Source: Desulforamulus ruminis DSM 2154
Lineage (GTDB): Bacteria; Bacillota; Desulfotomaculia; Desulfotomaculales; Desulfotomaculaceae
Assembly: GCF_000215085.1 (NCBI RefSeq)
Contig: NC_015589.1
Coordinates: forward strand, 3,298,120 to 3,362,119
Length of the DNA stretch: 64,000 bases
Reading direction: 5' to 3'
This document shows positions 1 to 64,000 of this stretch, one piece after another. The notes beneath the pieces are model-generated. The model was not told the origin of the DNA and searched no databases. It saw only the letters and a list, made by a program, of their open reading frames with translations. A program made the translations under genes and the position numbers. The stretch's first letter is position 1. The number at the start of each line of letters is the position of its first letter.

Positions 1-56
1 TTAAACAAATATAGACAACGGTTTTTGTTTTAATTTTGTTTAACCGCTAATAAGCT

Positions 57-87
57 AAAAGGCCGTCAAAACCTTGACCGCCTTTAA
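57..87 (-). terminator. Terminator downstream of the hepT/mntA pair
   Basis: An inverted repeat (arms about 57-69 and 74-87, one bulge) lies about 70 bases past the hepT stop. On the minus strand it ends in a run of Ts inside the distal arm, as an intrinsic terminator would. The rest of 1-153 shows no gene. Confidence 0.55.
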
Positions 88-153
88 GAATGTTTTATAT
101 TTAGTGCCAATCACAGGCATCATCACCAGCTAGGTTTGGAGTTTTTGTAACGG

Positions 154-600
154 TTATTTAAATGACCCATTTACTTCTTTATTGCCTGATGTAAAATCCA
201 TGATATATTTGCAGAACTGGGTTAAGTCGGTCAAACGATTCTGCATTAAATCATAGAGCTCTTCCGGGGTCACCTTATTGTAATCATGGATTAGTCGGTT
301 CCGGTAGCCGGCAATTCCTGCAATATTTTGGGCAAAATCAGCGGGTAAACAGTTTGCTTCCCTTAATTTTTCTATGACAGAGCGGTAATCCACCGGCACC
401 CCCAAGCCGGATTTAATGACCACGTGGCGGCCTAAATCAAATAATGCTTCCAATGCTCTACGCAGTCTGTTTTCCGCAATATCAATGGCGTCTTCATCAA
501 CCCGAAATTGTTCCATCGGTGTATTTGCCAGACGTTTTAGCCGATTTACCGAGTTTGTAATAATTCCAATCCTTTCTGAAATTAAAGAGTGATTATACAT
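154..600 (-). CDS. hepT: HepT-like toxin (DUF86), type VII toxin-antitoxin
   Basis: The 148-residue protein is the expected size for HepT/DUF86. Near residues 100-107 it carries the family R-x4-H-x-Y motif (Arg100, His105, Tyr107), which forms the HEPN RNase site and its regulatory tyrosine. In characterised HepT/MntA pairs the toxin is an RNase that the partner nucleotidyltransferase silences by adding AMP to the motif tyrosine. The start ATG lies inside the 3' end of the upstream nucleotidyltransferase gene (8-base overlap), so the two are co-translated with the antitoxin first. That the pair acts as a defence or stress module here is inferred from family knowledge. The motif and gene order make the assignment good. 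Confidence 0.85.
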   Translation of the reverse strand: MYNHSLISERIGIITNSVNRLKRLANTPMEQFRVDEDAIDIAENRLRRALEALFDLGRHVVIKSGLGVPVDYRSVIEKLREANCLPADFAQNIAGIAGYRNRLIHDYNKVTPEELYDLMQNRLTDLTQFCKYIMDFTSGNKEVNGSFK

Positions 601-1006
601 CTAAATCCTCCTTTACGGTTTCATATAACTCTTTATAACCGTAATCCAAGTGATACTTAAAGTCCATATAACGTCCGGAAATTAAATATTCGTAGTCCGT
701 TCGAAGATCGTCGTCCGACGAGTAAATAACCTTTCCTTTGCTGATAATTTCAAAAGCCAGGGCCAGGGAGGCTTTTTGCAGGAATAATAAATCCACTTCC
801 AGAGGACCAAGTAACTCAGCCAAATCCGGATAAAGCTCCATATACAGGTTTACCGGACTCAATGGAGCATTTAGCGTCAGCACCGCTAAATCAATATCTC
901 CGGCATGCTCTTGATCTTCAATATAAGAGCCAAACAAATATACGGCAATAATATCCGGATATTTTTTAAATATTGGGGTTAGAGATTCGCTGTTTAAATC
1001 CCTCAT
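593..1006 (-). CDS. mntA: MntA-like nucleotidyltransferase antitoxin
   Basis: This 137-residue minimal nucleotidyltransferase has the polymerase-beta signature: Gly26-Ser27, nine residues, then Asp37-x-Asp39, followed by a hydrophobic strand. These are the nucleotide- and metal-binding residues. In HepT/MntA systems this enzyme uses ATP to AMPylate the HepT tyrosine and so neutralises the RNase. It is first in a two-gene operon and overlaps hepT by 8 bases. Nothing else is in the operon; the inverted repeat at 1056-1089 separates it from the next upstream gene. A stand-alone nucleotidyltransferase role is possible but less likely given the partner. Confidence 0.85.
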   Translation of the reverse strand: MRDLNSESLTPIFKKYPDIIAVYLFGSYIEDQEHAGDIDLAVLTLNAPLSPVNLYMELYPDLAELLGPLEVDLLFLQKASLALAFEIISKGKVIYSSDDDLRTDYEYLISGRYMDFKYHLDYGYKELYETVKEDLDV

Positions 1007-1055
1007 ACTAATTCACCTTCATCTAAATTCTTTATTATCCAATCTTATTTAAATA

Positions 1056-1089
1056 AAAAGTCCTATTATTTGTTAATAATAGGACTTTT
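1056..1089 (-). terminator. Intrinsic terminator
   Basis: A perfect 15-base inverted repeat (1056-1070 and 1075-1089) with a 4-base loop has an A-rich left end and a T-rich right end, so it could work on either strand. On the minus strand it closes the deacetylase/cwlD transcription unit 77 bases past the stop. Confidence 0.8.
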
Positions 1090-1165
1090 GCTGCAAATAC
1101 GTTTAAAATTATTGTATGTTATATTCCATATACTGTCAATTAGCTTTTTGCGTTCATTGCCTCCG

Positions 1166-1987
1166 CTAAATTTTCTCGTTGCCCGTGTTCAACTTAACAA
1201 TTTCCGAAAGGGGAACCAGCTTAATTCCTTCTTTTTGAATCGAAGGAATGGCTTCTTTAATCGCTTCAGCCGTTATATTTCCCCCTTGTCCCACATGTCC
1301 GATAACCACTGCAAAGCCCTGCTTCTTGGCTACCTTGCAGGCCTTGGACAGTTGTTTTTGGATATGGTCCTTGCTCTTAACATCATCTAAAAAGATATCT
1401 CTTTTTACACAGGGAATATTCATGGATTTGGCTGCGGGGATTACCTGAGAGTTCACGGAGGTTAAGCTGTCCAACACATATAAGCCTCTATTTTGGGCTA
1501 CTTCCAGCATGGGAATAATTTTTTCCTTGTTGCTGGTGATTCTGGAACCGGTATGATTATTAAATCCTTTGGCGTAGGGCACGGTCTGAAGGTTTTTCGT
1601 GAAAGTGGCTTTAATCTCCTTATCACTCATATTGGATACAATGGCTCCCGGTCCCAGCCAGGAGGCCTTGCCCTTTACCGGCTCCATGGGCTGGTGCAGA
1701 ATCACTTCATGTCCTCTCTGATGCGCTTCCCGGCTTTGCTCCACCGAATGGCTTAAGTTGGGCATGACCGCCATGGTTATGGGAATGTCCATGGCCATAA
1801 ATTCTTTTACCCCGTGGGTATCCGCCCCCCCAAAATCATCAATGACAATAGCCATGACCGGTTGAGTTTTTTCTATGGCGGCTTTGGAAGTAAAAATATT
1901 TTTTTGCAGACCCCAGTATCCCAGGCCCAGCATGAGACAGACCAGAAGTATCCCCGCCGCGGTTCGTAAATGTTTCAAATGACTCAC
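1166..1987 (-). CDS. Divergent polysaccharide deacetylase (YibQ family)
   Basis: The 273-residue protein begins with a membrane anchor or uncleaved signal (about residues 8-28). The rest is a NodB-like barrel of the divergent polysaccharide deacetylase (YibQ, DUF610) group. The hallmark early motif, a hydrophobic strand ending in Ile-Asp-Asp-Phe-Gly near residue 50, is present, as is a later His-Gln-Pro-Met-Glu and an Asn-His-x-Gly-Ser stretch typical of this group. It probably acts on the outside of the membrane on a cell-wall or spore polysaccharide; the substrate is unknown. The start is 5 bases past the stop of cwlD on the same strand, so the two form an operon and may both act in spore cortex or wall remodelling. 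Confidence 0.8.
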   Translation of the reverse strand: MSHLKHLRTAAGILLVCLMLGLGYWGLQKNIFTSKAAIEKTQPVMAIVIDDFGGADTHGVKEFMAMDIPITMAVMPNLSHSVEQSREAHQRGHEVILHQPMEPVKGKASWLGPGAIVSNMSDKEIKATFTKNLQTVPYAKGFNNHTGSRITSNKEKIIPMLEVAQNRGLYVLDSLTSVNSQVIPAAKSMNIPCVKRDIFLDDVKSKDHIQKQLSKACKVAKKQGFAVVIGHVGQGGNITAEAIKEAIPSIQKEGIKLVPLSEIVKLNTGNEKI

Positions 1988-1992
1988 CTTTT

Positions 1993-2697
1993 CTATTGGA
2001 TTTGTAGGAAAGTTTTAATTTTATCCATCACCTTGACATCTTCCGGTGGCGAGGTTTCTTTCTTTTTCAGATAGTCCACGATTCCCCGGGATATGGCTGC
2101 GGCAATTTTTTGCTGGTATTGCTGATCCAACAGCTTGGCTCTTTCTCCAGGATTATTAATAAAACCCGTTTCCACAATAACACAGGGCATATTGGTATGG
2201 ATTAACAGATAATAGCTACCGGTCTTAATGGAACGCTGCCGGACCTCCGGTATTTGATGCAATTCCTTTTGGATACACTGAGCCAGCAGTTTGCTTTTAG
2301 TCGAGTTTTTATAAAAAAAGGCTTCCGGACCGGAACATCTCTCCCGGCTCACATTCACATGGATGCTGACCATAGCATCGGCCCCGAATTCTTTGGCCAT
2401 ATCAATCCTGCGATTAAAATCGTACCGTTTAGCCTCTTTGCCGTGTAACCCAAGAATGGCATGGTTGTAATCGCCATATCGGGTTAACATCACTTCAACT
2501 TTTTCTTTCCTAAGAATCTTTATGATTTCCTTTGATATTTCAAGGTTTATCTGCTTCTCGGCAACCCCTTGACGTATGGCGCCGGGATCATAGCCCCCGT
2601 GCCCTGGATCAATTACAATTCGTCCCGGCTGACTCTCTGCCCAGCACTGCCCTGGAAACAGCAGCAGGATTAAAACAACAATGACCCGCAGCCCCAC
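1993..2697 (-). CDS. cwlD: N-acetylmuramoyl-L-alanine amidase, CwlD-like
   Basis: This 234-residue protein has an N-terminal signal peptide (hydrophobic stretch about residues 4-20, cut after Ala-Glu or nearby). A zinc-dependent amidase_3 domain follows: the Asp-Pro-Gly-His-Gly-Gly motif near residue 33 gives the first zinc His, and Ser-Ile-His-Val-Asn and Val-Glu-Thr-Gly-Phe later supply further zinc and catalytic residues. Size and layout match CwlD, which removes peptide side chains from spore cortex muramic acid on the way to muramic lactam. It is followed 5 bases later by the YibQ-type deacetylase. Amidation plus deacetylation is the same pair of chemistries as in muramic-delta-lactam formation, although the known deacetylase there (PdaA) is a different branch. 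Confidence 0.85.
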   Translation of the reverse strand: MGLRVIVVLILLLFPGQCWAESQPGRIVIDPGHGGYDPGAIRQGVAEKQINLEISKEIIKILRKEKVEVMLTRYGDYNHAILGLHGKEAKRYDFNRRIDMAKEFGADAMVSIHVNVSRERCSGPEAFFYKNSTKSKLLAQCIQKELHQIPEVRQRSIKTGSYYLLIHTNMPCVIVETGFINNPGERAKLLDQQYQQKIAAAISRGIVDYLKKKETSPPEDVKVMDKIKTFLQIQ

Positions 2698-2924
2698 AAT
2701 TTCACCTCATTTTTAAAAAATATTATTCCAACAAAACCATTAAAAAAATCCCTTTTGCTTTTTGGGATCTTCTTGGTTTACTTGATTTTCTTTCTAATAT
2801 CTTACGTTTTTATAATCCATCTAGACATTTTCTTACAATCATGGGATTATTATTGCAAAAATCGGATGTTTTCAAGAATTATTGGTGAAATCGCCCCAAA
2901 CAACCACAAAAAAAGGATGCGTCA

Positions 2925-3215
2925 ATGATGAACGATAAGGTGGTAATGAAGCTAAATCAGGTAACCAGATCCTTTATTATGGGCGAAGTGATTGTTGAAG
3001 CCCTGAAAGAAACCTCCCTGGAAGTCTACCAGGGAGAATTGTTGGTTATTTTGGGACCCAGTGGTTCAGGGAAAAGTACGCTGCTGAATATCGTGGGCGG
3101 CATGGATTTACCTTCTAGCGGAGAGTTGTTTTTTAATGGTGAAAATCTGAGCCAAGCCGGAGATACTTCTTGTCTCAAAATAACTAAAAAACCGGTTGGT
3201 TATCAACCAACATAA
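2925..3215 (+). pseudogene. 5' fragment of an ABC transporter ATPase (LolD/MacB type)
   Basis: About 83 residues match the start of a LolD/MacB-type ATPase. The Walker A motif (Gly-Pro-Ser-Gly-Ser-Gly-Lys-Ser-Thr) is intact and is followed by the usual Asn-Ile-x-Gly-Gly-Met-Asp region. Homology then stops abruptly after Ser-Gln-Ala-Gly. The last residues read into a hairpin (about 3193-3213) and a stop. There is no Q-loop, signature motif, Walker B or partner permease. The start ATG at 2925 has an A-rich leader and no strong SD. This is a decayed remnant, probably left by a deletion that fused the gene start to an intergenic terminator. Confidence 0.75.
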
Positions 3216-3334
3216 AAAATTCCTGCCTCCGGACCAGAATTCACCAGTACTTAATTAATATAGAAGGGTTTTAAAAGGATCGAAAATAATGTAAAATTCT
3301 ATGAATACGAATTCTCCTCTTGGAATGTTGAATT

Positions 3335-4447
3335 ATGATTAAAAAAATGGTTGAAAACTTAAAAAATCAGATGGTTCTCAGTGAAGAGGACGTTATTTCT
3401 TTTCGTCAATCCATTACCCGGCAATACCCGAAAGCGGATGCAAAAATGCGGGCTGCCCTTTTGGCTGATTATATTCATCAGAAAATTGATCAGCATGTTC
3501 CCAAATTTAAGGATCAGGAGCGAGCCCGGATTCGCACCTGCATTTTAAAAAGAGCTCTCTCTTCAGAGACTCTGGCTATTGATGCCGGTGATGTCTTGAC
3601 CGTATCTCTCCTGTTGTCCGGAAAACAGGAATCCCGCTTAGAAACGGTTTCCAGTTGGGTTAACCATCGGCAGGAAGCAACGGTAAGCCGGGATACCCTG
3701 GCCAGTGTGGTTGATTATGTAAACTCTAAGAAGACGGATTTATTTCATTTGGATTTGGATACCGTTCTGCAAGGTTTTTATAAAAGTCAAACACCGGATT
3801 GGGATACGGAAAATCCTATGCTGAAAAATAACCCTTGGACCGGCAGCCTTTCGGTGCCATGGCTGGGACAGGCTTTGCCCAAGATGCTGCTTCTTTCATT
3901 TTTCCTGTTTTGCCTTGTCCTAATGATGGTTTGGAAAATCGGCTTGCCTGTTTCTTCAAATTCCCAAGCAGCCGTCCTCCCTCCTCCCGAAGAGCCAAAC
4001 AGCCCCCTGCCTGTTGAATTAAGATATGAGGACTTCAATCACGGAAAACTAAAAACACTCTTAAACAAGAGAAACTCTCTCCTGGCCGACGAGCCTTATT
4101 TCTCGGCCATCATTCAAACCGCTAAAAAGCATAATGTCAGCCCCCTGCTTCTGTTTGCCATCACCGGTCAGGAACAGGGTTTTGTTCCGCGCAGCCATCA
4201 GCACGCCCGGCAGATTGCCAACAACCCCTTTAACGTATACCGGAGCTGGCAGGAATACAATACCGACATTCACGACTCCGCCAATATCGCCGCGGTAACC
4301 TTGATTCATTTAAGCCAGGACAGGCCCCAATCGGCAGATGCCATTTCCTGGATTAACCGGAAATATTCCGAGGATCAGAACTGGCAGACCGGCGTACGGC
4401 AAATACTGGAGGAATTAAAAACAGAAACGACGGCTACCGATCGGTAA
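3335..4447 (+). CDS. Membrane-anchored glucosaminidase-like protein
   Basis: The 370 residues fall into three parts. Residues 1-180 are soluble, charged and helical, with no family I recognise. Residues about 182-203 are one membrane segment. After a Pro-rich linker, residues about 235-360 resemble the lysozyme-like glucosaminidase fold: a helix, then an Ile-Thr-Gly-Gln-Glu-Gln-Gly stretch whose Glu280 is in the position of the catalytic acid, then Asn-Asn-Pro-Phe-Asn-Val-Tyr. The C-terminus should face the wall and the N-terminus the cytoplasm. It may cut peptidoglycan glycan strands locally, with the N-terminal domain as a sensor or tether. Function is inferred. A terminator overlaps its stop, so it is probably a single-gene unit. 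Confidence 0.6.
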   Translation: MIKKMVENLKNQMVLSEEDVISFRQSITRQYPKADAKMRAALLADYIHQKIDQHVPKFKDQERARIRTCILKRALSSETLAIDAGDVLTVSLLLSGKQESRLETVSSWVNHRQEATVSRDTLASVVDYVNSKKTDLFHLDLDTVLQGFYKSQTPDWDTENPMLKNNPWTGSLSVPWLGQALPKMLLLSFFLFCLVLMMVWKIGLPVSSNSQAAVLPPPEEPNSPLPVELRYEDFNHGKLKTLLNKRNSLLADEPYFSAIIQTAKKHNVSPLLLFAITGQEQGFVPRSHQHARQIANNPFNVYRSWQEYNTDIHDSANIAAVTLIHLSQDRPQSADAISWINRKYSEDQNWQTGVRQILEELKTETTATDR

Positions 4448-4463
4448 GCCGTCTCTCTTTTTA
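4429..4463 (+). terminator. Intrinsic terminator overlapping the stop codon
   Basis: Arms of about 12 bases (4429-4440 and 4442-4453) pair across the stop codon of the glucosaminidase-like gene and are followed by TCTCTTTTT. A second palindrome at 4489-4511 (ggacca...tggtcc) precedes the AraC gene and could be an operator. Confidence 0.75.
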
Positions 4464-4565
4464 TACCCATGTATACATGATAAACCCCGGACCAAGGGAT
4501 CGGCCTGGTCCTGTAAGCATGATATAATAACTTGTAAATCCATTTTAGAAAAGGGGCGATGGGAT

Positions 4566-5294
4566 ATGGGCAGCTTGACAAGAATTCTTTGTGAGCGCAG
4601 AAGATATACCGAACAATGCTATACCCATGCCCACACCTTTGCCCAGTTAATTCTGCCCCTTCAGGGCACGCTGTGCATTCAGACGGAAATCTACAACGCC
4701 GATTTAAAGGATGATCATCTCTTTTTCTTCCCTCCCTTTTGTGATCATACCTTTCATTCCAAGGATCACAATGAATTTTTAGTTTTGGATATCCCTGAAT
4801 TTTTCCTTTCTCCTCAGGAGATAAAAAAAATCAACGGCGGACTGTATAAATCCCTGGATCCCCGCTGGCAGGCCCTCCGTCTATTAATGTTAAATGAAGC
4901 GGATTCCGCACAGGGGCCGGGCGGCATCCACGAGCTTTTTCGTTATGCCTCCCGCCTTTTGCTGGAGGACTGCCTGCCCCCATCCATTCAGTTTATCCAT
5001 GAGCATTACCACCAAAAAATTACCCTGCAGCAATTGGCGGATCTGGAGCATTATCATCCCGCTTATTATTGCGGCTGGTTTCAGAAAACCACCGGCCAAA
5101 CACCCATGGCCTACATTAAAAATCTGCGACTCAACAAAGCCAAAGAATTGCTGGCGGAAAGCAGCCTCCCGGTATTGCAAATTGCCCAGGAAGTAGGTTA
5201 CGAGCACCATTCTACCTTGAGCCGGGTTTTCAAAGAGCAGGAAAAAATATCCCCCGCCGCCTACCGGGAAAGGATGCAAAGATCCGCTAAATAA
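4566..5294 (+). CDS. AraC-family transcriptional regulator
   Basis: The 242-residue protein has an N-terminal cupin-like sensor (His-rich strand near residues 20-25 and a Phe-Phe-Pro-Pro stretch near 58) and a C-terminal pair of helix-turn-helix motifs (about residues 140-238). The second ends in the usual Ala-Gln-Glu-Val-Gly-Tyr...Ser-x-x-Ser-Arg-x-Phe-Lys and Pro-x-x-Tyr-Arg pattern. A TATAAT-like box lies about 40 bases upstream. The EamA exporter gene begins 80 bases downstream on the same strand and is the likely target. The ligand is unknown. Confidence 0.85.
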   Translation: MGSLTRILCERRRYTEQCYTHAHTFAQLILPLQGTLCIQTEIYNADLKDDHLFFFPPFCDHTFHSKDHNEFLVLDIPEFFLSPQEIKKINGGLYKSLDPRWQALRLLMLNEADSAQGPGGIHELFRYASRLLLEDCLPPSIQFIHEHYHQKITLQQLADLEHYHPAYYCGWFQKTTGQTPMAYIKNLRLNKAKELLAESSLPVLQIAQEVGYEHHSTLSRVFKEQEKISPAAYRERMQRSAK

Positions 5295-5374
5295 AACCTG
5301 AAAAGCGGTAAAAAAGACCTTCCTCTTTTTAGTTATAATAACTGCATGATCGTACAAAATATGGGGGAATGACT

Positions 5375-6244
5375 TTGAGTAACCTTTTCAAGGGCGCCAT
5401 CTACCTATCCTTGGCCGCCAGCATCTGGGGCGGTATGTATGTGGTCAGCAAATTCGCCCTGGACACCATCCCGCCCTTTACCCTTTTGTTTCTGCGTTAC
5501 TTGACGGCTTCGCTGTTTTTAGTTTTCATTTGCTGGCAGCGCAAGGAACTTACTCTCCCCCGGCAGAACCGGGGCCTTTTGTTTCAAATTGGTTTTATCG
5601 GCTACTTTCTTTCCATTGCCGCCCAATTTGTCGGTACAAAACTTTCTTCGGCCCACATGGGTGCGGTGATTACCACCTTGTCTCCGGTCTTTCTTTCCCT
5701 ATTTGCGGTTTTTCTCTTAAAGGAAAGAATGTCTTTTAAGCAATTGATGTCCATGGCGGTTGCTTTTGCCGGCGTGATGATTGTCATTGGCGGCGGTGGC
5801 GGAGACAGTACCCTGGGGGGAAATATCTCCCTGCTGTTGGCAGCCTTGTTCTGGGGCTATTATTCCGTACTGTCCCGCAAGGCTTCCGCTGATCATTCCT
5901 CATTGGAAATTACAACCTGGGGGATTCTGGTAGCCACCATCCTGACCCTGCCCACCATCTTTTTTGAATGGCAGGCTTGGTCGATGAAAGACCTGCTGCA
6001 AGGACCCATTCTGTTGAGCGTTCTTTACATTGGACTGGTTGCCACCGCCCTGGCCTTCTTTAGCTGGAATAAGGGATTATCCCTGCTCCCTTCTCACCAG
6101 GCAGGACCCTTCTTTTTTCTCCAGCCGGTGGTGGGCAGCCTGCTGGGCTGGCTCTTTTTAAACGAGCATTTAACTCCTTCCTTCTTTTTAGGAAGCTTAT
6201 TCATCCTTGCCGGGGTGTATTTTAACATGAGGCAGCGGGACTAG
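5375..6244 (+). CDS. EamA/DMT-family transporter
   Basis: This protein of about 289 residues has ten predicted membrane segments in two EamA repeats, the standard layout of drug/metabolite exporters such as RhaT, YdcZ or amino-acid effluxers. I prefer the TTG start at 5375: GGGGGAA ends at 5369, giving 5-6 bases of spacing, whereas the ATG at 5369 overlaps that SD. The second repeat begins near residue 150 (Ala-Ala-Leu-Phe-Trp-Gly). It follows the AraC gene and is probably controlled by it. The substrate cannot be read from the sequence. Confidence 0.85.
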   Translation: MSNLFKGAIYLSLAASIWGGMYVVSKFALDTIPPFTLLFLRYLTASLFLVFICWQRKELTLPRQNRGLLFQIGFIGYFLSIAAQFVGTKLSSAHMGAVITTLSPVFLSLFAVFLLKERMSFKQLMSMAVAFAGVMIVIGGGGGDSTLGGNISLLLAALFWGYYSVLSRKASADHSSLEITTWGILVATILTLPTIFFEWQAWSMKDLLQGPILLSVLYIGLVATALAFFSWNKGLSLLPSHQAGPFFFLQPVVGSLLGWLFLNEHLTPSFFLGSLFILAGVYFNMRQRD

Positions 6245-6303
6245 CGGGCTGTAAGGCCGAACACAACGGTACAAAATAATCCAGCGCCAAAGAAGAAATA
6301 AAA

Positions 6304-6376
6304 AACAATAGAACGCGGATTGTTAAACTTTTTTAAATCCGCGTAATCCGTAGAATCCGTTCAATCCGTGTTCCAC
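6304..6376. repeat. ATCCGTG-type dispersed repeat, copy 1
   Basis: This intergenic block is made of several copies of the heptamer-like unit atccgtg/atccgcg in both orientations, bounded by aatagaac and gtgttcca. It is a shorter relative of the long palindrome at 14290-14402, sharing the outer ends and the atccgt units. It lies between the EamA gene and the cobalamin riboswitch. No open frame was seen in 6245-6499. Confidence 0.6.
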
Positions 6377-6499
6377 TCTTACTCTGGTTGTCCCCCGCAG
6401 CTTTGGTCTTTACAGGTACAAGGACTAACCTAAAACAAGTTTACAGGTTGTACTACCAATGACCTAACGCATGTGCTATGATAAAGTGGACAATTACAT

Positions 6500-6680
6500 A
6501 GCAGTGTTGGGTGATCCCATGCAAGGGGATTTAAAAGAGAATCGGGTGCAAGTCCCGAACGGTCCGGCCACTGTAAATGGCGAGCATTTTCTAAAATACC
6601 ACTGGAGTGATCTGGGAAGGTAGAAAAATGCATTGACCCATAAGTCAGGAAACCTGCCTAACACTTAACTGATAACCTCC
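6500..6680 (+). ncRNA. Cobalamin (adenosylcobalamin) riboswitch
   Basis: The leader has the conserved elements of the B12 aptamer. P1 forms from 6503-6508 (agtgtt) and 6660-6665 (aacact). The core box gggtgcaagtcccgaacgg and gccactgta are at about 6544-6573, and the B12 box (aagtcaggaaacctgcct) is at 6642-6659. A further hairpin and the terminator at 6748-6788 form the expression platform. The downstream genes encode cobalt uptake, so B12 would shut off import of its own metal. Confidence 0.92.
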
Positions 6681-6747
6681 CGAGGAGAGGTACACAGTTG
6701 GGCGCGGCAGCAAACAAAAGCTTTATACTTAATTTTTGTATGCCTGG

Positions 6748-6788
6748 CAAACCTTAATTCTCCCGGGAGAGTTAAGGTTTTATTTTTT
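6748..6788 (+). terminator. Riboswitch terminator before cbiM
   Basis: Arms aaaccttaa and ttaaggttt (6749-6757 and 6772-6780) enclose a GC-rich inner stem and are followed by a T-rich tract. The site lies between the B12 aptamer and cbiM and is the likely off-state terminator. Confidence 0.8.
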
Positions 6789-6897
6789 GATTTTATCAAG
6801 AAGGAGGGTAGAAATTTTACCGAAGCCCGCTGGCCTAAAGGAGCGGGCAGTCTATTTTATCGCCAAGACCAGTTGCATTTGCAAAGGAGGTATTCTT

Positions 6898-7662
6898 CTG
6901 TCCAGTAAAATTTTATTCCCTGTCATCTTATTGGCCGCACTCTTTCTTTTTATACCGCAACCTGCTTACGCCATGCACATCATGGAAGGCTTTCTGCCGG
7001 TTAAATGGTGTCTGTTGTGGGCGGCCCTGTCCCTCCCCTTTATTATCTGGGGCCTTCGGTCCATCCAAAAGGTCCTTCGTGAACAACCCAAGTTAAAAAT
7101 GCTGTTGGGGGTAGCCGGAGCCTTTGCCTTTGTTCTTTCCGCCCTGAAAATCCCTTCGGTTACCGGCAGTTGTTCACATCCCACCGGAGTCGGTCTGGGG
7201 GCCATTTTATTTGGTCCTGCGGCCATGAGCGTCCTGGGCTGTATTGTGCTGATCTTCCAGGCCCTGCTGCTGGCCCACGGCGGCATTACCACCCTGGGCG
7301 CCAATGTCTTTTCTATGGCTGTAGTAGGTCCCTTTGTGGCCTACGGTGTTTTCCGTCTGGTAAGAAAATTGAGCGGTCCCCAGTGGCTGGCCGTTTTTCT
7401 GGGAGCTTTCCTGGGCGACCTGCTGACCTATGTGACCACCTCTTTCCAACTGGCCCTGGCCTTTCCTGCCGAAGTGGGCGGCCTGATGGCTTCCTTCACC
7501 AAATTTATGGGTGTCTTTGCCTTAACCCAAATCCCTCTGGCCATTAGTGAAGGACTACTAACGGTATTAATCTTTAACCTTCTGACCACTTACAGCAGCC
7601 AAGAACTCAAAGAGCTGTCCCTTCTAACCAAAAAGGAGGATCTATATGGATACCACCGGTAA
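6898..7662 (+). CDS. cbiM: Cobalt ECF transporter substrate-binding subunit CbiM
   Basis: CbiM is the membrane subunit that binds Co2+ in the CbiMNQO ECF importer. The protein starts with a hydrophobic signal ending in Ala-Tyr-Ala, followed directly by Met-His-Ile-Met-Glu-Gly-Phe-Leu. The exposed Met-His and later His residues coordinate the metal. The core motif [11 protein letters not shown] is present. I place the start at the CTG codon at 6898, 7 bases after a perfect AAAGGAGG; the in-frame ATG at 6736 lies inside the riboswitch platform, before the terminator, and gives an extension unlike the family. This gives about 254 residues. cbiN overlaps its 3' end. Confidence 0.93.
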
Positions 7663-7969
7663 GCAAAGCGTTAAAAAAACAGGATTAACCAACTTTATTC
7701 TGCTGGCAGCGGTTATCCTCCTGGCCATTATCCCCCTGGTTACCATTCAAGGTGCGGAATTCGGCGGGGCCGACGGTCAGGCGGAAGAAATCATTACCCA
7801 GGTAAACCCGGACTACCAGCCCTGGTTTCAACCTCTTTGGGAGCCTCCCAGCGGAGAAATCGAGAGCTTGTTATTTGCTCTGCAGGCTGCCTTAGGAGCC
7901 GGTTTCATCTGTTATTTCCTTGGTTATGCCCGTGGGAGGAGACTCCATAAGGATGCTATACATCGATAA
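7646..7969 (+). CDS. cbiN: Cobalt ECF transporter accessory subunit CbiN
   Basis: CbiN is a 107-residue protein with two membrane helices (about residues 12-32 and 75-95) and an extracytoplasmic loop that helps load Co2+ into CbiM. The loop shows the family pattern around Gly-Ala-Glu-Phe-Gly-Gly-Ala-Asp, and Pro-Trp-Phe-x-Pro-Leu-Trp-Glu-Pro-Pro-Ser-Gly-Glu before helix two. Its ATG sits after AAGGAGG and overlaps cbiM by 17 bases, and cbiQ overlaps its own 3' end by 17 bases. This tight packing fits a fixed subunit ratio. Confidence 0.92.
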
Positions 7970-8720
7970 ATACGCTTACTGCAGTCCCCTGACCAATACC
8001 CATCCTTTGGAAAAATTTTGCTTTGCCGTGATCAACATGGTTTTTTGTTTAGCCTCGCCTTCCTTGACGGTTCCCCTGCTGATCCTTTTACTGACGGCGG
8101 GGATCCTCATTTTAAAGGGCGGCATTCCTTTGGCCTTTTATCTTAAACTTCTGCTGCTGCCCTTTTCCTTTTTGATCATTGGCACAGCCACCGTGGCCAT
8201 AACCTTAATTCAGAATTCCGGTTCAGCTCTTTGGGCTATTACCCTATTCGGCGCAACCCTAGGGGTTACCGCTCAGAGTCTGGAAACGGCCATTGGCTTA
8301 TTTTTTAAATCTCTGGGGGCTGTTTCCTGTTTGTATTTTCTTTCTCTGACCACCCCGCTGCCGGAAATCATCAGCGTCCTGAGATCATTAAAGGTTCCGT
8401 CTCTTTTTCTGGAATTGATGAGCCTGATTTACCGTTACATTTTTGTTCTGCTGGAAACCGCCGATCAAATTTATACTTCTCAAAAGGCCCGGCTGGGTTA
8501 CAGCACTTTGCGGGGCGGCTACCGTTCTTTGGGGCATCTGGTTTCCAATCTTTTTATCAGTTCTTACCGGCGTTCCCTGGATCTTTACACCGCTCTGGAA
8601 GCCAGGTGCTACGATGGGGAATTAAAAGTTTTACAGCCCCAATTTCAATTTTCTAAAAAGAATCTGGCAGGAATGGCTATGGTTGAACTTTTTCTGCTGG
8701 GTTTACTATTCTTCATTTAA
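7953..8720 (+). CDS. cbiQ: Cobalt ECF transporter transmembrane subunit CbiQ
   Basis: CbiQ is the T component that couples ATP hydrolysis to CbiM. The protein of about 255 residues has several membrane helices and, in the cytoplasmic region, the two short Ala-Arg-Gly-like coupling motifs of T components (Lys-Ala-Arg-Leu-Gly-Tyr and Glu-Ala-Arg-Cys-Tyr-Asp-Gly). I choose ATG 7953, which lies 11 bases after GGGAGGAG and yields Met-Leu-Tyr-Ile-Asp-Lys-Tyr, over ATG 7920, which lacks an SD. It overlaps cbiN by 17 bases and is followed 11 bases later by cbiO. Confidence 0.92.
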   Translation: MLYIDKYAYCSPLTNTHPLEKFCFAVINMVFCLASPSLTVPLLILLLTAGILILKGGIPLAFYLKLLLLPFSFLIIGTATVAITLIQNSGSALWAITLFGATLGVTAQSLETAIGLFFKSLGAVSCLYFLSLTTPLPEIISVLRSLKVPSLFLELMSLIYRYIFVLLETADQIYTSQKARLGYSTLRGGYRSLGHLVSNLFISSYRRSLDLYTALEARCYDGELKVLQPQFQFSKKNLAGMAMVELFLLGLLFFI

Positions 8721-8731
8721 AGGAATTTATC

Positions 8732-9583
8732 ATGTCAACAATTTTAGAAACACGAAACCTCTCTTTCCAATATCCGGATGACACAGCCGCCCTGAAGGAC
8801 GTCTCCGTAAAAATTGAATCCGGAAAAAAAGTGGCCTTTCTTGGACCCAACGGGGCGGGTAAATCAACCCTTTTTCTGCATTTGAACGGTATTTTAAAAC
8901 CCAGCCAGGGCAGGATACTCTTTAAGGGCAGGGAAATAAAATACAACCGCTCTTCTCTAATGGAACTTCGCAGAAATATCGGCATTGTCTTCCAGGATGC
9001 CGACAGCCAGCTTTTTTCCGCCAACGTCTTTCAAGAGGTTTCCTTCGGCCCCCTGAATCTGGGTTTGCCGGAGCAGGAAGTAAGGGCCCGGGTGACAAAA
9101 GCCCTGGCGGATACCGATATTTCCCATCTGGTGCAGAAGCCCACTCATTTTTTAAGCTACGGGCAGAAAAAAAGAGTTTCCATCGCGGGCATTTTAGCCA
9201 TGGAGCCCTCGGTAATTATCCTGGATGAACCCACTTCCTCCCTGGACCCCTATCACGGGAAACAACTCATGGATTTAATTGATGAGCTTTCCCGGAGAGG
9301 AACCACCGTAATCTTATCGACCCACGACATTGAAATGGCCTATGCCTGGGCGGAATCCATTTACGTCATGCTGGACGGAATGATCCTTAAAGAAGGCGTC
9401 CCGGAAGAATTGTTTCAGGACGAACCGTTACTGAAAAAAGCAGGACTTTGCAAACCCTTGATCTTAGAAATTTACCAGGAGTTTAAAAAGTGGGGCTATT
9501 TTAAGGAAGAAATAAAACCACCCAGAAACAAAAAGCAATTGTCCCAAATCATTGAGGCTTTGGCTCCAACCATAAAGGATTAA
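8732..9583 (+). CDS. cbiO: Cobalt ECF transporter ATPase CbiO
   Basis: This 283-residue ABC ATPase has all catalytic motifs: Walker A Gly-Pro-Asn-Gly-Ala-Gly-Lys-Ser-Thr (near residue 35), Q-loop Val-Phe-Gln-Asp-Ala-Asp-Ser-Gln (the Asp-x-x-x-Gln form typical of ECF ATPases), signature Leu-Ser-Tyr-Gly-Gln-Lys-Lys-Arg, Walker B ending Ile-Leu-Asp-Glu-Pro, and the switch His. It powers cobalt import together with CbiMNQ. It is last in the riboswitch-controlled operon and is closed by a strong terminator. Confidence 0.93.
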   Translation: MSTILETRNLSFQYPDDTAALKDVSVKIESGKKVAFLGPNGAGKSTLFLHLNGILKPSQGRILFKGREIKYNRSSLMELRRNIGIVFQDADSQLFSANVFQEVSFGPLNLGLPEQEVRARVTKALADTDISHLVQKPTHFLSYGQKKRVSIAGILAMEPSVIILDEPTSSLDPYHGKQLMDLIDELSRRGTTVILSTHDIEMAYAWAESIYVMLDGMILKEGVPEELFQDEPLLKKAGLCKPLILEIYQEFKKWGYFKEEIKPPRNKKQLSQIIEALAPTIKD

Positions 9584-9596
9584 AAACATCAAGATA

Positions 9597-9640
9597 AAAC
9601 AGAAGGCTATCGTTACGAAGCACGATAGCCTTCTGTTTAT
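9597..9640 (+). terminator. Terminator of the cbiMNQO operon
   Basis: A perfect 17-base inverted repeat (9597-9613 and 9622-9638) with an 8-base loop starts 14 bases past the cbiO stop. A and T runs flank it, so it may be bidirectional. Confidence 0.85.
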
Positions 9641-9798
9641 TACGGTCATTTAGGCAATTATATTAGCGCACCCTTGATTTCCTGGAATGCCAATGTATAA
9701 TCATTTTATATTAAGTCTATAGTCTATGTTGAAGAATTCCTAAGAATAACGGGTGTTACTTGCTCATTAATAAACTGGAGTGTTTGGAGGTGTAAATT

Positions 9799-10659
9799 AT
9801 GAAAGCTAGTAAATTATACAAAAAGCTGGAGGAGGATTTCGATGTTGCAAACATGAATGATGATTGGAGTTTTATGAATCTTGAAAATGATTTTATTACT
9901 CCAGATTTCAAAACGAAATATATGGGTTTGGTTTTAGATAATGCTAAAACTATCAACAAAGTATATACGGCGACCTTTCCAGATAAGGAAATCATTCAGA
10001 AGATTATAGATCGTGATGAAACGGATGTCTTGCTGTTTTCTCACCATGCAATGGAATACATTGCGTCGGATGAAGGATTTCCCTTTTATGATATTCCGCT
10101 GTCTTATTTGTCGGAAATGAAAAAACGTAGAATTTCTTTTTATATGCTCCACACTCCATTGGATAACTATAGTAAATATTCCACCTCGGTATGTTTTGCA
10201 AAGGCTTTAGGACTGAAAATCATAAAACCTTTTTGCCAGTATGATGAGAAAACCAAGGTTGGCGTTATTTGCCGCACCTCACTGGAACGGACCGAGGATT
10301 TCGCGGAGCTTGTCAGAAAAACAGTGGGACATGAGGTAAAGCTGTATGAATATGGAGAAAAAACCATAAAGAATGGGTTGGTGGCTATTGCGTCCGGCGG
10401 AGGCAGTTATCCCTTTGTCGCTTCAGAAGTTGCAGAAATGGAAATCAATCTTTATCTTACCGGATTTACCAAACCTCTGCCGCATTTTGAACCAACGCTG
10501 GAATTTCACAGAATTGCAAAGGATCAGTTCATTAATGTTATTGGAGCGACCCATTATTCTACTGAGAAATTTGCTTGCATAGCAATGGTGGATTATTTCA
10601 ACAGCTTAGGCTTGGAAACAAAATTTTTAGAGGGAAAATACTCATTGAAAGATTTATAA
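9799..10659 (+). CDS. Nif3-like dinuclear metal centre protein
   Basis: The 286-residue protein belongs to the Nif3/YqfO family (once called GTP cyclohydrolase I type 2). The N-terminal metal site is a Phe-Ser-His-His-Ala-Met-Glu stretch near residue 80. The C-terminal site, Gly-Ala-Thr-His-Tyr-Ser-Thr-Glu-Lys-Phe near residue 250, supplies the conserved His and Glu. The core lacks the long PII-like insert found in Bacillus YqfO. The precise enzymatic role of this family is unsettled. It stands alone between two terminators and has a good SD (tggaggtg). Upstream codon use is more A+T-rich than in the cbi operon. Confidence 0.8.
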   Translation: MKASKLYKKLEEDFDVANMNDDWSFMNLENDFITPDFKTKYMGLVLDNAKTINKVYTATFPDKEIIQKIIDRDETDVLLFSHHAMEYIASDEGFPFYDIPLSYLSEMKKRRISFYMLHTPLDNYSKYSTSVCFAKALGLKIIKPFCQYDEKTKVGVICRTSLERTEDFAELVRKTVGHEVKLYEYGEKTIKNGLVAIASGGGSYPFVASEVAEMEINLYLTGFTKPLPHFEPTLEFHRIAKDQFINVIGATHYSTEKFACIAMVDYFNSLGLETKFLEGKYSLKDL

Positions 10660-10682
10660 GGCACCAGTTTAATTCCACGAAT

Positions 10683-10720
10683 AAGCCCCTTGAGCATTGA
10701 TTCTTGCTCAAGGGGCTTGA
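10683..10720 (+). terminator. Intrinsic terminator
   Basis: Perfect 14-base arms (10683-10696 and 10705-10718) lie 24 bases past the Nif3-like gene stop and are followed by gactttataa. The site is between converging genes and may serve both. Confidence 0.8.
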
Positions 10721-10800
10721 CTTTATAATTGATAATACTGTCGTTGGCACTGCTATTTAAGTTTTTCTGTTTATTCCTTAGTGGAGGCCTTTGGTATGAA

Positions 10801-12135
10801 TCAATATTTCAAGGCGCTTAACCAGTAATCAAAGATGATGCTTTGACCATAGGTGGTACCCGGCACAGCCCAGCGGGCGTTCAGTTTTTGCCAGGTGGGG
10901 GCAATGCCCTGGCTCACCAGGCTAAACCTAGGGTCATAAAGAATCTTGCCGGAAGGCAGGGGATCCCTGGTAGCATAAGCATAAAGATGCTGGATATGCG
11001 CTTCCACGCCAATTTCCGGCGTGGCAAAGATAGCCCCGTGCACACCCTCTTCAAACCTCACTCCGTCCGGATCCGCCCCGTTGAAAGGCTCCTGGCCGCT
11101 GCACGCGGCGCCGGTAGCCCATAAACCGCAGTAATTATTCTGGTCAGGCTGCACATCCCCGGTAAACTGCCAGTAGTGTGTTTCCTTGGCGGCCTGGCAA
11201 AAGGCTAGGTCACCCCTGATGCCATATTCTTTGCCAATTTTAATATAGAGTTCCGCCAGATCCGGTATGGGCACCAGCTCTCGCCCGTATTGCTGCTCCA
11301 TTTTAATTTTTAGACGGGGAGTCTCAGCAGCAATCCAAGCCCTCAACTGGTCCGCCGTGGCCACCGGGTCTCCCATGATGGTCAGGTCCGCCGTGGCCCA
11401 CTGGGCTCCTCCGGGAATTTTAAAGGTTGGACTGTACTGGGACAGCAGTGCGGCGGCCTTTTTAAATTGCTCCAACTGCTCTGGACTGAAACCGGATTCA
11501 TCCTGGTTGAGCAGTTCCTCAGAACTGATCACTCTTCCGTCCAGCAATTTTATATTGGTCCGGTAGCCGGCTAATTCCCGGAGCAACTGGCTGGGAACCG
11601 GAGGCGCAGGCTCTATCTCCGGGGACGGCTCATCTTCAGGTTCCGGCTGGGAGACTTCGGGCGCGGAGCTGATTTCCACCAAACGGCGCTGCTGATCCCA
11701 GTTTACCTGGCAGCCCAGGGCTTCCCCCACCGCCCGCAAAGGAATCAGGGTTCTCCCGGACTGGATGAAGGGTTTCCCATAATCCTGAGGAATATCAAGA
11801 ACCTTGCCGTCCATGACAATTTCTACTTCTTTACTTTGCCCGTCGGAACGGCCCGGCAGGGGCGCCACATTGCCGCTGCTGATGATGATAACTTGCTTGG
11901 TTTCATTAATAAACTCCACCCGGGCGCCCAGATTTTCACCCACAATCCTCAGGGGTACATAGGTTCTTCCGGACAGTACGATCCCGGGCTGGTCTCCGGG
12001 TTGCACAGCGACCGGCGTATTGTTAATGACAATCTCAACATTCTGGCCGGCGGCGGCCATAACCTGTGAAGAAGAAAACAACAGCAACCCCAAACATACG
12101 CCGGCGGTTAAAATCCTATTCAAACGAATCGCCAA
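10801..12135 (-). CDS. Secreted glucosaminidase with copper-amine-oxidase-like N-terminal repeats
   Basis: This 444-residue secreted protein starts with a signal peptide cut near Ala-Ala-Ala (residue 28). Two copies of the copper amine oxidase N-terminal-like domain follow (about residues 33-95 and 105-155), each with Tyr/Leu-Val/Ile-Pro-Leu-Arg and a Gly-Glu-x-Leu-Gly motif; in Firmicutes these attach proteins to the envelope. A Pro/Glu-rich linker (about 157-182) leads to a lysozyme-like glucosaminidase domain (about 285-440) with Gln-Ala-Ala-Lys-Glu-Thr-His-Tyr, where Glu is the likely catalytic acid, and Asn-Asn-Tyr-Cys-Gly-Leu-Trp. It probably cuts N-acetylglucosaminyl bonds in peptidoglycan. 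It is a single gene with no clear partner. Confidence 0.85.
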   Translation of the reverse strand: MAIRLNRILTAGVCLGLLLFSSSQVMAAAGQNVEIVINNTPVAVQPGDQPGIVLSGRTYVPLRIVGENLGARVEFINETKQVIIISSGNVAPLPGRSDGQSKEVEIVMDGKVLDIPQDYGKPFIQSGRTLIPLRAVGEALGCQVNWDQQRRLVEISSAPEVSQPEPEDEPSPEIEPAPPVPSQLLRELAGYRTNIKLLDGRVISSEELLNQDESGFSPEQLEQFKKAAALLSQYSPTFKIPGGAQWATADLTIMGDPVATADQLRAWIAAETPRLKIKMEQQYGRELVPIPDLAELYIKIGKEYGIRGDLAFCQAAKETHYWQFTGDVQPDQNNYCGLWATGAACSGQEPFNGADPDGVRFEEGVHGAIFATPEIGVEAHIQHLYAYATRDPLPSGKILYDPRFSLVSQGIAPTWQKLNARWAVPGTTYGQSIIFDYWLSALKY

Positions 12136-12267
12136 TCATCCTTTCAACATTTTAAATTACGGTCTTTCATTTTTCTGCCCCTAGCATAATAAATCCTGCC
12201 TCCGGGGCTATATTTTCGTTAGTTAAGAAATAAGTCCCAGGGCGAAGAAAAAATCCGGCACTATTTT

Positions 12268-12906
12268 TTACTTTACCAGACCTCGGTTAATGGCTTCCCA
12301 TAGATACAAAGAGGCCACCGAGCTGTAGGGCGACCAGCGGGTTCCATAGGACTTCATTTCATTGCCGGTGGGTGTTTCGTCCAAGCGGTAAAGCCATTTG
12401 ACTGCCCTGCGCAGTCCCACATCATCAACAGCCCACACGTTCGACCGCCCCAGGGAGAAAATTAAAAACATCTCCGCCGTCCATCTGCCGATTCCCTTGA
12501 CCCGGGTTAAAGCGGTCACTACCTCTTCATCGGACAGATGGCAAATCTCTTTAAAACAGAGCTCCCCAGCCAATATTTTTTGCTGCAGATCCCAAAGGTA
12601 AGAAACCTTGGCTTTGGACAGCCCGGCACCCTGCAACTGCTCCTCTGTTAACTCTGTCAGGGATTCAGGACCAACCTGTCCGCCGCAAAGATGTACCGTT
12701 CGCATCCAGATGGTTTCAACCGCCTTTACGGATAACTGCTGGCCGATGATGGCTCTAGCCAGGGAAGCAAAATAATCTTCCCTTAAAACCAAGGTGTAAT
12801 CGCCAATCTCTTTGATCAAAGCCGCCAGTCTGGCATCCGAGGCCATAAGGTATTGCACGGCATCCATGTCTTGATGAAAGATCCATTGATTGCTTGCCAT
12901 TTTCAT
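12268..12906 (-). CDS. DNA-3-methyladenine glycosylase II (AlkA-like)
   Basis: This 212-residue HhH-GPD base-excision glycosylase carries the helix-hairpin-helix Leu-Thr-Arg-Val-Lys-Gly-Ile-Gly-Arg-Trp-Thr-Ala-Glu-Met near residue 138. The GPD loop with catalytic Asp is Val-Trp-Ala-Val-Asp-Asp-Val-Gly near residue 160. It removes alkylated purines such as 3-methyladenine. It lacks the extra N-terminal domain of E. coli AlkA, like the short Bacillus and archaeal forms. It is transcribed away from ogt-adaA across a 218-base spacer, which suggests joint control of a small alkylation-damage response. Confidence 0.85.
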   Translation of the reverse strand: MKMASNQWIFHQDMDAVQYLMASDARLAALIKEIGDYTLVLREDYFASLARAIIGQQLSVKAVETIWMRTVHLCGGQVGPESLTELTEEQLQGAGLSKAKVSYLWDLQQKILAGELCFKEICHLSDEEVVTALTRVKGIGRWTAEMFLIFSLGRSNVWAVDDVGLRRAVKWLYRLDETPTGNEMKSYGTRWSPYSSVASLYLWEAINRGLVK

Positions 12907-13124
12907 CTCCTTGTAATGGGTTTATATTGATACATTCCACCCTGCCCTGCAAAAACCTGTATGATTTAATTGCCAGTTTCTCTTCCCTTACCTAGAATAT
13001 ATGGTCCTTTTTCCTGTATCTTAATTAAACAGCATAAATCCGGACGAAAAATAATTTTTGTAATGCTATACTAAGATTAAGTGAACCAAAGCTGCTATCC
13101 ATTTTTTTATTGGGAGGTTATGGT

Positions 13125-13610
13125 ATGGGTAAGGTATACGCCAAATATTATGGATCCCCGGTTGGGATCATTGAAATAAAAGGCACCCAGGACGGCATTC
13201 TCTCCATTCTGTATGTGGATGAATGGGAGGATGGGACGGCAGAAAGGCTGCCCGCCTGTGTGGAACAGTGCGCAGAGCAGCTTGATGAATATTTCAAGGG
13301 GCGTCGGACAAAATTCTCGGTAAAGGTGATCCCCCAGGGCACTGACTTTCAAAAACGGATCTGGTCATCACTGCAAGCCATTCCCTTTGGGGCCATCCGG
13401 TCCTATCGGGAAGTGGCCGCAGCCACCGGCAATCCAAAGGCCGTGAGGGCTGTGGGACAGGCCAACGGCAAAAACCGTATCAATATCATCATTCCCTGCC
13501 ATCGCGTGATCGGTGCCCGGGGGGATTTGACCGGATACGGCGGCGGCGTCTGGCGGAAAAAATGGCTGCTGGAACACGAGAAGAAAATAATCCCTGGAGA
13601 TATAAAATGA
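13125..13610 (+). CDS. ogt: Methylated-DNA--protein-cysteine methyltransferase
   Basis: Ogt/AGT moves methyl groups from O6-methylguanine to its own cysteine in a suicide reaction. The acceptor site Ile-Pro-Cys-His-Arg-Val-Ile-Gly is present near residue 125, with the helix-turn-helix arginine finger region (Arg-Ala-Val-Gly-Gln-Ala-Asn) just before it. The ATG at 13125 is used because GGGAGGT lies 7 bases upstream; the in-frame TTG at 13110 would overlap the SD. Length is about 161 residues, normal for the family. Its TGA stop overlaps the adaA ATG, so the two genes are translationally coupled. Confidence 0.92.
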   Translation: MGKVYAKYYGSPVGIIEIKGTQDGILSILYVDEWEDGTAERLPACVEQCAEQLDEYFKGRRTKFSVKVIPQGTDFQKRIWSSLQAIPFGAIRSYREVAAATGNPKAVRAVGQANGKNRINIIIPCHRVIGARGDLTGYGGGVWRKKWLLEHEKKIIPGDIK

Positions 13611-14182
13611 TCAAGGACTTTGCCGATGAACTGTGGCATGAGATTTTATCCTGCAGTTCCCGTTATCACGGCCTGTTGTACTACGCAGTAAAAACAACCA
13701 GGATTTTTTGCCATTTTTCCTGTAAGTCCAAAGTTCCCAACCGGGAAAACGTAGTTGTTTTTGAGAGTTATGATGAAGCCATCGCCCATGGGTTCCGGCC
13801 CTGCAAGCGGTGCAGGCCGGACCTGGGATCTTATTACAGCCCTGAAGGCCATCTTATCGGAAAAGCCCGTGATTTATTGGAAACTCATTACGCCAACCCT
13901 AAAATTTCGGAAGAAGCAGCCAGCCGGCTTGGGGTCAGCCCCTTTCACTTCCAACGCTTGTTCAAGAAACATACGGGCTGCACTCCCAAAGAGTACGTTA
14001 CGAAAATAAGAATGGATAAAGCCCAAGAACTTTTGCAGCAAAAGTCCATGGGCACCATGGAAATTGGTTTGGAGGTGGGTTTCAAGACCTTGTCGGCCTT
14101 TTTTGAAACCTTTCGTAAGCAAACGGGACTGTCTCCCAAGGAATACCGGAGTCAGTTTAAAAACCCGCCCCCCAAAGAATAG
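13607..14182 (+). CDS. adaA: Methylphosphotriester-sensing AdaA-type regulator
   Basis: The protein of about 191 residues joins the Ada metal-binding domain (residues about 10-75) to an AraC-type DNA-binding domain (about 85-185). The zinc/methyl-acceptor cysteines are Phe-Cys-x-x-x-Cys and Cys-Lys-Arg-Cys, the latter in the family hallmark Gly-Phe-Arg-Pro-Cys-Lys-Arg-Cys-Arg-Pro-Asp. Methyl transfer from DNA phosphotriesters onto the first cysteine turns such proteins into activators. The ATG at 13607 overlaps the ogt stop (ATGA) and has an SD-like ctggaga. It has no O6-methylguanine domain of its own; that function is the separate Ogt, as in Bacillus AdaA/AdaB. alkA, ogt and adaA are the likely targets. 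Confidence 0.9.
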   Translation: MIKDFADELWHEILSCSSRYHGLLYYAVKTTRIFCHFSCKSKVPNRENVVVFESYDEAIAHGFRPCKRCRPDLGSYYSPEGHLIGKARDLLETHYANPKISEEAASRLGVSPFHFQRLFKKHTGCTPKEYVTKIRMDKAQELLQQKSMGTMEIGLEVGFKTLSAFFETFRKQTGLSPKEYRSQFKNPPPKE

Positions 14183-14289
14183 GGAGTCGGTCTCCACCAC
14201 ACTTTGGTCAAAAACTTAAGAAATAAAAGCCAAAGGGCTGATGCAAAGAATTCTTCCAGATTCTTTTACATCGGTCCTTTATTTTTAAA

Positions 14290-14402
14290 AAAATAATAGA
14301 ACACGGATTTTACAGATTGCCACGGATCCTCACGGATTTTTAAATCTTTATTTAAAAATCCGTGAGGATCCGTATAATCCGTTAAATCCGTGTTCTATTG
14401 TA
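14290..14402. repeat. Long palindromic ATCCGTG-type repeat, copy 2
   Basis: Two arms of about 50 bases, separated by a few bases near 14345, are almost perfect reverse complements. Both begin with aatagaacacggattt and contain the units acggatcctcacggattttta. The whole block would fold into one long hairpin between the converging adaA and FMN reductase genes. It shares units and outer ends with the block at 6304-6376. Confidence 0.8.
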
Positions 14403-14423
14403 ATTAATCTTTGGCCTGTCTAT

Positions 14424-14975
14424 TTAGCCCTGCAATCTGCGGGTCCAATCCTTTAAGGCCAGCAACAGTTGGGAAATTCCCTTCCGGGACCTCTCATCAG
14501 CCAGCTTGCCCTGGGGGTCAAATTTATCGCCTGCCCCCGCAATAAAAACTTCCTTATTTATGGGATGCATGTTCAGAATGACGCACATCTGGCGCAGGTG
14601 ATACTGGGCACGGGCTGTACCGAAATACCCGGCGGAGGCGCCCATGATGGCCACCGGTTTATCGTTAAGGGGTGATTGGCCCGGGGGACGAGAAGCCCAG
14701 TCAAGGGCGTTTTTTAATACGCCGGGAATGGAATAGTTATACTCGGGAGTGGCAATGAGCAGGGCGTCCGCCGCTGCAATCCGCTCTTTAAAAGCCTGTA
14801 CCGGTTCCGGGAAACCTTCCTTCTCTACATCTTCATTAAAGAGAGGAATGGGGGATAAATCAAAGATCTCCAGGGTGACTCCCTCCGGCAAAAGCTCTTG
14901 GGCCGCCCGCAAAGCCGCCCGGTTGTAGGAACCTTCCCGCAAACTTCCGGCAAAACCAAGAATATGGATGGTCAT
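14424..14975 (-). CDS. NADPH-dependent FMN reductase-like flavoprotein
   Basis: The 183-residue protein has the flavodoxin-like fold of the NADPH-dependent FMN reductase/chromate reductase group. It has the phosphate loop Gly-Ser-Leu-Arg-Glu-Gly-Ser-Tyr-Asn (near residue 11), the Thr-Pro-Glu-Tyr-Asn-Tyr-Ser-Ile-Pro-Gly loop near residue 78 and Leu-Lys-Asn-Ala-Leu-Asp-Trp. Such enzymes reduce quinones, azo dyes, metals or free FMN. The start follows a clear SD (gaggaggc) on the minus strand. It is a single gene. Confidence 0.85.
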   Translation of the reverse strand: MTIHILGFAGSLREGSYNRAALRAAQELLPEGVTLEIFDLSPIPLFNEDVEKEGFPEPVQAFKERIAAADALLIATPEYNYSIPGVLKNALDWASRPPGQSPLNDKPVAIMGASAGYFGTARAQYHLRQMCVILNMHPINKEVFIAGAGDKFDPQGKLADERSRKGISQLLLALKDWTRRLQG

Positions 14976-15288
14976 TTTTAAGCCTCCTCAACGTTATTAT
15001 CTCATTTGGACGAGCTATATATTTCTAAATTTACCACATCCGGTCAGCAATATCCCATTACTTTATTTAAAACGTAGTTGTTTTTTTAGTTTCTTGTCAC
15101 ATTTTAAATCAGGCCTCCGTAAAACTTTTGCCCCAACTACCCTTGTTGCATATTGCAGCTTGCTGCAATATATCGTAAAGTAATGGGTGTACAAAAAAAG
15201 CAGAAGCTCTTTCTGAAGATTATTCAGAAAGAATTACAGTCATCCGGCAAAAATAAGGTAAGACAACATCGAATCACAAGGAGAAAAA
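14976..15288. other. Intergenic region between the FMN reductase and speD
   Basis: No open frame with an SD is visible. The stretch holds a 12-base perfect inverted repeat at 15054-15065 and 15176-15187, spanning 134 bases, with a second inner inverted pair (gtagttg at 15073-15079 and caactac at 15134-15140). A further hairpin lies at about 15209-15232, just before the speD leader. The outer repeats look like the ends of a small non-coding element or a regulatory fold. Confidence 0.45.
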
Positions 15289-16092
15289 ATGGAAATTAAA
15301 GCTTTTAAAAAATTAAAATTATATGGTTTTAACAATTTGACCAAAACCTTGAGTTTTAATATGTACGATATTTGTTATGCCAAAACCCCGGAACACCGGA
15401 AAGCTTATATAGAATACATTGATGAAGAATATAACGCGGAGAGGTTAACCAATATCCTAAAGGAAGTATCCAACATCATCGGGGCCAATATTTTAAATAT
15501 TGCCCAGCAGGATTACGATCCTCAGGGAGCCAGCGTTACCATGCTGATTGCCGAAGGAAAGATGGATTCGGACCAGTCCGAATTTGAAGGGTCCCCTGCT
15601 TCCGATGCGGTGGTGGCCCACCTGGATAAAAGCCACATTACCGTCCACACCTATCCGGAAAGCCACCCGGACAAGGGCATCAGTACTTTTCGGGCGGATA
15701 TTGACGTTTCCACCTGTGGTCACATCTCCCCGTTAAAAGCTCTGAATTACCTGATTAACAGCTTTAGCTCCGATATTGTAAGTATTGATTACCGGGTACG
15801 GGGCTTCACCCGGGATGTAAACGGCAAAAAATTTTTTATGGACCATAAAATCAACTCCATTCAAAACTATATTGCCGGTGAAACCCGGGAATTGTACCAA
15901 ATGATGGATGTGAACATTTATCAGGAAAATATCTTTCACACCAAGATGATATTAAAGGAATTTGATCTGGAAAACTATCTTTTCGGCACCGCCAAGAAAG
16001 AATTGCTTCCCGGCGAAAAGAAAAAAATCAAACAAAGGTTAAAAAAAGAAATGGCTGAAATTTTCGCCGGCAGAAATATTCCGAAAGTCTAA
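15289..16092 (+). CDS. speD: S-adenosylmethionine decarboxylase proenzyme
   Basis: SpeD makes decarboxylated S-adenosylmethionine, the aminopropyl donor for spermidine. The 267 residues match the long E. coli-type form. The self-cleavage site His-Leu-Asp-Lys114-Ser115-His, where Ser becomes the pyruvoyl cofactor, is present, followed by His-Thr-Tyr-Pro-Glu-Ser-His-Pro and the Asp-Ile-Asp-Val-Ser-Thr-Cys-Gly-His segment. The start ATG follows AAGGAGAAAAA. No speE or other polyamine gene is nearby, so the spermidine synthase must lie elsewhere. It is a single gene with a hairpin downstream. Confidence 0.93.
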
Positions 16093-16543
16093 GACACAAA
16101 CCGTCTTTCTTTGGCCATAGGGCACCCCGGAAAACCAACTGCCTGAAATTCTTAATATGAATCCTATCTTTAAACTTTTTAGAGACCTTAACCCGGCGGG
16201 TTAAAGGTCTCCTGCATTTCAGGGCCTTTTTAATAAAATACTCTGTAAATAAGCCTTTTCACTAAAAACGATTAGCAATTTTTAGTTTTTTAAATATTTA
16301 ACTTATTAAAACATTAATTTTTATTAGCTAAAGTATAAATGTCGCTTAACGCTTGAAAATAGACGCATGGCCCATTTATTTCGTCTTTTTGCTCCGGTAT
16401 AGCAACCTCCTATCAACAATATTCGACAAACGGGGTATTGGATATGTCAATTTAATATGTTATAACTAAATTAAGCCCTTAATATTAAAATGTTGTGTTT
16501 TTCAACCTTTTTAAAATGACATATTTCAGGAGGCATCGTTATT
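16093..16543 (+). promoter_or_regulatory. Intergenic region with terminator and hydrogenase operon leader
   Basis: An inverted repeat at about 16181-16212 (gagacctt-aaccc and gggttaaaggtctc) is a probable terminator for speD. The rest is strongly A+T-rich up to an SD, CAGGAGG, at 16527-16533, 10 bases before the TTG start of the first hydrogenase gene. The hydrogenase promoter must lie here; I cannot single out a convincing -35/-10 pair. Confidence 0.5.
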
Positions 16544-18526
16544 TTGTCACAGGAAACACTGGAGATCATCTTTGTCCTTTCTTTTGTCGTTTATTTTCTA
16601 GGAGCGGTTCTCCCTCTTATTCTCCGGTATAAACGGAAACTATCGCTGGCACTGGGTTGTTTTGCCGGGGCTCTGGCAAGTTTACTGGGTTTCATGGTAG
16701 GGATAGAAACCCTGCTGTCCCCCCTACCCCTTACGATTCATTTAGTAAACATCCTGCCCGGCGTAGATTTTCATCTTTCCATAGACAGGTTAAGCGGCTT
16801 TTTTCTGGCTACCTTATCCCTGGTAACCTTCCTGGTTTCCTGTTTTTCATGGAACTATATGAAGTTATACCGTCAAGAAAACCTGGCCTGGTGGTGTTTT
16901 TGTTACAACCTCTTTGTCCTTTCCATGAGTTTGCTGGTAACCGTAAACAACGCCATCACCTTCCTCATCGCCTGGGAGCTCATGACGCTGGCCTCCTACT
17001 TCCTGGTAACCTTTGAATACCGCCATCAACCGGTACGAAAAGCCGGCTTCAGTTACATCGTAATGACTCATTTGGGAACCGTCTTTATTATCGCCTCCTT
17101 CCTCATGATGTCGAACGGCAATGGATGGGATTTCTCAACTTTATCAAAAAATAGCGCTGCCATGCCGGAAATGACAAGGAGCATGGTATTTATTTTTGCC
17201 CTGATCGGATTTGGCACCAAGGCGGGAATTGTTCCTCTGCATCTCTGGCTGCCCATGGCTCATCCGGCGGCCCCCAGCAATATTTCCGCCGTCATGAGCG
17301 GTATTATGCTGAAGACCGCCATTTATGGCCTAATCCGCCTGGTGTTTGATCTTTTAGGACCGGGACAAGCCTGGTGGGGCGGCGTCATTTTGGCCGTGGG
17401 CATTGTATCTTCCCTCATTGGGGTTCTTTACGCTCTGATGGAGCAGGATTTAAAACGCCTGCTGGCTTATTCCAGCGTGGAAAACATCGGCATTATTTTA
17501 ATGGGCATCGGCACAGGCTTTATTTTTTATTCCTGGTCCATGATGATCCCTGCGGCCATGGCCATGGCTGCGGGAATGTTCCATTTGTTAAACCACGCCA
17601 TTTTTAAAAGTCTCCTGTTTTTAGGCGCCGGTTCAATTTATTATGCCACCGGCAGCAGGGATACCGAGAAATTGGGGGGGCTAATCAAAAAAATGCCCCA
17701 CACCGCCATTCTTTTTCTGGTGGGCTCTCTAGCCATTTCGGCTATCCCGCCCTTTAACGGATTTGCCAGTGAATATCAAATTTATCAATCCCTATTAAAC
17801 CTTTCTTACCTTAAAATATCCGGCTTTTGGAGCATTGGCGCCATTTTAGCCTGTGTGGCTCTGGCCCTGACCGGGGCTTTGGCGGCTGCCTGCTTTATTA
17901 AAGCCTTTGGCCTGACTTTCCTGGCCCTGCCCCGGACAGCAAAAGCGGCAGAAGCCCAAGAAGTCCCCTGGCCTATGCGCTTAAGCATGGCGCCCCTGGC
18001 GGTTTTATGCCTGGCCCTGGGTATTTTTCCCGGTCCGGTGCTTAATCTTCTTACCGGAATTACCAGTCAACTGGTTGGCAGCCCTCCGATTCCCCAAATT
18101 GCCACCTTTAATGCCAATTTGGCCCTGGTACTGCTTATCACCCTGGGGCTGCTGTGGGGAATTACCCGGCTGATGGGCGGCGCTAAAGTAAGACGAACAG
18201 AAACCTGGGGTTGCGGCATTGACCTTGACGCCACCATGGAATATAGCTCCGCCTCCTTCTCCCAACCCCTGCGCAGGGTCTATGGAACGTTGCTGCAGCC
18301 CCAGCGGCAGATCAGCCTCCGGTTTAAGCAACTGCCCTATTTTGGTTATCACATTACCTTTAAAGAGCCGGTTCGCTCGGTGATTAAAGACTATTTATAC
18401 AGCCCTTTAAGAAAAATAACCCTCGTGCTTTCAAAAAAGTGGCAGTGTATCCAGAGCGGCAGCATTCATCTCTATCTCAGCTATATTTTTATAACCTTGG
18501 TTATTCTACTGCTGTTTAACGAGTAA
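16544..18526 (+). CDS. hyfB: Hydrogenase-4-type proton-translocating subunit HyfB/HycC
   Basis: The 660-residue membrane protein is an antiporter-like (NuoL/MrpA-related) subunit with about 15-16 helices. It has conserved charged residues in hydrophobic settings: Trp-Glu-Leu-Met near residue 145 and Gly-Thr-Lys-Ala-Gly near residue 225. His-Pro-Ala-Ala-Pro-Ser-Asn-Ile-Ser-Ala follows, then Asp-Leu-Lys-Arg-Leu-Leu-Ala-Tyr-Ser-Ser-Val-Glu. It should move H+ or Na+ when the hydrogenase module turns over. It uses a TTG start after CAGGAGG. It opens a six-gene operon; the next gene begins 12 bases past its stop. The C-terminal part (about residues 540-660) carries the HyfB/HycC extension and a final helix. 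Confidence 0.88.
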   Translation: MSQETLEIIFVLSFVVYFLGAVLPLILRYKRKLSLALGCFAGALASLLGFMVGIETLLSPLPLTIHLVNILPGVDFHLSIDRLSGFFLATLSLVTFLVSCFSWNYMKLYRQENLAWWCFCYNLFVLSMSLLVTVNNAITFLIAWELMTLASYFLVTFEYRHQPVRKAGFSYIVMTHLGTVFIIASFLMMSNGNGWDFSTLSKNSAAMPEMTRSMVFIFALIGFGTKAGIVPLHLWLPMAHPAAPSNISAVMSGIMLKTAIYGLIRLVFDLLGPGQAWWGGVILAVGIVSSLIGVLYALMEQDLKRLLAYSSVENIGIILMGIGTGFIFYSWSMMIPAAMAMAAGMFHLLNHAIFKSLLFLGAGSIYYATGSRDTEKLGGLIKKMPHTAILFLVGSLAISAIPPFNGFASEYQIYQSLLNLSYLKISGFWSIGAILACVALALTGALAAACFIKAFGLTFLALPRTAKAAEAQEVPWPMRLSMAPLAVLCLALGIFPGPVLNLLTGITSQLVGSPPIPQIATFNANLALVLLITLGLLWGITRLMGGAKVRRTETWGCGIDLDATMEYSSASFSQPLRRVYGTLLQPQRQISLRFKQLPYFGYHITFKEPVRSVIKDYLYSPLRKITLVLSKKWQCIQSGSIHLYLSYIFITLVILLLFNE

Positions 18527-18538
18527 GGAGCAATGTTC

Positions 18539-19438
18539 ATGGCAAATCAACTTTTTATAACCGGCAGTCAAATCATCCTTCTGCTTTTATTGGCCCCCCT
18601 GGTTCAGGGATTCATTAAAAAGACCAAGGCGCTCTTGCAGTGCCGCCGGGGTCCGGGCGTGCTGCAGCCCTATTACGATCTTATGAAATATTTCAGCCGG
18701 GAGCCGGTGGTCTCGGAAAATACCTCCTGGCTGACGCAGGCGGCTCCCTATATCTGTCTCACCGCCTATCTGGTGGCCGGCAGCTTAATTCCTTTCTGGA
18801 CGCATGACAGCCCTGCCGTGGGGGATTTAATCGCTTTTATCTATTTGTTTGCCCTGGCCAGATTTTTTCTGGCACTGGCAGGTCTGGAACCGGCCAGCGC
18901 TTTTGGGGGTATGGGTTCCAGCCGTGAAATGATGATTACCACGCTGGTGGAACCGATACTGGTAACCGGCTTGTTTGCTCTGGCCCTGACGGCCGGAACA
19001 ACAGACTTAAAAGGAATTATGGGGGCCGGACATAATCCTGCCGGCCTGCTGTCTTTTATCGGGCTCATGGTTGTCATTATCGCGGAAACCGGCCGCATTC
19101 CCGTTGACAACCCGGATACCCACCTGGAGTTAACCATGGTGCATGAGGCCATGCTGCTGGAGTATGCCGGCAGGCAGGTGGGCCTGCTGCACCTGGCGGC
19201 CATGATTAAACAAACGGTTCTCCTAACGCTGCTGGTGCATTTATTTTTACCTCAGCCCGCAGGCCTGCCCCTAGGGTTGTCCCTGGGTCTTATGGCAGGC
19301 AAGGTCCTTCTTTTAGGCTTGGTGCTGTCGGTGATTGAAAGTTCCCTGGCCAAGATGAGGCTGTTTAAACTTCCCGAACTGATGGCCGGCGGAGCCGCTT
19401 TTTGCCTGCTGGCTGTATTAAGTAATTGTCTATTATAG
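18539..19438 (+). CDS. hyfC: Hydrogenase-4-type membrane subunit HyfC/HycD (NuoH-like)
   Basis: This protein of about 299 residues with eight membrane helices is the NuoH-family anchor that links the hydrogenase arm to the ion pumps. It keeps family motifs: Gly-Pro-Gly-Val-Leu-Gln-Pro-Tyr-Tyr-Asp-Leu near residue 45, and Glu-Thr-Gly-Arg-Ile-Pro-Val-Asp-Asn-Pro-x-Thr-His-Leu-Glu-Leu-Thr-Met-Val-His near residue 185, which is the NuoH quinone-channel loop region. Start 18539 has AAGGAG at 8 bases; the ATG at 18533 is too close to that SD. hyfE follows 11 bases later. Confidence 0.9.
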   Translation: MANQLFITGSQIILLLLLAPLVQGFIKKTKALLQCRRGPGVLQPYYDLMKYFSREPVVSENTSWLTQAAPYICLTAYLVAGSLIPFWTHDSPAVGDLIAFIYLFALARFFLALAGLEPASAFGGMGSSREMMITTLVEPILVTGLFALALTAGTTDLKGIMGAGHNPAGLLSFIGLMVVIIAETGRIPVDNPDTHLELTMVHEAMLLEYAGRQVGLLHLAAMIKQTVLLTLLVHLFLPQPAGLPLGLSLGLMAGKVLLLGLVLSVIESSLAKMRLFKLPELMAGGAAFCLLAVLSNCLL

Positions 19439-19449
19439 GAGTGTCTGAC

Positions 19450-20088
19450 ATGTTTAATCTTTTAGCCTTTCTTTTTATTATTACCGGGCTTTTAATGCTT
19501 GCCGGCCGCATGATCTCCAACAACATTCGCTTATTGGGCATGCAGTCCCTGGTCTTAAGCATCATTGCTTTTTATCTTGCATTTTCGGGCGGCATGGACG
19601 GACATATGCTGGTGGTGGGCCTTCTTACTCTGCTGGTAAAAGTGATTGTACTGCCCCGGGTTCTTTTAAATCTGGTGGAGAAACTCAAAGTGAACCGGGA
19701 AATTTCCCTGTCCATCGGATTGGTTCCTTCCACCTTTATCGGCTTAATCCTGATCGGTCTTACTTACGCTTACGTGGTACCGGTATTATTAAAAGAGGTC
19801 CAGGTGGGAAGCCATCTTTTATCCGCCGCCCTCTCCACGGTTTTACTGGGCTGCTTCTTTATGATCAGCAGACGTTCTGCCTTTAGTCAACTCATGGGTA
19901 TTGTGGTGATGGAAAACGGGTTGTTTCTGTGCGCCATTGCCGTTACCGGCGGAATGCCTTTAATTATTGAGCTGGGTATTTTCTTCGATCTTTTGGTGGG
20001 AGCCCTGGTAATGGGGATGATGACGCATCAAATCAAGGGGTCCTTTGAAACTCTGGACACCAAATATTTAAATAAATTAAAAGGATGA
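19450..20088 (+). CDS. hyfE: Hydrogenase-4 component HyfE-like membrane protein
   Basis: This protein of about 212 residues is almost entirely membrane helices (six or seven). Its position between the NuoH-like and the second antiporter-like gene, its size and its late acidic residue in a helix (Val-Met-Glu-Asn-Gly, the NuoK-like Glu) match HyfE of hydrogenase-4, which is related to NuoK/MnhC. It would be part of the ion path. ATG 19450 follows AGGAG at 8 bases. Its TGA stop overlaps the possible ATG of the next gene. Confidence 0.85.
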   Translation: MFNLLAFLFIITGLLMLAGRMISNNIRLLGMQSLVLSIIAFYLAFSGGMDGHMLVVGLLTLLVKVIVLPRVLLNLVEKLKVNREISLSIGLVPSTFIGLILIGLTYAYVVPVLLKEVQVGSHLLSAALSTVLLGCFFMISRRSAFSQLMGIVVMENGLFLCAIAVTGGMPLIIELGIFFDLLVGALVMGMMTHQIKGSFETLDTKYLNKLKG

Positions 20089-20093
20089 ACGTT

Positions 20094-21575
20094 ATGCTGT
20101 ATCTTTTATTATCCATACCCTTTTTTACCGGCGTTTTATGCTGGCTCTCCCTGCCGCTGAAGTGGCTGGAAAGGATCAATGTCCTCGGTGCTGCCCTGAC
20201 CGGAGCCCTGGCTTTTTATGCCGCCCTGGGGGTCTTCCGGGAGCAGTCCTTGGCCCATGCCGGTTCCTTACTGGTCATTGATGAACTTTCGGCGGTGCTG
20301 GTTTTTATTATTGGTATGGTGGGAACCCTCTGCTGCCTATATTCCGTCCAGTATCTCCGGACCGATTTAAAGAACGGGGAATTGACCGAGAATAAAATCG
20401 GAAGATTTTTTGGACTACTTCACTTTTTTATCGCCACCATGTATCTCTCGGTACTGGCGGATAATTTGGGGCTGATGTGGGTAGCCATCGAAGGAACCAC
20501 CATTGTCTCCGCCCTTTTGGTAGCTTTTTACGGTCATAAAGCCGCCCTGGAGGCAGCCTGGAAATACATCATCATTTGTACTGTGGGCATTGCCTTTGCC
20601 ATGCTGGGAATTATTTTAACTTTTTATGCCGCCCGGGAAATATTGGGCTCCGGTGATATCAGCCTGAGCTGGCGTTCCCTCTACCCTGTGGCTGCCAGTC
20701 TGGATCCATCGGTGATGAAGTTAGCCTTTATTTTTGTTTTGGTGGGTTATGGCACCAAAGCCGGCCTTTTTCCTCTCCATACCTGGCTGCCAGACGCCCA
20801 TAGCCAGGCCCCCTCTCCGGTCAGCGCTTTGTTATCGGGGGTTTTGCTGAATTGCGCTATTTATGCCATTGTCCGTTTTCATCTGCTGACTTCCCTGTCC
20901 GCAGGCAGCGGTTTTTCCGGCCACCTGTTAATGATTTTCGGCCTGATCTCTATGGCCGCAGCGGTCCCTTTTATTTTGGTCCAAAAAGACATTAAACGGT
21001 TACTGGCTTATTCCAGTGTAGAACATGTGGGCATTATTGTCTTGGGTCTAGGTCTGGGAGGCGTCCTGGGCTACACCGGGGCCATCCTGCACCTGATAAA
21101 CCATGCTCTGGCCAAATCCGCTTTATTTTTAACCGCCGGAACCTTAACCCAAAAATATAACAGCAAGCTGATTGCCCGCATTCAGGGCATCGGCCAATTA
21201 CTGCCCATTACAGGCACCTTGTTTATGGCTAGTTTGCTGGCCATTGGCGGGGCTCCCCCCTTTGGCTTATTCTTCAGTGAGTTGACCGTGGCCACCCGGG
21301 GATTCCATTCCGCGGGAGTGCTGCTCGGCTTTTTGTTTTTAATGGTCATTGCCATTGTCTTTGCCGGACTGGTGTATTTTGGCGGCAAAATGTATTTCAG
21401 CGACACTCCCAGCCGGTTTTTCAAGGGAGAATCCCTTACCGCCAGTCATCTATTAATTTTGCTGCCCATCGGGCTGCTTATCTTTCAAGGGATCTATATG
21501 CCCCAGACGGTACAAGAGCTCATTGATCAAGTGGTTCAATTTATAACTGTTGGAGGTGGTGTAGCCAATGTCTAG
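20094..21575 (+). CDS. hyfF: Second antiporter-like subunit HyfF (NuoN/NuoM-like)
   Basis: This membrane protein of about 493 residues has about 14 helices, with the family motifs Trp-Val-Ala-Ile-Glu-Gly-Thr-Thr near residue 130, Gly-Tyr-Gly-Thr-Lys-Ala-Gly-Leu-Phe-Pro-Leu-His-Thr-Trp-Leu-Pro-Asp-Ala-His near 225, and Asp-Ile-Lys-Arg-Leu-Leu-Ala-Tyr-Ser-Ser-Val-Glu-His near 305. These hold the Lys/Glu/His of the proton channel. Two starts are possible: ATG 20085, overlapping the hyfE stop, and ATG 20094. I prefer 20094 because AAAAGG lies 9 bases before it. hyfG overlaps its end by 8 bases. A second pump subunit means a larger ion yield than in the six-subunit Ech hydrogenase. Confidence 0.88.
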   Translation: MLYLLLSIPFFTGVLCWLSLPLKWLERINVLGAALTGALAFYAALGVFREQSLAHAGSLLVIDELSAVLVFIIGMVGTLCCLYSVQYLRTDLKNGELTENKIGRFFGLLHFFIATMYLSVLADNLGLMWVAIEGTTIVSALLVAFYGHKAALEAAWKYIIICTVGIAFAMLGIILTFYAAREILGSGDISLSWRSLYPVAASLDPSVMKLAFIFVLVGYGTKAGLFPLHTWLPDAHSQAPSPVSALLSGVLLNCAIYAIVRFHLLTSLSAGSGFSGHLLMIFGLISMAAAVPFILVQKDIKRLLAYSSVEHVGIIVLGLGLGGVLGYTGAILHLINHALAKSALFLTAGTLTQKYNSKLIARIQGIGQLLPITGTLFMASLLAIGGAPPFGLFFSELTVATRGFHSAGVLLGFLFLMVIAIVFAGLVYFGGKMYFSDTPSRFFKGESLTASHLLILLPIGLLIFQGIYMPQTVQELIDQVVQFITVGGGVANV

Positions 21576-23151
21576 TGACGTCTTATGGAGGGAAATTCAA
21601 AAACATCCTGAACTGGACGTGACCCAAGTAAGTTCTTTGGGCGGGGCAAAAACCTGGAAGCTGGGCGTTCCGCTGGAAAAGCTCCCTGAAATAACCGGCA
21701 GTTTAAAGGAAATGGGCGCTCGCCTGCTCACTTTATCGGCCATTGATGAGCGAGAGCTAAACCGGCATTTTGCCCTGTGTTCGGCCTTTGCCCTGCCTTT
21801 AGAAAACACCCTGGTTGAAATCCGGGTGCTGTTGGACGGCGCAAACCCCCGTTACCCCTCCGTTACCATGGACTTCCCTTCCGCTCACTGGCTGGAAAGG
21901 GAAGTCAAGGATATGTTCGGAATCGTCCCGGAGGGGCATCCGGATCTGCGCCGGGTTGCTGTTCATCCCGACTGGCCCGGAGACCTTTTCCCCTTGCGAA
22001 AAGATTTTATCAGCGGAACCAAGGTACCAAGGGTGCCGGGAAAAATGGAGTTTTGCCCCGTGGAGGGGGAAGGGCTTTACCAGGCTCCGGTGGGCCCCGT
22101 CCATGCAGGAATTATTGAGCCGGGGCATTTCCGGTTCTTCACCTTCGGTGAAGACGTAATTAATTTACAGGCCCAATTATTTTATACTCACCGGGGGATT
22201 GAGAAAACAGCGGAAGGCATGCATTTTCTGGACGCCGCCCTGGTGGCTGAAAGAATCTGCGGCGTTTGCTCCGCCTCCCACGCCGCTTCCTACGCCCAGG
22301 CCATTGAATCCCTGGCGGACGTAGCGGTCCCCGGGAGGGCCCGGTTTATCCGTAGCATTTTATTGGAAATGGAGCGCCTGTACAACCATGTGGGCGACAT
22401 TGGAAACGTATGCGCGGGAATCGGATTTTCCTATGCCATCAGCCGGGGCGCCCTGCTAAAGGAACAGTTGATGAGAATGAACCTGCGCCTGACAGGTCAC
22501 CGTTATTTAAGGGGAACCATCCTTCCCGGAGGGGTTACTGGGGAGCTGAAGGATTTACCGGTCATCATGAAGGAACTGGAGCGCCTGCAAATGGATTTAA
22601 AAGAATTGACCACCATTATGCTCTCCTCCCAGTCCCTGCTGGACCGTATGCACACCACCGGCATTCTCACCCGGGAAACCGCTGCCACGCTGGGCGCGGT
22701 GGGACCGGCGGCCCGGGCCTCCTCCATCGACTGTGACCTGCGCCGGGATCTGCCCTATGCGGCTTATAACCAACTGAGCTTCCAGATACCGCTGCAAACA
22801 GGCGGGGATGTGCTTTGCCGTTTGAAACAACGTATTGACGAATGTGAGCAGTCTTTTAGCATTTTAAAACAGTCCTTTAAACATCTGGCCCGGGAAGAAG
22901 GTCCCCTGTGCGTGGAAGTCCCTTATCTGCCTCCTTACCAGACCGCCGTAGGCTACAGTGAATCGGCCAGAGGAGCCAACGTCCATCTGGTTGTAAGCGG
23001 CCCGGACAACACCCTCTTCCGTTATATGGTGCGCTCCGCTTCTCACTGCAACTGGCCCGTCGTTCCTCTTTGCGTTCCCGGCAACATTATTCCCGACTTT
23101 CCTTTAATTAACAAAAGCTTTGAATTATGTTACGCCTGCCTGGACCGGTAG
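21568..23151 (+). CDS. hyfG: Group 4 [NiFe]-hydrogenase large subunit (NuoC-NuoD fusion, HyfG/HycE-like)
   Basis: The 527 residues join a NuoC-like 30-kDa domain (about 1-150; Glu-Arg-Glu-Val-Lys-Asp-Met-Phe-Gly motif) to a NuoD-like catalytic subunit. Both nickel-binding motifs are kept: N-terminal Arg-Ile-Cys231-Gly-Val-Cys234 with the following Ser-His, and C-terminal Cys521-Tyr-Ala-Cys524. All four cysteines mean a true hydrogenase rather than a complex I subunit. Two oddities are visible. The C-terminal motif is Phe-Glu-Leu-Cys, not the usual Asp-Pro-Cys. The protein also ends three residues after the last Cys, so there is no tail for an endopeptidase (HycI/HyfR type) to remove. Start ATG 21568 follows TTGGAGGTGG. 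Confidence 0.92.
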   Translation: MSSDVLWREIQKHPELDVTQVSSLGGAKTWKLGVPLEKLPEITGSLKEMGARLLTLSAIDERELNRHFALCSAFALPLENTLVEIRVLLDGANPRYPSVTMDFPSAHWLEREVKDMFGIVPEGHPDLRRVAVHPDWPGDLFPLRKDFISGTKVPRVPGKMEFCPVEGEGLYQAPVGPVHAGIIEPGHFRFFTFGEDVINLQAQLFYTHRGIEKTAEGMHFLDAALVAERICGVCSASHAASYAQAIESLADVAVPGRARFIRSILLEMERLYNHVGDIGNVCAGIGFSYAISRGALLKEQLMRMNLRLTGHRYLRGTILPGGVTGELKDLPVIMKELERLQMDLKELTTIMLSSQSLLDRMHTTGILTRETAATLGAVGPAARASSIDCDLRRDLPYAAYNQLSFQIPLQTGGDVLCRLKQRIDECEQSFSILKQSFKHLAREEGPLCVEVPYLPPYQTAVGYSESARGANVHLVVSGPDNTLFRYMVRSASHCNWPVVPLCVPGNIIPDFPLINKSFELCYACLDR

Positions 23152-23164
23152 AGAAGGGAGATCT

Positions 23165-23872
23165 ATGCTAAAGCTTATCGAAGGTTATCTCAAAACAAAA
23201 ATTGTGACCGAGGACATCCATACCCGGGACAACCTCTCTTTAACCAGGGGACTGCCGGTGATTGATCAAAATCGCTGTCGACCCGGCTGCCAATTGTGTG
23301 CAGCCGCCTGCCCCACCGGAGCAATGGTGGAAAAGCAGGTGGCAGCCAAGGCCTGTATTTACTGCCACCGCTGCCGGAATGCCTGTCCGGCGGGCGCCAT
23401 TGCAACCACCAGCCCGCCGCTGATTTCCGGGGCACCGGAGTTATTGCAGGAAACCCTGCGGGAGCGGATTAAAAAAATATGCAGAAAATCCCTGCATATC
23501 CGTTATGTGGACACGGGTTCCTGCAATGGTTGCGATTTTGAAATCAACTCCTTAACCAATCCTTTTTATGATATTCAGCAATACGGCATTGATTTTGTGC
23601 CCTCGCCCCGCCATGCGGATATGCTCATCGTAACCGGCGTGGTCACCCGCAATATGGAGATTGCCTTGAAAAAGACCTATGAAGCCTGCCCCAAACCCAC
23701 CCTGGTGGTGGCCGTGGGAGCCTGCGCCTGCGGTGGGGGCATGTTTAAGGATGCTTATGCCGCCGGAGGGGGTGTTGACCAACATCTGCCTGTGGATGTT
23801 TATATTCCGGGCTGTCCGCCCACCCCGGCCTTAATTTTGGAGGGCATTTTAAAGGCGGTTAACCGGATTTAG
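23165..23872 (+). CDS. hyfI: Ferredoxin-NuoB fusion: hydrogenase small subunit (HyfH/HyfI-like)
   Basis: The protein of about 235 residues fuses two modules. Residues about 30-85 carry two [4Fe-4S] motifs: Cys-x3-Cys-x2-Cys-x3-Cys-Pro (slightly altered spacing) and the canonical Cys-x2-Cys-x2-Cys-x3-Cys-Pro. Residues about 110-235 are the NuoB/HycG-like small subunit with Gly-Ser-Cys-Asn-Gly-Cys-Asp, Gly-Ala-Cys-Ala-Cys-Gly-Gly-Gly and Pro-Gly-Cys-Pro-Pro-Thr-Pro, which hold the proximal cluster. Electrons would pass from ferredoxin through these clusters to the NiFe site. In E. coli these modules are separate genes (hyfH, hyfI). ATG 23165 follows AAGGGAG. It is last in the operon; a hairpin follows at 23923. 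Confidence 0.9.
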   Translation: MLKLIEGYLKTKIVTEDIHTRDNLSLTRGLPVIDQNRCRPGCQLCAAACPTGAMVEKQVAAKACIYCHRCRNACPAGAIATTSPPLISGAPELLQETLRERIKKICRKSLHIRYVDTGSCNGCDFEINSLTNPFYDIQQYGIDFVPSPRHADMLIVTGVVTRNMEIALKKTYEACPKPTLVVAVGACACGGGMFKDAYAAGGGVDQHLPVDVYIPGCPPTPALILEGILKAVNRI

Positions 23873-23922
23873 TGGGCAACTGGCCGTATGTATCCCTTCA
23901 AAATAATGCTTTTAAACGTAAA

Positions 23923-23962
23923 CTGCCCTGGAGGCACCGCGCCCCAGGGCAGAAACTTTTCA
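23923..23962 (+). terminator. Terminator of the hydrogenase operon
   Basis: Arms ctgccctgg and ccagggcag (23923-23931 and 23944-23952) are followed by aaacttttcattc. The hairpin lies 50 bases past the last hydrogenase gene and just before the converging lplA stop. Confidence 0.7.
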
Positions 23963-23971
23963 TTCAACTTT

Positions 23972-24955
23972 TTAAGGGGTCAGGAGTTCCAGGAATTCCT
24001 CCCGGGAAACCGGTCCAAAGTATTGGGAGAGCTCCACCTGATTTAAAAGAACGGCTAAATCTTCCGCTTTAAATTTCACCCCGCAAAATTGCTTCTCCAA
24101 TGAATCCATCTCCTGGTTGCTGAAAAAATCGCCATAAATCTTGCAATCCTGAATCAACCCTTTTTCAACATTCAGGTGCATTTCGATGCCGCCCCAGGCA
24201 AAGCGGCCCTTTTTAACTACGTTAAAAGCCGGGGAACGACCGTAATTCCATTCCCAGGTTAAATATTTTTCTTCCATCAATTGCCGTATTTTTTGCTCAT
24301 CCACCGGGGAAAGCTTATATTCCTGTACCGGCCCCCCCTGGAAAAGATCCTCTAACAACTGTTGACGAAACTCCTCCAGGGAGATCTTCCGGGGAAGATA
24401 CTCCGCAATATTGGTCACCCTGCTGCGCACGGATTTAACCCCCTTGGAGGCCATTTTATCCGCCCGGACCCGGAGGGCCGCCTGCACATCTTCCAGTTTG
24501 GCGTTATATAAAAGAGTACCGTGGTGCAGGGTTTTGCCTTTAAAATGATATTGGGCATTTCCCGAGAATTTTTTCCCGTCAATGGTAATATCATTGCGGC
24601 CATTATCTTCTGCGGTGACGCCCATTTTGGCCAGGGCTTTGATCACCGGTTCGGTAAATTTGCGGAAGTTAATCTTACCGTCCTGGCTTTTTTCAATAAA
24701 ACTGAAATTCAGATTGCCCAGGTCGTGATACACCGCCCCGCCCCCGGTCATTCTCCGCACCACATGAATCCCCTGCTCCTTGATATATTCCGGATTAATT
24801 TCCTCCAGGGTATTCTGAAATCTTCCGATAATAACCGAGGGGGCGTTCTGCCAAAGCAGAATATAACTTTCTTGGGGGTCCAGGTTTTTTAAAGCATACT
24901 CCTCCAGGGCCAGATTATAATGGGGGTCCAGCGATTGGTTGCGAATATACAGCAT
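23972..24955 (-). CDS. lplA: Lipoate--protein ligase
   Basis: LplA activates lipoate with ATP and joins it to a lysine on lipoyl-domain proteins. The protein of about 327 residues has the ligase motif Arg-Arg-Met-Thr-Gly-Gly-Gly-Ala-Val-Tyr-His-Asp-Leu-Gly-Asn near residue 70 and the lipoyl-AMP-binding lysine in Asp-Gly-Lys-Lys-Phe-Ser-Gly-Asn-Ala near residue 135. A C-terminal accessory domain follows (about 250-327). The ATG at 24955 follows GGGAGGAAAA; an upstream in-frame start at 25000 would place that SD inside the gene. The likely client in this window is GcvH. It is a single gene. Confidence 0.93.
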   Translation of the reverse strand: MLYIRNQSLDPHYNLALEEYALKNLDPQESYILLWQNAPSVIIGRFQNTLEEINPEYIKEQGIHVVRRMTGGGAVYHDLGNLNFSFIEKSQDGKINFRKFTEPVIKALAKMGVTAEDNGRNDITIDGKKFSGNAQYHFKGKTLHHGTLLYNAKLEDVQAALRVRADKMASKGVKSVRSRVTNIAEYLPRKISLEEFRQQLLEDLFQGGPVQEYKLSPVDEQKIRQLMEEKYLTWEWNYGRSPAFNVVKKGRFAWGGIEMHLNVEKGLIQDCKIYGDFFSNQEMDSLEKQFCGVKFKAEDLAVLLNQVELSQYFGPVSREEFLELLTP

Positions 24956-25025
24956 GTTTTTTCCTCCCGGTTGATGTAAGAACGAATCTGCTTGAATCAC
25001 TGTAAACAGTCACAGTAGAAAAGCT

Positions 25026-25214
25026 TTATTCAAATTTCAAACCCTGCCCCTGAAGATAATCTTTTATTTTGCTTACCGTGGCCTTATCATCGTCCCGGTT
25101 TACCAGGATAATCTCCCGGATATTCACCAGCATGGCAGTCAGGGTCGCCTTGTCCTTTTCATACAGATCAACGATGATCTCCACATCCGTACTGGTTTTA
25201 GCCCTGTTCAACAT
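25026..25214 (-). CDS. Small hypothetical protein
   Basis: A 62-residue charged, soluble protein with an alternating hydrophobic/charged pattern that could form a helix-strand-helix. It has a good SD (aaggaggggtc) before the ATG at 25214. No signal peptide, cysteines or membrane segment are present. I do not recognise a family. It lies downstream of the MBL hydrolase gene on the same strand (68-base gap) and may be the last member of that transcription unit. Confidence 0.6.
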   Translation of the reverse strand: MLNRAKTSTDVEIIVDLYEKDKATLTAMLVNIREIILVNRDDDKATVSKIKDYLQGQGLKFE

Positions 25215-25282
25215 CTTTGACCCCTCCTTAAAATTTCTCCAGGCCGATCAAAAACACTCCCGAGATGCCGTGGCGCTTTCTG

Positions 25283-25900
25283 TTATAGGAAAGGATTGTG
25301 CTTTTTCTCCTGGCCGATGGTGCTGGAAGGGCCATGTCCGGGATAAACCACCGTGGTTTCCGGCAGCACCAGCAGCTTGGTATGGATGGACTGAATCAGC
25401 GTTTTCTGATTGCCTCCGGGAAAATCGCTGCGGCCCACAGATTGGGCAAAGAGCGTGTCGCCGGTAAACACATGACCGTCGGCCTGCAGGCAGATACCGC
25501 CGGGGGTATGGCCGGGGGTATGCAGGACCTTTAATTGCAGGTTTCCTACCGGAATCCGGTCTCCATCCTCCAGCAGCCTGTCGGCGGCTTTAAAGGCCAA
25601 CTGACCGCCCAGCCAGGCGGATAAATTGCGTGTGGGATTGGTCAGCATCTCCCGGTCCTGGCTGTGGATCATCACCGGCGCCCCGGTGGCCTCCTTAACT
25701 TCTCCCACTGCCCCGATATGATCCGCATGGCCATGGGTCAGCACAATGGCCGTCACCTGCAAACCCAATTTTTTCAAGCGTTCCAATATCCGCCCGGCTT
25801 CATCCCCCGGGTCTACCACCGCCGCCTGGCGGGTTTCCGGACAGCCGATGATGTAACAATTGGCTTCCAGGTTGCCCACAGGCAAGGTTTCAATAAGCAA
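25283..25900 (-). CDS. MBL-fold metallohydrolase (glyoxalase II-like)
   Basis: The 205-residue protein has the full metallo-beta-lactamase motif set: Thr-His-Gly-His-Ala-Asp-His-Ile-Gly (near residue 55), a second His in His-Thr-Pro-Gly-His-Thr-Pro-Gly, Asp in Gly-Asp-Thr-Leu-Phe, and the last His in Tyr-Pro-Gly-His-Gly. This short glyoxalase II-like group (YcbL type) hydrolyses thioesters such as S-lactoylglutathione analogues; the true substrate is unknown. It follows dtd by 20 bases in the recJ-apt-rel-dtd gene string, a common position for it in clostridia. Confidence 0.88.
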   Translation of the reverse strand: MLIETLPVGNLEANCYIIGCPETRQAAVVDPGDEAGRILERLKKLGLQVTAIVLTHGHADHIGAVGEVKEATGAPVMIHSQDREMLTNPTRNLSAWLGGQLAFKAADRLLEDGDRIPVGNLQLKVLHTPGHTPGGICLQADGHVFTGDTLFAQSVGRSDFPGGNQKTLIQSIHTKLLVLPETTVVYPGHGPSSTIGQEKKHNPFL

Positions 25901-25920
25901 AGGGACTCCTCCTCCCGTGT

Positions 25921-26370
25921 TTAAAATGCTTTCGTACTGTCCAGCAATAGTGTTACCGGACCGTCATTGATTATTTCAACCAGCATATGTTCCTGAAAGC
26001 GGCCGGTGGCCACCGGCAATCCCTGACAGACCAGGCGCTGCACAAAAGTCTCATAAAGCTCCCGGGCTTCTTCCGGCGGTGCGGCGTCGCTGTAGCCGGG
26101 CCGCCTGCCCTTGCGGCAGTCGCCGAACAGGGTAAACTGGGATACCGCCAGTACTTCCCCTCCAACCTCCTGGAGGGACCGGTTCATTTTACCCCGGTCA
26201 TCATCGAAGATACGCAGTTGTCCGATCTTATCCGCCAGATAACGGGCGTCCTCCACCGTGTCTCCCCTGCCTACTCCCAGCAAAACCACCAGACCCGGCC
26301 CAATTTTGCCTACCACTTCTTCTCCCACGGTTACAGAACCTCTCCGCACCCGCTGTACAACCGCTCGCAA
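25921..26370 (-). CDS. dtd: D-aminoacyl-tRNA deacylase
   Basis: Dtd hydrolyses D-amino acids (and glycine mischarged on tRNA-Ala) from tRNA and so protects translation. The 149 residues contain the Val-Ser-Gln-Phe-Thr-Leu-Phe-Gly motif (near residue 77) and the Asn-Asp-Gly-Pro-Val-Thr motif (near residue 134), which form the active site across the dimer. The length is standard. The gene is separated from rel by a 153-base inverted-repeat element rather than the usual short gap, and is followed 20 bases later by the MBL hydrolase. Confidence 0.95.
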
Positions 26371-26390
26371 TTTTTAAAACCCTCCGTTTC

Positions 26391-26543
26391 AGTTGCTAGC
26401 CTTATTCTATTCCTTGTGGGTCCTGTTGCTGGACTTATCCTGTTTTTCTCTCAGGTCCTGTATATCTCTACAAAACCCACAAGCATTACCCATAAGGCTA
26501 ACAACAGGACCCATAAGCATTATTACCCGCAAGGCCAGCAACT
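26391..26543. repeat. MITE-like inverted-repeat element between rel and dtd
   Basis: The 11-base ends agttgctagcc (26391-26401) and ggccagcaact (26533-26543) are inverted repeats with one mismatch. The similarity continues inwards for about 40 bases (for example tgggtcctgttg at 26418-26429 against caacaggaccca at 26502-26513). On the rel side the arm is also tandemly duplicated in an imperfect 34-37-base repeat. There is no open frame. The element reaches into the last codon of rel and supplies its TAG stop. Confidence 0.7.
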
Positions 26544-28713
26544 ACCCGGTGGACACTCTGCGCACCCCGTATACATCCTTTACCTTCTTAATTTTATTCA
26601 TTAAATATTCCAACTGCTCGGTATTGCGAACCTGCAGGGCCAATTCCACCAGGGACATCTGGTCCTTCCTGCTGCGCGCATTAACCCAACTGGCATTGAT
26701 TTTTAAATCCAGCAGCACATTTAACACGTCGTTCAGAAAACCGGCCCGGTCCAGGCCGGTGATCTCCAGTTTCACCTGGAAGGGAGACTGGAAATCCTTA
26801 TCCCAGGCAACTTCCACCACCCTTTCGGGTTCTTCCCGCTGGATGGGTTGAATATTAACGCAGTCCCCCCGGTGGATGGAAACGCCCCGGCCCCGGGTAA
26901 TGTAACCCACAATGGGATCTCCCGGCACGGGGTTGCAGCAGTGAGGCAGCCGGATCAGCAGGTTGTCGATGCCCTTAACCCGGATTCCCTGGGTGGGTTT
27001 GCCCCATTCCGCCGCCTTGGCCTCGGCCTTTTTCATCATTTCTTCAGCCAGGGGCCGCCGCTCTTTTTCCGCCCGGTATTCCTCCCTGAGCTTTGCTATA
27101 ATCTGGCTGGGGATCATCTGCCCGTCCCCGATGGTGGCGTATAAATCCTCTACCGAAGACTGGTTAACCCGCTTGGCGTATTCCTGAAACTTCTCACCTC
27201 GGACCAGTTCCAGCTCCAGGCCCTGTTTGCGGGCTTCCCGCTCCAGTGCATCCCGGCCCCGGGCAATATTCTCATCCCGTCTTTCTTTTTTAAACCACTG
27301 CCGGATACGGTTTTTGGCCTGGGAGGTCTTGACAATGTTCAGCCAATCCCGGCTGGGACCATTGCTGGCTTTGGAAGTAATAATTTCAATAATGTTTCCG
27401 TTTTTCAGCTTGTAGTCCAGGGGGACAATGCGCCCGTTTATTTTGGCTCCCACCGTACGGTGGCCTACATCGGTGTGAATGCGGTAGGCAAAATCAATGG
27501 GTGTTGTCCCGGCGGGAAGCTCCATCACATCGCCCTTGGGAGTAAAGACAAAGACCGAATGGGAAAATAAATCAATCTTTAAATTTTCCATAAATTCCTG
27601 GGCATCCCGGGCATCATGCTGAAAATCCATCATCTGCCGGAGCCAGGCCAGTTTTTTATCGAAATCGCCTTCCCCCCGGCCCCCTTCTTTATAGCGCCAG
27701 TGGGCGGCAATGCCATATTCGGCAACCTTGTGCATTTCCCAGGTGCGAATTTGTATTTCCACCGGTTCACCCTGGGGCCCAATGACGGTGGTATGCAGGG
27801 ACTGGTACATATTGGACTTGGGCATGGCAATATAATCTTTAAAGCGGCCGGGAATGGGCTTCCACAGGGTATGGGCAATTCCCAGGGCCCCGTAGCAGTC
27901 CTTGACCGTGGAAACCAGTACCCGTACAGCCTGCACGTCAAAGATATCTTTTAGTTCCTTTTGCTGCTCCATCATCTTTTGATAGATGGAATAAAGGTTC
28001 TTGGGCCTGCCTTGAATTTCTGTTTTAATGTTGACAGCCGCCAGCTTTTCCCCCAGTTCCTTAATAACCTCTTGAATATGTTCTTCCCGCTTCACCCTGG
28101 ATTTGGCAATCTGCACTTTCATCCGCTGGTATTGTTCCGGTTCCTTATAACGGAAGGAGAGATCCTCCAGCTCCCACTTAATTTTATAAATCCCCAGCCG
28201 GTGGGCCAGAGGAGCAAAAAACATTAAGGTTTCCTCAGCCACTTCCTTTTGCTTGCGTTCGGACTGGAACTGCAGCGTTCTGAGGTTATGCAGGCGATCC
28301 GCCAGCTTGATTAAGATCACCCGGATATCTTTGGCCATGGCCAGAAACATTTTGCGCAGATTTTCCGCCTGCCGCTCTTCCTTGTTCTGGAATTGCAGTT
28401 TGCCCAGCTTGGTGACCCCATCCACCATATTGGCAACCTCCGGGCCAAAGTTGCTTTCAATATCCGTCAGGGTAATTCCCGTATCTTCCACCACATCATG
28501 AAGCAAGCCCGCCGCCACCGTCTGCAGATCCAACTGCAGTTCCGCCAGAATGATGGAAATGGCCAGGGGATGAACAATGTAGTCCTCGCCGGAAATGCGT
28601 TTTTGCCCCCGGTGGGCATTTTCTGCAAAATTATACGCCTTGCGGAGGAAAGCAATGTCCGCCGACGGGTTGTAAACTAAGACTTTTTGTTCAAGCTCAA
28701 ACAAAGAAGACAT
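26542..28713 (-). CDS. rel: Bifunctional (p)ppGpp synthetase/hydrolase
   Basis: Rel makes and degrades the alarmone (p)ppGpp in the stringent response. The 723 residues hold, in order, the HD hydrolase (His-Asp-Val-Val-Glu-Asp-Thr near residue 72), the synthetase domain (Gly-Arg-Phe-Lys-Asp-Tyr-Ile-Ala-Met-Pro-Lys near residue 290), the TGS domain (Pro-Lys-Gly-Asp-Val-Met-Glu-Leu-Pro near 392), a helical/zinc-finger region with His-Cys-Cys-Asn-Pro-Val-Pro-Gly-Asp near 600, and a C-terminal ACT domain. All hydrolase and synthetase motifs look intact. The gene lies between apt (26 bases upstream) and dtd. Its stop codon falls inside an inverted-repeat element. Confidence 0.96.
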   Translation of the reverse strand: MSSLFELEQKVLVYNPSADIAFLRKAYNFAENAHRGQKRISGEDYIVHPLAISIILAELQLDLQTVAAGLLHDVVEDTGITLTDIESNFGPEVANMVDGVTKLGKLQFQNKEERQAENLRKMFLAMAKDIRVILIKLADRLHNLRTLQFQSERKQKEVAEETLMFFAPLAHRLGIYKIKWELEDLSFRYKEPEQYQRMKVQIAKSRVKREEHIQEVIKELGEKLAAVNIKTEIQGRPKNLYSIYQKMMEQQKELKDIFDVQAVRVLVSTVKDCYGALGIAHTLWKPIPGRFKDYIAMPKSNMYQSLHTTVIGPQGEPVEIQIRTWEMHKVAEYGIAAHWRYKEGGRGEGDFDKKLAWLRQMMDFQHDARDAQEFMENLKIDLFSHSVFVFTPKGDVMELPAGTTPIDFAYRIHTDVGHRTVGAKINGRIVPLDYKLKNGNIIEIITSKASNGPSRDWLNIVKTSQAKNRIRQWFKKERRDENIARGRDALEREARKQGLELELVRGEKFQEYAKRVNQSSVEDLYATIGDGQMIPSQIIAKLREEYRAEKERRPLAEEMMKKAEAKAAEWGKPTQGIRVKGIDNLLIRLPHCCNPVPGDPIVGYITRGRGVSIHRGDCVNIQPIQREEPERVVEVAWDKDFQSPFQVKLEITGLDRAGFLNDVLNVLLDLKINASWVNARSRKDQMSLVELALQVRNTEQLEYLMNKIKKVKDVYGVRRVSTG

Positions 28714-28739
28714 GCCGCTCCCCCCATCTGCAAAATTAA

Positions 28740-29258
28740 TCAGGCATCACATTTTATTAAAGTAAGCACCGGATGGTTCCCCAGCTTATCGCGACCACCC
28801 AGGCCCAGCAGTTCCATGAGAAACAGGATTCCCGCCACTTGGCCTCCGGACTGCTTCACCAGTTCAACCGCCGCCGCCATGGTCCCGCCGGTGGCCAGCA
28901 CATCATCCACCAGCAGTACTTTTTGTCCCGGCAAAATGGCGTCCTGGTGAACCTCCAAAGCATCACTGCCGTACTCTAACTGGTAGCAATACTGCAGAGT
29001 CTTCCCAGGTAATTTTCCCGGCTTTCTAAATAAAACCAGTCCCTTGCCCATGGCATAGGCCAGAGGCGCCCCCAGGATAAAACCTCTGGACTCAGGGCAG
29101 GCAATTAAATCCACTTCGATCCCCCGGCAAAGGCCGGCCATGGCATCTACCGCCTTGGGAAAAGCCTCCCGGTCCTGCAGCAGGGTGGTGATATCCCGGA
29201 AATTAATCCCGGGCCGGGGAAAATCCTTGATCAAACGTATCTTGGCGGCAAAATCCAT
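28740..29258 (-). CDS. apt: Adenine phosphoribosyltransferase
   Basis: Apt salvages adenine with PRPP to form AMP. The 172 residues carry the PRPP-binding signature Val-Leu-Leu-Val-Asp-Asp-Val-Leu-Ala-Thr-Gly-Gly-Thr (near residue 117), the Arg-Gly-Phe-Ile-Leu-Gly region typical of Apt near residue 60, and the N-terminal Ile-Arg-x-Ile-x-Asp-Phe-Pro-x-Pro-Gly-Ile. Size is standard. It sits between recJ (19 bases upstream) and rel, an order conserved in many Firmicutes. Confidence 0.96.
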   Translation of the reverse strand: MDFAAKIRLIKDFPRPGINFRDITTLLQDREAFPKAVDAMAGLCRGIEVDLIACPESRGFILGAPLAYAMGKGLVLFRKPGKLPGKTLQYCYQLEYGSDALEVHQDAILPGQKVLLVDDVLATGGTMAAAVELVKQSGGQVAGILFLMELLGLGGRDKLGNHPVLTLIKCDA

Positions 29259-29277
29259 TGCATGTCCTCCTTCTTGT

Positions 29278-31935
29278 TTAACCCCTGGATCTCAACAATT
29301 GTTCCGGGGTTGCTGCGATATATTCCTGCTGGAATTTCAAACAAGCTTCCCGGGTATGTAAACTCCAATTATAGGTGGGTGATTTCTGTAATTCCGTGCG
29401 AACTCCGGCATGAACCCGAAAATAATAATCATTTTCCTGTTTCCGGTATTCCATTAATCCCAGTTCTTGAAAGACGGTAAATACAAGGTCAACCGTCCAT
29501 CCGGCGGCCCCGGGGTACTGCTTCCTCATAAAACGGCACAGTTCCAGGATACCGGCTTTGCCTTCTCCGGACCGGTCGCATTGATTCCTAAGCAGTTTAA
29601 ACCATTCTCCCAGCCCCTGGCGATCCGGCGCCAGGGCCTTGATTTTTTCGCCGGCAGCGCCAACCTGCGCCTCGCCGCCCAGTAAAACAGCCTTCTTTCC
29701 TGCCTGTAAGCCGGTATAAAATTCTCTCCTGGAATAGGGTAAATGAAAAAAGATCACCTGTTCAAAGTCCATCGCTTTATGGTTAAGCGGGGAAAAACCG
29801 GTGGATACCAGTATTTTTACCCGATTTTGTTGTAAATGGTGTTCCAGATCTGAGATCAGAGAGCCCGCCAGTTCCGGGTAATAAACCGCCATCTGCGACC
29901 GAAAACCTTCCTCAGCCCCCAGCAAAGCGGCTATTTGAAAAACCTCGGAAGTACTCTCCACCAGGATCAGGCTGGACTCCGCTCCCGCCAACACCCGGCC
30001 TAAGAGGGCCACCCGGTCCGGGCCATCCCTGAAATCAACCATCTCTCTGCCGGAGACCTCCCCCCTGGATACCTGGAATGCTTCCTGTTCCCGGTGGTTA
30101 AAAAATTCAAAGAAGCCTACGGGCACCGGGGAATTTAACAATTTCTCCCGGGGCAAATCCAGGGATCTGCCCAGCAGTTCCTCCATACCCCGGGGCTCTA
30201 CCGGCAATTCATGGGCCAGGGTAACTTCGCCAACTTCTTTAAATTCTTTGACTTCCAGTTGAACAGAAGAGCGCCCGTTCCAGACATTAATGGAAGGTAC
30301 AAAGGCCATGTCCACCTGATCATGGGTGGCCAGCATTTCGCTGTAAGAGGCCAGGTTAAAGCCGATGCCGTCCAGCACCACCTGGTCCTCCCGGACCCTC
30401 ATCTTAAGGTGTCCCCCGTTTTTCCCCACCTCCCGGCACTGAACCACTCTGGCCTCGCAGCATCCTAACACCGGCCCGGGATTGCAATGACCAAAGGGGG
30501 AAAGCTGATCTAATTCCTGAACCGTATCCATGGACAACTGGGCCAGATTCACCAGCGCATCCAGGTCCAGATTGGGCGTTAAACGTTCTTCCGTCAGCGC
30601 TTCCTGGGCCGCCTGATTCATCCTGGACCGGAAATCCGCAATTTTATCCTCATCAATGCTAAATCCTGCGGCCATGGCATGTCCGCCAAACTGCTCCAGG
30701 AAATCCTGGCAGCTAACCATAGCCTGGTACAAATTAAATCCCGGTATACTTCTGGCCGAACCTTTTCCTTTGCCGTCCTCCAGACTGATCATAAATACCG
30801 GCCGGTAAAAACGGTCCGCCAATCGGGAGGCCACAATGCCAATGACACCGGGATGCCAGTTGGCGGAAGCCAGGACCAGCACTTTATCCTGGGCTAACTC
30901 CGGGTCTGCTTCCACCATTTCCAGGGCTTGGGCCAGTACTTTGGCTTCCACCTGCTGTCTTTCCTGATTCCCTTTATTTAAGGCCTCGGCCATTTTCTCC
31001 GCCTCATGGACGTCGCCGGCCAGCAGCAGTTCCACGCCTAAGGCCGCGTCCCCCATTCTGCCCGCTGCATTTAATCTGGGCGCCAGGCCAAATCCCAATT
31101 CCCTGGTGCCCAGGGTCTCGGCTTTGATGCCGCTGATTTTAATTAGGGCCTGCAGGCCCGGCCGGTTGTTGCCAACCATTCTGGGCAGGCCATGTTTTAC
31201 AATAATACGGTTCTCCTCCTGCAGGGGAACAATATCCGCCACTGTCCCCAGACAAACCAGGTCCAAATATTCTTCCCATTCCTTGGGTCCAATTCCCGCC
31301 TGCTGGTATAGACCTTGGACCAGCTTCAGGGCCACACCCACACCGGCCAGTTCCTTAAAAGGATAGCCGCAGTCCGCTTGCTTGGGGTCCACCACCGCCA
31401 CCGCTTCCGGCAACAGCAACGGCGGCTCGTGGTGGTCCGTAACCACCACATCCAAATGCAAATCTTTAGCCCTTGCAACTTCCTGGTAGCCACTGATGCC
31501 GCAATCCACCGTAATCACCAGGGATACCCCTTGGGCAGCCGCCCGCTCCAGGGCTTCCTGATTTAAGCCATACCCCTCCTCCAGCCGGTGGGGAATAAAA
31601 TAATCCACGGTACAGCCAATTTTCCTCAGAGCCAGCACCAAAACCGTGGTGCCGGTAATTCCGTCCACATCATAATCCCCGTAAACCAAAATGGATTCCT
31701 TCCGGTTTTTAGCCGCTAAAATACGTTGGACGGCTTTATCCATATCCTTCATCAGCCAGGGGCTGAACAAGGTATCTAATTCGCTCCCTAAAAAGAATCT
31801 GGCCTGATCCAAGGTATATATTCCCCGGTTAATTAGCAATTGAGCCAATATCGGTGAAACGTTCAGTTCTGTTGACAAGATTTCCTGCAAAGCGGGATTG
31901 GGTGACTTCACCCGCCACTTGGTTCGTTTTTGCAT
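29278..31935 (-). CDS. recJ: Single-stranded-DNA-specific exonuclease RecJ
   Basis: RecJ degrades single-stranded DNA 5' to 3' in recombination and mismatch repair. The 885-residue protein has the DHH motifs (Tyr-Gly-Asp-Tyr-Asp-Val-Asp-Gly near residue 83, Val-Asp-Cys-Gly, and Asp-His-His-Glu near residue 167), the DHHA1 motif Gly-Gly-His-Ala-Met-Ala-Ala-Gly (near 425) and an OB-fold region. A long C-terminal domain of about 300 residues follows, as in the extended Firmicute RecJ. It heads the recJ-apt-rel-dtd-MBL string. Confidence 0.95.
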   Translation of the reverse strand: MQKRTKWRVKSPNPALQEILSTELNVSPILAQLLINRGIYTLDQARFFLGSELDTLFSPWLMKDMDKAVQRILAAKNRKESILVYGDYDVDGITGTTVLVLALRKIGCTVDYFIPHRLEEGYGLNQEALERAAAQGVSLVITVDCGISGYQEVARAKDLHLDVVVTDHHEPPLLLPEAVAVVDPKQADCGYPFKELAGVGVALKLVQGLYQQAGIGPKEWEEYLDLVCLGTVADIVPLQEENRIIVKHGLPRMVGNNRPGLQALIKISGIKAETLGTRELGFGLAPRLNAAGRMGDAALGVELLLAGDVHEAEKMAEALNKGNQERQQVEAKVLAQALEMVEADPELAQDKVLVLASANWHPGVIGIVASRLADRFYRPVFMISLEDGKGKGSARSIPGFNLYQAMVSCQDFLEQFGGHAMAAGFSIDEDKIADFRSRMNQAAQEALTEERLTPNLDLDALVNLAQLSMDTVQELDQLSPFGHCNPGPVLGCCEARVVQCREVGKNGGHLKMRVREDQVVLDGIGFNLASYSEMLATHDQVDMAFVPSINVWNGRSSVQLEVKEFKEVGEVTLAHELPVEPRGMEELLGRSLDLPREKLLNSPVPVGFFEFFNHREQEAFQVSRGEVSGREMVDFRDGPDRVALLGRVLAGAESSLILVESTSEVFQIAALLGAEEGFRSQMAVYYPELAGSLISDLEHHLQQNRVKILVSTGFSPLNHKAMDFEQVIFFHLPYSRREFYTGLQAGKKAVLLGGEAQVGAAGEKIKALAPDRQGLGEWFKLLRNQCDRSGEGKAGILELCRFMRKQYPGAAGWTVDLVFTVFQELGLMEYRKQENDYYFRVHAGVRTELQKSPTYNWSLHTREACLKFQQEYIAATPEQLLRSRG

Positions 31936-32159
31936 AGCTTCCCCCGGTAAATTAAGTAAATATAGTTTAAATTATAAAGCAGCAGCCAATTTTGGTAAAG
32001 CAAAAGCCGCCATCCCAGCCAATATCGCCGGACATCCGGAGAAACAAAAATTTAAAAAAGAAAAAATTTCCTTAGAACTAACGAATAAACTTTTTAAGTT
32101 TGGTCAATAATTTGTTTAGATAATATTAACTAGTTTCTTAGCAAAGGGGTTGTACAAGG

Positions 32160-32435
32160 ATGACAGGACTTACCATCTCCCAATACTTTAAAGATGTGGG
32201 AAATCGACTGCCGGTAGAGGCAGAGAGGGTTCTCCGAGCCCTCATCGACGAAGGCAAAATGAATAAAGAGGAACTTTCCTTAACCGCCAAGGTTAAGCGG
32301 GCTGTCCTGGACCATGTGGTCATGCAGTTGTTCGCTCTGGGACTGGTGGATGTCACCTCCGAGGGTAAGAGCAAGATATGTTCGTTAACCAAACTGGGTG
32401 AAGATTACCTTGAATTAATGAAGCCAGCTATTTAA
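32160..32435 (+). CDS. Small putative winged-helix protein
   Basis: This 91-residue protein has the look of a winged helix. Helices span residues about 16-35 and 37-50 (Lys-Glu-Glu-Leu-Ser-Leu-Thr-Ala), and about 52-65. A hydrophobic strand pair then includes Gly-Leu-Val-Asp-Val-Thr...Ser-Lys-Ile-Cys-Ser-Leu-Thr-x-Leu-Gly, as in PadR- or MarR-like small regulators. The SD is weak (aaaggggttgtacaagg). No partner gene is adjacent. Its own stop lies inside a bidirectional terminator. The DNA-binding role is a guess from the fold pattern. Confidence 0.6.
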   Translation: MTGLTISQYFKDVGNRLPVEAERVLRALIDEGKMNKEELSLTAKVKRAVLDHVVMQLFALGLVDVTSEGKSKICSLTKLGEDYLELMKPAI

Positions 32436-32447
32436 GCTGGCTTCATT
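32417..32447. terminator. Bidirectional terminator
   Basis: Perfect 13-base arms (32417-32429 and 32435-32447) around a short loop that contains the stop codon of the small wHTH gene. It is flanked by A and T residues and lies between converging genes, so it should end both the small gene and the glutamine-type ABC operon. Confidence 0.85.
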
Positions 32448-32454
32448 CTTTATG

Positions 32455-33177
32455 TTATAAAATTTTGTTGAGGAAAGACCGGGTCCGCTCATTTTGGGGG
32501 TTGCCGAAAATCTGCTCCGGTGTTCCCACTTCAACGACCTTTCCTTCATCCATGAACAAAACTCTGTCTCCTACCTCCCGGGCGAAACCCATTTCATGGG
32601 TTACCACCACCATGGTCATCCCTTCCCGGGCCAAATCCTTCATAACGGCCAGAACCTCGCCAACCATTTCCGGGTCCAGGGCGGAGGTGGGCTCATCGAA
32701 CAGCATCACCTTGGGCTTCATGGCCAGAGCCCGGGCAATGGCCACCCGCTGCTGCTGCCCGCCGGACAACTGGTCGGGATAGACATTTTCTTTGTCCTGC
32801 AGACCTACCTTGGCCAGCAAATCCCTGGCGATTTTAGCGGCTTCCGGTTCAGAAAGATTTTTTACTTTCATGGGAGCCAGGGTAATATTTTGCAGGGCCG
32901 TCTTGTGCGGGAACAAATTAAACCGCTGGAACACCATCCCCACATTCTGCCGGATTTTATTAATGTCGGACCCTTTATCCATGACCGGCAGGCCGTCAAT
33001 GGTAATCTCCCCGGAGGTGGGTTCCTCCAGCAAATTCAGGCAGCGCAGGAAAGTGCTCTTGCCGGAACCCGAAGGACCGATAATGACAACCACCTCCTGC
33101 TCTTTTACATACAAATCAATTCCCCGCAGGACCTGAAGCTGGTCAAAGCTTTTGTGAATATTTTTAGCTACGATCAC
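32455..33177 (-). CDS. Polar amino acid ABC transporter ATP-binding protein
   Basis: This 240-residue ATPase is of the GlnQ/HisP/ArtP type. It has Walker A Gly-Pro-Ser-Gly-Ser-Gly-Lys-Ser-Thr near residue 34, the Gln loop [11 protein letters not shown] (the family-typical Phe-Pro-His), the signature Leu-Ser-Gly-Gly-Gln-Gln-Gln-Arg, Walker B ending Phe-Asp-Glu-Pro-Thr-Ser-Ala-Leu-Asp, and the switch His in Val-Thr-His-Glu-Met. It is last of three genes (binding protein, permease, ATPase) and overlaps the permease gene by 14 bases. Confidence 0.93.
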
Positions 33178-33829
33178 CGGCCTTCAGCCTCCTTTCCATG
33201 CGGTTGACAAAGAATTCCGAAATGAGCACGGTCATACAAATATAAATAATGGCCACAACAAACCAAATCTCCATGGCCCGGTAGTTGTTGGCAATAATTA
33301 GCTGCCCGGTACGGGCCAGTTCCGCTAAACCGATTACGGACACCAGGGAAGTGTCTTTCATCATGGCGATAAATTCATTGCCCATGGGCGGGATGACCCG
33401 CTTAAAGGCCTGGGGAAGGATCACATGTCGCATGGCTTGTACATGGGTCATGCCTAAAGAACGAGCCGCTTCTGTCTGCCCCCGGTCGATGGACTGAATT
33501 CCTCCCCGGAAAATCTCTGCAATATAAGCCCCGCTGTTAAGGCTTAAAACCAGCACGGCGGACCAAAAACGGTCCACTGGGTGGCCCACCATCTGCGGTA
33601 ACCCGAAATAAACTAAAAATAATTGCACCAGCAGGGGTGACCCCCGGAAAAACTCAATATAAACAACGGACGGGTATCTGAGGAGAATGTTTTTGCTCAT
33701 TTTCCCCAGGGCCATAAAAAGGCCGATAATACAGCCGAAAAATACTGCCAAGGTGGTAAGCTCAATGGTCATCTTTAAGCCCACCATTAAAACGGGCAAA
33801 GCACTCTTCATGACCTGTAGTGATTCCAT
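33164..33829 (-). CDS. Polar amino acid ABC transporter permease
   Basis: This permease of about 221 residues is of the HisM/GlnP group with four or five membrane helices. The EAA motif Glu-Ala-Ala-Arg-Ser-Leu-Gly-Met-Thr...Ile-Leu-Pro-Gln-Ala that docks the ATPase is present near residue 130. Start ATG 33829 (Met-Glu-Ser-Leu-Gln) follows GGTGAAGG; the upstream in-frame ATG at 33859 adds ten polar residues without an SD. A single permease implies a homodimer. The ATPase gene overlaps its end. Confidence 0.92.
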
Positions 33830-33928
33830 ACCTTCACCTGCCTGATTAATTAATTGCATAAAATATGCGTAACATGATGTTACGCACCATTATTATTTTA
33901 CATGATAACTTAGGGCAGGTCGACTATT

Positions 33929-34738
33929 TTATTTCGGTTCTTCACCAAACCATTTTTTGTAAATGGTAGCGTATTCACCGTTCTCTTTCAGGGTTTTTAA
34001 AGCAGCGTTCAGGTTTTCCAAAACTTCGGTCTTATCCTTGGGAACGGCAATACCATATTCTTCCGCGGAGAGGATATCTCCAACCAGCTTCACATCGTCG
34101 TTACCCTGCTTAACAAAGTAAGCGCTGACCGGATAGTCGTTGATAACGGCATCCACCGCACCGTTTTTCAGTTCCATTAAGGCCTGGTCGGTGTTGGTGA
34201 AGTAAGTAATTTTGGCTTCGGGAATTTTTTCAGCCATCTTGGCGCCGGTGGTTCCGCTTTGAACGGCAATTTTTTTGCCCTTCAGGTCGTCAAAACTCTT
34301 AATGTCGTCATTTTTGGCCTGAACGGCTACAATAAGACCGGACTTGTAATAGGGATCGGTAAAATTAACCACCTGCTTCCGCTCGTCGGTGATGGTTATA
34401 GAAGAAATGGCCGCGTCAATCTGGCTGGTCTGCAGGGCAGGAATCAGGCCGTCAAAGGCCATGCTGCGGAAATCCAGCTCGTAACCCGCTTCTTTAGCAA
34501 CCGCTTCAATTAACTCTACATCAAAACCAATATATTTACCGGTGGCAGCATCGGTAAATTCAAAGGGGGCAAAGGTGGTATCGGAACCAACCACCAGCTT
34601 TTTACCGGTCTGCCCTTGATCTCCGCCCGGTTCTTTGGCCTCTTCTTTGGGGGGTTCACTGCCTCCACAGCCGGCCGCCGCCACGGCCAGTGCCAGTACC
34701 AGCAGGGCCAGCAACCCAAATTTTAAGACTTTCTTCAC
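33929..34738 (-). CDS. Polar amino acid ABC transporter substrate-binding lipoprotein
   Basis: This 269-residue lipoprotein has a signal peptide ending in the lipobox Ala-Ala-Gly-Cys (Cys about residue 24) and a Gly/Pro/Glu linker, then a family 3 (SBP_bac_3) solute-binding domain. Ser/Thr-rich ligand loops are present, such as Gly-Ser-Asp-Thr-Thr-Phe-Ala-Pro-Phe-Glu-Phe, Ala-Ile-Ser-Ser-Ile-Thr-Ile-Thr, and Val-Gln-Ser-Gly-Thr-Thr-Gly-Ala. These resemble glutamine- or arginine-binding proteins. It is first in the operon; SD AGGAGGAGAT precedes the ATG. A 252-base spacer separates it from the divergent EamA gene and contains no regulator site I can name. Confidence 0.92.
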   Translation of the reverse strand: MKKVLKFGLLALLVLALAVAAAGCGGSEPPKEEAKEPGGDQGQTGKKLVVGSDTTFAPFEFTDAATGKYIGFDVELIEAVAKEAGYELDFRSMAFDGLIPALQTSQIDAAISSITITDERKQVVNFTDPYYKSGLIVAVQAKNDDIKSFDDLKGKKIAVQSGTTGAKMAEKIPEAKITYFTNTDQALMELKNGAVDAVINDYPVSAYFVKQGNDDVKLVGDILSAEEYGIAVPKDKTEVLENLNAALKTLKENGEYATIYKKWFGEEPK

Positions 34739-34990
34739 AAAATCTCCTCCTTTTTTGCATTCAACGGTACCTCTTTAGCGGGGCCAATTACAACACCTGC
34801 CGTCAGCGCATAATTAGTTACCCGGATTTATAAATTTTAGTTTCGCTTTATTATGCTAAAATCCTCCCTCACCTTTAATTAAAATTTTACAAAACAAACT
34901 TTTATAACAAGAAATATTGTATAAATAATTGACGCCTAGTCCAAGGAATGAGAGAATAGAAACGTTATCATTGTATGGAGGATACACAGT

Positions 34991-35884
34991 ATGTCAAAAT
35001 CTCAGCAAATCCGTGCGGACCTGGCCTTGCTGGCCATTACCTTTATCTGGGGGGTCACCTTTGTGGTGGTCCAGGATGCCATTGCCGATATTGGACCCTT
35101 TTATTTCATTGCGATCCGCTTTGCCATTGCCTTTGCCTTTCTGGCTTTAATCTACTTTCGCAGATTCCGGCGATTAGACCTCAAGACCTTGCTGGCCGGC
35201 AGTATTATCGGGTTCTTTTTGTTTGCAGGTTATGCCTTTCAAACCATTGGCTTAAAATATACCACCGCCTCCAATGCAGGTTTTATTACGGGCCTGGCCG
35301 TGGTGCTGGTGCCCCTTTTTTCTTGCCTGGCAACCAGGAAAATTCCCGGCAGACCCGTTATCACCGGCGTGACCTGCGCCACCCTGGGATTGGCTTTGCT
35401 TTCTTTGGGAAATAATTTTTCATTAAATTATGGAGATATCCTGACTTTTTTCTGCGCCCTTTCCTTTGCCGGCCACATTATTCTGGTGGGTAAATATGCA
35501 CCCAAATATGACCCGGTGATGCTTTCCATCCTGCAGATCGGAGTGGTATCCATCATCAGCGGTTGCTGCGGTTTCTTTTTGGAAACCCTGCCGGAGCATT
35601 TCACCCGTCCGGTCTGGATCGGACTTTTCAGCACCGCCATTCCGGCCACGGCCCTGGCTTTTCTGGTACAAAACTCTGTTCAGCGCTACACCAGCCCCAC
35701 CCATACGGCCATTATTTTTATTATGGAACCGGTCTTTGCCGCTGCAGCCGGTTGGTTCTTATCCGGAGAAATCCTAACTTCCCGTCAGTGGCTTGGCTGC
35801 GCCTTGATTCTGGCAGGAATGCTGGTGGCGGAACTCAAAGACCGCAAGGAACCGGCACAGCCTGTGCCGGTAAGCAAAACCTAA
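34991..35884 (+). CDS. EamA/DMT-family transporter
   Basis: This 297-residue membrane protein has ten helices in two EamA repeats (first Leu-Leu-Ala-Ile-Thr-Phe-Ile-Trp-Gly near residue 12; second Phe-Cys-Ala-Leu-Ser-Phe-Ala-Gly near residue 155). It is a likely metabolite exporter. It is only distantly similar to the EamA protein at 5.4-6.2 kb and so is a separate paralogue. The SD TATGGAGG lies 8 bases before the ATG. Single gene; its terminator overlaps the stop codon. Confidence 0.88.
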   Translation: MSKSQQIRADLALLAITFIWGVTFVVVQDAIADIGPFYFIAIRFAIAFAFLALIYFRRFRRLDLKTLLAGSIIGFFLFAGYAFQTIGLKYTTASNAGFITGLAVVLVPLFSCLATRKIPGRPVITGVTCATLGLALLSLGNNFSLNYGDILTFFCALSFAGHIILVGKYAPKYDPVMLSILQIGVVSIISGCCGFFLETLPEHFTRPVWIGLFSTAIPATALAFLVQNSVQRYTSPTHTAIIFIMEPVFAAAAGWFLSGEILTSRQWLGCALILAGMLVAELKDRKEPAQPVPVSKT

Positions 35885-35910
35885 GGGACAGCAAAAGCTG
35901 TCCCTTTTTG
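35883..35910 (+). terminator. Intrinsic terminator
   Basis: Perfect 10-base arms (35883-35892 and 35897-35906) with an AAAA loop, followed by TTT, begin at the EamA stop codon. Confidence 0.85.
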
Positions 35911-36073
35911 ATACAACTCACCCCGCTTTTGTTCCCTTTGGGAACAGCAGGCAGTGAATTGCTCCGTAAAATCTACTTTTAACTAAAGAACACCGCCTGG
36001 TATGCAAATTGCATAATTGTATTGTATATTGTTATTATTTGCACAATCCTTCGGAAATGAAAGGAGTTTTACC

Positions 36074-36448
36074 ATGGGTAAGTTATATTTTGGTGCTCCC
36101 TTGGATTCCATTAAAAAAGTATTCCTGCACGGCTTCCAGCCCGGGGATACCCTACGCGGCAACCTGCTGGGGGCTATGCTTGATGCCAAGAAGGGGGTGG
36201 GGCTCAACCGCCGCTTCAAACCCACCGTACTGGTCCTGGAAGCCCCCGATCAACCGGACCTTTTACAAAAAACGGACCACGGCATAACCGTCGTCCGGGC
36301 ATTTAACCCCATATTCATCGAACTGTTTCCGGTAAAGATTGATTTTCGCAGCCCTCATCTGGTAAAAGTGGCAGGAACCCTATCCCTTGATGTTTTGTTT
36401 CAGGCTGATCGTCTCAAAGCCCCTTATAAGAAAAGAGCCTCTAAATAA
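36074..36448 (+). CDS. Conserved-looking hypothetical protein
   Basis: This 124-residue protein starts at ATG 36074, 7 bases after AAAGGAG. An upstream in-frame ATG at 36017 adds 19 residues that include the SD and are unlikely to be real. The protein is basic (several Lys/Arg clusters, including Ala-Lys-Lys-Gly-Val-Gly-Leu-Asn-Arg-Arg-Phe-Lys and a Lys-Lys-Arg tail), with strand-like hydrophobic stretches and a Gly-Asp-Thr-Leu-Arg-Gly-Asn-Leu-Leu-Gly segment. It has no cysteines or membrane helix. I do not recognise a family. It converges on the CDF exporter with only 5 bases between stops. Confidence 0.65.
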   Translation: MGKLYFGAPLDSIKKVFLHGFQPGDTLRGNLLGAMLDAKKGVGLNRRFKPTVLVLEAPDQPDLLQKTDHGITVVRAFNPIFIELFPVKIDFRSPHLVKVAGTLSLDVLFQADRLKAPYKKRASK

Positions 36449-36453
36449 ATCCA

Positions 36454-37455
36454 TCAACCCCTGCTCCCCGGTTCCTTCCCTGTGCCGTTATTTTTATTTT
36501 CAATGGGACAGCGTCCTTTAGGACACTCGGTTAGGTCTTTGCCGCAGCCGGGTCGGGTGCAGAAGATTTCTCCGGGCTGTTCCAGGGATTCACAAGGCTC
36601 GCAATGAATCAGCACTTCCACCCCAGGCATATTGGCTTTAATTTCCGCCTCAATTTGATCGCAGAGAATATGAGCGGCCCCCACCGGAATATGACGGGGA
36701 ACCACCAGGTGCAGATCCACATGGCGGTGGGGTCCTGCCTTACGGCTTCTCAGTCCATGATACTCTAAAAATTGATCCGAATAGCGGGACAATACTTTTT
36801 TAATCATTTCTTCCTCATGCTGAGGTAAACGGGTATCCAGCATGCTGCCAATAGAGTCTTTAATTAAGTCAAAGGCTGCTTTTACAATGAGCAGGCTCAC
36901 GCCAATGGCAATGATCGGGTCCAACGGGGTATAGCCCGTTAATTTGATCGCTCCAAGGCCCACAAAGACTCCCAGGGAGGTGTACACATCGGTCCGCAGG
37001 TGCCATCCGTCGGCGATCAGGGCCGGTGATTCGGTTTCCGCGCCAACTTTCATCAGCCTTTGGGAAATGACAAAGTTAACCACCGCTGAAATCCCCATCA
37101 CCACCGCACCCAAGCCCAGGGAATGAACTTCTCCACCGCCCTGCAGCAGCTTTTCAATGGCCTGATACAGAATACCAATGGCTGCCGCCAAGATCAACAG
37201 GGCTTCAATAATCCCCGCCAGATTTTCAAATTTTCCGTGACCGTAAGGGTGTTTCTTATCGGCCGGTTTTCCCGATTGTCTTACAGCCATAAAAGCAACC
37301 AGTGAGGCCACCAGATCCAATCCCGAGTGGATTGCTTCCGAAATGACACCCACCGAGCCCATGACCAAACCAACCCAAAGTTTGCCTAGGGTTAAAAAAG
37401 TATTGGAAAAAATGGAAAGGCGGGCCACTTTTAGTTTTTTATCCTGAATGTTCAC
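36454..37455 (-). CDS. Cation diffusion facilitator (CDF) metal exporter
   Basis: CDF proteins swap Zn2+, Fe2+ or Mn2+ for protons across the membrane. This protein of about 333 residues has six membrane helices. The helix-2 metal site is His-Ser-Gly-Leu-Asp near residue 48 and the helix-5 site is a His-Leu-Arg-Thr-Asp stretch. A cytoplasmic domain with His-rich strands follows (His-Arg-His-Val-Asp-Leu-His-Leu). The C-terminus adds a cysteine-rich tail (Cys-Glu-Pro-Cys...Cys-Thr-Arg-Pro-Gly-Cys...Cys-Pro-Lys-Gly-Arg-Cys-Pro) that may bind metal. The GTG start at 37455 follows AGGAGGAT. Single gene. Confidence 0.88.
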   Translation of the reverse strand: MNIQDKKLKVARLSIFSNTFLTLGKLWVGLVMGSVGVISEAIHSGLDLVASLVAFMAVRQSGKPADKKHPYGHGKFENLAGIIEALLILAAAIGILYQAIEKLLQGGGEVHSLGLGAVVMGISAVVNFVISQRLMKVGAETESPALIADGWHLRTDVYTSLGVFVGLGAIKLTGYTPLDPIIAIGVSLLIVKAAFDLIKDSIGSMLDTRLPQHEEEMIKKVLSRYSDQFLEYHGLRSRKAGPHRHVDLHLVVPRHIPVGAAHILCDQIEAEIKANMPGVEVLIHCEPCESLEQPGEIFCTRPGCGKDLTECPKGRCPIENKNNGTGKEPGSRG

Positions 37456-37549
37456 GGTGATCCTCCTAAAAGAAACTTGACGTATCAAGTCTTCGACAAA
37501 AATGACCGAGCCATGGTATTTACAAAATTTTCTGATTTACAAAACAAAA

Positions 37550-37593
37550 CCCGCGGGACCTCATCTTTTGAGGGTCAGATGAAGTCCCGCGGG
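37550..37593 (-). terminator. Terminator of the gcv operon
   Basis: A strong stem (cccgcggga-rich outer arms at 37551-37559 and 37585-37593, extended inwards by tcatct and agatga) is followed on the minus strand by TTTTGTTTT. It lies about 110 bases past gcvPB. Confidence 0.85.
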
Positions 37594-37700
37594 ATTGTTT
37601 CATTCCGCTGCCTAAACCGGCCTGGCCTTTTTGCGATGGCCTGACGGAGTCAGTATAACATATTAAAAAAGCTCTTGGCAACCGGGGGTCTGTCCCAAAA

Positions 37701-39155
37701 TTACTCGGGCTGCCACTTCAATACCGGCTTGCGGGCGGCGGCCACTTCATCCAGCCTGCGTACCGGTGTGGTATAGGGCGCTTCCTTTAACCTTTCCGGA
37801 TTTTCCGCCGCTTCTTCCAGCACCTTGATAAGGTTTTGGGCAAAGGCATCCAGGGTTTCTTTACTTTCCGTTTCAGTGGGTTCCACCATCAAGGCCTCCT
37901 CAACAATTAACGGAAAATATACGGTGGGAGGGTGATAGCCGTAATCCAGCAGTCCCTTGGCCAGATCCAGGGTTTTGACGCCCTTTTCCCTGAGTTCCTT
38001 GAGGGGAGAAGCCACAAACTCATGCATGCAGGTTCTGGGATAGGCAATGGTAAGATGATCCTTTAAGCAGGCCATTAAATAATTGGCATTGAGCACGGCG
38101 TGCTCGGAAACGGCTTTCAGTCCCCGGCCGCCCAAGGCCCGGATATAGGTATAGGCTTTAACCACCACGCCAAAATTGCCGTAGAAGGCCTTTACGCGGC
38201 CAATGGACTGGGGCCGGCAATGGTTAAGGACATAGAGGCCTTCCTTTTCTTCCACCACCGGTTTGGGTAAGAAAGGCGCCAGTGCGGCCTTAACGCCCAC
38301 CGGCCCGGAACCGGGTCCACCGCCGCCGTGGGGTGTGCCGAAGGTTTTATGGAGGTTTAAATGAACCACGTCAAACCCCATGTCGCCGGGTCGGGCATAA
38401 CCCATAACGGCATTGAGATTGGCGCCGTCATAATAAAGCAGGCCTCCGGCCTGATGCACCAGGTCGGCGATTTCCCGGATATTATCTTCAAATAGGCCCA
38501 GGGTGCTGGGATTGGTTAGCATGAGGGCCGCCACATCCGGACCCAGCACCTTGCGCAGGGCCTCCAGATCCACGCCGCCCCGGGCATCGGATTTCACTTC
38601 CACCACTTTAAACCCGCAAAGGGTGGCGGTGGCCGGATTGGTCCCGTGGGCGGAATCCGGAACAATCACCTTGGTGCGCTGGGTTTCCCCTTTACTGGCC
38701 AGATAGGCTTTAATAATCAGCATACCGGTCATTTCGCCGTGGGCTCCGGCCGCCGGCTGCAGGGTAAACTCATCCATGCCGGTAATTTCAGCCAGGTCCC
38801 GCTGGGTTTCGTACATCAGCCTCAGCGCCCCCTGGCTTAACTCCTCCGGCTGGTAAGGATGGAGGCTGGCAAAGCCGGGTAAACCGGCGGCATCCTCCGC
38901 CACCTTGGCATTATACTTCATGGTGCAGGAACCGAGGGGGTAAAAACCCACATCCACGCCAAAATTCATGCGGGAAAGACGGGTAAAGTGGCGCACGGCA
39001 TCCAGTTCACTGACTTCCGGCAGGGTCGGCGTCTCTTCCCGGAGATAACCGGCAGGCACTAATTCACCGGGCGCCACCAAGGGTACGTCGGCCTCCGGAA
39101 GGACGATCCCCTGCCGTCCGGGGGTGCTCAATTCAAAAATTAATTTTTCGGTCAT
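37701..39155 (-). CDS. gcvPB: Glycine dehydrogenase (decarboxylating) subunit 2
   Basis: GcvPB is the PLP-bearing half of the split P protein, which decarboxylates glycine and passes aminomethyl to the lipoyl arm of GcvH. The 484 residues contain the PLP lysine in [16 protein letters not shown] near residue 270 and an Asp-Ser-Ala-His-Gly-Thr-Asn-Pro-Ala motif near residue 165. It overlaps gcvPA by 4 bases (ATGA) and is last in the operon. Confidence 0.96.
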
Positions 39156-40492
39156 GACATAGCCCCCAGTCTTTCCGCCAGGCTTTCAATTTCCTGCCGG
39201 GTCCGTTTTTCAGTGACGCAGATCAGCATGTGCCCGGCCAATTCCGGGTAATAGGGTTCAAGATCCAAACCGCCGAGGATGCCTTGCTGCAGCAGACGGC
39301 GGTTTACTTCCCGGGGAGACGGTCCGGTTTTAACCACAAACTCTTTAAAGGTAGGAGAATGCCAGGGCAGCCGGCAGCCGGACACGCCGGACAAAAGTTT
39401 TTTGGCATAGGCTATTTTCTGCAGGCATAATTCCGCCACCCGGCGCAGGCCTTCCCGGCCCACCAGGCTCAGATAAACGGTGGCCGCCAGGGCGCACAAA
39501 GCCTGATTGGAGCAGATATTGGAAGTGGCCTTTTCCCGGCGGATGTGCTGTTCTCTGGCCTGCAGGGTTAAAACAAAACTCCTGCGGCCCTCCACATCCA
39601 CCGTTTGACCCACAATACGGCCGGGCATCCTCCTCATAAGCTTTTCTTTGCAGGCCAGAAAACCCAGATGGGGACCGCCGTAAGAAAGGGGAATGCCCAG
39701 GGACTGGCCTTCTCCCACCACAATATCGGCGCCGCAGGAACCCGGTGCCTGAAGCAGACCCAGGGCAATGGGATCGGCGCAAACCACCAGCAGGGCGCCC
39801 ACGGCATGGGCTGCCTCAGCCAGACCGTTTAAATCTTCCATGCTTCCGAAAAAGTTGGGATACTGCACCAGTAAAGCAGCGGTATTCTTATCCAACTGTT
39901 GAATTACTTCTTCTACGGGGGTGACTCCGTCCCGGAAAGGAACTTCCTTTACTGCCACCCCGGGGCCAAACATGTAGGTACGGAGAACTTCTCTGTACTC
40001 AGGGTGTACGGTTCTGGCCACCACCACCGCATCTCTTTTGGTGGCGGCGCAGGCCATCAGCGCCCCTTCGGCCAGGGCGCTGGCTCCGTCATACATGGAG
40101 GCATTGGCCACATCCATGCCCGTGAGCAGACAAATCATACTTTGGTATTCAAAGATGGATTGTAAAACGCCCTGACTGATTTCCGGCTGGTAAGGAGTAT
40201 AAGCGGTATAAAATTCCGATCTGGACAAAACATGTTTCACCGCACTGGGGATATAGTGATCGTAAGCCCCGGCCCCCAAAAAGCAAACCAGCTCGTCGGT
40301 GCCGGAGTTCATTCTGGCCAGGCCGGACAGATGACCGGCCAGTTCCATTTCCGACCACCCGCCCTCCACCCGGAGCTCGCCATTAAAAAGAAGCTCCCGG
40401 GGAATATCCTGGAATAATTGATCCGTGCTATCAAGGCCCAGGGCCGCAAGCATTTGCCGGCGTTCCCGGGCGGTATGCGGAATATAATGCAA
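39152..40492 (-). CDS. gcvPA: Glycine dehydrogenase (decarboxylating) subunit 1
   Basis: GcvPA is the N-terminal half of the split P protein and forms the alpha2beta2 enzyme with GcvPB. Its 446 residues show the family motifs [12 protein letters not shown] near residue 95, [10 protein letters not shown] near residue 125, and Gly-Arg-Ile-Val-Gly-Gln-Thr-Val-Asp near residue 292. The PLP lysine is absent, as expected for this half. It starts 1 base after the gcvH stop and overlaps gcvPB by 4 bases, consistent with equal amounts of both subunits. Confidence 0.96.
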
Positions 40493-40493
40493 A

Positions 40494-40880
40494 CTAGTTC
40501 CCTTCTTCCACCATAGCTTTATATTGTTCCGAGGTCATTAAATCATCCAGTTGAGCCGGCTCCGTCATTTCAATCACGATCATCCAGCCCTTGCCATAGG
40601 GGTCCTGATTGACCACTTCGGGGGAATCCACCGGTTCTTCGTTGATTTCCACCACTTTGCCGCTCACCGGGGAATATAAATCGCTGGCGGTTTTTACAGA
40701 CTCCACCACCCCGAAGGTCTCTTCCCTTTCCAATTCATCCCCTACAGCGGGCAGTTCCACAAATACGATGTCTCCCAGGGACTCCTGGGCAAAATCCGTG
40801 ATGCCGATGGTGGCCCGGTTTCCTTCAACTTTAACCCACTCGTGCTCTTTGCTGTACTTTAATTCCGCTGGTATATTCAT
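40494..40880 (-). CDS. gcvH: Glycine cleavage system H protein
   Basis: GcvH carries the lipoyl arm that shuttles between the P, T and L proteins. The 128-residue protein has the standard lipoylation site [10 protein letters not shown] (Lys near residue 63) and the C-terminal Gly-Lys-Gly-Trp-Met-Ile. The lysine should be modified by the LplA encoded at 24.0-25.0 kb, since no lipA/lipB is seen in the window. It starts 3 bases after gcvT. Confidence 0.96.
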
Positions 40881-40883
40881 TCA

Positions 40884-41981
40884 TTAGACCTCCCGTTTAT
40901 AAAATGGTTTAGGCACAACCCGGGCCTTTAACGGCTTGCCGCGAACCACTACGTCCAGTTCGCTGCCGATTTCCGCCCACTGTGCCAGAACATACGCTAA
41001 CCCCAGGTTTTTCCCCAGGGTGGGTGCAAAGGTTCCGGAGGTAATCCAGCCCACCTCCCGGCCCTCCCTGTTGACAGGATAGCCCTGGCGGGGAATCCCC
41101 CGGTCCAGCATTTCCAGGCCCACCAGTTTATGACTGATTCCCGCTTCCTTCTCTTTAAGCAGGTTTTCCCGGCCTACAAACTCGCCCTTGTTAAACTTTA
41201 CGGTCCAGCCCAGTCCGGCCATAAGGGGTGAAATACTGTCGCTTAATTCGTGACCATACAAGGCCAGGCAGGCTTCAAAGCGCAGGGTGTCTCTGGCCCC
41301 CAGGCCAACGGGTTTAACCCCTTCCTCCACCCCGGCGTCTAAGATGGCCTGCCAGACTTTTTCAGCCTGCTCCGCCGCAAAATAAAGCTCAAAGCCGTCC
41401 TCACCGGTATATCCGGTACGGGAGATTAAGCAGGGCACCCCTTCTACCGGACCATGCACAAAGTAAAAATATTTTATTTCACTGAGGTTAACAGAAGTTA
41501 ATTTTTGCAAAATTTTTAAGGCCAAAGGCCCCTGAAGAGCCAATTGAACGGTGCTCTCGGAAACGTCGGTCACCTTTACGCCTTCCGGGGCATGATCCTT
41601 AAGCCATTGATAATCTTTGGCCACATTGGAAGCATTGACCACCAGCAGGTAGCGGTGATCTTCCAGCCTATAGACCAGTAAATCATCCACCGTACCGCCT
41701 CCGGGATGGCACATGGGCGTGTAAAGGGCCCCGCCGGGACTCAAGCGGGTCAAATCATTGGTAATCATTCTTTGTATAAAGGAAGCCGCCTCTTGCCCGG
41801 TAATTTCGATTTCCCCCATATGGGAAACATCAAATAATCCGGCGGCCGTTCTCACAGCCTGATGCTCTTTCAAAATTCCCTCATACTGGATTGGCATCAG
41901 CCAACCCCCGAATTCAACCATTTTAGCTCCTGCACGCTGGTGGACATTGTAGAGAGGCGTTACTTTCATGTCTGCCACCAC
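40884..41981 (-). CDS. gcvT: Aminomethyltransferase (glycine cleavage T protein)
   Basis: GcvT moves the one-carbon unit from the H-protein arm to tetrahydrofolate, releasing ammonia. Its 365 residues hold the folate-binding core (Asp-Val-Ser-His-Met-Gly-Glu near residue 50, [10 protein letters not shown] near 190, Gly-Leu-Gly-Ala-Arg-Asp-Thr-Leu-Arg near 235). Start is uncertain within a few codons: two consecutive GTG codons (41981, 41978) lie 4-7 bases after AGGAGG, and an ATG at 41969 lies 16. It is first in gcvT-H-PA-PB, directly downstream of the glycine riboswitch. No gcvL is present here, so that subunit must be encoded elsewhere. Confidence 0.95.
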
Positions 41982-42040
41982 GTCACCTCCTAAGTTTAGT
42001 ATGTTCCGGGCTTCAACATCTTACGCCAAGCCGGGAATAT

Positions 42041-42084
42041 AAAAGGACGGAGTTATACCGCTGCCGGTATAAACTCTGTCCTTT
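42041..42084 (-). terminator. Expression-platform hairpin of the glycine riboswitch
   Basis: Arms at 42042-42059 and 42066-42084 (aaaggacggagttatacc / ggtataaactctgtccttt) pair almost fully and are followed on the minus strand by TTTTATATT. The distal arm includes the last bases of the second aptamer, so glycine binding would prevent the terminator from forming. Confidence 0.8.
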
Positions 42085-42280
42085 AACCTGAGAGATGACT
42101 TCTCCGAGAAGTTTCCCCTTTGGTGTCCCGCTGGTCCATCTTATGCAGGAACTCTCCAGAGGTACGTCCGGCCACAGTCCTTTTGCCTGAGAGTTTAACG
42201 GGTTTCTCCCTCAAGAAACCGGTTTGCTCCTTCGGCGCCCCCGCAAGGGTCTCTCCCACGGCCATCATCCGCAGTTTTAT
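42062..42280 (-). ncRNA. Tandem glycine riboswitch
   Basis: Reading the minus strand from about 42276, two glycine aptamers appear in tandem. The first has gggagagaccc, gccgaaggagcaa and aactctcaggcaaaaggac; the second has ctggagagttcctg, accaaaggggaaact and atctctcaggttaaaggacagag. These are the conserved gly-box elements. The element lies in the leader of gcvT and is followed by a terminator, which fits the known glycine-on control of gcv operons. Confidence 0.93.
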
Positions 42281-42289
42281 TGATCTTTC

Positions 42290-42759
42290 CACTTTGGCCT
42301 TATTCTTTTTAGTCCTGCCAAAATCCTCTTAATGAAAAAATATTTTTATAATTTTACAGAAAATATTACCAACCGGATTCATTAATAGTTTGTTCCTGCC
42401 GGGGTTATACTACCAGCATCAAAGTTCATAAGGCTGAGCCAAGATGATTACAGTATCGAAATAATCCTCCTTTATGGGTTAAGGATTCGTGGTCTGTTTT
42501 TATCAATGATGATTTCAGACTTTCGATCTGTAATGATCGACAAGATCATCGCGGGTTTTCCAATGGCCGCAGGCAATCGAAAGATTGCCGTTGGCTATAC
42601 GGTAAACCCTGTGATCGGTGCACAGTTTTTATGGGCTTTGTCTAAAGAAACCCTCCTTCGGGGGGGTTTCGTCATTTAAGAAGACCTTTTTATTTATTTT
42701 TTCAAATTGGAATTATTTAGAATAAAAGCCAATATTCATCCTACTAGGGGGTGAATAGA
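42290..42759. other. Unexplained intergenic region with nested short hairpins
   Basis: This stretch lies between the divergent glycine riboswitch and the 49-residue peptide gene. From about 42500 it shows several short stems: atgatc/gatcat (42528-42544), an outer gggttt/aaaccc pair enclosing ggcaatc-GAAA-gattgcc (42572-42589), ctgtg/cacag, and a final gaaaccctcc-ttcg-ggggggtttc (42647-42670). A weak open frame of about 56 codons (ATG 42506 to the TAA near 42679) runs through the same bases with no SD and ordinary codon bias. It matches no RNA class or protein I know. Confidence 0.4.
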
Positions 42760-42909
42760 ATGATTGATAAAAAGACTATTGTTACTGTCTTTGGTGTTGT
42801 TATTTTGCTTTTATCCGGGTATTTCCTAGGGTATCATTTCGGAGGGAAATGTACCTGCCCCGGAAGCTGCCCCTGCCCTGGCATTAATCAACATGCTTCT
42901 GATCGGTAA
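42760..42909 (+). CDS. 49-residue membrane peptide with a Cys/Pro/Gly tail
   Basis: A short gene with a clear SD (AGGGGGTG, 7 bases before ATG 42760). The peptide has a basic N-terminus, one membrane helix (about residues 7-26) and a short outside tail with the pattern Cys-Thr-Cys-Pro-Gly-Ser-Cys-Pro-Cys-Pro-Gly. The four cysteines in two CxC pairs could bind a metal or form disulfides outside the membrane. A hairpin with a T-rich tail follows at 42931. I do not recognise a family. The SD, helix and compact cysteine motif make it likely to be real. Its neighbour is a spore protein gene, but a link to sporulation is not shown. Confidence 0.65.
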   Translation: MIDKKTIVTVFGVVILLLSGYFLGYHFGGKCTCPGSCPCPGINQHASDR

Positions 42910-42930
42910 GCTGGATAAATTTATTTTTAG

Positions 42931-42955
42931 TGGGCCGCAAAGGCCCTCTTATTTT
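42931..42955 (+). terminator. Probable terminator after the Cys-rich peptide gene
   Basis: A short stem gggcc-gcaaa-ggccc (42932-42946) is followed by tcttattttctcctt, 22 bases past the stop. Confidence 0.6.
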
Positions 42956-43116
42956 CTCCTTATCCCTGGATTCATCACTGCATCCACAGCAACGTATGGA
43001 ATTTCGAATGTATTTTGGGGGCCATAGGAGGGCATTATACCCTATGATACACCGAATACCTTGATTTTTAAAATCCAGCCCTCCCTTGGGGAGGGTTTCC
43101 GCTTCAAGGAGGCAGT

Positions 43117-43362
43117 ATGAACGCAGGAATTAAGAATTCAAAGGAAAAAATGAAATCCCGGGCTAAAAAAGAAAAAAAGCCTACCCCCATGGATCTGTTG
43201 AAATTGGAAATCGCCGAAGAACTGGGTCTGGCTGAAAAGGTTCGGCGCGAAGGTTGGGGTGGGTTAACTTCCATAGAGTCGGGACGTATTGGGGGAATCA
43301 TCACCCAGCGGGCCAAAAAGGGGTTAATTGATCTGGATGCCCTGAGGCAGGGCATAAAATAG
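43117..43362 (+). CDS. Small acid-soluble spore protein, alpha/beta type
   Basis: This 81-residue basic protein has the SASP pattern. Leu-Lys-Leu-Glu-Ile-Ala-Glu-Glu-Leu-Gly-Leu is the region with the Glu-Ile/Ala germination-protease cut site, followed by Gly-Trp-Gly-Gly-Leu-Thr-Ser-Ile-Glu-Ser-Gly-Arg-Ile-Gly-Gly and a final amphipathic segment. These proteins coat spore DNA, protect it from UV and heat, and feed amino acids to germination. A Lys-rich N-terminal tail is longer than in Bacillus forms. The SD AAGGAGG is 7 bases before the ATG; a hairpin (about 43080-43097) lies upstream. Confidence 0.78.
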   Translation: MNAGIKNSKEKMKSRAKKEKKPTPMDLLKLEIAEELGLAEKVRREGWGGLTSIESGRIGGIITQRAKKGLIDLDALRQGIK

Positions 43363-43383
43363 AAATTCCATAGAAAAAACATG

Positions 43384-43413
43384 AGAGAGCGAACCCTGGA
43401 GTTCGCTCTCTTA
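43384..43413. terminator. Bidirectional terminator between the SASP gene and ileS
   Basis: Perfect 10-base arms gagagcgaac (43385-43394) and gttcgctctc (43401-43410) lie between converging genes, with T and A runs on the two sides. Confidence 0.85.
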
Positions 43414-43420
43414 AATATTG

Positions 43421-46213
43421 TTACACTTGGTGATGTTCCTGCACCACGCCGGCACAACGGGGGCAGAGGGTCGGGTTTTCAGGATCACTGCCAATCCCTT
43501 CGGCATACATCCAACAACGCTCGCATTTGGCGCCGCCGGCAGGGGCCACCGCCACCGCCAGTTCCATTCCTTCCGCTCGGGCAGCTTCAGCAGGTGCTTC
43601 CGCCAGGGGATGCAGAGATACGCCGGAAACAATAAAAATGGTGGCCAGTTCAGCAGCCATAGCCCGAAGGAACTCGGCCGTGTCCCCGTGGGCGTAAAGA
43701 TCCACTTGGGCCTCCAGGGCGTTGCCGATAATTTTGTTCTGACGGGCGGTTTCCAGCACCTTCAAAACTTCTTTACGGATCTCCTTTACCCGGTCCCACT
43801 TTTTCTCCAACTCCACATCAATATATTCCACATTGGCTTCAGGCATATCCAGCATTTGAACACTGGCCAGCCTTTCACCGGCAACCGGCATGTGCCGGTA
43901 GATTTCTTCGGTGGTGAAGGTTAAAACCGGCACCAGCAGCCGCACCAGGGCATCCAGCACTTCGCAAAGTACCGTCTGGGCAGCCCGGCGTTCAAGGGAG
44001 GCGGGCACCGCCGTATATAAACGGTCCTTGATAATATCCAGATAAAAGGCGCTGAGATCCAGCACACAGTAATTGTGAATGGCATGATAAACCACATGGA
44101 ACTCGTAGTCCTCATAGGCCGCCAGCACCCGCTTAATCAACTTGTTCAGTTCCATCAGGGCCACCCGGTCCAGCTCCGGCAGATCCCGGTAAGCCACTTT
44201 GTCTTTGGCCGGGTCAAAATCATAGAGATTGCCCAGCAGAAAACGGGCGGTATTGCGAATCTTGCGGTAGGACTCGGTCATCTGCTTAAGGATATTCTGG
44301 GATAACGCCAAATCTCCCCGGTAATCCGCGGAGGAAACCCAGAGGCGCAGGATATCGGCCCCCATCTGATTGATGATTTTTAACGGATCCACCACATTGC
44401 CCAGGGATTTGGACATCTTGCGTCCCTTTTCATCCACCGTAAAGCCATGGGTCAGTACGGTTTTATAAGGAGGCTTGCCGGTTACCGCAACCGAGGTGGA
44501 CAGGGAAGAATTGAACCAGCCCCGGTGCTGATCGCTGCCCTCCAGATAAAGGTCCGCCGGCCGCTGCAATTCCGGCCACAACTCCGGTTGGTCCAAAACC
44601 GCCAGATGGCTGGAGCCGGAATCAAACCAGACATCCATAATATCGGTTTCCTTACGGAAGTCGCCGCCTTTCCCGCAGTGATGGCAGTTCAAGCCGGGGG
44701 GCACCAGTTCATTGGCCTCTTTGGCAAACCAGATATCCGAACCGTGCTCCTTAAACAACTGCTGGATATGGGCAATGGTTTCTTCAGTAATGATTTCCTT
44801 GCCGCAGTGGTTGCAGTAAAAAATGGGAATGGGTACGCCCCAGATGCGCTGGCGTGAAACACACCAGTCGCCGCGGCCCTCCACCATATTATAGATGCGG
44901 TCCTCTCCCCAGGCCGGAACCCACTTGATATTCCGGATGGCCTGCAGGGTCTCCCGGCGGAAACCCTCCACCGAAGCAAACCACTGCTCGGTGGCCCGGA
45001 AGAAAACCGGCTGCTTGCAGCGCCAACAGTGGGGGTACTGGTGTTTAATATTGCCCAGGCCCAGCAAGGCGCCCTGCTCTTGGAGTTCTTCAATCACCGA
45101 TTTGTTGGCGTCCAGTATAAACTGGCCCTGGAACTTGCCCCCTTCCGCGGTAAATTTACCGCGGTTGTCTAGGGGAGAGAGGACCGGCAGTCCGTATTGT
45201 TTGGCCGCCAGGAAGTCTTCCTCGCCATGTCCCGGCGCCGTATGAACACAGCCGGTGCCGGCGTCCAGGGTGACATGCTCGCCCAGAATCACCAGGGAAT
45301 CCCGGTCCACAAAGGGGTGCCGGCAAACCACCCGGTCCAACTGCTCCCCTTTAAAGGTGGCCAGAATCTCGGCCTCCTCCGCCTCCATTACCTCTTTGAA
45401 GGCTTCCAGCAGTTCCTTGGCCACCACGACCTTTTGTCCCTTCACCCGGGCCAAAACGTATTCAAATTCCGGATGCACGCTGATAGCCACGTTGGCGGGC
45501 AGGGTCCAGGGCGTGGTGGTCCAGATCACCACCGCGGCGTCTTCCGGCAAAATCCCTTTTCCCTCTTTCACCGGAAACTTAACGTAAATGGAGGGCGATG
45601 TTTTATCCCCGTATTCCACTTCGGCCTCCGCCAGGGCGGTTTCGCAACTGGCGCACCAGTAAACCGGCTTCAGGCCCTTATAAATATATCCCTTTTTAGC
45701 CATTTCGCCAAAAACCCGGACTTGCGTGGCCTCGTACTGGGGCAGCAGGGTATAATAAGGGCGCTCCCAATCCCCCCGCACGCCCAGCCGCTGAAATTCC
45801 TCACTTTGAATGTTGGCAAACTTCAGGGCGTAATCCTTGCACTTGTTGCGGAACTCCACCGGGTCCACCTGATGGCGGTTAATGCCCAGGGCCTTGATGG
45901 CCTGCTGCTCAATGGGAAGACCATGGGTATCCCAGCCGGGCACATAGGGCGCATCATACCCCCGCATGGACCGGTACTTCACCACCATATCCTTGAGTAC
46001 CTTATTCAAGGTATGACCCAGGTGGATGTGTCCGTTGGCATAGGGGGGACCGTCATGAAGAATGTACTTGGTCTTGCCCTTGTTCTTTTCCTGTACCTTG
46101 TTGTACAGGCCGATTTCAGACCAGTATTTTAAAATTTCAGGTTCCCGCTGAGGCAGGTTTCCCCGCATGGGAAACTCTGTCTGAGGCAAATTCAAGGTTT
46201 TGCTGTAGTCCAC
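43421..46213 (-). CDS. ileS: Isoleucyl-tRNA synthetase
   Basis: IleS charges tRNA-Ile and edits valine. The protein of about 930 residues has the class I motifs His-Ile-His-Leu-Gly-His (near residue 60) and Lys-Met-Ser-Lys-Ser (near 600), the CP1 editing domain with Thr-Thr-Thr-Pro-Trp-Thr-Leu-Pro and a [10 protein letters not shown] loop, and a C-terminal zinc finger (Cys-Glu-Arg-Cys...Cys-Pro-Arg-Cys). I choose the GTG at 46213, which gives Met-Asp-Tyr-Ser-Lys-Thr-Leu as in relatives; GTG 46225 is too close to GGAGGAG. A T-box leader precedes it. Confidence 0.96.
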
Positions 46214-46254
46214 CAATACCCTCACTCCTCCGATTCAATAAATTCAATAGGGAT

Positions 46255-46505
46255 AAAATAAAACCCGCCCCCAAAAGGGACGAGTTAATTACCCGCGGTA
46301 CCACCCTCATGAACAGGAAATCTCCTGACACTCGAAACACCCGTAACGGCGGTGCGGCCGGCCCTGCCTACTCCCCTTCCGGTTTGGGCAAAGGCACCTC
46401 CCGGGTGATTTTCAAAGGACGGTCCTGGCCCGGATTACACCTTTCCCGGACTCTCTGCACAGATCCTGCTCCCTTTACTTTCCCGTTCCACGGTGATCAA
46501 CAGTA
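46255..46505 (-). ncRNA. T-box leader (isoleucine)
   Basis: On the minus strand the leader ends with the T-box sequence gagggtggtaccgcggg (about 46311-46295), followed by a hairpin and T tract (about 46284-46250). Upstream, Stem I contains the sequence gaaaATCaccc; the specifier ATC (46409-46407) is an isoleucine codon and agrees with the downstream ileS. Uncharged tRNA-Ile would stabilise the antiterminator and raise ileS expression. Confidence 0.92.
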
Positions 46506-46592
46506 ATTTATCCTAAACAGCACTATTATACATAAATCCGACACAGGGGTCAATATTGCCTGCTTGGGAAGCCCTTCGGCCTTGGCCATAAA

Positions 46593-47330
46593 TTAGTGTC
46601 CGGAGGCCAGTTCCGCAATGCGCCGGTTAGGATTGTCCTTGTACAGACCGCCATGGTAGCAAATGACCGCCTGAATGTCGTATTGCGTCAGTTCTTGCAG
46701 CGACTTGGCAGCCAGCTCCGCATCCCAATGAATGTGCTGTGACATGGGGAGAAGGCGTCCCTCTTCAATCAGCAGGGCGTCCCCGGTAATCAGGGTCTTA
46801 CTCTGCCGGAGATACAGGGAGATATGTCCCGGGGTATGCCCGGGAGTGTAAATCACCGTGATCCCGCCACAGTGGGGCAATTCCTCGCCGGCGGTTAACG
46901 TCCGGTCCACAGGGGTTTTTAGATTTTCAAAACTGGCCTTGAGTTTTTCATAGAGGGATTTCATTTCTTCCGGCAGGGAGTCCAACTGACTCTCCAGCCG
47001 GGCCACTTTAACCGGCTGTTTTTCACCCTGGATATAAGACTTTTCCTGCTCATGGGCCAGCACTTGAACCCGCGGGCATTCCCGCACAATATTCGGGAGG
47101 CTCCCCACATGATCTACATCATGATGCGTGATGATCACCTTGTTAAGTTGATCGGCGGCCATGCCGGCCTGCTCCATGGCCTCACGGATTAAAGGCCATT
47201 GTCCGGGATATCCTGCATCCACTAAAATCACCGTATCCCCTTCCCAGAGCAGGGTTGGATAAATGCGCCTCGGCGCACCCATGACATTGGCCGCTATTTC
47301 CAGCATTGCTACGCCATTGGCTACTTTCAT
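46593..47330 (-). CDS. MBL-fold metallohydrolase
   Basis: This 245-residue metallo-beta-lactamase-fold hydrolase has Thr-His-His-Asp-Val-Asp-His-Val-Gly near residue 67, Thr-Pro-Gly-His-Thr-Pro-Gly-His near 163, Gly-Asp-Ala-Leu-Leu and a final Cys-Tyr-His-Gly-Gly. The first motif (His-His-x-Asp-x-Asp-His) is a variant of HxHxDH, as in many YqjP-like or quorum-quenching-like members. The substrate is unknown. It is unrelated in detail to the MBL gene at 25.3-25.9 kb. Single gene on this strand. Confidence 0.85.
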   Translation of the reverse strand: MKVANGVAMLEIAANVMGAPRRIYPTLLWEGDTVILVDAGYPGQWPLIREAMEQAGMAADQLNKVIITHHDVDHVGSLPNIVRECPRVQVLAHEQEKSYIQGEKQPVKVARLESQLDSLPEEMKSLYEKLKASFENLKTPVDRTLTAGEELPHCGGITVIYTPGHTPGHISLYLRQSKTLITGDALLIEEGRLLPMSQHIHWDAELAAKSLQELTQYDIQAVICYHGGLYKDNPNRRIAELASGH

Positions 47331-47485
47331 TGATGGCTGCTCCCTTCGTGGAGGCCGTCCTTTGGGCCCCGCCTTCCCTCGGAGTCATTCTACAGCTTCC
47401 CACTTTTATGTTTCTATACTATTTTCTGGATATTAATAGGATATCCTGCCCAAAGAAACTCAATTCTCCATTCATAAATAGCGAA

Positions 47486-47514
47486 GAAGTCGAGCATTTC
47501 AAACACTCGACTTC
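47486..47514 (-). terminator. Hairpin downstream of the rhodanese gene
   Basis: Perfect arms gaagtcgag and ctcgacttc (47486-47494 and 47506-47514) start 16 bases past the rhodanese stop. A T-rich stretch follows on the minus strand. Confidence 0.6.
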
Positions 47515-47530
47515 AAGACATTTCGGACTA

Positions 47531-47890
47531 TTATTCTACTGATTCAACGGGAAATCCCATCGTTGTCCAGGCTGCAATACCACCCGCCAGCTCAAGAACG
47601 TCGTAGTCCTTCTCCAATAATATAATCGCCGCTTTGGCAGCCATGTTGCACCATGTTTCCCAGCAGTAGACAACAATTGTTTTATCTTTCGGCAGCTCAT
47701 CCAGTTTTTCCGCAAGTTGGGCCAGAGGAAGGTGCTTTGCTCCCGCAATTTTCTGCTTCATGATATGTGGCGGCGCATTGCGCACATCAACCAGCAAGAA
47801 CTTGTCCGGTTCGGCCTTGGATGCATGGGTAAAGTCCATAGGGCTGATGGAAGCCTCGACTTTTGCTTTAAAATAATCCATATTACTCAT
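47531..47890 (-). CDS. Single-domain rhodanese-like protein
   Basis: The 119-residue rhodanese domain carries an active-site loop Val-Tyr-Cys-Trp-Glu-Thr-Trp-Cys-Asn-Met-Ala (near residue 75). The first Cys is in the sulfur-accepting position and a second Cys follows five residues later. The loop is Trp-rich and unlike the usual Cys-x-x-Gly-x-Arg loop, so the substrate may differ. It lies 6 bases downstream of the MarR gene on the same strand and is probably its target, a pairing often seen with sulfur or oxidative-stress sensing. Confidence 0.85.
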   Translation of the reverse strand: MSNMDYFKAKVEASISPMDFTHASKAEPDKFLLVDVRNAPPHIMKQKIAGAKHLPLAQLAEKLDELPKDKTIVVYCWETWCNMAAKAAIILLEKDYDVLELAGGIAAWTTMGFPVESVE

Positions 47891-47896
47891 CGCTTC

Positions 47897-48316
47897 CTAC
47901 TCCCCTTCAATTTTATCTAACAATTTAAATAATTGTTCGATTTCATCCTGATTAAGCTTTTGCAGGAACACCGCCTCACAACGCTTCATGTCGGCCCACA
48001 AAGATGTAATCAACTCTTCACCGGCATCCGTTAAGACGAGACAATAGGCTCTCCTGTCCGTTGGATGCTTCACGCGCATTACAAACCGCTTTTTTTCAAG
48101 CTGATCGATGATCTGTCCCATGGTGGTCTGGTCGACCCGTTGAATATTGGCAATCTCTTTTTGCGTTAAGCTTGGGTGTTCGTGGATAAGCAGCATCGCT
48201 CCATTTTGTTTGGATGTGATGCCGGCCCGTATTAGATGGTCTTCAAAAAGCGCAAACATACGTTGTGATGCCTTTGCCAGTTTAAATCCCAAAGATTCTT
48301 CTATTTTCATCAGCAT
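47897..48316 (-). CDS. MarR-family transcriptional regulator
   Basis: This 139-residue winged-helix repressor has the recognition region Leu-Thr-Gln-Lys-Glu-Ile-Ala-x-x-Gln-Arg-Val-Asp-Gln-Thr-Thr-Met near residue 57 and a wing with Lys-His-Pro-Thr-Asp-Arg-Arg-Ala-Tyr. No cysteine is in the usual redox position. The start could be ATG 48316 or the ATG two codons later; no strong SD is visible. It precedes the rhodanese gene and likely controls that pair. Confidence 0.87.
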   Translation of the reverse strand: MLMKIEESLGFKLAKASQRMFALFEDHLIRAGITSKQNGAMLLIHEHPSLTQKEIANIQRVDQTTMGQIIDQLEKKRFVMRVKHPTDRRAYCLVLTDAGEELITSLWADMKRCEAVFLQKLNQDEIEQLFKLLDKIEGE

Positions 48317-48706
48317 TAATCACCATGCAAATAATAAGTTTTACTGATTATAAGTTTATTTTATTAAATTTACTTTGTCAAGTTCTTGATAGTAGACGGC
48401 ATATCGAATCTTAATGATAAGTTTGTATGTTCAATTTTTACTAAAAGACATGGTAAACCCACTTGCATTTGGAATAAAACAAGTGGGTCACTTCTTTGAC
48501 AACGTCAAAAAGGGAACAATTGATTTTCGTTTTTCACAGTTCATTCATATCCATTATTTATCACCACGTCAATAGCATATAGCTGCTATACGCTTTTGTC
48601 AGGCTTTGTTCCTTGTCTGATCAAGTTTCAGTCCATTACAGTAATTAATATACTTTTTATTAAAATTTTTGGGCTTTTCGTCTATATGAAGATGTCTCCA
48701 TAAAAT
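48317..48706. other. A+T-rich intergenic region
   Basis: This 390-base stretch has no open frame with an SD. It contains a hairpin (acccacttg at 48457-48465 with caagtgggt at 48480-48488) that may end the HEAT-repeat gene, and probably the MarR promoter near 48317-48370. Base composition falls clearly here, marking the left edge of an A+T-rich block. Confidence 0.5.
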
Positions 48707-51319
48707 TTATTTCCTAAGGATTTTTTGAATTGCGAGATCAGCTTGATCATGGACACTTTCGGTTTGGATCCTTTGAACAATGTTAAGTATGGGCTTGACA
48801 GCCCGTTTATCACCCAATAAGCCCAATGCTTCAACTATAAACGAAAGTATCTCGGGGTCTTCTTCAATTTTCAGCCGGTCAATAAGTGGTAAAACGGCTT
48901 CTCGTTCACCCATTAGACCTAAGGTCCATGCCGCTCTTCCTCGTATCAATGGAAGACCATTGTCAATGGACTGAATCAGTGGAATCAGCACCGGCTGCCC
49001 AATGTCTACCAGAGCCTCTCTAATATGTTCAGCCAAGTTGCTGTCTTCATTCCCGAATAATTCAATAAGGTAGAAAGCTGCACTAGGATCACCGAATTTG
49101 CCCAGTACCTTTGCAACCTCATTTAGTACAAATATCTCATCTTCATTTTTAAGTGCGGAAATCAGTGATTGCTTAGCTTTTATCCCACCAAGTGTTCCCA
49201 AAGCCTTTGCTGCAGTACACCGAACATATGATGTGTCTTCTCCTTCCAGTATATCTATAAGTGGCATAACAGCTCTAGAATCGCCTATCTCGCCTAGAGC
49301 CAACACGGCCTCTCTCCGCACCTGTTCATCCTCATCTCCTAGTACTTTTAGTAGTTGATCAACAGCCTTTTTTACTCTTAGCCTCCCCAGAGCCCAAGCT
49401 GCTCCTATTCTAACTTCCTCATCCTTATTTTCTAAAGCGTTAATTAATTTAGCTGTCTCAGTTTCTCTCAAAGATTTTAAAATTTCTGCACAAAAACTTT
49501 GGTCACTTATCGTTGTCAGCATACATTGATTTTGAACTATAGATTTAAGAAGTATTAAAAGCTGCTTACCATTTACTTCCCTCTGAACAAGAGTTTCTGT
49601 GGTTCTTGCTAAACTCTGTTTGTGTTCTATTTTAAACTCTCTTCTTAATTCATTTATTTTATCTCTTTCCTTTTCTGTCAAAAATTCCGGTTCAACAGCA
49701 TCAAAAATGATCGACCTTTCATATTGAGACACAGGGATAGCCCTCCAGTTTTTTACTTTAGGGACGGCTTTCCGTAAAGCTTCCACCACCGGTCTCGTAA
49801 CTAAAATATATCCTGCAAATAAAAAATCACTACCGTCCCAGCTGTTTTCATCGAAATATAGACCTTTCTTAACTATATTGGGTTTTCCAATTATTATGGG
49901 CGGTTTAGCGATAATTTCAGATCGCGAATAATCAATTGGCCCAACTTTAGCGGTAACTGCAAAACCATGATAACCACTTATTAATTTGCCATTTTTATCG
50001 TACAGGTTTATTGGATATGTTTTCCACCCGGTAAAATTATGGGCAGTAAAAAGTTCCTTTATGCGATCAGATATAATAAATCCACCATCACACCAGACAA
50101 AATCCTCGGGTACAGTTCTTCCCCCGGCATACCGGTAAGGAACCGGAATTGGCGGATTCAAATCTCCTCTTTTAAGACTGGCTATATCTTTCCAACTTAA
50201 ATAAAGTATATCATCTGCTAATGCAGCTCTAAAAAAACGCTCCATGAGACCTAATTCAAGAACAAATACATTCTTTATTATATCTTTTCTTTCACATGTA
50301 GGCAGAGAAACATTTTTTGTTTGTGGCCTATCTAATACTTTCAACGCAATATGCCTTATATTCCCATTATCCTCATTTTTAACCAATTTCTCAAGAGGCT
50401 GAGCAACCCGCTTATCGCTGATTTGGCTTAGGGAATCGACTGCCAACATTCTTATATAATCATTTTCTTCATTAAGCATTTTTATCAGTGGATCTACAGA
50501 GGCCTCGCCAATCTCTACTAAAGCTCTGGCTGCCCTCCAGCTTGCAATTGGGCCTTTGTCTCTAATTGCTGTTATCAAGGGGGTAACCGCTTCTTTGCTC
50601 CCTGTATGTCCCAAAGCTACCGCCACTACTCCCTGTCCATTGAATTCTTTATTATTTAATAATACTGCAAGCGGCATCACTGCAGCTTTTCCCATTTTCC
50701 CCAGAGACTCGGCAGCAACCCAACGTTCTTTATTTCTTAACATGTTAATTAAAAAGGGAATTGTCGATAGATCGCGCAATTCACCCAGAGCTTTGATTGA
50801 CTCCAGGGAAGCTCCATGCTTTTTTATATCGTTAATAATCGAGGAAACTGCTCTTTTATCCCTTATTTTACCTAAAGCACTAATAGCGTCTCCTCGAATA
50901 AGAAGATTTCCTTCTTCTAAAGCATCAATAAGTGGTAAAACTGCTTCCGGGTCACCGATTTGTCCTAGGACATTTGCTGCACTTATAAAAAAAGATTCAT
51001 TACAATTTTTAAGCAATCTAGTTAGCGCCCTTACCGCTGGCTTGCCTATTTTAATTAAGGCATCCTCTACTTCACTTCTAATTTCCCAATGATTTTCGTC
51101 AGCAAGAATATGAATTAAAGGTATTATAGCAGGACTTCCTATTTTCCCAAGTGCTTCTACAGCACTTTGACTAACTACCCGCTCTTCATCCTTTAGTGCT
51201 TCAATTAAGGGAAATATCGCAATAGGATCACCTATTTCCCCTAGTTCAATAGCAGCATTAACACGATTTTTCCAGTATACGTCTCGTAAATTTTTAATTA
51301 ACAATTCTGTTGATTTCAT
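48707..51319 (-). CDS. HEAT-repeat protein with a central immunity-like domain
   Basis: The 870 residues form three parts. Residues about 1-340 and 620-870 are tandem HEAT/PBS-lyase-like repeats (units of about 30 residues with Ala-x-x-Ala-Leu-Gly-x-Ile-Gly-Asp-x-x-Ala-Val-x-Pro-Leu-Ile). Residues about 345-565 are a different alpha/beta domain, with Phe-Val-Trp-Cys-Asp-Gly-Gly-Phe-Ile-Ile-Ser-Asp-Arg-Ile-Lys-Glu-Leu and Trp-Lys-Thr-Tyr-Pro-Ile. Its layout recalls Imm11/DUF1629-type immunity proteins, where a Ser-x-x-x-x-x-Leu helix follows such a strand. The resemblance is by eye only. It lies downstream of the secreted nuclease on the same strand and could bind and silence it. No signal peptide is present, so it should be cytoplasmic. 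Confidence 0.7.
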   Translation of the reverse strand: MKSTELLIKNLRDVYWKNRVNAAIELGEIGDPIAIFPLIEALKDEERVVSQSAVEALGKIGSPAIIPLIHILADENHWEIRSEVEDALIKIGKPAVRALTRLLKNCNESFFISAANVLGQIGDPEAVLPLIDALEEGNLLIRGDAISALGKIRDKRAVSSIINDIKKHGASLESIKALGELRDLSTIPFLINMLRNKERWVAAESLGKMGKAAVMPLAVLLNNKEFNGQGVVAVALGHTGSKEAVTPLITAIRDKGPIASWRAARALVEIGEASVDPLIKMLNEENDYIRMLAVDSLSQISDKRVAQPLEKLVKNEDNGNIRHIALKVLDRPQTKNVSLPTCERKDIIKNVFVLELGLMERFFRAALADDILYLSWKDIASLKRGDLNPPIPVPYRYAGGRTVPEDFVWCDGGFIISDRIKELFTAHNFTGWKTYPINLYDKNGKLISGYHGFAVTAKVGPIDYSRSEIIAKPPIIIGKPNIVKKGLYFDENSWDGSDFLFAGYILVTRPVVEALRKAVPKVKNWRAIPVSQYERSIIFDAVEPEFLTEKERDKINELRREFKIEHKQSLARTTETLVQREVNGKQLLILLKSIVQNQCMLTTISDQSFCAEILKSLRETETAKLINALENKDEEVRIGAAWALGRLRVKKAVDQLLKVLGDEDEQVRREAVLALGEIGDSRAVMPLIDILEGEDTSYVRCTAAKALGTLGGIKAKQSLISALKNEDEIFVLNEVAKVLGKFGDPSAAFYLIELFGNEDSNLAEHIREALVDIGQPVLIPLIQSIDNGLPLIRGRAAWTLGLMGEREAVLPLIDRLKIEEDPEILSFIVEALGLLGDKRAVKPILNIVQRIQTESVHDQADLAIQKILRK

Positions 51320-51464
51320 ATTGCTTCCTACCTTCTCCGTAGAAATAAGCTTTTTTATAAAATAATTATAATCTAGGAATGAGGCTAAAAATTTATAATA
51401 AAAAACTTACATCTAAATTGGTTATCTCTAAACCATTTTATAATGTTCTCTATCTAAGTGTTGT

Positions 51465-51505
51465 AAGTTGGGTGTAAAAGTTTTCTAAACTTTTACACCC
51501 AACTT
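51465..51505. other. Perfect 19-bp hairpin between toxin and HEAT genes
   Basis: Arms 51465-51483 and 51487-51505 are perfect reverse complements with a 3-base loop. It lies 31 bases past the toxin stop and about 145 bases before the HEAT gene. No U tract follows the stem on either strand, so it is not a textbook terminator. It could act as a partial terminator or an RNA-processing site setting the toxin-to-immunity ratio. Confidence 0.8.
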
Positions 51506-51535
51506 ATTAAACCAGAATTATTCTATAGATAATAT

Positions 51536-52249
51536 TTAGAAATATCTCTCAAGATTATACGCTTTTGTAAGCTCTCTACCATGGCTAAGTATTGCTTGTA
51601 ACGTTGGAGTAGTCCCATTAAGGTCATATGGTCTAAAAAAATCCGTCCACGCATTATTATATTTGGTGCTTATGGATTGATAGTAAGGGGTTTCAACCCA
51701 TGTACCATATTTGGGATCACAATTATTAAAATTTAATCTACTCCATTGGTTAGCAAACTTTTGAGGAAATATATGATGTGCTTGATATTTAGTAGTTGGG
51801 TCACCATCCGTTTTAACAATTAAATTGTGCCTAAAATTACTCGAATTGAAATTTTTATATGCAAGTTGACCTGCTGGTGAGGCTGCAACACGTTGTATAG
51901 CTGTAACAAACTTATCACCAATACGTGAAAGAATAACAGTAGCATATACCAAAACAGGTACGGCTTGAGGCTCTACCTTATCTATATGAGATTTTAAGTC
52001 TTCAACGTCTTTATCTAAAAATTGATTTTCATTTACATTGATTTCACTATTTGTATCTGATATACTCGTTAAACTTTCGTCATCAAATATCTCACTAGAT
52101 AAAATTGTCTGTTCTTCATTTTGGTTTAAATTACTAGAAACTGCAGAATTATTAGCATAATCCGCAAACGCACCCGTAACTGGCAATAGTAAATTTATTA
52201 ATAAAACAAATACAACTAAAAGACTTAAGTTCCGCTTAAAGGATCTCAT
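51536..52249 (-). CDS. Putative secreted HNH/AHH-type nuclease toxin
   Basis: The 237-residue protein starts with a signal peptide (cut near Ala29). An Asn/Ser/Glu-rich acidic linker follows (about 33-95), then a short hydrophobic segment (about 97-110). The C-terminal domain (about 125-237) has the motif Gln-Ala-His-His159-Ile-Phe-Pro-Gln-Lys-Phe. The paired His with following Ile-Phe-Pro-Gln is typical of AHH/HHIFPQ nucleases in the HNH/endonuclease VII group used as polymorphic toxins. A later Trp-x-x-Phe-Phe and a His near 223 could complete the site. The large HEAT gene follows downstream. Family resemblance is by motif; activity is inferred. SD TAAGGAGG lies 7 bases before the ATG. Confidence 0.7.
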   Translation of the reverse strand: MRSFKRNLSLLVVFVLLINLLLPVTGAFADYANNSAVSSNLNQNEEQTILSSEIFDDESLTSISDTNSEINVNENQFLDKDVEDLKSHIDKVEPQAVPVLVYATVILSRIGDKFVTAIQRVAASPAGQLAYKNFNSSNFRHNLIVKTDGDPTTKYQAHHIFPQKFANQWSRLNFNNCDPKYGTWVETPYYQSISTKYNNAWTDFFRPYDLNGTTPTLQAILSHGRELTKAYNLERYF

Positions 52250-52958
52250 GGGAAACCTCCTTAATTTTATAGTATAAACTTTTTGGTAATTGCAGGTAGA
52301 CTTAAAAAATGGTTAAATAGATTTGTAATAGTGCTTTTGGAGGCATCTTTTGGGAACAAGGTTGAGGCTGTACCCGTTTGCCTACAAATCACTATTACTT
52401 TTTGAGAAGTCGCGGAGAGTACTTGATTAAAAGTCAATTTTTCACCTCTACAAAATTAATATTAGAATATTCAAAATACTCCCTTTTTAAGGCTTGGCAA
52501 CTATCAAACGATCCGCCATGCCCACTAAAAAATAAATCATTTACAGACTGTTGACAAACCTCATATTTAAAAAATAGACCTCTCAAATCCCTCATATTAA
52601 ACAGGGTTTCTGGAAGTGTTTTATTAAAAAAGGGGGCTTTTCAACAATCTAAAATGATTTTAGTTATTTTTCTCTAAAAATGTTTAAATTTTCTTTTTAA
52701 CTTACACAAAAACATTTAAACAAATTTCAACAAAACATTTCATATTTTTTAAAATTTAAATGCTTATATTTTTAAAAAATAAAATTTATTTATGTTGTTT
52801 TTTATTGATATTGTCTCACGTTGTATAGTTCATCCCATAGTTAGATATAACAAAAGGACTGCCGTGCTTGATACACGCCAGCCCAAGATTATATACCCCG
52901 AAAGGTATCTAAGAACAACTGTGGACCTTGGCCAGGAGCAATTATTTATATTTTAATC
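52250..52958. other. Long A+T-rich intergenic region with apparent gene debris
   Basis: No intact gene is visible in 709 bases. Three things stand out. First, a minus-strand open frame (about 52595-52434, 53 codons, extendable upstream without a start codon) reads as protein-like but has no SD. Second, the bases near 52549-52561 (gactgttgacaaa) resemble common IS-end sequences. Third, on the plus strand around 52852-52955 a frame without start reads protein-like (Pro-Lys-Ile-Ile-Tyr-Pro-Glu-Arg-Tyr-Leu) up to a stop. I read this as decayed mobile-element or gene remnants. Confidence 0.4.
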
Positions 52959-53759
52959 CTATTTAACAAAGTGTAAATGAATAATCTTATTGTTAAAATT
53001 GCGTTTAAATGCCGGAATTGTTGCCAGCCATCCCAGCCAGCGCCATCTTCTTTTATGATAATCAAAATAATTCCATTCATCATAAAGACGAATCCTCGGG
53101 TTGAATTTTTCCACCTGCCTGCCATCTTTTACACCCCACAGGAACTGAGCGTTCATTTTTTTTACTGCGTCATGGTGTTTGCTTCGATTTACCAGCAACG
53201 GCGACAGAATTTCCATCAGCATTTCCCCACGAGGGAATGCCTCCACCAGCTTATTCAACAGATTTTGAATTTCCTGCTCCGTAAAATACATCAAGATCCC
53301 TTCGGCAATAATGAGAACCCCTTCATTGGTACGCTCAATGTCATCCGGCCAAGTAAAATCAAAGACCGATTTGGCAATCATCTTATACCGGTCCGTTTCC
53401 TCAAAAAACCGTTTCCGGATCTCCATGGCTTCCGGCAGATCCAGTTCATACCAGCGGATTCTGCCGTTATCCAGACGGAAAAACCGGGTATCCAGGCCGC
53501 AACCGATATTGATGATGACCGCATCCGGATGCCGTTGGATAAATGCTTGCGCAGCCTTATCCAGCAATTCGGTTCTTACCATGACTCCCACCTGAGACAT
53601 CCGGGCCCGCTCAAACTTGGAAAAATCATAATCAATTGCCCTCATCATTTTAAGGGCGTATTCATCCTTTACAATGGGATCGTCCCGTTGGGCCTCCACG
53701 GCCTTGGCCCATAACGGGATCAGCATGGTTTCCGGCACGCCTCCCAATTTCTGCCGCAT
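52959..53759 (-). CDS. Class I methyltransferase of the leucine carboxyl methyltransferase (LCM/TcmP) family
   Basis: This 266-residue SAM-dependent methyltransferase has motif I Val-Ile-Ile-Asn-Ile-Gly-Cys-Gly-Leu-Asp-Thr-Arg near residue 85, the Trp-Tyr-Glu-Leu-Asp-Leu-Pro motif after it, and Glu-Gly-Ile-Leu-Met-Tyr-Phe-Thr-Glu-Gln-Glu, the LCM-family signature, near residue 172. Relatives methylate carboxyl or hydroxyl groups on polyketides or proteins; the substrate is unknown. A strong Fur-box-like site lies 66 bases upstream, so expression is probably iron-responsive. Single gene. Confidence 0.87.
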   Translation of the reverse strand: MRQKLGGVPETMLIPLWAKAVEAQRDDPIVKDEYALKMMRAIDYDFSKFERARMSQVGVMVRTELLDKAAQAFIQRHPDAVIINIGCGLDTRFFRLDNGRIRWYELDLPEAMEIRKRFFEETDRYKMIAKSVFDFTWPDDIERTNEGVLIIAEGILMYFTEQEIQNLLNKLVEAFPRGEMLMEILSPLLVNRSKHHDAVKKMNAQFLWGVKDGRQVEKFNPRIRLYDEWNYFDYHKRRWRWLGWLATIPAFKRNFNNKIIHLHFVK

Positions 53760-54125
53760 CCTCCTTCACTCCTTCATTTTCTTTCATCCATCCTTACAAT
53801 AAAAAGAAAGACATTCATCTAAACGATAACGATTATCATTTTCGCTAATTATAGCTTTCTAAAAAACTTCAGTCAATAACCTGCAGGGAATCTTTTCCTT
53901 CAGACGGGCACTGCAAACGAAAAAATTAAGCATAAAAAACCACTTTTAGGCTTTTTATAAAATTTTTAAAAATATTTTATAGGCAGTTTAATATCTTCCG
54001 TTATAATGGCTTCATAATTCCAAAAGGGTTTGGTAACAAATAGAACGAAATAATAGATCCGGTAGTTAAATTCTTTTTCATACCACAAGCAACATTTGGG
54101 AAGAAAGATCAGCAGGGTGATACGT
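53760..54125. promoter_or_regulatory. Divergent promoter region of methyltransferase and sensor kinase
   Basis: The spacer holds the Fur-box-like site (53825-53843) near the methyltransferase end. On the kinase side there is a TATAAT at 54002-54007, about 120 bases before the kinase ATG. No other gene is visible in this 366-base stretch. Confidence 0.5.
53825..53843. promoter_or_regulatory. Fur-box-like operator
   Basis: The 19-base sequence gataacgattatcattttc matches the classic Fur consensus (gataatgataatcattatc) at 16 of 19 positions and is nearly palindromic. It lies 66 bases upstream of the methyltransferase start codon, in a position to overlap its promoter. Confidence 0.75.
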
Positions 54126-55304
54126 ATGGTTAGACGCAGGAACCGTCATTTTAGGCACGCCTTTCGAGATCGGCTGAATCAACGAAAACCTTATGATTTC
54201 CATGAAATGCATGATCAGTTCCACCGGCATCACCGGGAATTCCATCGTTACCACGGGTATTTTCGCTACGGCCGGGTGGCTTTTATTTTATTCAACGTAA
54301 TCATTCTTTATCTGTTGTTTAGCTGGGGAGGGTTCAAAGGCATCGGACTCTTTGTGGCTGCCTTAATCACGGCTAAAGAAATGATGAGCTTCCTCCTTCT
54401 TTCTCGTTTGGAAAAAAGAATATTTAAACCCATTGAGGAATTAAAACAAGGCTTGGATGAAATTGCCCGGGGAAACTACAACATCAAAATAAACTGCACC
54501 GGACCCAATGATCTTGGCATATTAATCGTTTCATTCAATGAAATGGCCCAAAAATTGTATGAAAGTGAAAAAGTAAAGGCGGAATATGAAGAGAATCGCA
54601 AAGCTTTAGTCGCCAATATTTCCCATGACCTGAAAACGCCCATCACCTCCATTCAAGGATATATTGAAGCCCTTTTAGACGGAACCGCCAAACCCTTGGA
54701 GCACAAGCATAAATATTTGAAAACCATTTATCAAAATACCGTTTATATCAATAAACTTATTGACGATCTCCTCTTGTTTTCAAAGCTGGATATGCAGAAA
54801 TTAGATTTTAAATTTGAAAAAGTGTCCATTTTGGCTTTTATGAATGATTTAATGGAAGAATATGAATTTAACTTTGCAGAAAGAAAAATTCATTTTCAAT
54901 ATACCGCTAAACTGGATCAAGACTATTTGGTACATCTTGACGGCAAAAGATTTTATCAGGCCATTAATAATGTCCTGCATAACGCGGTTCATCACGGACC
55001 TGAAAACGACTTGTCCATCGAGGTGGAACTGTCCCGGCAAGAGAATGACATAGCCATTGGTATCAAAGATAACGGACCGGGTATCCCCCGGGAAAAACTG
55101 CCCTTTATTTTTGATCGCTTTTACCGTATTGATACCGAACGGACCAAAGATTTTGTAAGCACCGGTTTAGGCCTGGCCATCGCCAGGGAACTGGTGGAAG
55201 CCCATGGAGGAAAAATTACCGTTTCCAGTGTTGAAAAAGAGAGCACCTGCTTTACCATCCGTCTGCCCATTTTAATGAACCACGAGAGCGAGGTTAGTAC
55301 ATGA
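54126..55304 (+). CDS. Sensor histidine kinase with His-rich N-terminus
   Basis: This protein of about 392 residues has a basic, histidine-rich N-terminal stretch (residues about 5-45, more than ten His, many paired as Arg-His or His-Phe), two close membrane helices (about 53-95), a HAMP-like linker (about 95-145), the phosphorylated His in Ala-Asn-Ile-Ser-His-Asp-Leu-Lys-Thr-Pro near residue 170, and the ATP-binding N, G1, F and G2 boxes. ATG 54126 follows AGGGTGA and is preferred to the TTG at 54096. The His-rich segment should be cytoplasmic. It may bind metal ions; this is inferred. The response regulator gene overlaps its end by 4 bases. Confidence 0.87.
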   Translation: MVRRRNRHFRHAFRDRLNQRKPYDFHEMHDQFHRHHREFHRYHGYFRYGRVAFILFNVIILYLLFSWGGFKGIGLFVAALITAKEMMSFLLLSRLEKRIFKPIEELKQGLDEIARGNYNIKINCTGPNDLGILIVSFNEMAQKLYESEKVKAEYEENRKALVANISHDLKTPITSIQGYIEALLDGTAKPLEHKHKYLKTIYQNTVYINKLIDDLLLFSKLDMQKLDFKFEKVSILAFMNDLMEEYEFNFAERKIHFQYTAKLDQDYLVHLDGKRFYQAINNVLHNAVHHGPENDLSIEVELSRQENDIAIGIKDNGPGIPREKLPFIFDRFYRIDTERTKDFVSTGLGLAIARELVEAHGGKITVSSVEKESTCFTIRLPILMNHESEVST

Positions 55305-55987
55305 AACGCATCTTGATTATTGAGGATGATTTGGATATTGCCGAGCTGGAGCGGGACTATCTTCAGTTAAACGGCTTTAAATCGGAAATTGTTCAGGATG
55401 GACTTCAAGGTCTGAAAAAGGCTGTTTCGGGGTTATACGACGTGGTGGTGGTTGATTTGATGCTGCCCAATAAAGACGGCTATGAAATTATCCGGGAGGT
55501 TAGGAAAAAACTGGAGATTCCGGTCCTGGTGGTTTCGGCCAAGGGCGAAGAGATTGATAAAATCAGGGGGTTGGATATCGGGGCGGACGACTATTTGACC
55601 AAACCTTTTAGTCCTGCGGAACTGGTGGCCAGAATCAAATCTCATATTCGGAGATATGAGCGCCTTAAGGGCCCTACCCTGGCTTCGGAGCTGCTACAGT
55701 ACAAGGGATTGGAAATCAACACGGCATCTCACAAGGTCTTTGTGAATGACAAAGAGGTTCAACTGACAGCAAAAGAGTACGACTTGCTGGTCTTTTTAGC
55801 GGCAAATCCAAACATTGTTTTTACCAAAGAACACCTTTTTGATACCCTATGGGGCAGCGAATATTGCGGGGATACGGCTACGGTGGCGGTTCATATTCAA
55901 AAAATCCGTAAAAAAATTGAAAAGGACCCGGCCAACCCGGAATTTATTGAAACCCTGTGGGGTACCGGCTACCGCTTTAATTCCTAG
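55301..55987 (+). CDS. OmpR-family response regulator
   Basis: The 228 residues form a receiver domain (acidic pair Glu-Asp-Asp near 8-10, phospho-Asp in Val-Val-Val-Asp-Leu-Met-Leu-Pro near residue 52, Thr/Ser in Val-Val-Ser-Ala-Lys, and the Lys in Thr-Lys-Pro-Phe) and a winged-helix DNA-binding domain (about 130-228) ending in Gly-Thr-Gly-Tyr-Arg-Phe. It is encoded 4 bases inside the kinase gene (ATGA overlap) and so is its direct partner. Target genes are unknown; no clear target operon lies next to it. Confidence 0.93.
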   Translation: MKRILIIEDDLDIAELERDYLQLNGFKSEIVQDGLQGLKKAVSGLYDVVVVDLMLPNKDGYEIIREVRKKLEIPVLVVSAKGEEIDKIRGLDIGADDYLTKPFSPAELVARIKSHIRRYERLKGPTLASELLQYKGLEINTASHKVFVNDKEVQLTAKEYDLLVFLAANPNIVFTKEHLFDTLWGSEYCGDTATVAVHIQKIRKKIEKDPANPEFIETLWGTGYRFNS

Positions 55988-56000
55988 GTGGCCGAATTTT

Positions 56001-56510
56001 TTATAGACAAAGGTCATAAGTATTGTGCCAAAAGAATCCCACAATGGGTATTTCCTTTTCTCCAATCAAATGGGTTGTCTCTTTTTTTATTACACCCCCT
56101 AGTCTTTTGTAAAATTGCAGATCCTTGTTTGCTTTGAAGGTCCATATTATCATGGATGTAAAATCATTTGCTTTAAATTCTTGGACCAGCTTTTTGAATA
56201 GCTGCTTGCCATACCCCTTCTTCTGGTAGCCCGGCAGAATATATAGGGCTACAATTTCACAGTCAAATTCACCGGAACGCTCTGCTCCCCCCGAGGCCAT
56301 TCCCACAATCTTTCCTTCACGATCTTCAAGCACCAGGGTTGTTCCAATTTTCTTACTCAGGCTCTCCTTAAACAGCTTTTCATGTTTTTCTGGGGTCAAG
56401 GAAAGTAAAAAGTCATCCGACACAATTCCTCGATAAGCCACTTTCCAGGTGTTTATAATAACGTCTGCAATATATTTTTCATCCCCAACGGTTGCATATC
56501 TAATCTTCAT
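56001..56510 (-). CDS. GNAT-family N-acetyltransferase
   Basis: This 169-residue GNAT protein has the acetyl-CoA motif A, Gln-Lys-Lys-Gly-Tyr-Gly-Lys-Gln-Leu, near residue 97, preceded by the strand Val-Ala-Leu-Tyr-Ile-Leu-Pro. A later Trp-Thr-Phe-Lys-Ala-Asn-Lys-Asp-Leu-Gln-Phe-Tyr-Lys-Arg-Leu-Gly matches the YafP/RimI-like substrate side. The acceptor cannot be predicted. It converges with the response regulator with 13 bases between stops and no clear terminator. Confidence 0.87.
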   Translation of the reverse strand: MKIRYATVGDEKYIADVIINTWKVAYRGIVSDDFLLSLTPEKHEKLFKESLSKKIGTTLVLEDREGKIVGMASGGAERSGEFDCEIVALYILPGYQKKGYGKQLFKKLVQEFKANDFTSMIIWTFKANKDLQFYKRLGGVIKKETTHLIGEKEIPIVGFFWHNTYDLCL

Positions 56511-56587
56511 TTTTCTTCTCCCTATTCTTGTTTTAAAATTTTAGTCAGACCCATTACAGGAGTGAAGTTTAGAATTCAAGGAACTCA

Positions 56588-57433
56588 TTACAGTGAGCCG
56601 GAATCCCTTGACAGCATCGGTTCATACATCATAATGGCGTGGTTTTCCGTAATATAGTCGTCGCCAATCAGGTTATTTTCAGCATCAAATACCCTGCGCC
56701 GGATTATATTGTGGCGCAGGTATCCGCCCCACCACTCCAGGGTAATTAAATGATCCTTTTGGTAGACCTCGTATTGGTAAGGTGAGGGGTTTTCGCAGCG
56801 AAATTCCCCTTGCAAATTTGTCTCCTCCAGCCATACCCGCAATTGATAATGAAAAGGCGTCTCATTCTTTATCTGCAAGTCAATGTAATTGTATACTACC
56901 GTGGCTCCGCTGCCGAAGGGCTGGGTGCGATTCCCGTCCGGAAATACATCATGGGTATGCCGCCACCGCTCAGTAACCGTTAATGGCGTATGGAGGGCCA
57001 GCCAATAAATGAGATTTGAAAGCTGGCAGAGTCCCCCGCCCACTCCAGGGTAAAAGGATCCGTTGGCCAGAACCATTCCCTCCAGAAAGCCTTTTCTCCT
57101 GGTGGGTTTTCCTACCAAGCGCCAAAAGGAAAAGGTCTCCCCGGGTCTAAGGATAAGCCCGTTCATTTTCTCCGCAGCCAACCGCAGGTTGGTGACCTTG
57201 TTTTCCTGGAGCCATCTATCCACATTCCGAAGGGGGCGGTATAGTGGAGTGTTATGCCGTGCTACTAAATGCGGCAGGGAGGTTTTGGAAACCGCTGCAG
57301 CATATTTAACAGACCGGTTGAATGTCCAGCGGATGTAACGAAGTCCGGTAAAATACAGCCTTCCCAGAAACATTCGAAGCTTCGACCGGTTTACCGGCTG
57401 CTTTGCAGGATGAACATCGTTCAAAGCCATCAT
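56588..57433 (-). CDS. VanW-family protein
   Basis: This 281-residue protein matches the VanW/YoaR group (the accessory protein of some glycopeptide-resistance loci, function unknown). The hallmark is Arg-Pro-Gly-Glu-Thr-Phe-Ser-Phe-Trp near residue 94, followed by Tyr-Pro-Gly-Val-Gly-Gly-Gly-Leu-Cys-Gln-Leu-Ser-Asn near 135 and a conserved His-Thr-His-Asp-Val-Phe-Pro-Asp-Gly-Asn region. It has a basic N-terminus and no clear signal peptide. No van ligase or regulator genes are nearby, so there is no reason to link it to resistance. The next gene upstream on the same strand ends 34 bases away. Confidence 0.9.
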   Translation of the reverse strand: MMALNDVHPAKQPVNRSKLRMFLGRLYFTGLRYIRWTFNRSVKYAAAVSKTSLPHLVARHNTPLYRPLRNVDRWLQENKVTNLRLAAEKMNGLILRPGETFSFWRLVGKPTRRKGFLEGMVLANGSFYPGVGGGLCQLSNLIYWLALHTPLTVTERWRHTHDVFPDGNRTQPFGSGATVVYNYIDLQIKNETPFHYQLRVWLEETNLQGEFRCENPSPYQYEVYQKDHLITLEWWGGYLRHNIIRRRVFDAENNLIGDDYITENHAIMMYEPMLSRDSGSL

Positions 57434-57467
57434 TCACTACTCCCATTTTAAATGAATTTCCTATAAA

Positions 57468-58580
57468 TTAACGTGGAATAACCAATTGGTACTTTGTGCA
57501 ATATTGAAAGAATCTGCTTTTGTACCATTTAACGGCCAAATAAAATCGATACCAGTGGGAATTGGCAAAGCCATCCGCCAATTCAACCTCTTCTACCTTC
57601 CTCTCATGAAATTTCTTTGCTTCAAAATTGGCAAAGGCCTCCCGCAGCCATCTTGTATCGTCGTAAGTAATCCAGTCTAAATCGCCTATACCAAACAGCC
57701 CTTGGGCCATAAGCAGCTTGCGCCAATTCCTTTCTCTGCTGCCGTCGGTGGTTTTAGCTACCAGCGCATCCATTAGAATATCAAAGTCCTGGAAACCGAT
57801 CTCTGTATCCCGATATTGAGGATGGTTCTCTAAATAGGCCTTCAAGTGCTTTTGTATTTTGGTAAAGGCCTGTTTATACCTCTTGGGATTATTGATTTCT
57901 ACCCTTTTATAGGAGCCCCGGAATTCATCGCTATAGTCATATTGATAAGACCAGGTTAAGTAGGGACAGTCCGGATAATCCAGGGCCTGGCCATGACCGT
58001 AGGCGGGTACGGCCGAATCAAAAAAGGCTTCATATCTGTTCCGGTCTAATCGTTTCAATAATTGAATCACTCTATCGAAGAATACCGGCAGGCCTTTTGT
58101 TTTCACTTTGCATTCCTTAATATCGTTCACCTTGCTTAAGATGCCTGAAAAGCCTTGGTGGGAATAGCTGTCTGCGTACACATGTAAAACAATCCCCAGC
58201 TTAATTAAATCATCCTTTTGGAGAACCTCTTGCAAGAGGTCTAAAATGACCGGGGATTCTTTAGCACAACGAAGTTTGCGGGAGAAGTTTTCTCCCTTAC
58301 ATCCGGGTACAAAATGAAAGGCCGTGGTATTGTTGATCATCGCCTCATAGTTAAAGGTCTTAATGCGGAAATAAGAATGACAGGTGGCCATGTTAAAAAA
58401 AGAAGGTTTGTTATCAATCCGATCATGCTCAAGATGGGTATTTTCTTTTAAAACAATATGATTGACTTTGGCATCGTCCACAAACTGAGAGGCATAGGCC
58501 ACCTGGTAAGCAGCCTCCTTTTTAAACCCGCAGGCCTGGCAGAAGGCTAAAATTGCATAATAATGAGCATCCCTTTTGAT
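57468..58580 (-). CDS. DUF6765-like protein with a non-standard or lost start codon
   Basis: The protein looks like the DUF6765 group: Ala-Tyr-Ala-Ser-Gln-Phe-Val-Asp-Asp, a His-Val-Tyr-Ala-Asp-Ser-Tyr-Ser-His-Gln-Gly segment near residue 145, and Tyr-Gly-His-Gly-Gln-Ala near 210, suggesting a phosphatidylcholine-C/zinc-hydrolase-like His/Asp site; function unknown. The first normal start (GTG 58502) would cut off Arg-Asp-Ala-His-Tyr-Tyr-Ala-Ile-Leu-Ala-Phe and the next 15 residues, which look like real family sequence. There is no ATG, GTG or TTG upstream of it before the in-frame stop at 58637. An ATC at 58580 lies 6 bases after GGGGAGGG. It may be a rare start or a mutated ATG. Confidence 0.65.
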   Translation of the reverse strand: MKRDAHYYAILAFCQACGFKKEAAYQVAYASQFVDDAKVNHIVLKENTHLEHDRIDNKPSFFNMATCHSYFRIKTFNYEAMINNTTAFHFVPGCKGENFSRKLRCAKESPVILDLLQEVLQKDDLIKLGIVLHVYADSYSHQGFSGILSKVNDIKECKVKTKGLPVFFDRVIQLLKRLDRNRYEAFFDSAVPAYGHGQALDYPDCPYLTWSYQYDYSDEFRGSYKRVEINNPKRYKQAFTKIQKHLKAYLENHPQYRDTEIGFQDFDILMDALVAKTTDGSRERNWRKLLMAQGLFGIGDLDWITYDDTRWLREAFANFEAKKFHERKVEEVELADGFANSHWYRFYLAVKWYKSRFFQYCTKYQLVIPR

Positions 58581-58820
58581 TGATCGCCCTCCCCAGTTCC
58601 TACTATAAATAATCTTTCTGCTTCTCAGTACAGTTCAGAAATTCTTTTCTTGACTATTTTTTATATTCAATATATAGGTAATTTCTTTTTCTATAAACAA
58701 AAACCCTCTGTTTAATTATTTATATTCATCATATTATTAAACTCATTTCGTTGAGGCTGTTTTTCTTCCTGAGGGATAGGCTTCTATAAATTTAAATAAT
58801 AATTATTTTATAAATATAAT

Positions 58821-58856
58821 TAAAAAGATCACCGGCAGTGGCCCGCGATCTTTTCC
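58821..58856 (-). terminator. Terminator of the PEP-synthase-like gene
   Basis: Arms aaaagatc (58823-58830) and gatctttt (58847-58854), plus an inner GC stem, are followed on the minus strand by a T-rich run. The site is 38 bases past the stop. The stretch 58638-58820 otherwise shows nothing. Confidence 0.75.
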
Positions 58857-58893
58857 CTTTCATAGTTGATAAATCAATCCTGTAAAAGGTTAA

Positions 58894-61530
58894 TTACAAG
58901 TAGACCTTTCCCTCATCACCGTCCACCGTAATAAGCTGACTGTCCTTGATCATTTTCCTCACGCCCGGAATGTTAACCACCGCCGGGATCCCGTACTCCC
59001 GGGCAACAATGGCCCCGTGAGATAAAAATCCCCCGGTTTCCATTACAATCGCGGACGCTTTCAAGAACAGCGGAGTCCAGCCGGGGTCCGTAGACGGCGC
59101 CACCAGCACCTCCTCGTTTTGCAGTTTATCTCCTTCCCCGGGATGATGAATGAATCTTGCGGTACCGGAAGCCTTCCCCGCAGCCACTCCCAGGCCGGTT
59201 AAAGCGTTGCCGGCACTGCCGATGACAGCTTCCGCAAACTCAGGCGCCTCATTAATAATCACATCGGGGGCTGGAAGTTTCTCCATCTCTTTTCTCCACA
59301 CTTTACGATCGCACGCCAGTAGATTTAATCCTTTTCCATCCCAGTTCCCGTTCAGAATGGAAACCACTTCTCTGTAAGTGCAATGAAAGATATCATCAGG
59401 TTCCGGGAGAATCCCTCTCCCTGCCAGTCGTCGGCCGATCTCCTGAAAGACTAATCGCTCAGACTCAAAGAGCTTGATAAACACAGACTTGGCCATTTCT
59501 CTGATCTCGGAGCTCTTTATAACTTGTTGCCGCATGTAATGGATGAATATTCGCCTGTGGATCGGTACTTTCCGCTTAACTTCCTGCCATAGCCGGCCCG
59601 TTTTTTCCATTTGACCGGCCTTTATCCTGTGGAGATCGGCGGTTTCCAGGGTTCTCCTGATGAACTCCAGAAGATAAGAAGGATCTTCCCGCCAGCGGGG
59701 ATTGATAATATCCATTTCGTAAACTCCCCGGTGCCCGAATTCAATCAGGAAGTCCCGAAAGGATTGTTTAAATGGTGATTTCTCGGGCAATTCTTTTTCC
59801 CACTCCAGAGGATCAAAGGGATCACCGGAAAAAAACCTCCGGGCAGCGTTATCCCCGCGGGCAATTTCGGCCATTTCCAGCAGGCGGTAGCCATGCTGCG
59901 CGCTGGTTATGTCCCCCTTCCCGGCCATCAGAGCGGTGGCCATGGCTTTCCCTTTTCCGGGGAAAGACTTATCCAGGGCTTTTTCAAGGGGTTTCATGGA
60001 AGCATTGGCGCAAAAAATAAATACCAGAGCAAAATCCATAGACGCATTTCTAATCTCCGCAACTTTATTGCTTAATTGGCTTTCTGTTAGATTGCCAAGC
60101 TTTTCTTTTAATAACGCCTTGGTGAACTGATCTATTTTAACAAAAGATTTTTTTGCTTTTTTTGCACTTTTTTGCCCTGTAAGAATTAATTTCAGCAGAT
60201 ATTTGCCTTTTATAAAATGCTTTTTATCATGAGATTTCCTGTCTTTAATTTCTATTTCCGGCTGATGCCCTCCGTAATTCTCGTTAACATCCCGTGGCGC
60301 CACACCCAGTGTATCATGCCAAAGCCATTGTTGAAGAGAAAGGTTGAAATAGGCCCGGCCCTGGTATAACCGGACATGTTGTAAACCTGGGAGCCCCGGA
60401 TAACCCATCGCTTTAGCAGGGGCATTGAGCATTAAGTTAAGGTCCTCTCTCATTAGGCTCCAGTTGAGGGTGGACTGAACCATGGGTATTCCATCCCTGA
60501 AGTTGGCATTGGACCATATATCCGGCTGATGTTTTATTTCGGCGTAGATATATCTGGCCAGAGCCGTCACCGGTCGAGCCTGGACCAGACTAAAATTTCG
60601 ACCGTCAAATACCCACTCAATATCCTGGTGCTGACCATCCAGGCCAAGGGCCTCGTAAACCCGTTGTATCAGCAGACCCAATTGACGAATATCTTCATCC
60701 CTTAAAACTTGACTGGTTGATGCCTTAGTAAACTCAACAAATTTCGTTCCTCCCTTTTCCCCGGCAACACTCTTCCCTTTTTTACGGCCAACTCTTTTCT
60801 CCGTTATCTCACACTCAGAGTCTAGACGGTATTCATCCGGCTCAACCGTGCCGCTTACCACACTTTCACCCAAACCAAAATTGGCCTGGATAACCAAAAC
60901 ATCTTCCCGTCCGGTCCAGGGATCGCAGGTGAAGCCGACACCGGCAGCCGTCGCTTCCACCATTTCCATAATCACCACCGCGGGAATCACTTCATCCTCT
61001 CGAATTTTCATTTTCCGCCGGTAGGCAAGGGCCTGGGGTGTCCAAAGCGAGGCATAACACTCCTTAATGGCGCACAGGATGTTTTCTATTCCCCGGACAT
61101 TTAAAAACGATTGGTGAATGCCGGCAAAGGACGCTCCGTCCGTATCCTCGACAGTGGCCGAAGACCGGACGGCCACCGGTTTTTCCAGGATGCCGATATT
61201 GGTTAATTTTAAAATTAGTTCTTCCCGGATATAGGGGGAAATACAGCCGTTCTTGATTTTTTCCCTTAGCGAAAAAAGTCCTTCATCTATCCCCTTTTGC
61301 CAGATATTATCCACGGTTACAGTTTGTTTAACGGTTTCTATGGATTCAAATAGATGATTCTTTTCAACAAAATCTTGATAGGCAGCAGCCCCAAGAACTC
61401 CCCCGGCAGGAACCGTAAATCCATACCGGTCAAGCCTGCCTAGATTCCACCCCTTTCCCCCGGCCACTTTGCTCCCGGCTTGAAAGGCAGCGGGCCAACG
61501 AAGAAATAATGTGCCGCAACTTTTTTCCAT
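58894..61530 (-). CDS. PEP-synthase/PEP-utilising enzyme (Rph-like layout)
   Basis: This protein of about 878 residues has an N-terminal ATP-grasp domain (Gly-Gly-Lys-Gly-Trp-Asn-Leu-Gly near residue 26; Ala-Val-Arg-Ser-Ser-Ala-Thr-Val-Glu-Asp near 120) and a C-terminal swivelling phosphohistidine domain (Glu-Thr-Gly-Gly-Phe-Leu-Ser-His-Gly-Ala-Ile-Val-Ala-Arg-Glu-Tyr-Gly-Ile-Pro). A middle region of about 430 residues is unlike the PEP/pyruvate-binding barrel of PpsA and instead recalls the substrate domain of rifampicin phosphotransferase-type enzymes. It therefore probably phosphorylates a small molecule. Start 61530 follows GGGGGAGG at 6 bases. The tetR gene directly upstream is the likely regulator. 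Confidence 0.8.
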   Translation of the reverse strand: MEKSCGTLFLRWPAAFQAGSKVAGGKGWNLGRLDRYGFTVPAGGVLGAAAYQDFVEKNHLFESIETVKQTVTVDNIWQKGIDEGLFSLREKIKNGCISPYIREELILKLTNIGILEKPVAVRSSATVEDTDGASFAGIHQSFLNVRGIENILCAIKECYASLWTPQALAYRRKMKIREDEVIPAVVIMEMVEATAAGVGFTCDPWTGREDVLVIQANFGLGESVVSGTVEPDEYRLDSECEITEKRVGRKKGKSVAGEKGGTKFVEFTKASTSQVLRDEDIRQLGLLIQRVYEALGLDGQHQDIEWVFDGRNFSLVQARPVTALARYIYAEIKHQPDIWSNANFRDGIPMVQSTLNWSLMREDLNLMLNAPAKAMGYPGLPGLQHVRLYQGRAYFNLSLQQWLWHDTLGVAPRDVNENYGGHQPEIEIKDRKSHDKKHFIKGKYLLKLILTGQKSAKKAKKSFVKIDQFTKALLKEKLGNLTESQLSNKVAEIRNASMDFALVFIFCANASMKPLEKALDKSFPGKGKAMATALMAGKGDITSAQHGYRLLEMAEIARGDNAARRFFSGDPFDPLEWEKELPEKSPFKQSFRDFLIEFGHRGVYEMDIINPRWREDPSYLLEFIRRTLETADLHRIKAGQMEKTGRLWQEVKRKVPIHRRIFIHYMRQQVIKSSEIREMAKSVFIKLFESERLVFQEIGRRLAGRGILPEPDDIFHCTYREVVSILNGNWDGKGLNLLACDRKVWRKEMEKLPAPDVIINEAPEFAEAVIGSAGNALTGLGVAAGKASGTARFIHHPGEGDKLQNEEVLVAPSTDPGWTPLFLKASAIVMETGGFLSHGAIVAREYGIPAVVNIPGVRKMIKDSQLITVDGDEGKVYL

Positions 61531-61567
61531 GGTCATCCTCCCCCCGGTAACAAACAAATCCAACCCT

Positions 61568-62194
61568 TTATTTCTGGTTATCTTCTTTTCTTGCCCCACT
61601 CAGAAAAATATCTACATTCATGTCAATGGCTTCATAGATGGAAAAGCACTCCGGCCTCGTTACCCAGCCAATGGCCGTAAAACTGCTAATGGTTTCCAGG
61701 TAGCCGGCAAGAACCTTGGTAGGTACATCCTGCCTGATTTCCCCGGTCTCCTTACCCAACTCCACAATCTGTTCCAGGATATGACTGACACCGCTTCTCC
61801 GGCGCTTATCCTCTATGGACTGAACGATTGTCTGCATGCGGTAAATAAAATATTTTTCATAAATGTCGTTGTTCAACTGAACCTGCATCCACTCCAGGGT
61901 TTTATGGAGTGCGGCAATCAGCCGTGACCGGGTATCCGGCAGTTGTTTTAATTCGTTGAGTGCCAATGGTCCCTGTTCCTTGATCCTTCTTTGTACATAT
62001 TCGCAAAGAATGGCTTCTTTGACCGGAAAGTGGTTGTAGATGGTTCCTTTGGCCAAGTCGGCTTCTTCCGCTATTTGCTCCACCGTTGTTTGTTCAAACC
62101 CCTGCTTAATAAATAGCTCCATGGCAACAGCAATAATTCTTTTCCGGGTTTCCTCCTTCTTCCGTTCTGTTCTGTTTCCTATGATTGGTTTCAT
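61568..62194 (-). CDS. TetR-family transcriptional regulator
   Basis: This 208-residue repressor has an N-terminal helix-turn-helix (residues about 15-60: Ala-Met-Glu-Leu-Phe-Ile-Lys-Gln-Gly-Phe-Glu-Gln-Thr-Thr-Val-Glu-Gln-Ile-Ala, then Ala-Lys-Gly-Thr-Ile-Tyr-Asn-His-Phe) and an all-helical ligand domain. Its stop is 37 bases before the PEP-synthase-like start on the same strand. A near-perfect palindrome 25 bases upstream of its start is a good operator. The operon is thus probably self-regulated and induced by a small molecule, perhaps the enzyme substrate. Confidence 0.9.
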   Translation of the reverse strand: MKPIIGNRTERKKEETRKRIIAVAMELFIKQGFEQTTVEQIAEEADLAKGTIYNHFPVKEAILCEYVQRRIKEQGPLALNELKQLPDTRSRLIAALHKTLEWMQVQLNNDIYEKYFIYRMQTIVQSIEDKRRRSGVSHILEQIVELGKETGEIRQDVPTKVLAGYLETISSFTAIGWVTRPECFSIYEAIDMNVDIFLSGARKEDNQK

Positions 62195-62218
62195 ATTTCA
62201 CCTCTTATGAACTAAGTA

Positions 62219-62243
62219 TATTATTGAACCAAGTTTAATAATA
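62219..62243. promoter_or_regulatory. Palindromic operator candidate for the TetR repressor
   Basis: tattattgaac (62219-62229) and agtttaataata (62232-62243) are near-perfect inverted repeats around a two-base centre. The site lies 25-49 bases before the TetR start codon, where a repressor would block its own promoter. Size and symmetry suit a TetR dimer. Confidence 0.6.
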
Positions 62244-62360
62244 GTTATAGTATATTTTATCATGATAAATTTTTCCCCACAAGAAAAAGTACCCATTTAC
62301 TGGCAAAAAAAAGAATGTTCTTTTATGTCGAAATGGGGTCAAGATTGTTAAATGAAAAAG

Positions 62361-62396
62361 GAATGTCGCAGAACTACTTTAGTAGCCAGCGACACT
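62361..62396 (-). terminator. Terminator of the alpha/beta hydrolase gene
   Basis: A stem of gtcgc/gcgac and ctact/agtag segments (about 62364-62392), with an internal asymmetric loop, is followed on the minus strand by CCTTTTTCATTT. It is about 60 bases past the hydrolase stop. Confidence 0.65.
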
Positions 62397-62454
62397 CCCT
62401 TTAATTTTATAAAATAGAGAAATTAGCAACCTGCAAGGTAACAGCATGGCACAT

Positions 62455-63339
62455 TTATGTTGCAAGAAAATCAATAATTTCTCTGTTAATCAGCTCCGGC
62501 CTTTCGTGATTAATGGTATGCCCGGTATCTTTTACAATTTTATAATTTAAATTATAATCCTTAAGTATTTTTATAACTGCCGGTTGATATACCGCCCTAT
62601 CGAACTCCCCAATGAGGAATAATGCTTTATCCCGAAATAGGGACATGTCCTGTTCATCAAAAGCTGCCGATGTCTTATTTTTTTCTACTCTGCTATATTT
62701 CAATATATAACTCCAATGCTTCAACATCTCGTTATCTAGTAAAGATTCATTAAAATTAGGACTACATAGTTTTTTTAGTAGTTTCATTGCATTTTCATCC
62801 GTGGGATTTAAAATTTCAGGAAAGAAAACCTTTAAACTTCTTATCATTATAAGAAAAGATTTTATACCTTTTACAGGCGGATAGCCGGCCATACAAACAG
62901 CCTTATTTACCCGATCAGGTCTTTTAGCTGTATACGCTAGTGTCATGTAACCACCGTATGATATTCCAGCAATATTTGTAACATGAATATTCATGGAGTC
63001 TAATAGGTTATCCAGCCATAAAGTCGGGTCAAATGTTTTAAGATAACTCTCGTTAGGCTCACTCTTTCCTGCTCCCCCAAAAGAATCCACAGCCACGATA
63101 TAAAAATGCTTTGCTAATTCTTTTGCGTTTAGAAACCACATGATTGCCGAATTATCACCGGAACCGTGGAAAAGCAATAAAGGAGGTTTTTCCTTGTTTC
63201 CTGACAGAATGATATGGGTTTTACCATACATCGTATCAAGATCTATTTCATCGATAGAAACTTCCCATAAATTTAACAATCTATTATAAGACTCATAAAT
63301 TAATTGCCTGCCTTCCAGACTTTTAAACCTTTTAACCAT
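62455..63339 (-). CDS. Alpha/beta-fold hydrolase
   Basis: This 294-residue hydrolase has the oxyanion-hole motif Leu-Leu-Leu-Phe-His-Gly-Ser-Gly-Asp-Asn near residue 55, the nucleophile elbow Gly-Ile-Ser-Tyr-Gly-Gly near residue 125, an acid Asp in Gly-Glu-Phe-Asp-Arg near 250, and the catalytic His in Thr-Gly-His-Thr-Ile-Asn-His-Glu near 275. It could be an esterase, lactonase or haloperoxidase-like enzyme; the substrate is unknown. SD GGAGGAGG lies 11-13 bases before the ATG. It follows a broken glycosyltransferase gene on the same strand. Confidence 0.87.
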   Translation of the reverse strand: MVKRFKSLEGRQLIYESYNRLLNLWEVSIDEIDLDTMYGKTHIILSGNKEKPPLLLFHGSGDNSAIMWFLNAKELAKHFYIVAVDSFGGAGKSEPNESYLKTFDPTLWLDNLLDSMNIHVTNIAGISYGGYMTLAYTAKRPDRVNKAVCMAGYPPVKGIKSFLIMIRSLKVFFPEILNPTDENAMKLLKKLCSPNFNESLLDNEMLKHWSYILKYSRVEKNKTSAAFDEQDMSLFRDKALFLIGEFDRAVYQPAVIKILKDYNLNYKIVKDTGHTINHERPELINREIIDFLAT

Positions 63340-63426
63340 TTATGATTCACCTCCTCCGTGTTCATCATCGAACATTCCTTTGTAAAAAACAATTGGATGA
63401 AAATCTTTATCACCTTTCTTCGTCAT
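63340..63426 (-). CDS. Possible 28-residue reading frame or C-terminal fragment of the glycosyltransferase
   Basis: A short frame starts at ATG 63426 inside the 3' end of the broken glycosyltransferase and ends 1 base before the hydrolase ATG. The peptide (Lys-Asp-Phe-His-Pro-Ile-Val-Phe-Tyr-Lys...Asp-Asp-Glu-His-Gly-Gly-Gly) looks like ordinary protein sequence. It has no SD. It could be the original glycosyltransferase C-terminus shifted into another frame, or chance. Confidence 0.3.
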   Translation of the reverse strand: MTKKGDKDFHPIVFYKGMFDDEHGGGES

Positions 63427-64000
63427 AGTATAAGCGGTCTGCATATTGTCGGTTGGTTCCTTTGAGATAGGCCAAAACGATTTTCGGGTTTAATAAGCAC
63501 CAGTCCCCATACATATCAAATTTCCTGCATGATGTCATCATCTTTGCTTTGGTAATAGTCCCATACTTTTTCCCACACACTCTTTACCCCATTTTTTTAA
63601 CCGCATTGCAAAATCAGCATCCTCGGCCATTAGAAGATTCTCATTAAATCCATTTATTTCCTGAAAGTCCTTTTTATAACACCAAAAAATTCCTACGGAT
63701 ATACCCCACCCATATTTTATAACTAACGGGATTATTAGTACTAAAGCGGATACGATTATTCCCAATGATACTCTTTCAAACCTCCCCGCAACACCACCGC
63801 CAATATAAATTTCCATCATTAACAGTCTTTCAATCTCCGTTAGCATATTATCCGACATCCAGCTATCGGCATCGATAGTAACTATAATTTCCCCTCTGGC
63901 AGCTTTAGCCCCGGCATTCCTGATTTTGGAAAGGTTCCTGCTATCCTCCTTTACTGTAATGCAATTGTATAACGCCGCAATTTCTTCGGTCCGATCAGTA
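63410..64000 (-). pseudogene. Frameshifted family 2 glycosyltransferase, 5' end beyond the window
   Basis: On the minus strand from the window edge the frame reads as a GT-A glycosyltransferase: Arg-Asn-Ala-Gly-Ala-Lys-Ala-Ala-Arg-Gly-Glu-Ile-Ile-Val-Thr-Ile-Asp-Ala-Asp-Ser (metal-binding DxD). A membrane segment follows, then Ala-Glu-Asp-Ala-Asp-Phe-Ala-Met-Arg-Leu-Lys-Lys-Trp-Gly-Lys. The frame stops at 63538. A second frame continues the family sequence (Thr-Ile-Thr-Lys-Ala-Lys-Met-Met-Thr-Ser...Tyr-Gly-Asp-Trp) to a stop at 63410-63412. The shift fits a two-base GT gain in the GTGTG run near 63574-63580. It may be a real loss of function or a sequencing error. Confidence 0.75.

Follow-up and report, generated by a model that had tools for sequence, protein, structure and literature searches.

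The window analysed here, a 64,000-nucleotide stretch of the genome of Desulforamulus ruminis DSM 2154, a sulfate reducer from the rumen, encodes a hydrogenase-like large subunit that stops shortly after its last metal-binding Cys. A sequence-only reading of this DNA had proposed that the subunit must mature without a protease, or else that the protein is not fully assembled. The locus therefore raises two questions: whether a C-terminal tail is really absent, and whether the site formed by the four Cys ligands receives a NiFe centre. The six-gene operon Desru_3260-3265 of D. ruminis was described in 2012 as an Ehr complex with a large subunit keeping four Cys (PMC3569383).

The six-gene operon and its large subunit

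All six genes, and the features within them, lie on the + strand. A HyfB-like antiporter subunit (16544-18526; 660 aa; PF00361), which scores over the cut-off of NF005086 (hydrogenase 4 subunit B) with 673.7 bits, is followed by a HyfC/NuoH-like membrane anchor subunit (18533-19438; 301 aa; PF00146, E 3e-43), a HyfE-like membrane subunit (19426-20088; 220 aa) that matches NF008556 (hydrogenase 4 membrane subunit) below the cut-off at 96 bits, and a HyfF-like antiporter subunit (20085-21575; 496 aa; PF00361) that matches NF005044 (hydrogenase 4 subunit F) at 489 bits, also below the cut-off. The large subunit (21568-23151; 527 aa; start ATG, stop TAG), probably Desru_3264, is a HycE/HyfG/EhrL-like fusion of NuoC and NuoD with matches to PF00329, PF00346 and PF00374. 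The last gene (23165-23872) encodes a small subunit of 235 aa, in which a ferredoxin-type part with two 4Fe-4S motifs (Fer4 families) is fused to a NuoB/HyfI-like part (PF01058) carrying a CNGC (CxxC) proximal-cluster motif. The neighbouring genes, read by eye, include a SpeD-like gene and a lipoate ligase-like gene, and no Rfam match was obtained near the operon.

The large subunit shares the NuoC-NuoD fusion, the L1 and L2 Cys and the fold with the group 4a subunits of E. coli, HycE (hydrogenase 3) and HyfG. HycE chain 7z0s_E is matched with an E-value of 7e-94 and is also the best PDB match of the AlphaFold model (TM 0.91), with complex I next. The model has a pLDDT of 87.4 and a pTM of 0.91; one row of its input alignment, from a plasmid record, was left out. 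Residues 525-527 and loop 176-191 are of low confidence, hence no geometry is claimed. The structural match to HycE shows the fold and not the metal.

All four Cys ligands of a NiFe site are present. The L1 motif, RICGVCSASH (R229-H238; 22252-22281), contains Cys231, Cys234 and His238, and the L2 motif, ELCYACLDR (23122-23148), contains Cys521 and Cys524, with the stop codon (23149-23151) directly 3' of it. The two motifs match the group-4 patterns C[GS][ILV]C[AGNS]xxH and [DE][PL]Cx[AGST]Cx[DE][RL]. Glu184 (22117-22119) is the equivalent of E193 in HycE, the proton-transfer Glu of the beta1-beta2 loop; Glu occupies this position in 26/26 clade rows of the alignment and also in the Cys-less Ehr, Hyc, Ech and Coo rows. 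The canopy Arg, Arg468 (22969-22971), corresponds to HycE R478 and lies in ESARG versus EAPRG. Both residues are conserved as in group 4, but the Cys-less Ehr rows keep them too, so they are not diagnostic.

The canopy Asp shows a different picture. In E. coli FHL, the Asp at HycE D529 belongs to the canopy and is described as strictly conserved across hydrogenases and complex I (PMC9474812); in the D. ruminis subunit it is replaced by Glu519, and the carboxylate is retained. Glu519 and Leu520 are fixed in all 26 clade rows, versus D-P in the Hyc, Ech and Coo rows. The Cys-less Ehr rows mostly have N-L at these two positions, and Leu520 is common to nine of the ten. We infer that the clade is marked by a fixed E-L pair instead of D-P ahead of the first L2 Cys, where Glu would preserve the canopy carboxylate. 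The sequence-only reading was right that the DPC motif is absent, ELC being present and the D529 position changed, but it overstated the oddness, since the group-4 L2 signature permits [DE][PL]C (PMC7886697). Judged from the motifs, the missing DPC is a real but chemically mild difference, less odd than was stated.

C-terminus and maturation proteases

Most related large subunits carry a C-terminal extension that has to be cleaved off. The 527-residue large subunit of D. ruminis ends ...FELCYACLDR-stop. The earlier description of an end three residues after the last metal Cys is accurate (E519-L-C521-Y-A-C524-L-D-R527-stop). It is extremely improbable that a sequencing error at the stop codon conceals a longer C-terminal tail. 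The C-termini of the close homologues were aligned, as had been suggested, and the same nine terminal residues and stop are found in 6/6 of those found (63-70% identity); intact members across the wider clade also end at the corresponding position. Among the relatives collected, the clade C-terminus is ...PDFPLINKSFELCY[AS]CxDR-stop with few exceptions, and the Hyc rows bear the known tail. The ATG of the downstream gene (23165) begins 13 bases past the large-subunit stop, and reading in frame past this stop gave nothing like a HycI-type tail. A tail hidden by a sequencing error was rejected on the ground that the homologues end at the same Arg.

In the phmmer alignment, R527 aligns with R549 of the tagged HycE chain 7z0s_E, and the HycE match ends CYSCTDR. 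HycI cleaves the tail off HycE, which has D-P where the D. ruminis subunit has E-L, at the Arg that forms the end of the D. ruminis subunit. We regard it as almost certain from these comparisons that the large subunit is translated already ending at the Arg where HycE ends after cleavage, and that no endopeptidase step takes place. Tail-less large subunits are reported in groups 2b, 2d, 4c, 4e and 4g (PMC7294309), and another account lists 2b, 2d, 4c and 4e (PMC12134894). The D. ruminis subunit ends directly after L2, as in groups 4c, 4e and 4g, and because such tail-less group-4 hydrogenases are known, protease-free maturation is ordinary. For example, Ech and CooH (4e and 4c) likewise have no C-terminal tail and end ...CxxC-x-[ED]-R; unlike the D. 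ruminis subunit, they have the DPC motif, lack a fused NuoC domain in the rows examined and, in the control genome G467, have HypD close to their operon. The proposed protease-independent maturation is supported by the clade-wide absence of a tail, by an end equal to that of mature HycE and by these precedents.

Looking for a protease gene in the genome, the other check suggested, does not decide the question. Profile searches identified two HycI-family genes in D. ruminis, and both match the general family TIGR00072. One adjoins a tailed group-1 NiFe hydrogenase (DLCSSCSAH followed by 15 residues), HypF and HypD. The other is an orphan at genome position 2063578 (L039 10519-10956), with no hydrogenase gene seen in the surrounding stretch read. 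Neither passes the HycI equivalog cut-off (TIGR00142; orphan 54 bits versus 119), and the C-terminal assembly peptide with a cognate HycI, a trait of group 4a HycE/HyfG, is missing from the D. ruminis system. Because two family members exist, the question of cleavage is settled by the missing tail and not by a missing protease. Protease absence was rejected as a deciding test on this ground and because Pfam PF01750 missed a TIGR00072-type protease in the genome G227. This G227 protease (L145 7048-7536) adjoins a tailed NiFe large subunit.

One of the two D. ruminis proteases might still serve the four-Cys subunit, for example as an assembly factor that does not cleave. An orphan family member is available, and a protease that bound a large subunit without its peptide has been discussed (PMC7654741). 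We consider such a role very unlikely, as neither gene scores as a dedicated HycI and one of them sits with the tailed group-1 hydrogenase. There is also no HycI match in six genomes of the four-Cys clade, a count that leaves out G227, where the search misses one.

Relatives and Hyp genes across genomes

The search for the four-Cys subunit took in 113 genomes from the class and 399 from the phylum, and a four-Cys, NuoC-fused, tail-less subunit was found in 29 genomes; G429, whose member has three Cys, was left out of this tally. In the tree, the four-Cys clade and the Cys-less Ehr form one branch apart from the tailed Hyc with a support of 100, and a broader tree separates them likewise. The D. 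ruminis complex and Ehr are alike in the six-subunit operon, the NuoC-NuoD fusion, the PDFPLxNKSF-L C-terminus and the lack of a tail. Typical Ehr large subunits are without the Cys ligands, whereas the D. ruminis one has retained all four (noted in PMC3569383), so that it groups with the Cys-less Ehr rather than with Hyc but has not undergone the ligand loss that is an Ehr trait. A single Cys-less clade is not rejected (AU p 0.68) and 3 Cys changes were counted, the tree leaving the number of losses unfixed. A regain of Cys by the four-Cys clade from within the Cys-less Ehr is unsupported by the tree. Partial ligand losses occur near or inside the clade, at the first L2 Cys in L078 and at the second L1 Cys in L113. 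Similar six-gene clusters in related Bacillota have been placed in HydDB group 4f (Ehf; Desulfosporosinus Desor_1267, Desulfitobacterium ACL22288-93) (PMC5037454, PMC7248197, PMC9888536). Judged from published descriptions, the D. ruminis complex likely belongs to group 4f; one survey dropped its 4f candidates after extra checks (PMC9431212).

The Hyp test covered 55 genomes and used profiles for HypA, HypD, HypE, HypF, HycI and PF00374. HypD and another NiFe large subunit were found together in 24 of the 29 four-Cys genomes. The other five (G036, G039, G043, G234 and G462) have the four-Cys subunit with no HypD match, no HycI match, and HypE and HypF not over the cut-off, and this is the new observation reported here. 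With five of the 29 genomes in this state, the tie to the Hyp cofactor machinery, a trait of group-4 hydrogenases, does not hold across the clade. The PF00374 search revealed no other strong NiFe large subunit in these five genomes (a second, weak match in G462 was counted but not listed), and HypA was matched in G234 and not in G036, G039, G043 or G462. The five genomes are 99-100% complete; G043 and G234 are closed and the rest are drafts.

In the positive controls G125 and G208, a tailed Hyc is the only NiFe enzyme detected, and HypD and HycI lie near it. In the control G467, HypD lies near a tail-less Ech/Coo-type operon that is present besides the four-Cys subunit, and HycI has no match. 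Among the genomes with Cys-less Ehr, HypD is present in 5/11 and absent from 6/11, the same pattern as in the four-Cys clade. HypD occurs in 0/5 of the genomes in which the four-Cys subunit is the sole NiFe-type subunit. The Hyp genes track the other hydrogenases, not the four-Cys subunit.

The genome G043 is taken as D. acetoxidans. In D. acetoxidans 5575-T, a [NiFe]-hydrogenase is given at Dtox_0791-0796 and cited as support for H2 use (PMC3035247). Because PF00374 matches once in G043, the four-Cys operon there should be Dtox_0791-0796. This operon (L135; G043:C1:800500-815500) is the sole NiFe-type operon of a closed genome in which HypA, HypD, HypE, HypF and HycI were undetected.

The Hyp-less relatives might be relics, in which Hyp was recently lost along with the other hydrogenases and the four-Cys operon has yet to decay. 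The five lineages could indeed have lost Hyp recently: the Hyp-positive G035 and the Hyp-less G036 belong to the same genus, which implies that some losses are recent, and D. acetoxidans carries 302 pseudogenes (PMC3035247). For a group-1 enzyme, the draft G318 may offer a parallel. A group-1 NiFe large subunit with a tail and a HycI-like gene are present there (L146, C40, 4659-7942) with no HypA, HypD, HypE or HypF match, which reflects either an assembly gap or an unmaturable enzyme and shows that Hyp can be missing from a draft, or that relic hydrogenases exist.

Several results nevertheless make the relic explanation unlikely. The absence of Hyp spans four families. In G043, G039 and G036, each of the six subunits has its full length, with 65-76% identity to those of D. 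ruminis (66-76% for G043), and G234 and G462 have complete operons that are more divergent. Hyp-less tips in the tree (0.29, 0.09, 0.32) are not longer than Hyp-positive ones (0.21, 0.32, 0.36 and about 0.36). The closest pair of a Hyp-less and a Hyp-positive member has a dN/dS of 0.14, which indicates purifying selection, dS being saturated for most pairs and the ratio usable for few only. Intact operons, tip lengths and dN/dS together argue against decay, and a change of function would remain compatible with them.

Hydrogenase or Ehr-like complex

The large subunit is a member of a clade of Ehr/Ehf-type complexes with four Cys and no tail; such complexes are six-subunit, ion-translocating relatives of formate hydrogenlyase. 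From the subunit make-up, electrons from ferredoxin most likely enter at the ferredoxin domain of the small subunit and pass through its three 4Fe-4S clusters, and their use would be coupled to ion pumping by the antiporter-like subunits. Because four-Cys orthologues and whole operons persist where no HypD, HypE or HypF was detected, the complex is probably independent of a Hyp-made NiFe(CN)2CO centre and would work more like an Ehr complex than like a hydrogenase. The earlier suggestion that the protein is not fully assembled is strengthened by the relatives that retain the four Cys in genomes where these Hyp genes were undetected. Two points speak against the Hyp-independent explanation. The D. 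ruminis subunit retains what a functional hydrogenase has, namely the four Cys, both the Arg and the His of L1, the Glu for proton transfer and the Arg of the canopy; and the absence of Hyp is inferred from profile searches, with three of the five genomes being drafts.

The complex may instead be a true energy-converting [NiFe] hydrogenase, as the authors of the genome paper suggested (PMC3569383). Hyp proteins would then load NiFe(CN)2CO with no cleavage, as in Ech and Coo, H2 would be made from ferredoxin with ion pumping, and the Hyp-less relatives would be dying or changed in function. The conserved ligands and catalytic residues and the predicted HycE fold are consistent with this, and loading of the site in D. 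ruminis is possible, as Hyp genes lie beside its group-1 hydrogenase. We consider a true hydrogenase a serious but less likely alternative, given that HypD is missing from all five genomes in which the four-Cys subunit stands as the sole NiFe-type subunit and that the Hyp-less orthologues have intact operons and show no acceleration. In addition, the L1 His has been lost in six rows of the clade and the L1 Arg in one (L102), with the Cys kept.

Beyond the Hyp-independent, Ehr-like working preferred here, a more specific proposal can be made with some caution for the clade, which is widespread in Bacillota. Its four-Cys site may be without NiFe(CN)2CO, holding another metal or acting via thiols, and the complex may be an ion-pumping ferredoxin oxidoreductase. 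The sulfane sulfur reductase MBS of P. furiosus, which keeps two of the four Cys, sets the precedent that membrane complexes in this superfamily can work without NiFe (PMC7684303). Its chemistry involves a proximal cluster with three Cys (PMC7684303), in contrast to the hydrogenase-like CxxC and the complete set of large-subunit Cys in D. ruminis. If the proposal is true, enzymes annotated as [NiFe] hydrogenases, including that of D. acetoxidans, would be misannotated, and the clade would be a candidate for an intermediate form linking hydrogenases to complex I-like enzymes. The presence of four Cys is the usual test for a group-4 hydrogenase in genome surveys; if the clade passes this test yet survives where the cofactor machinery is missing, H2 metabolism would in many cases have been predicted on unsafe grounds.

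Two relatives show altered subunits. In G234, no ferredoxin part is fused to the small subunit (L136 6513-6998), and the L1 Arg of the large subunit has been lost. In a relative of the operon from the same genus (L127; G002:C64:126200-130800), found in a genome that is 72% complete, the large subunit is split over several frames and its L1 motif reads RISGIC, the first Cys being replaced by Ser.
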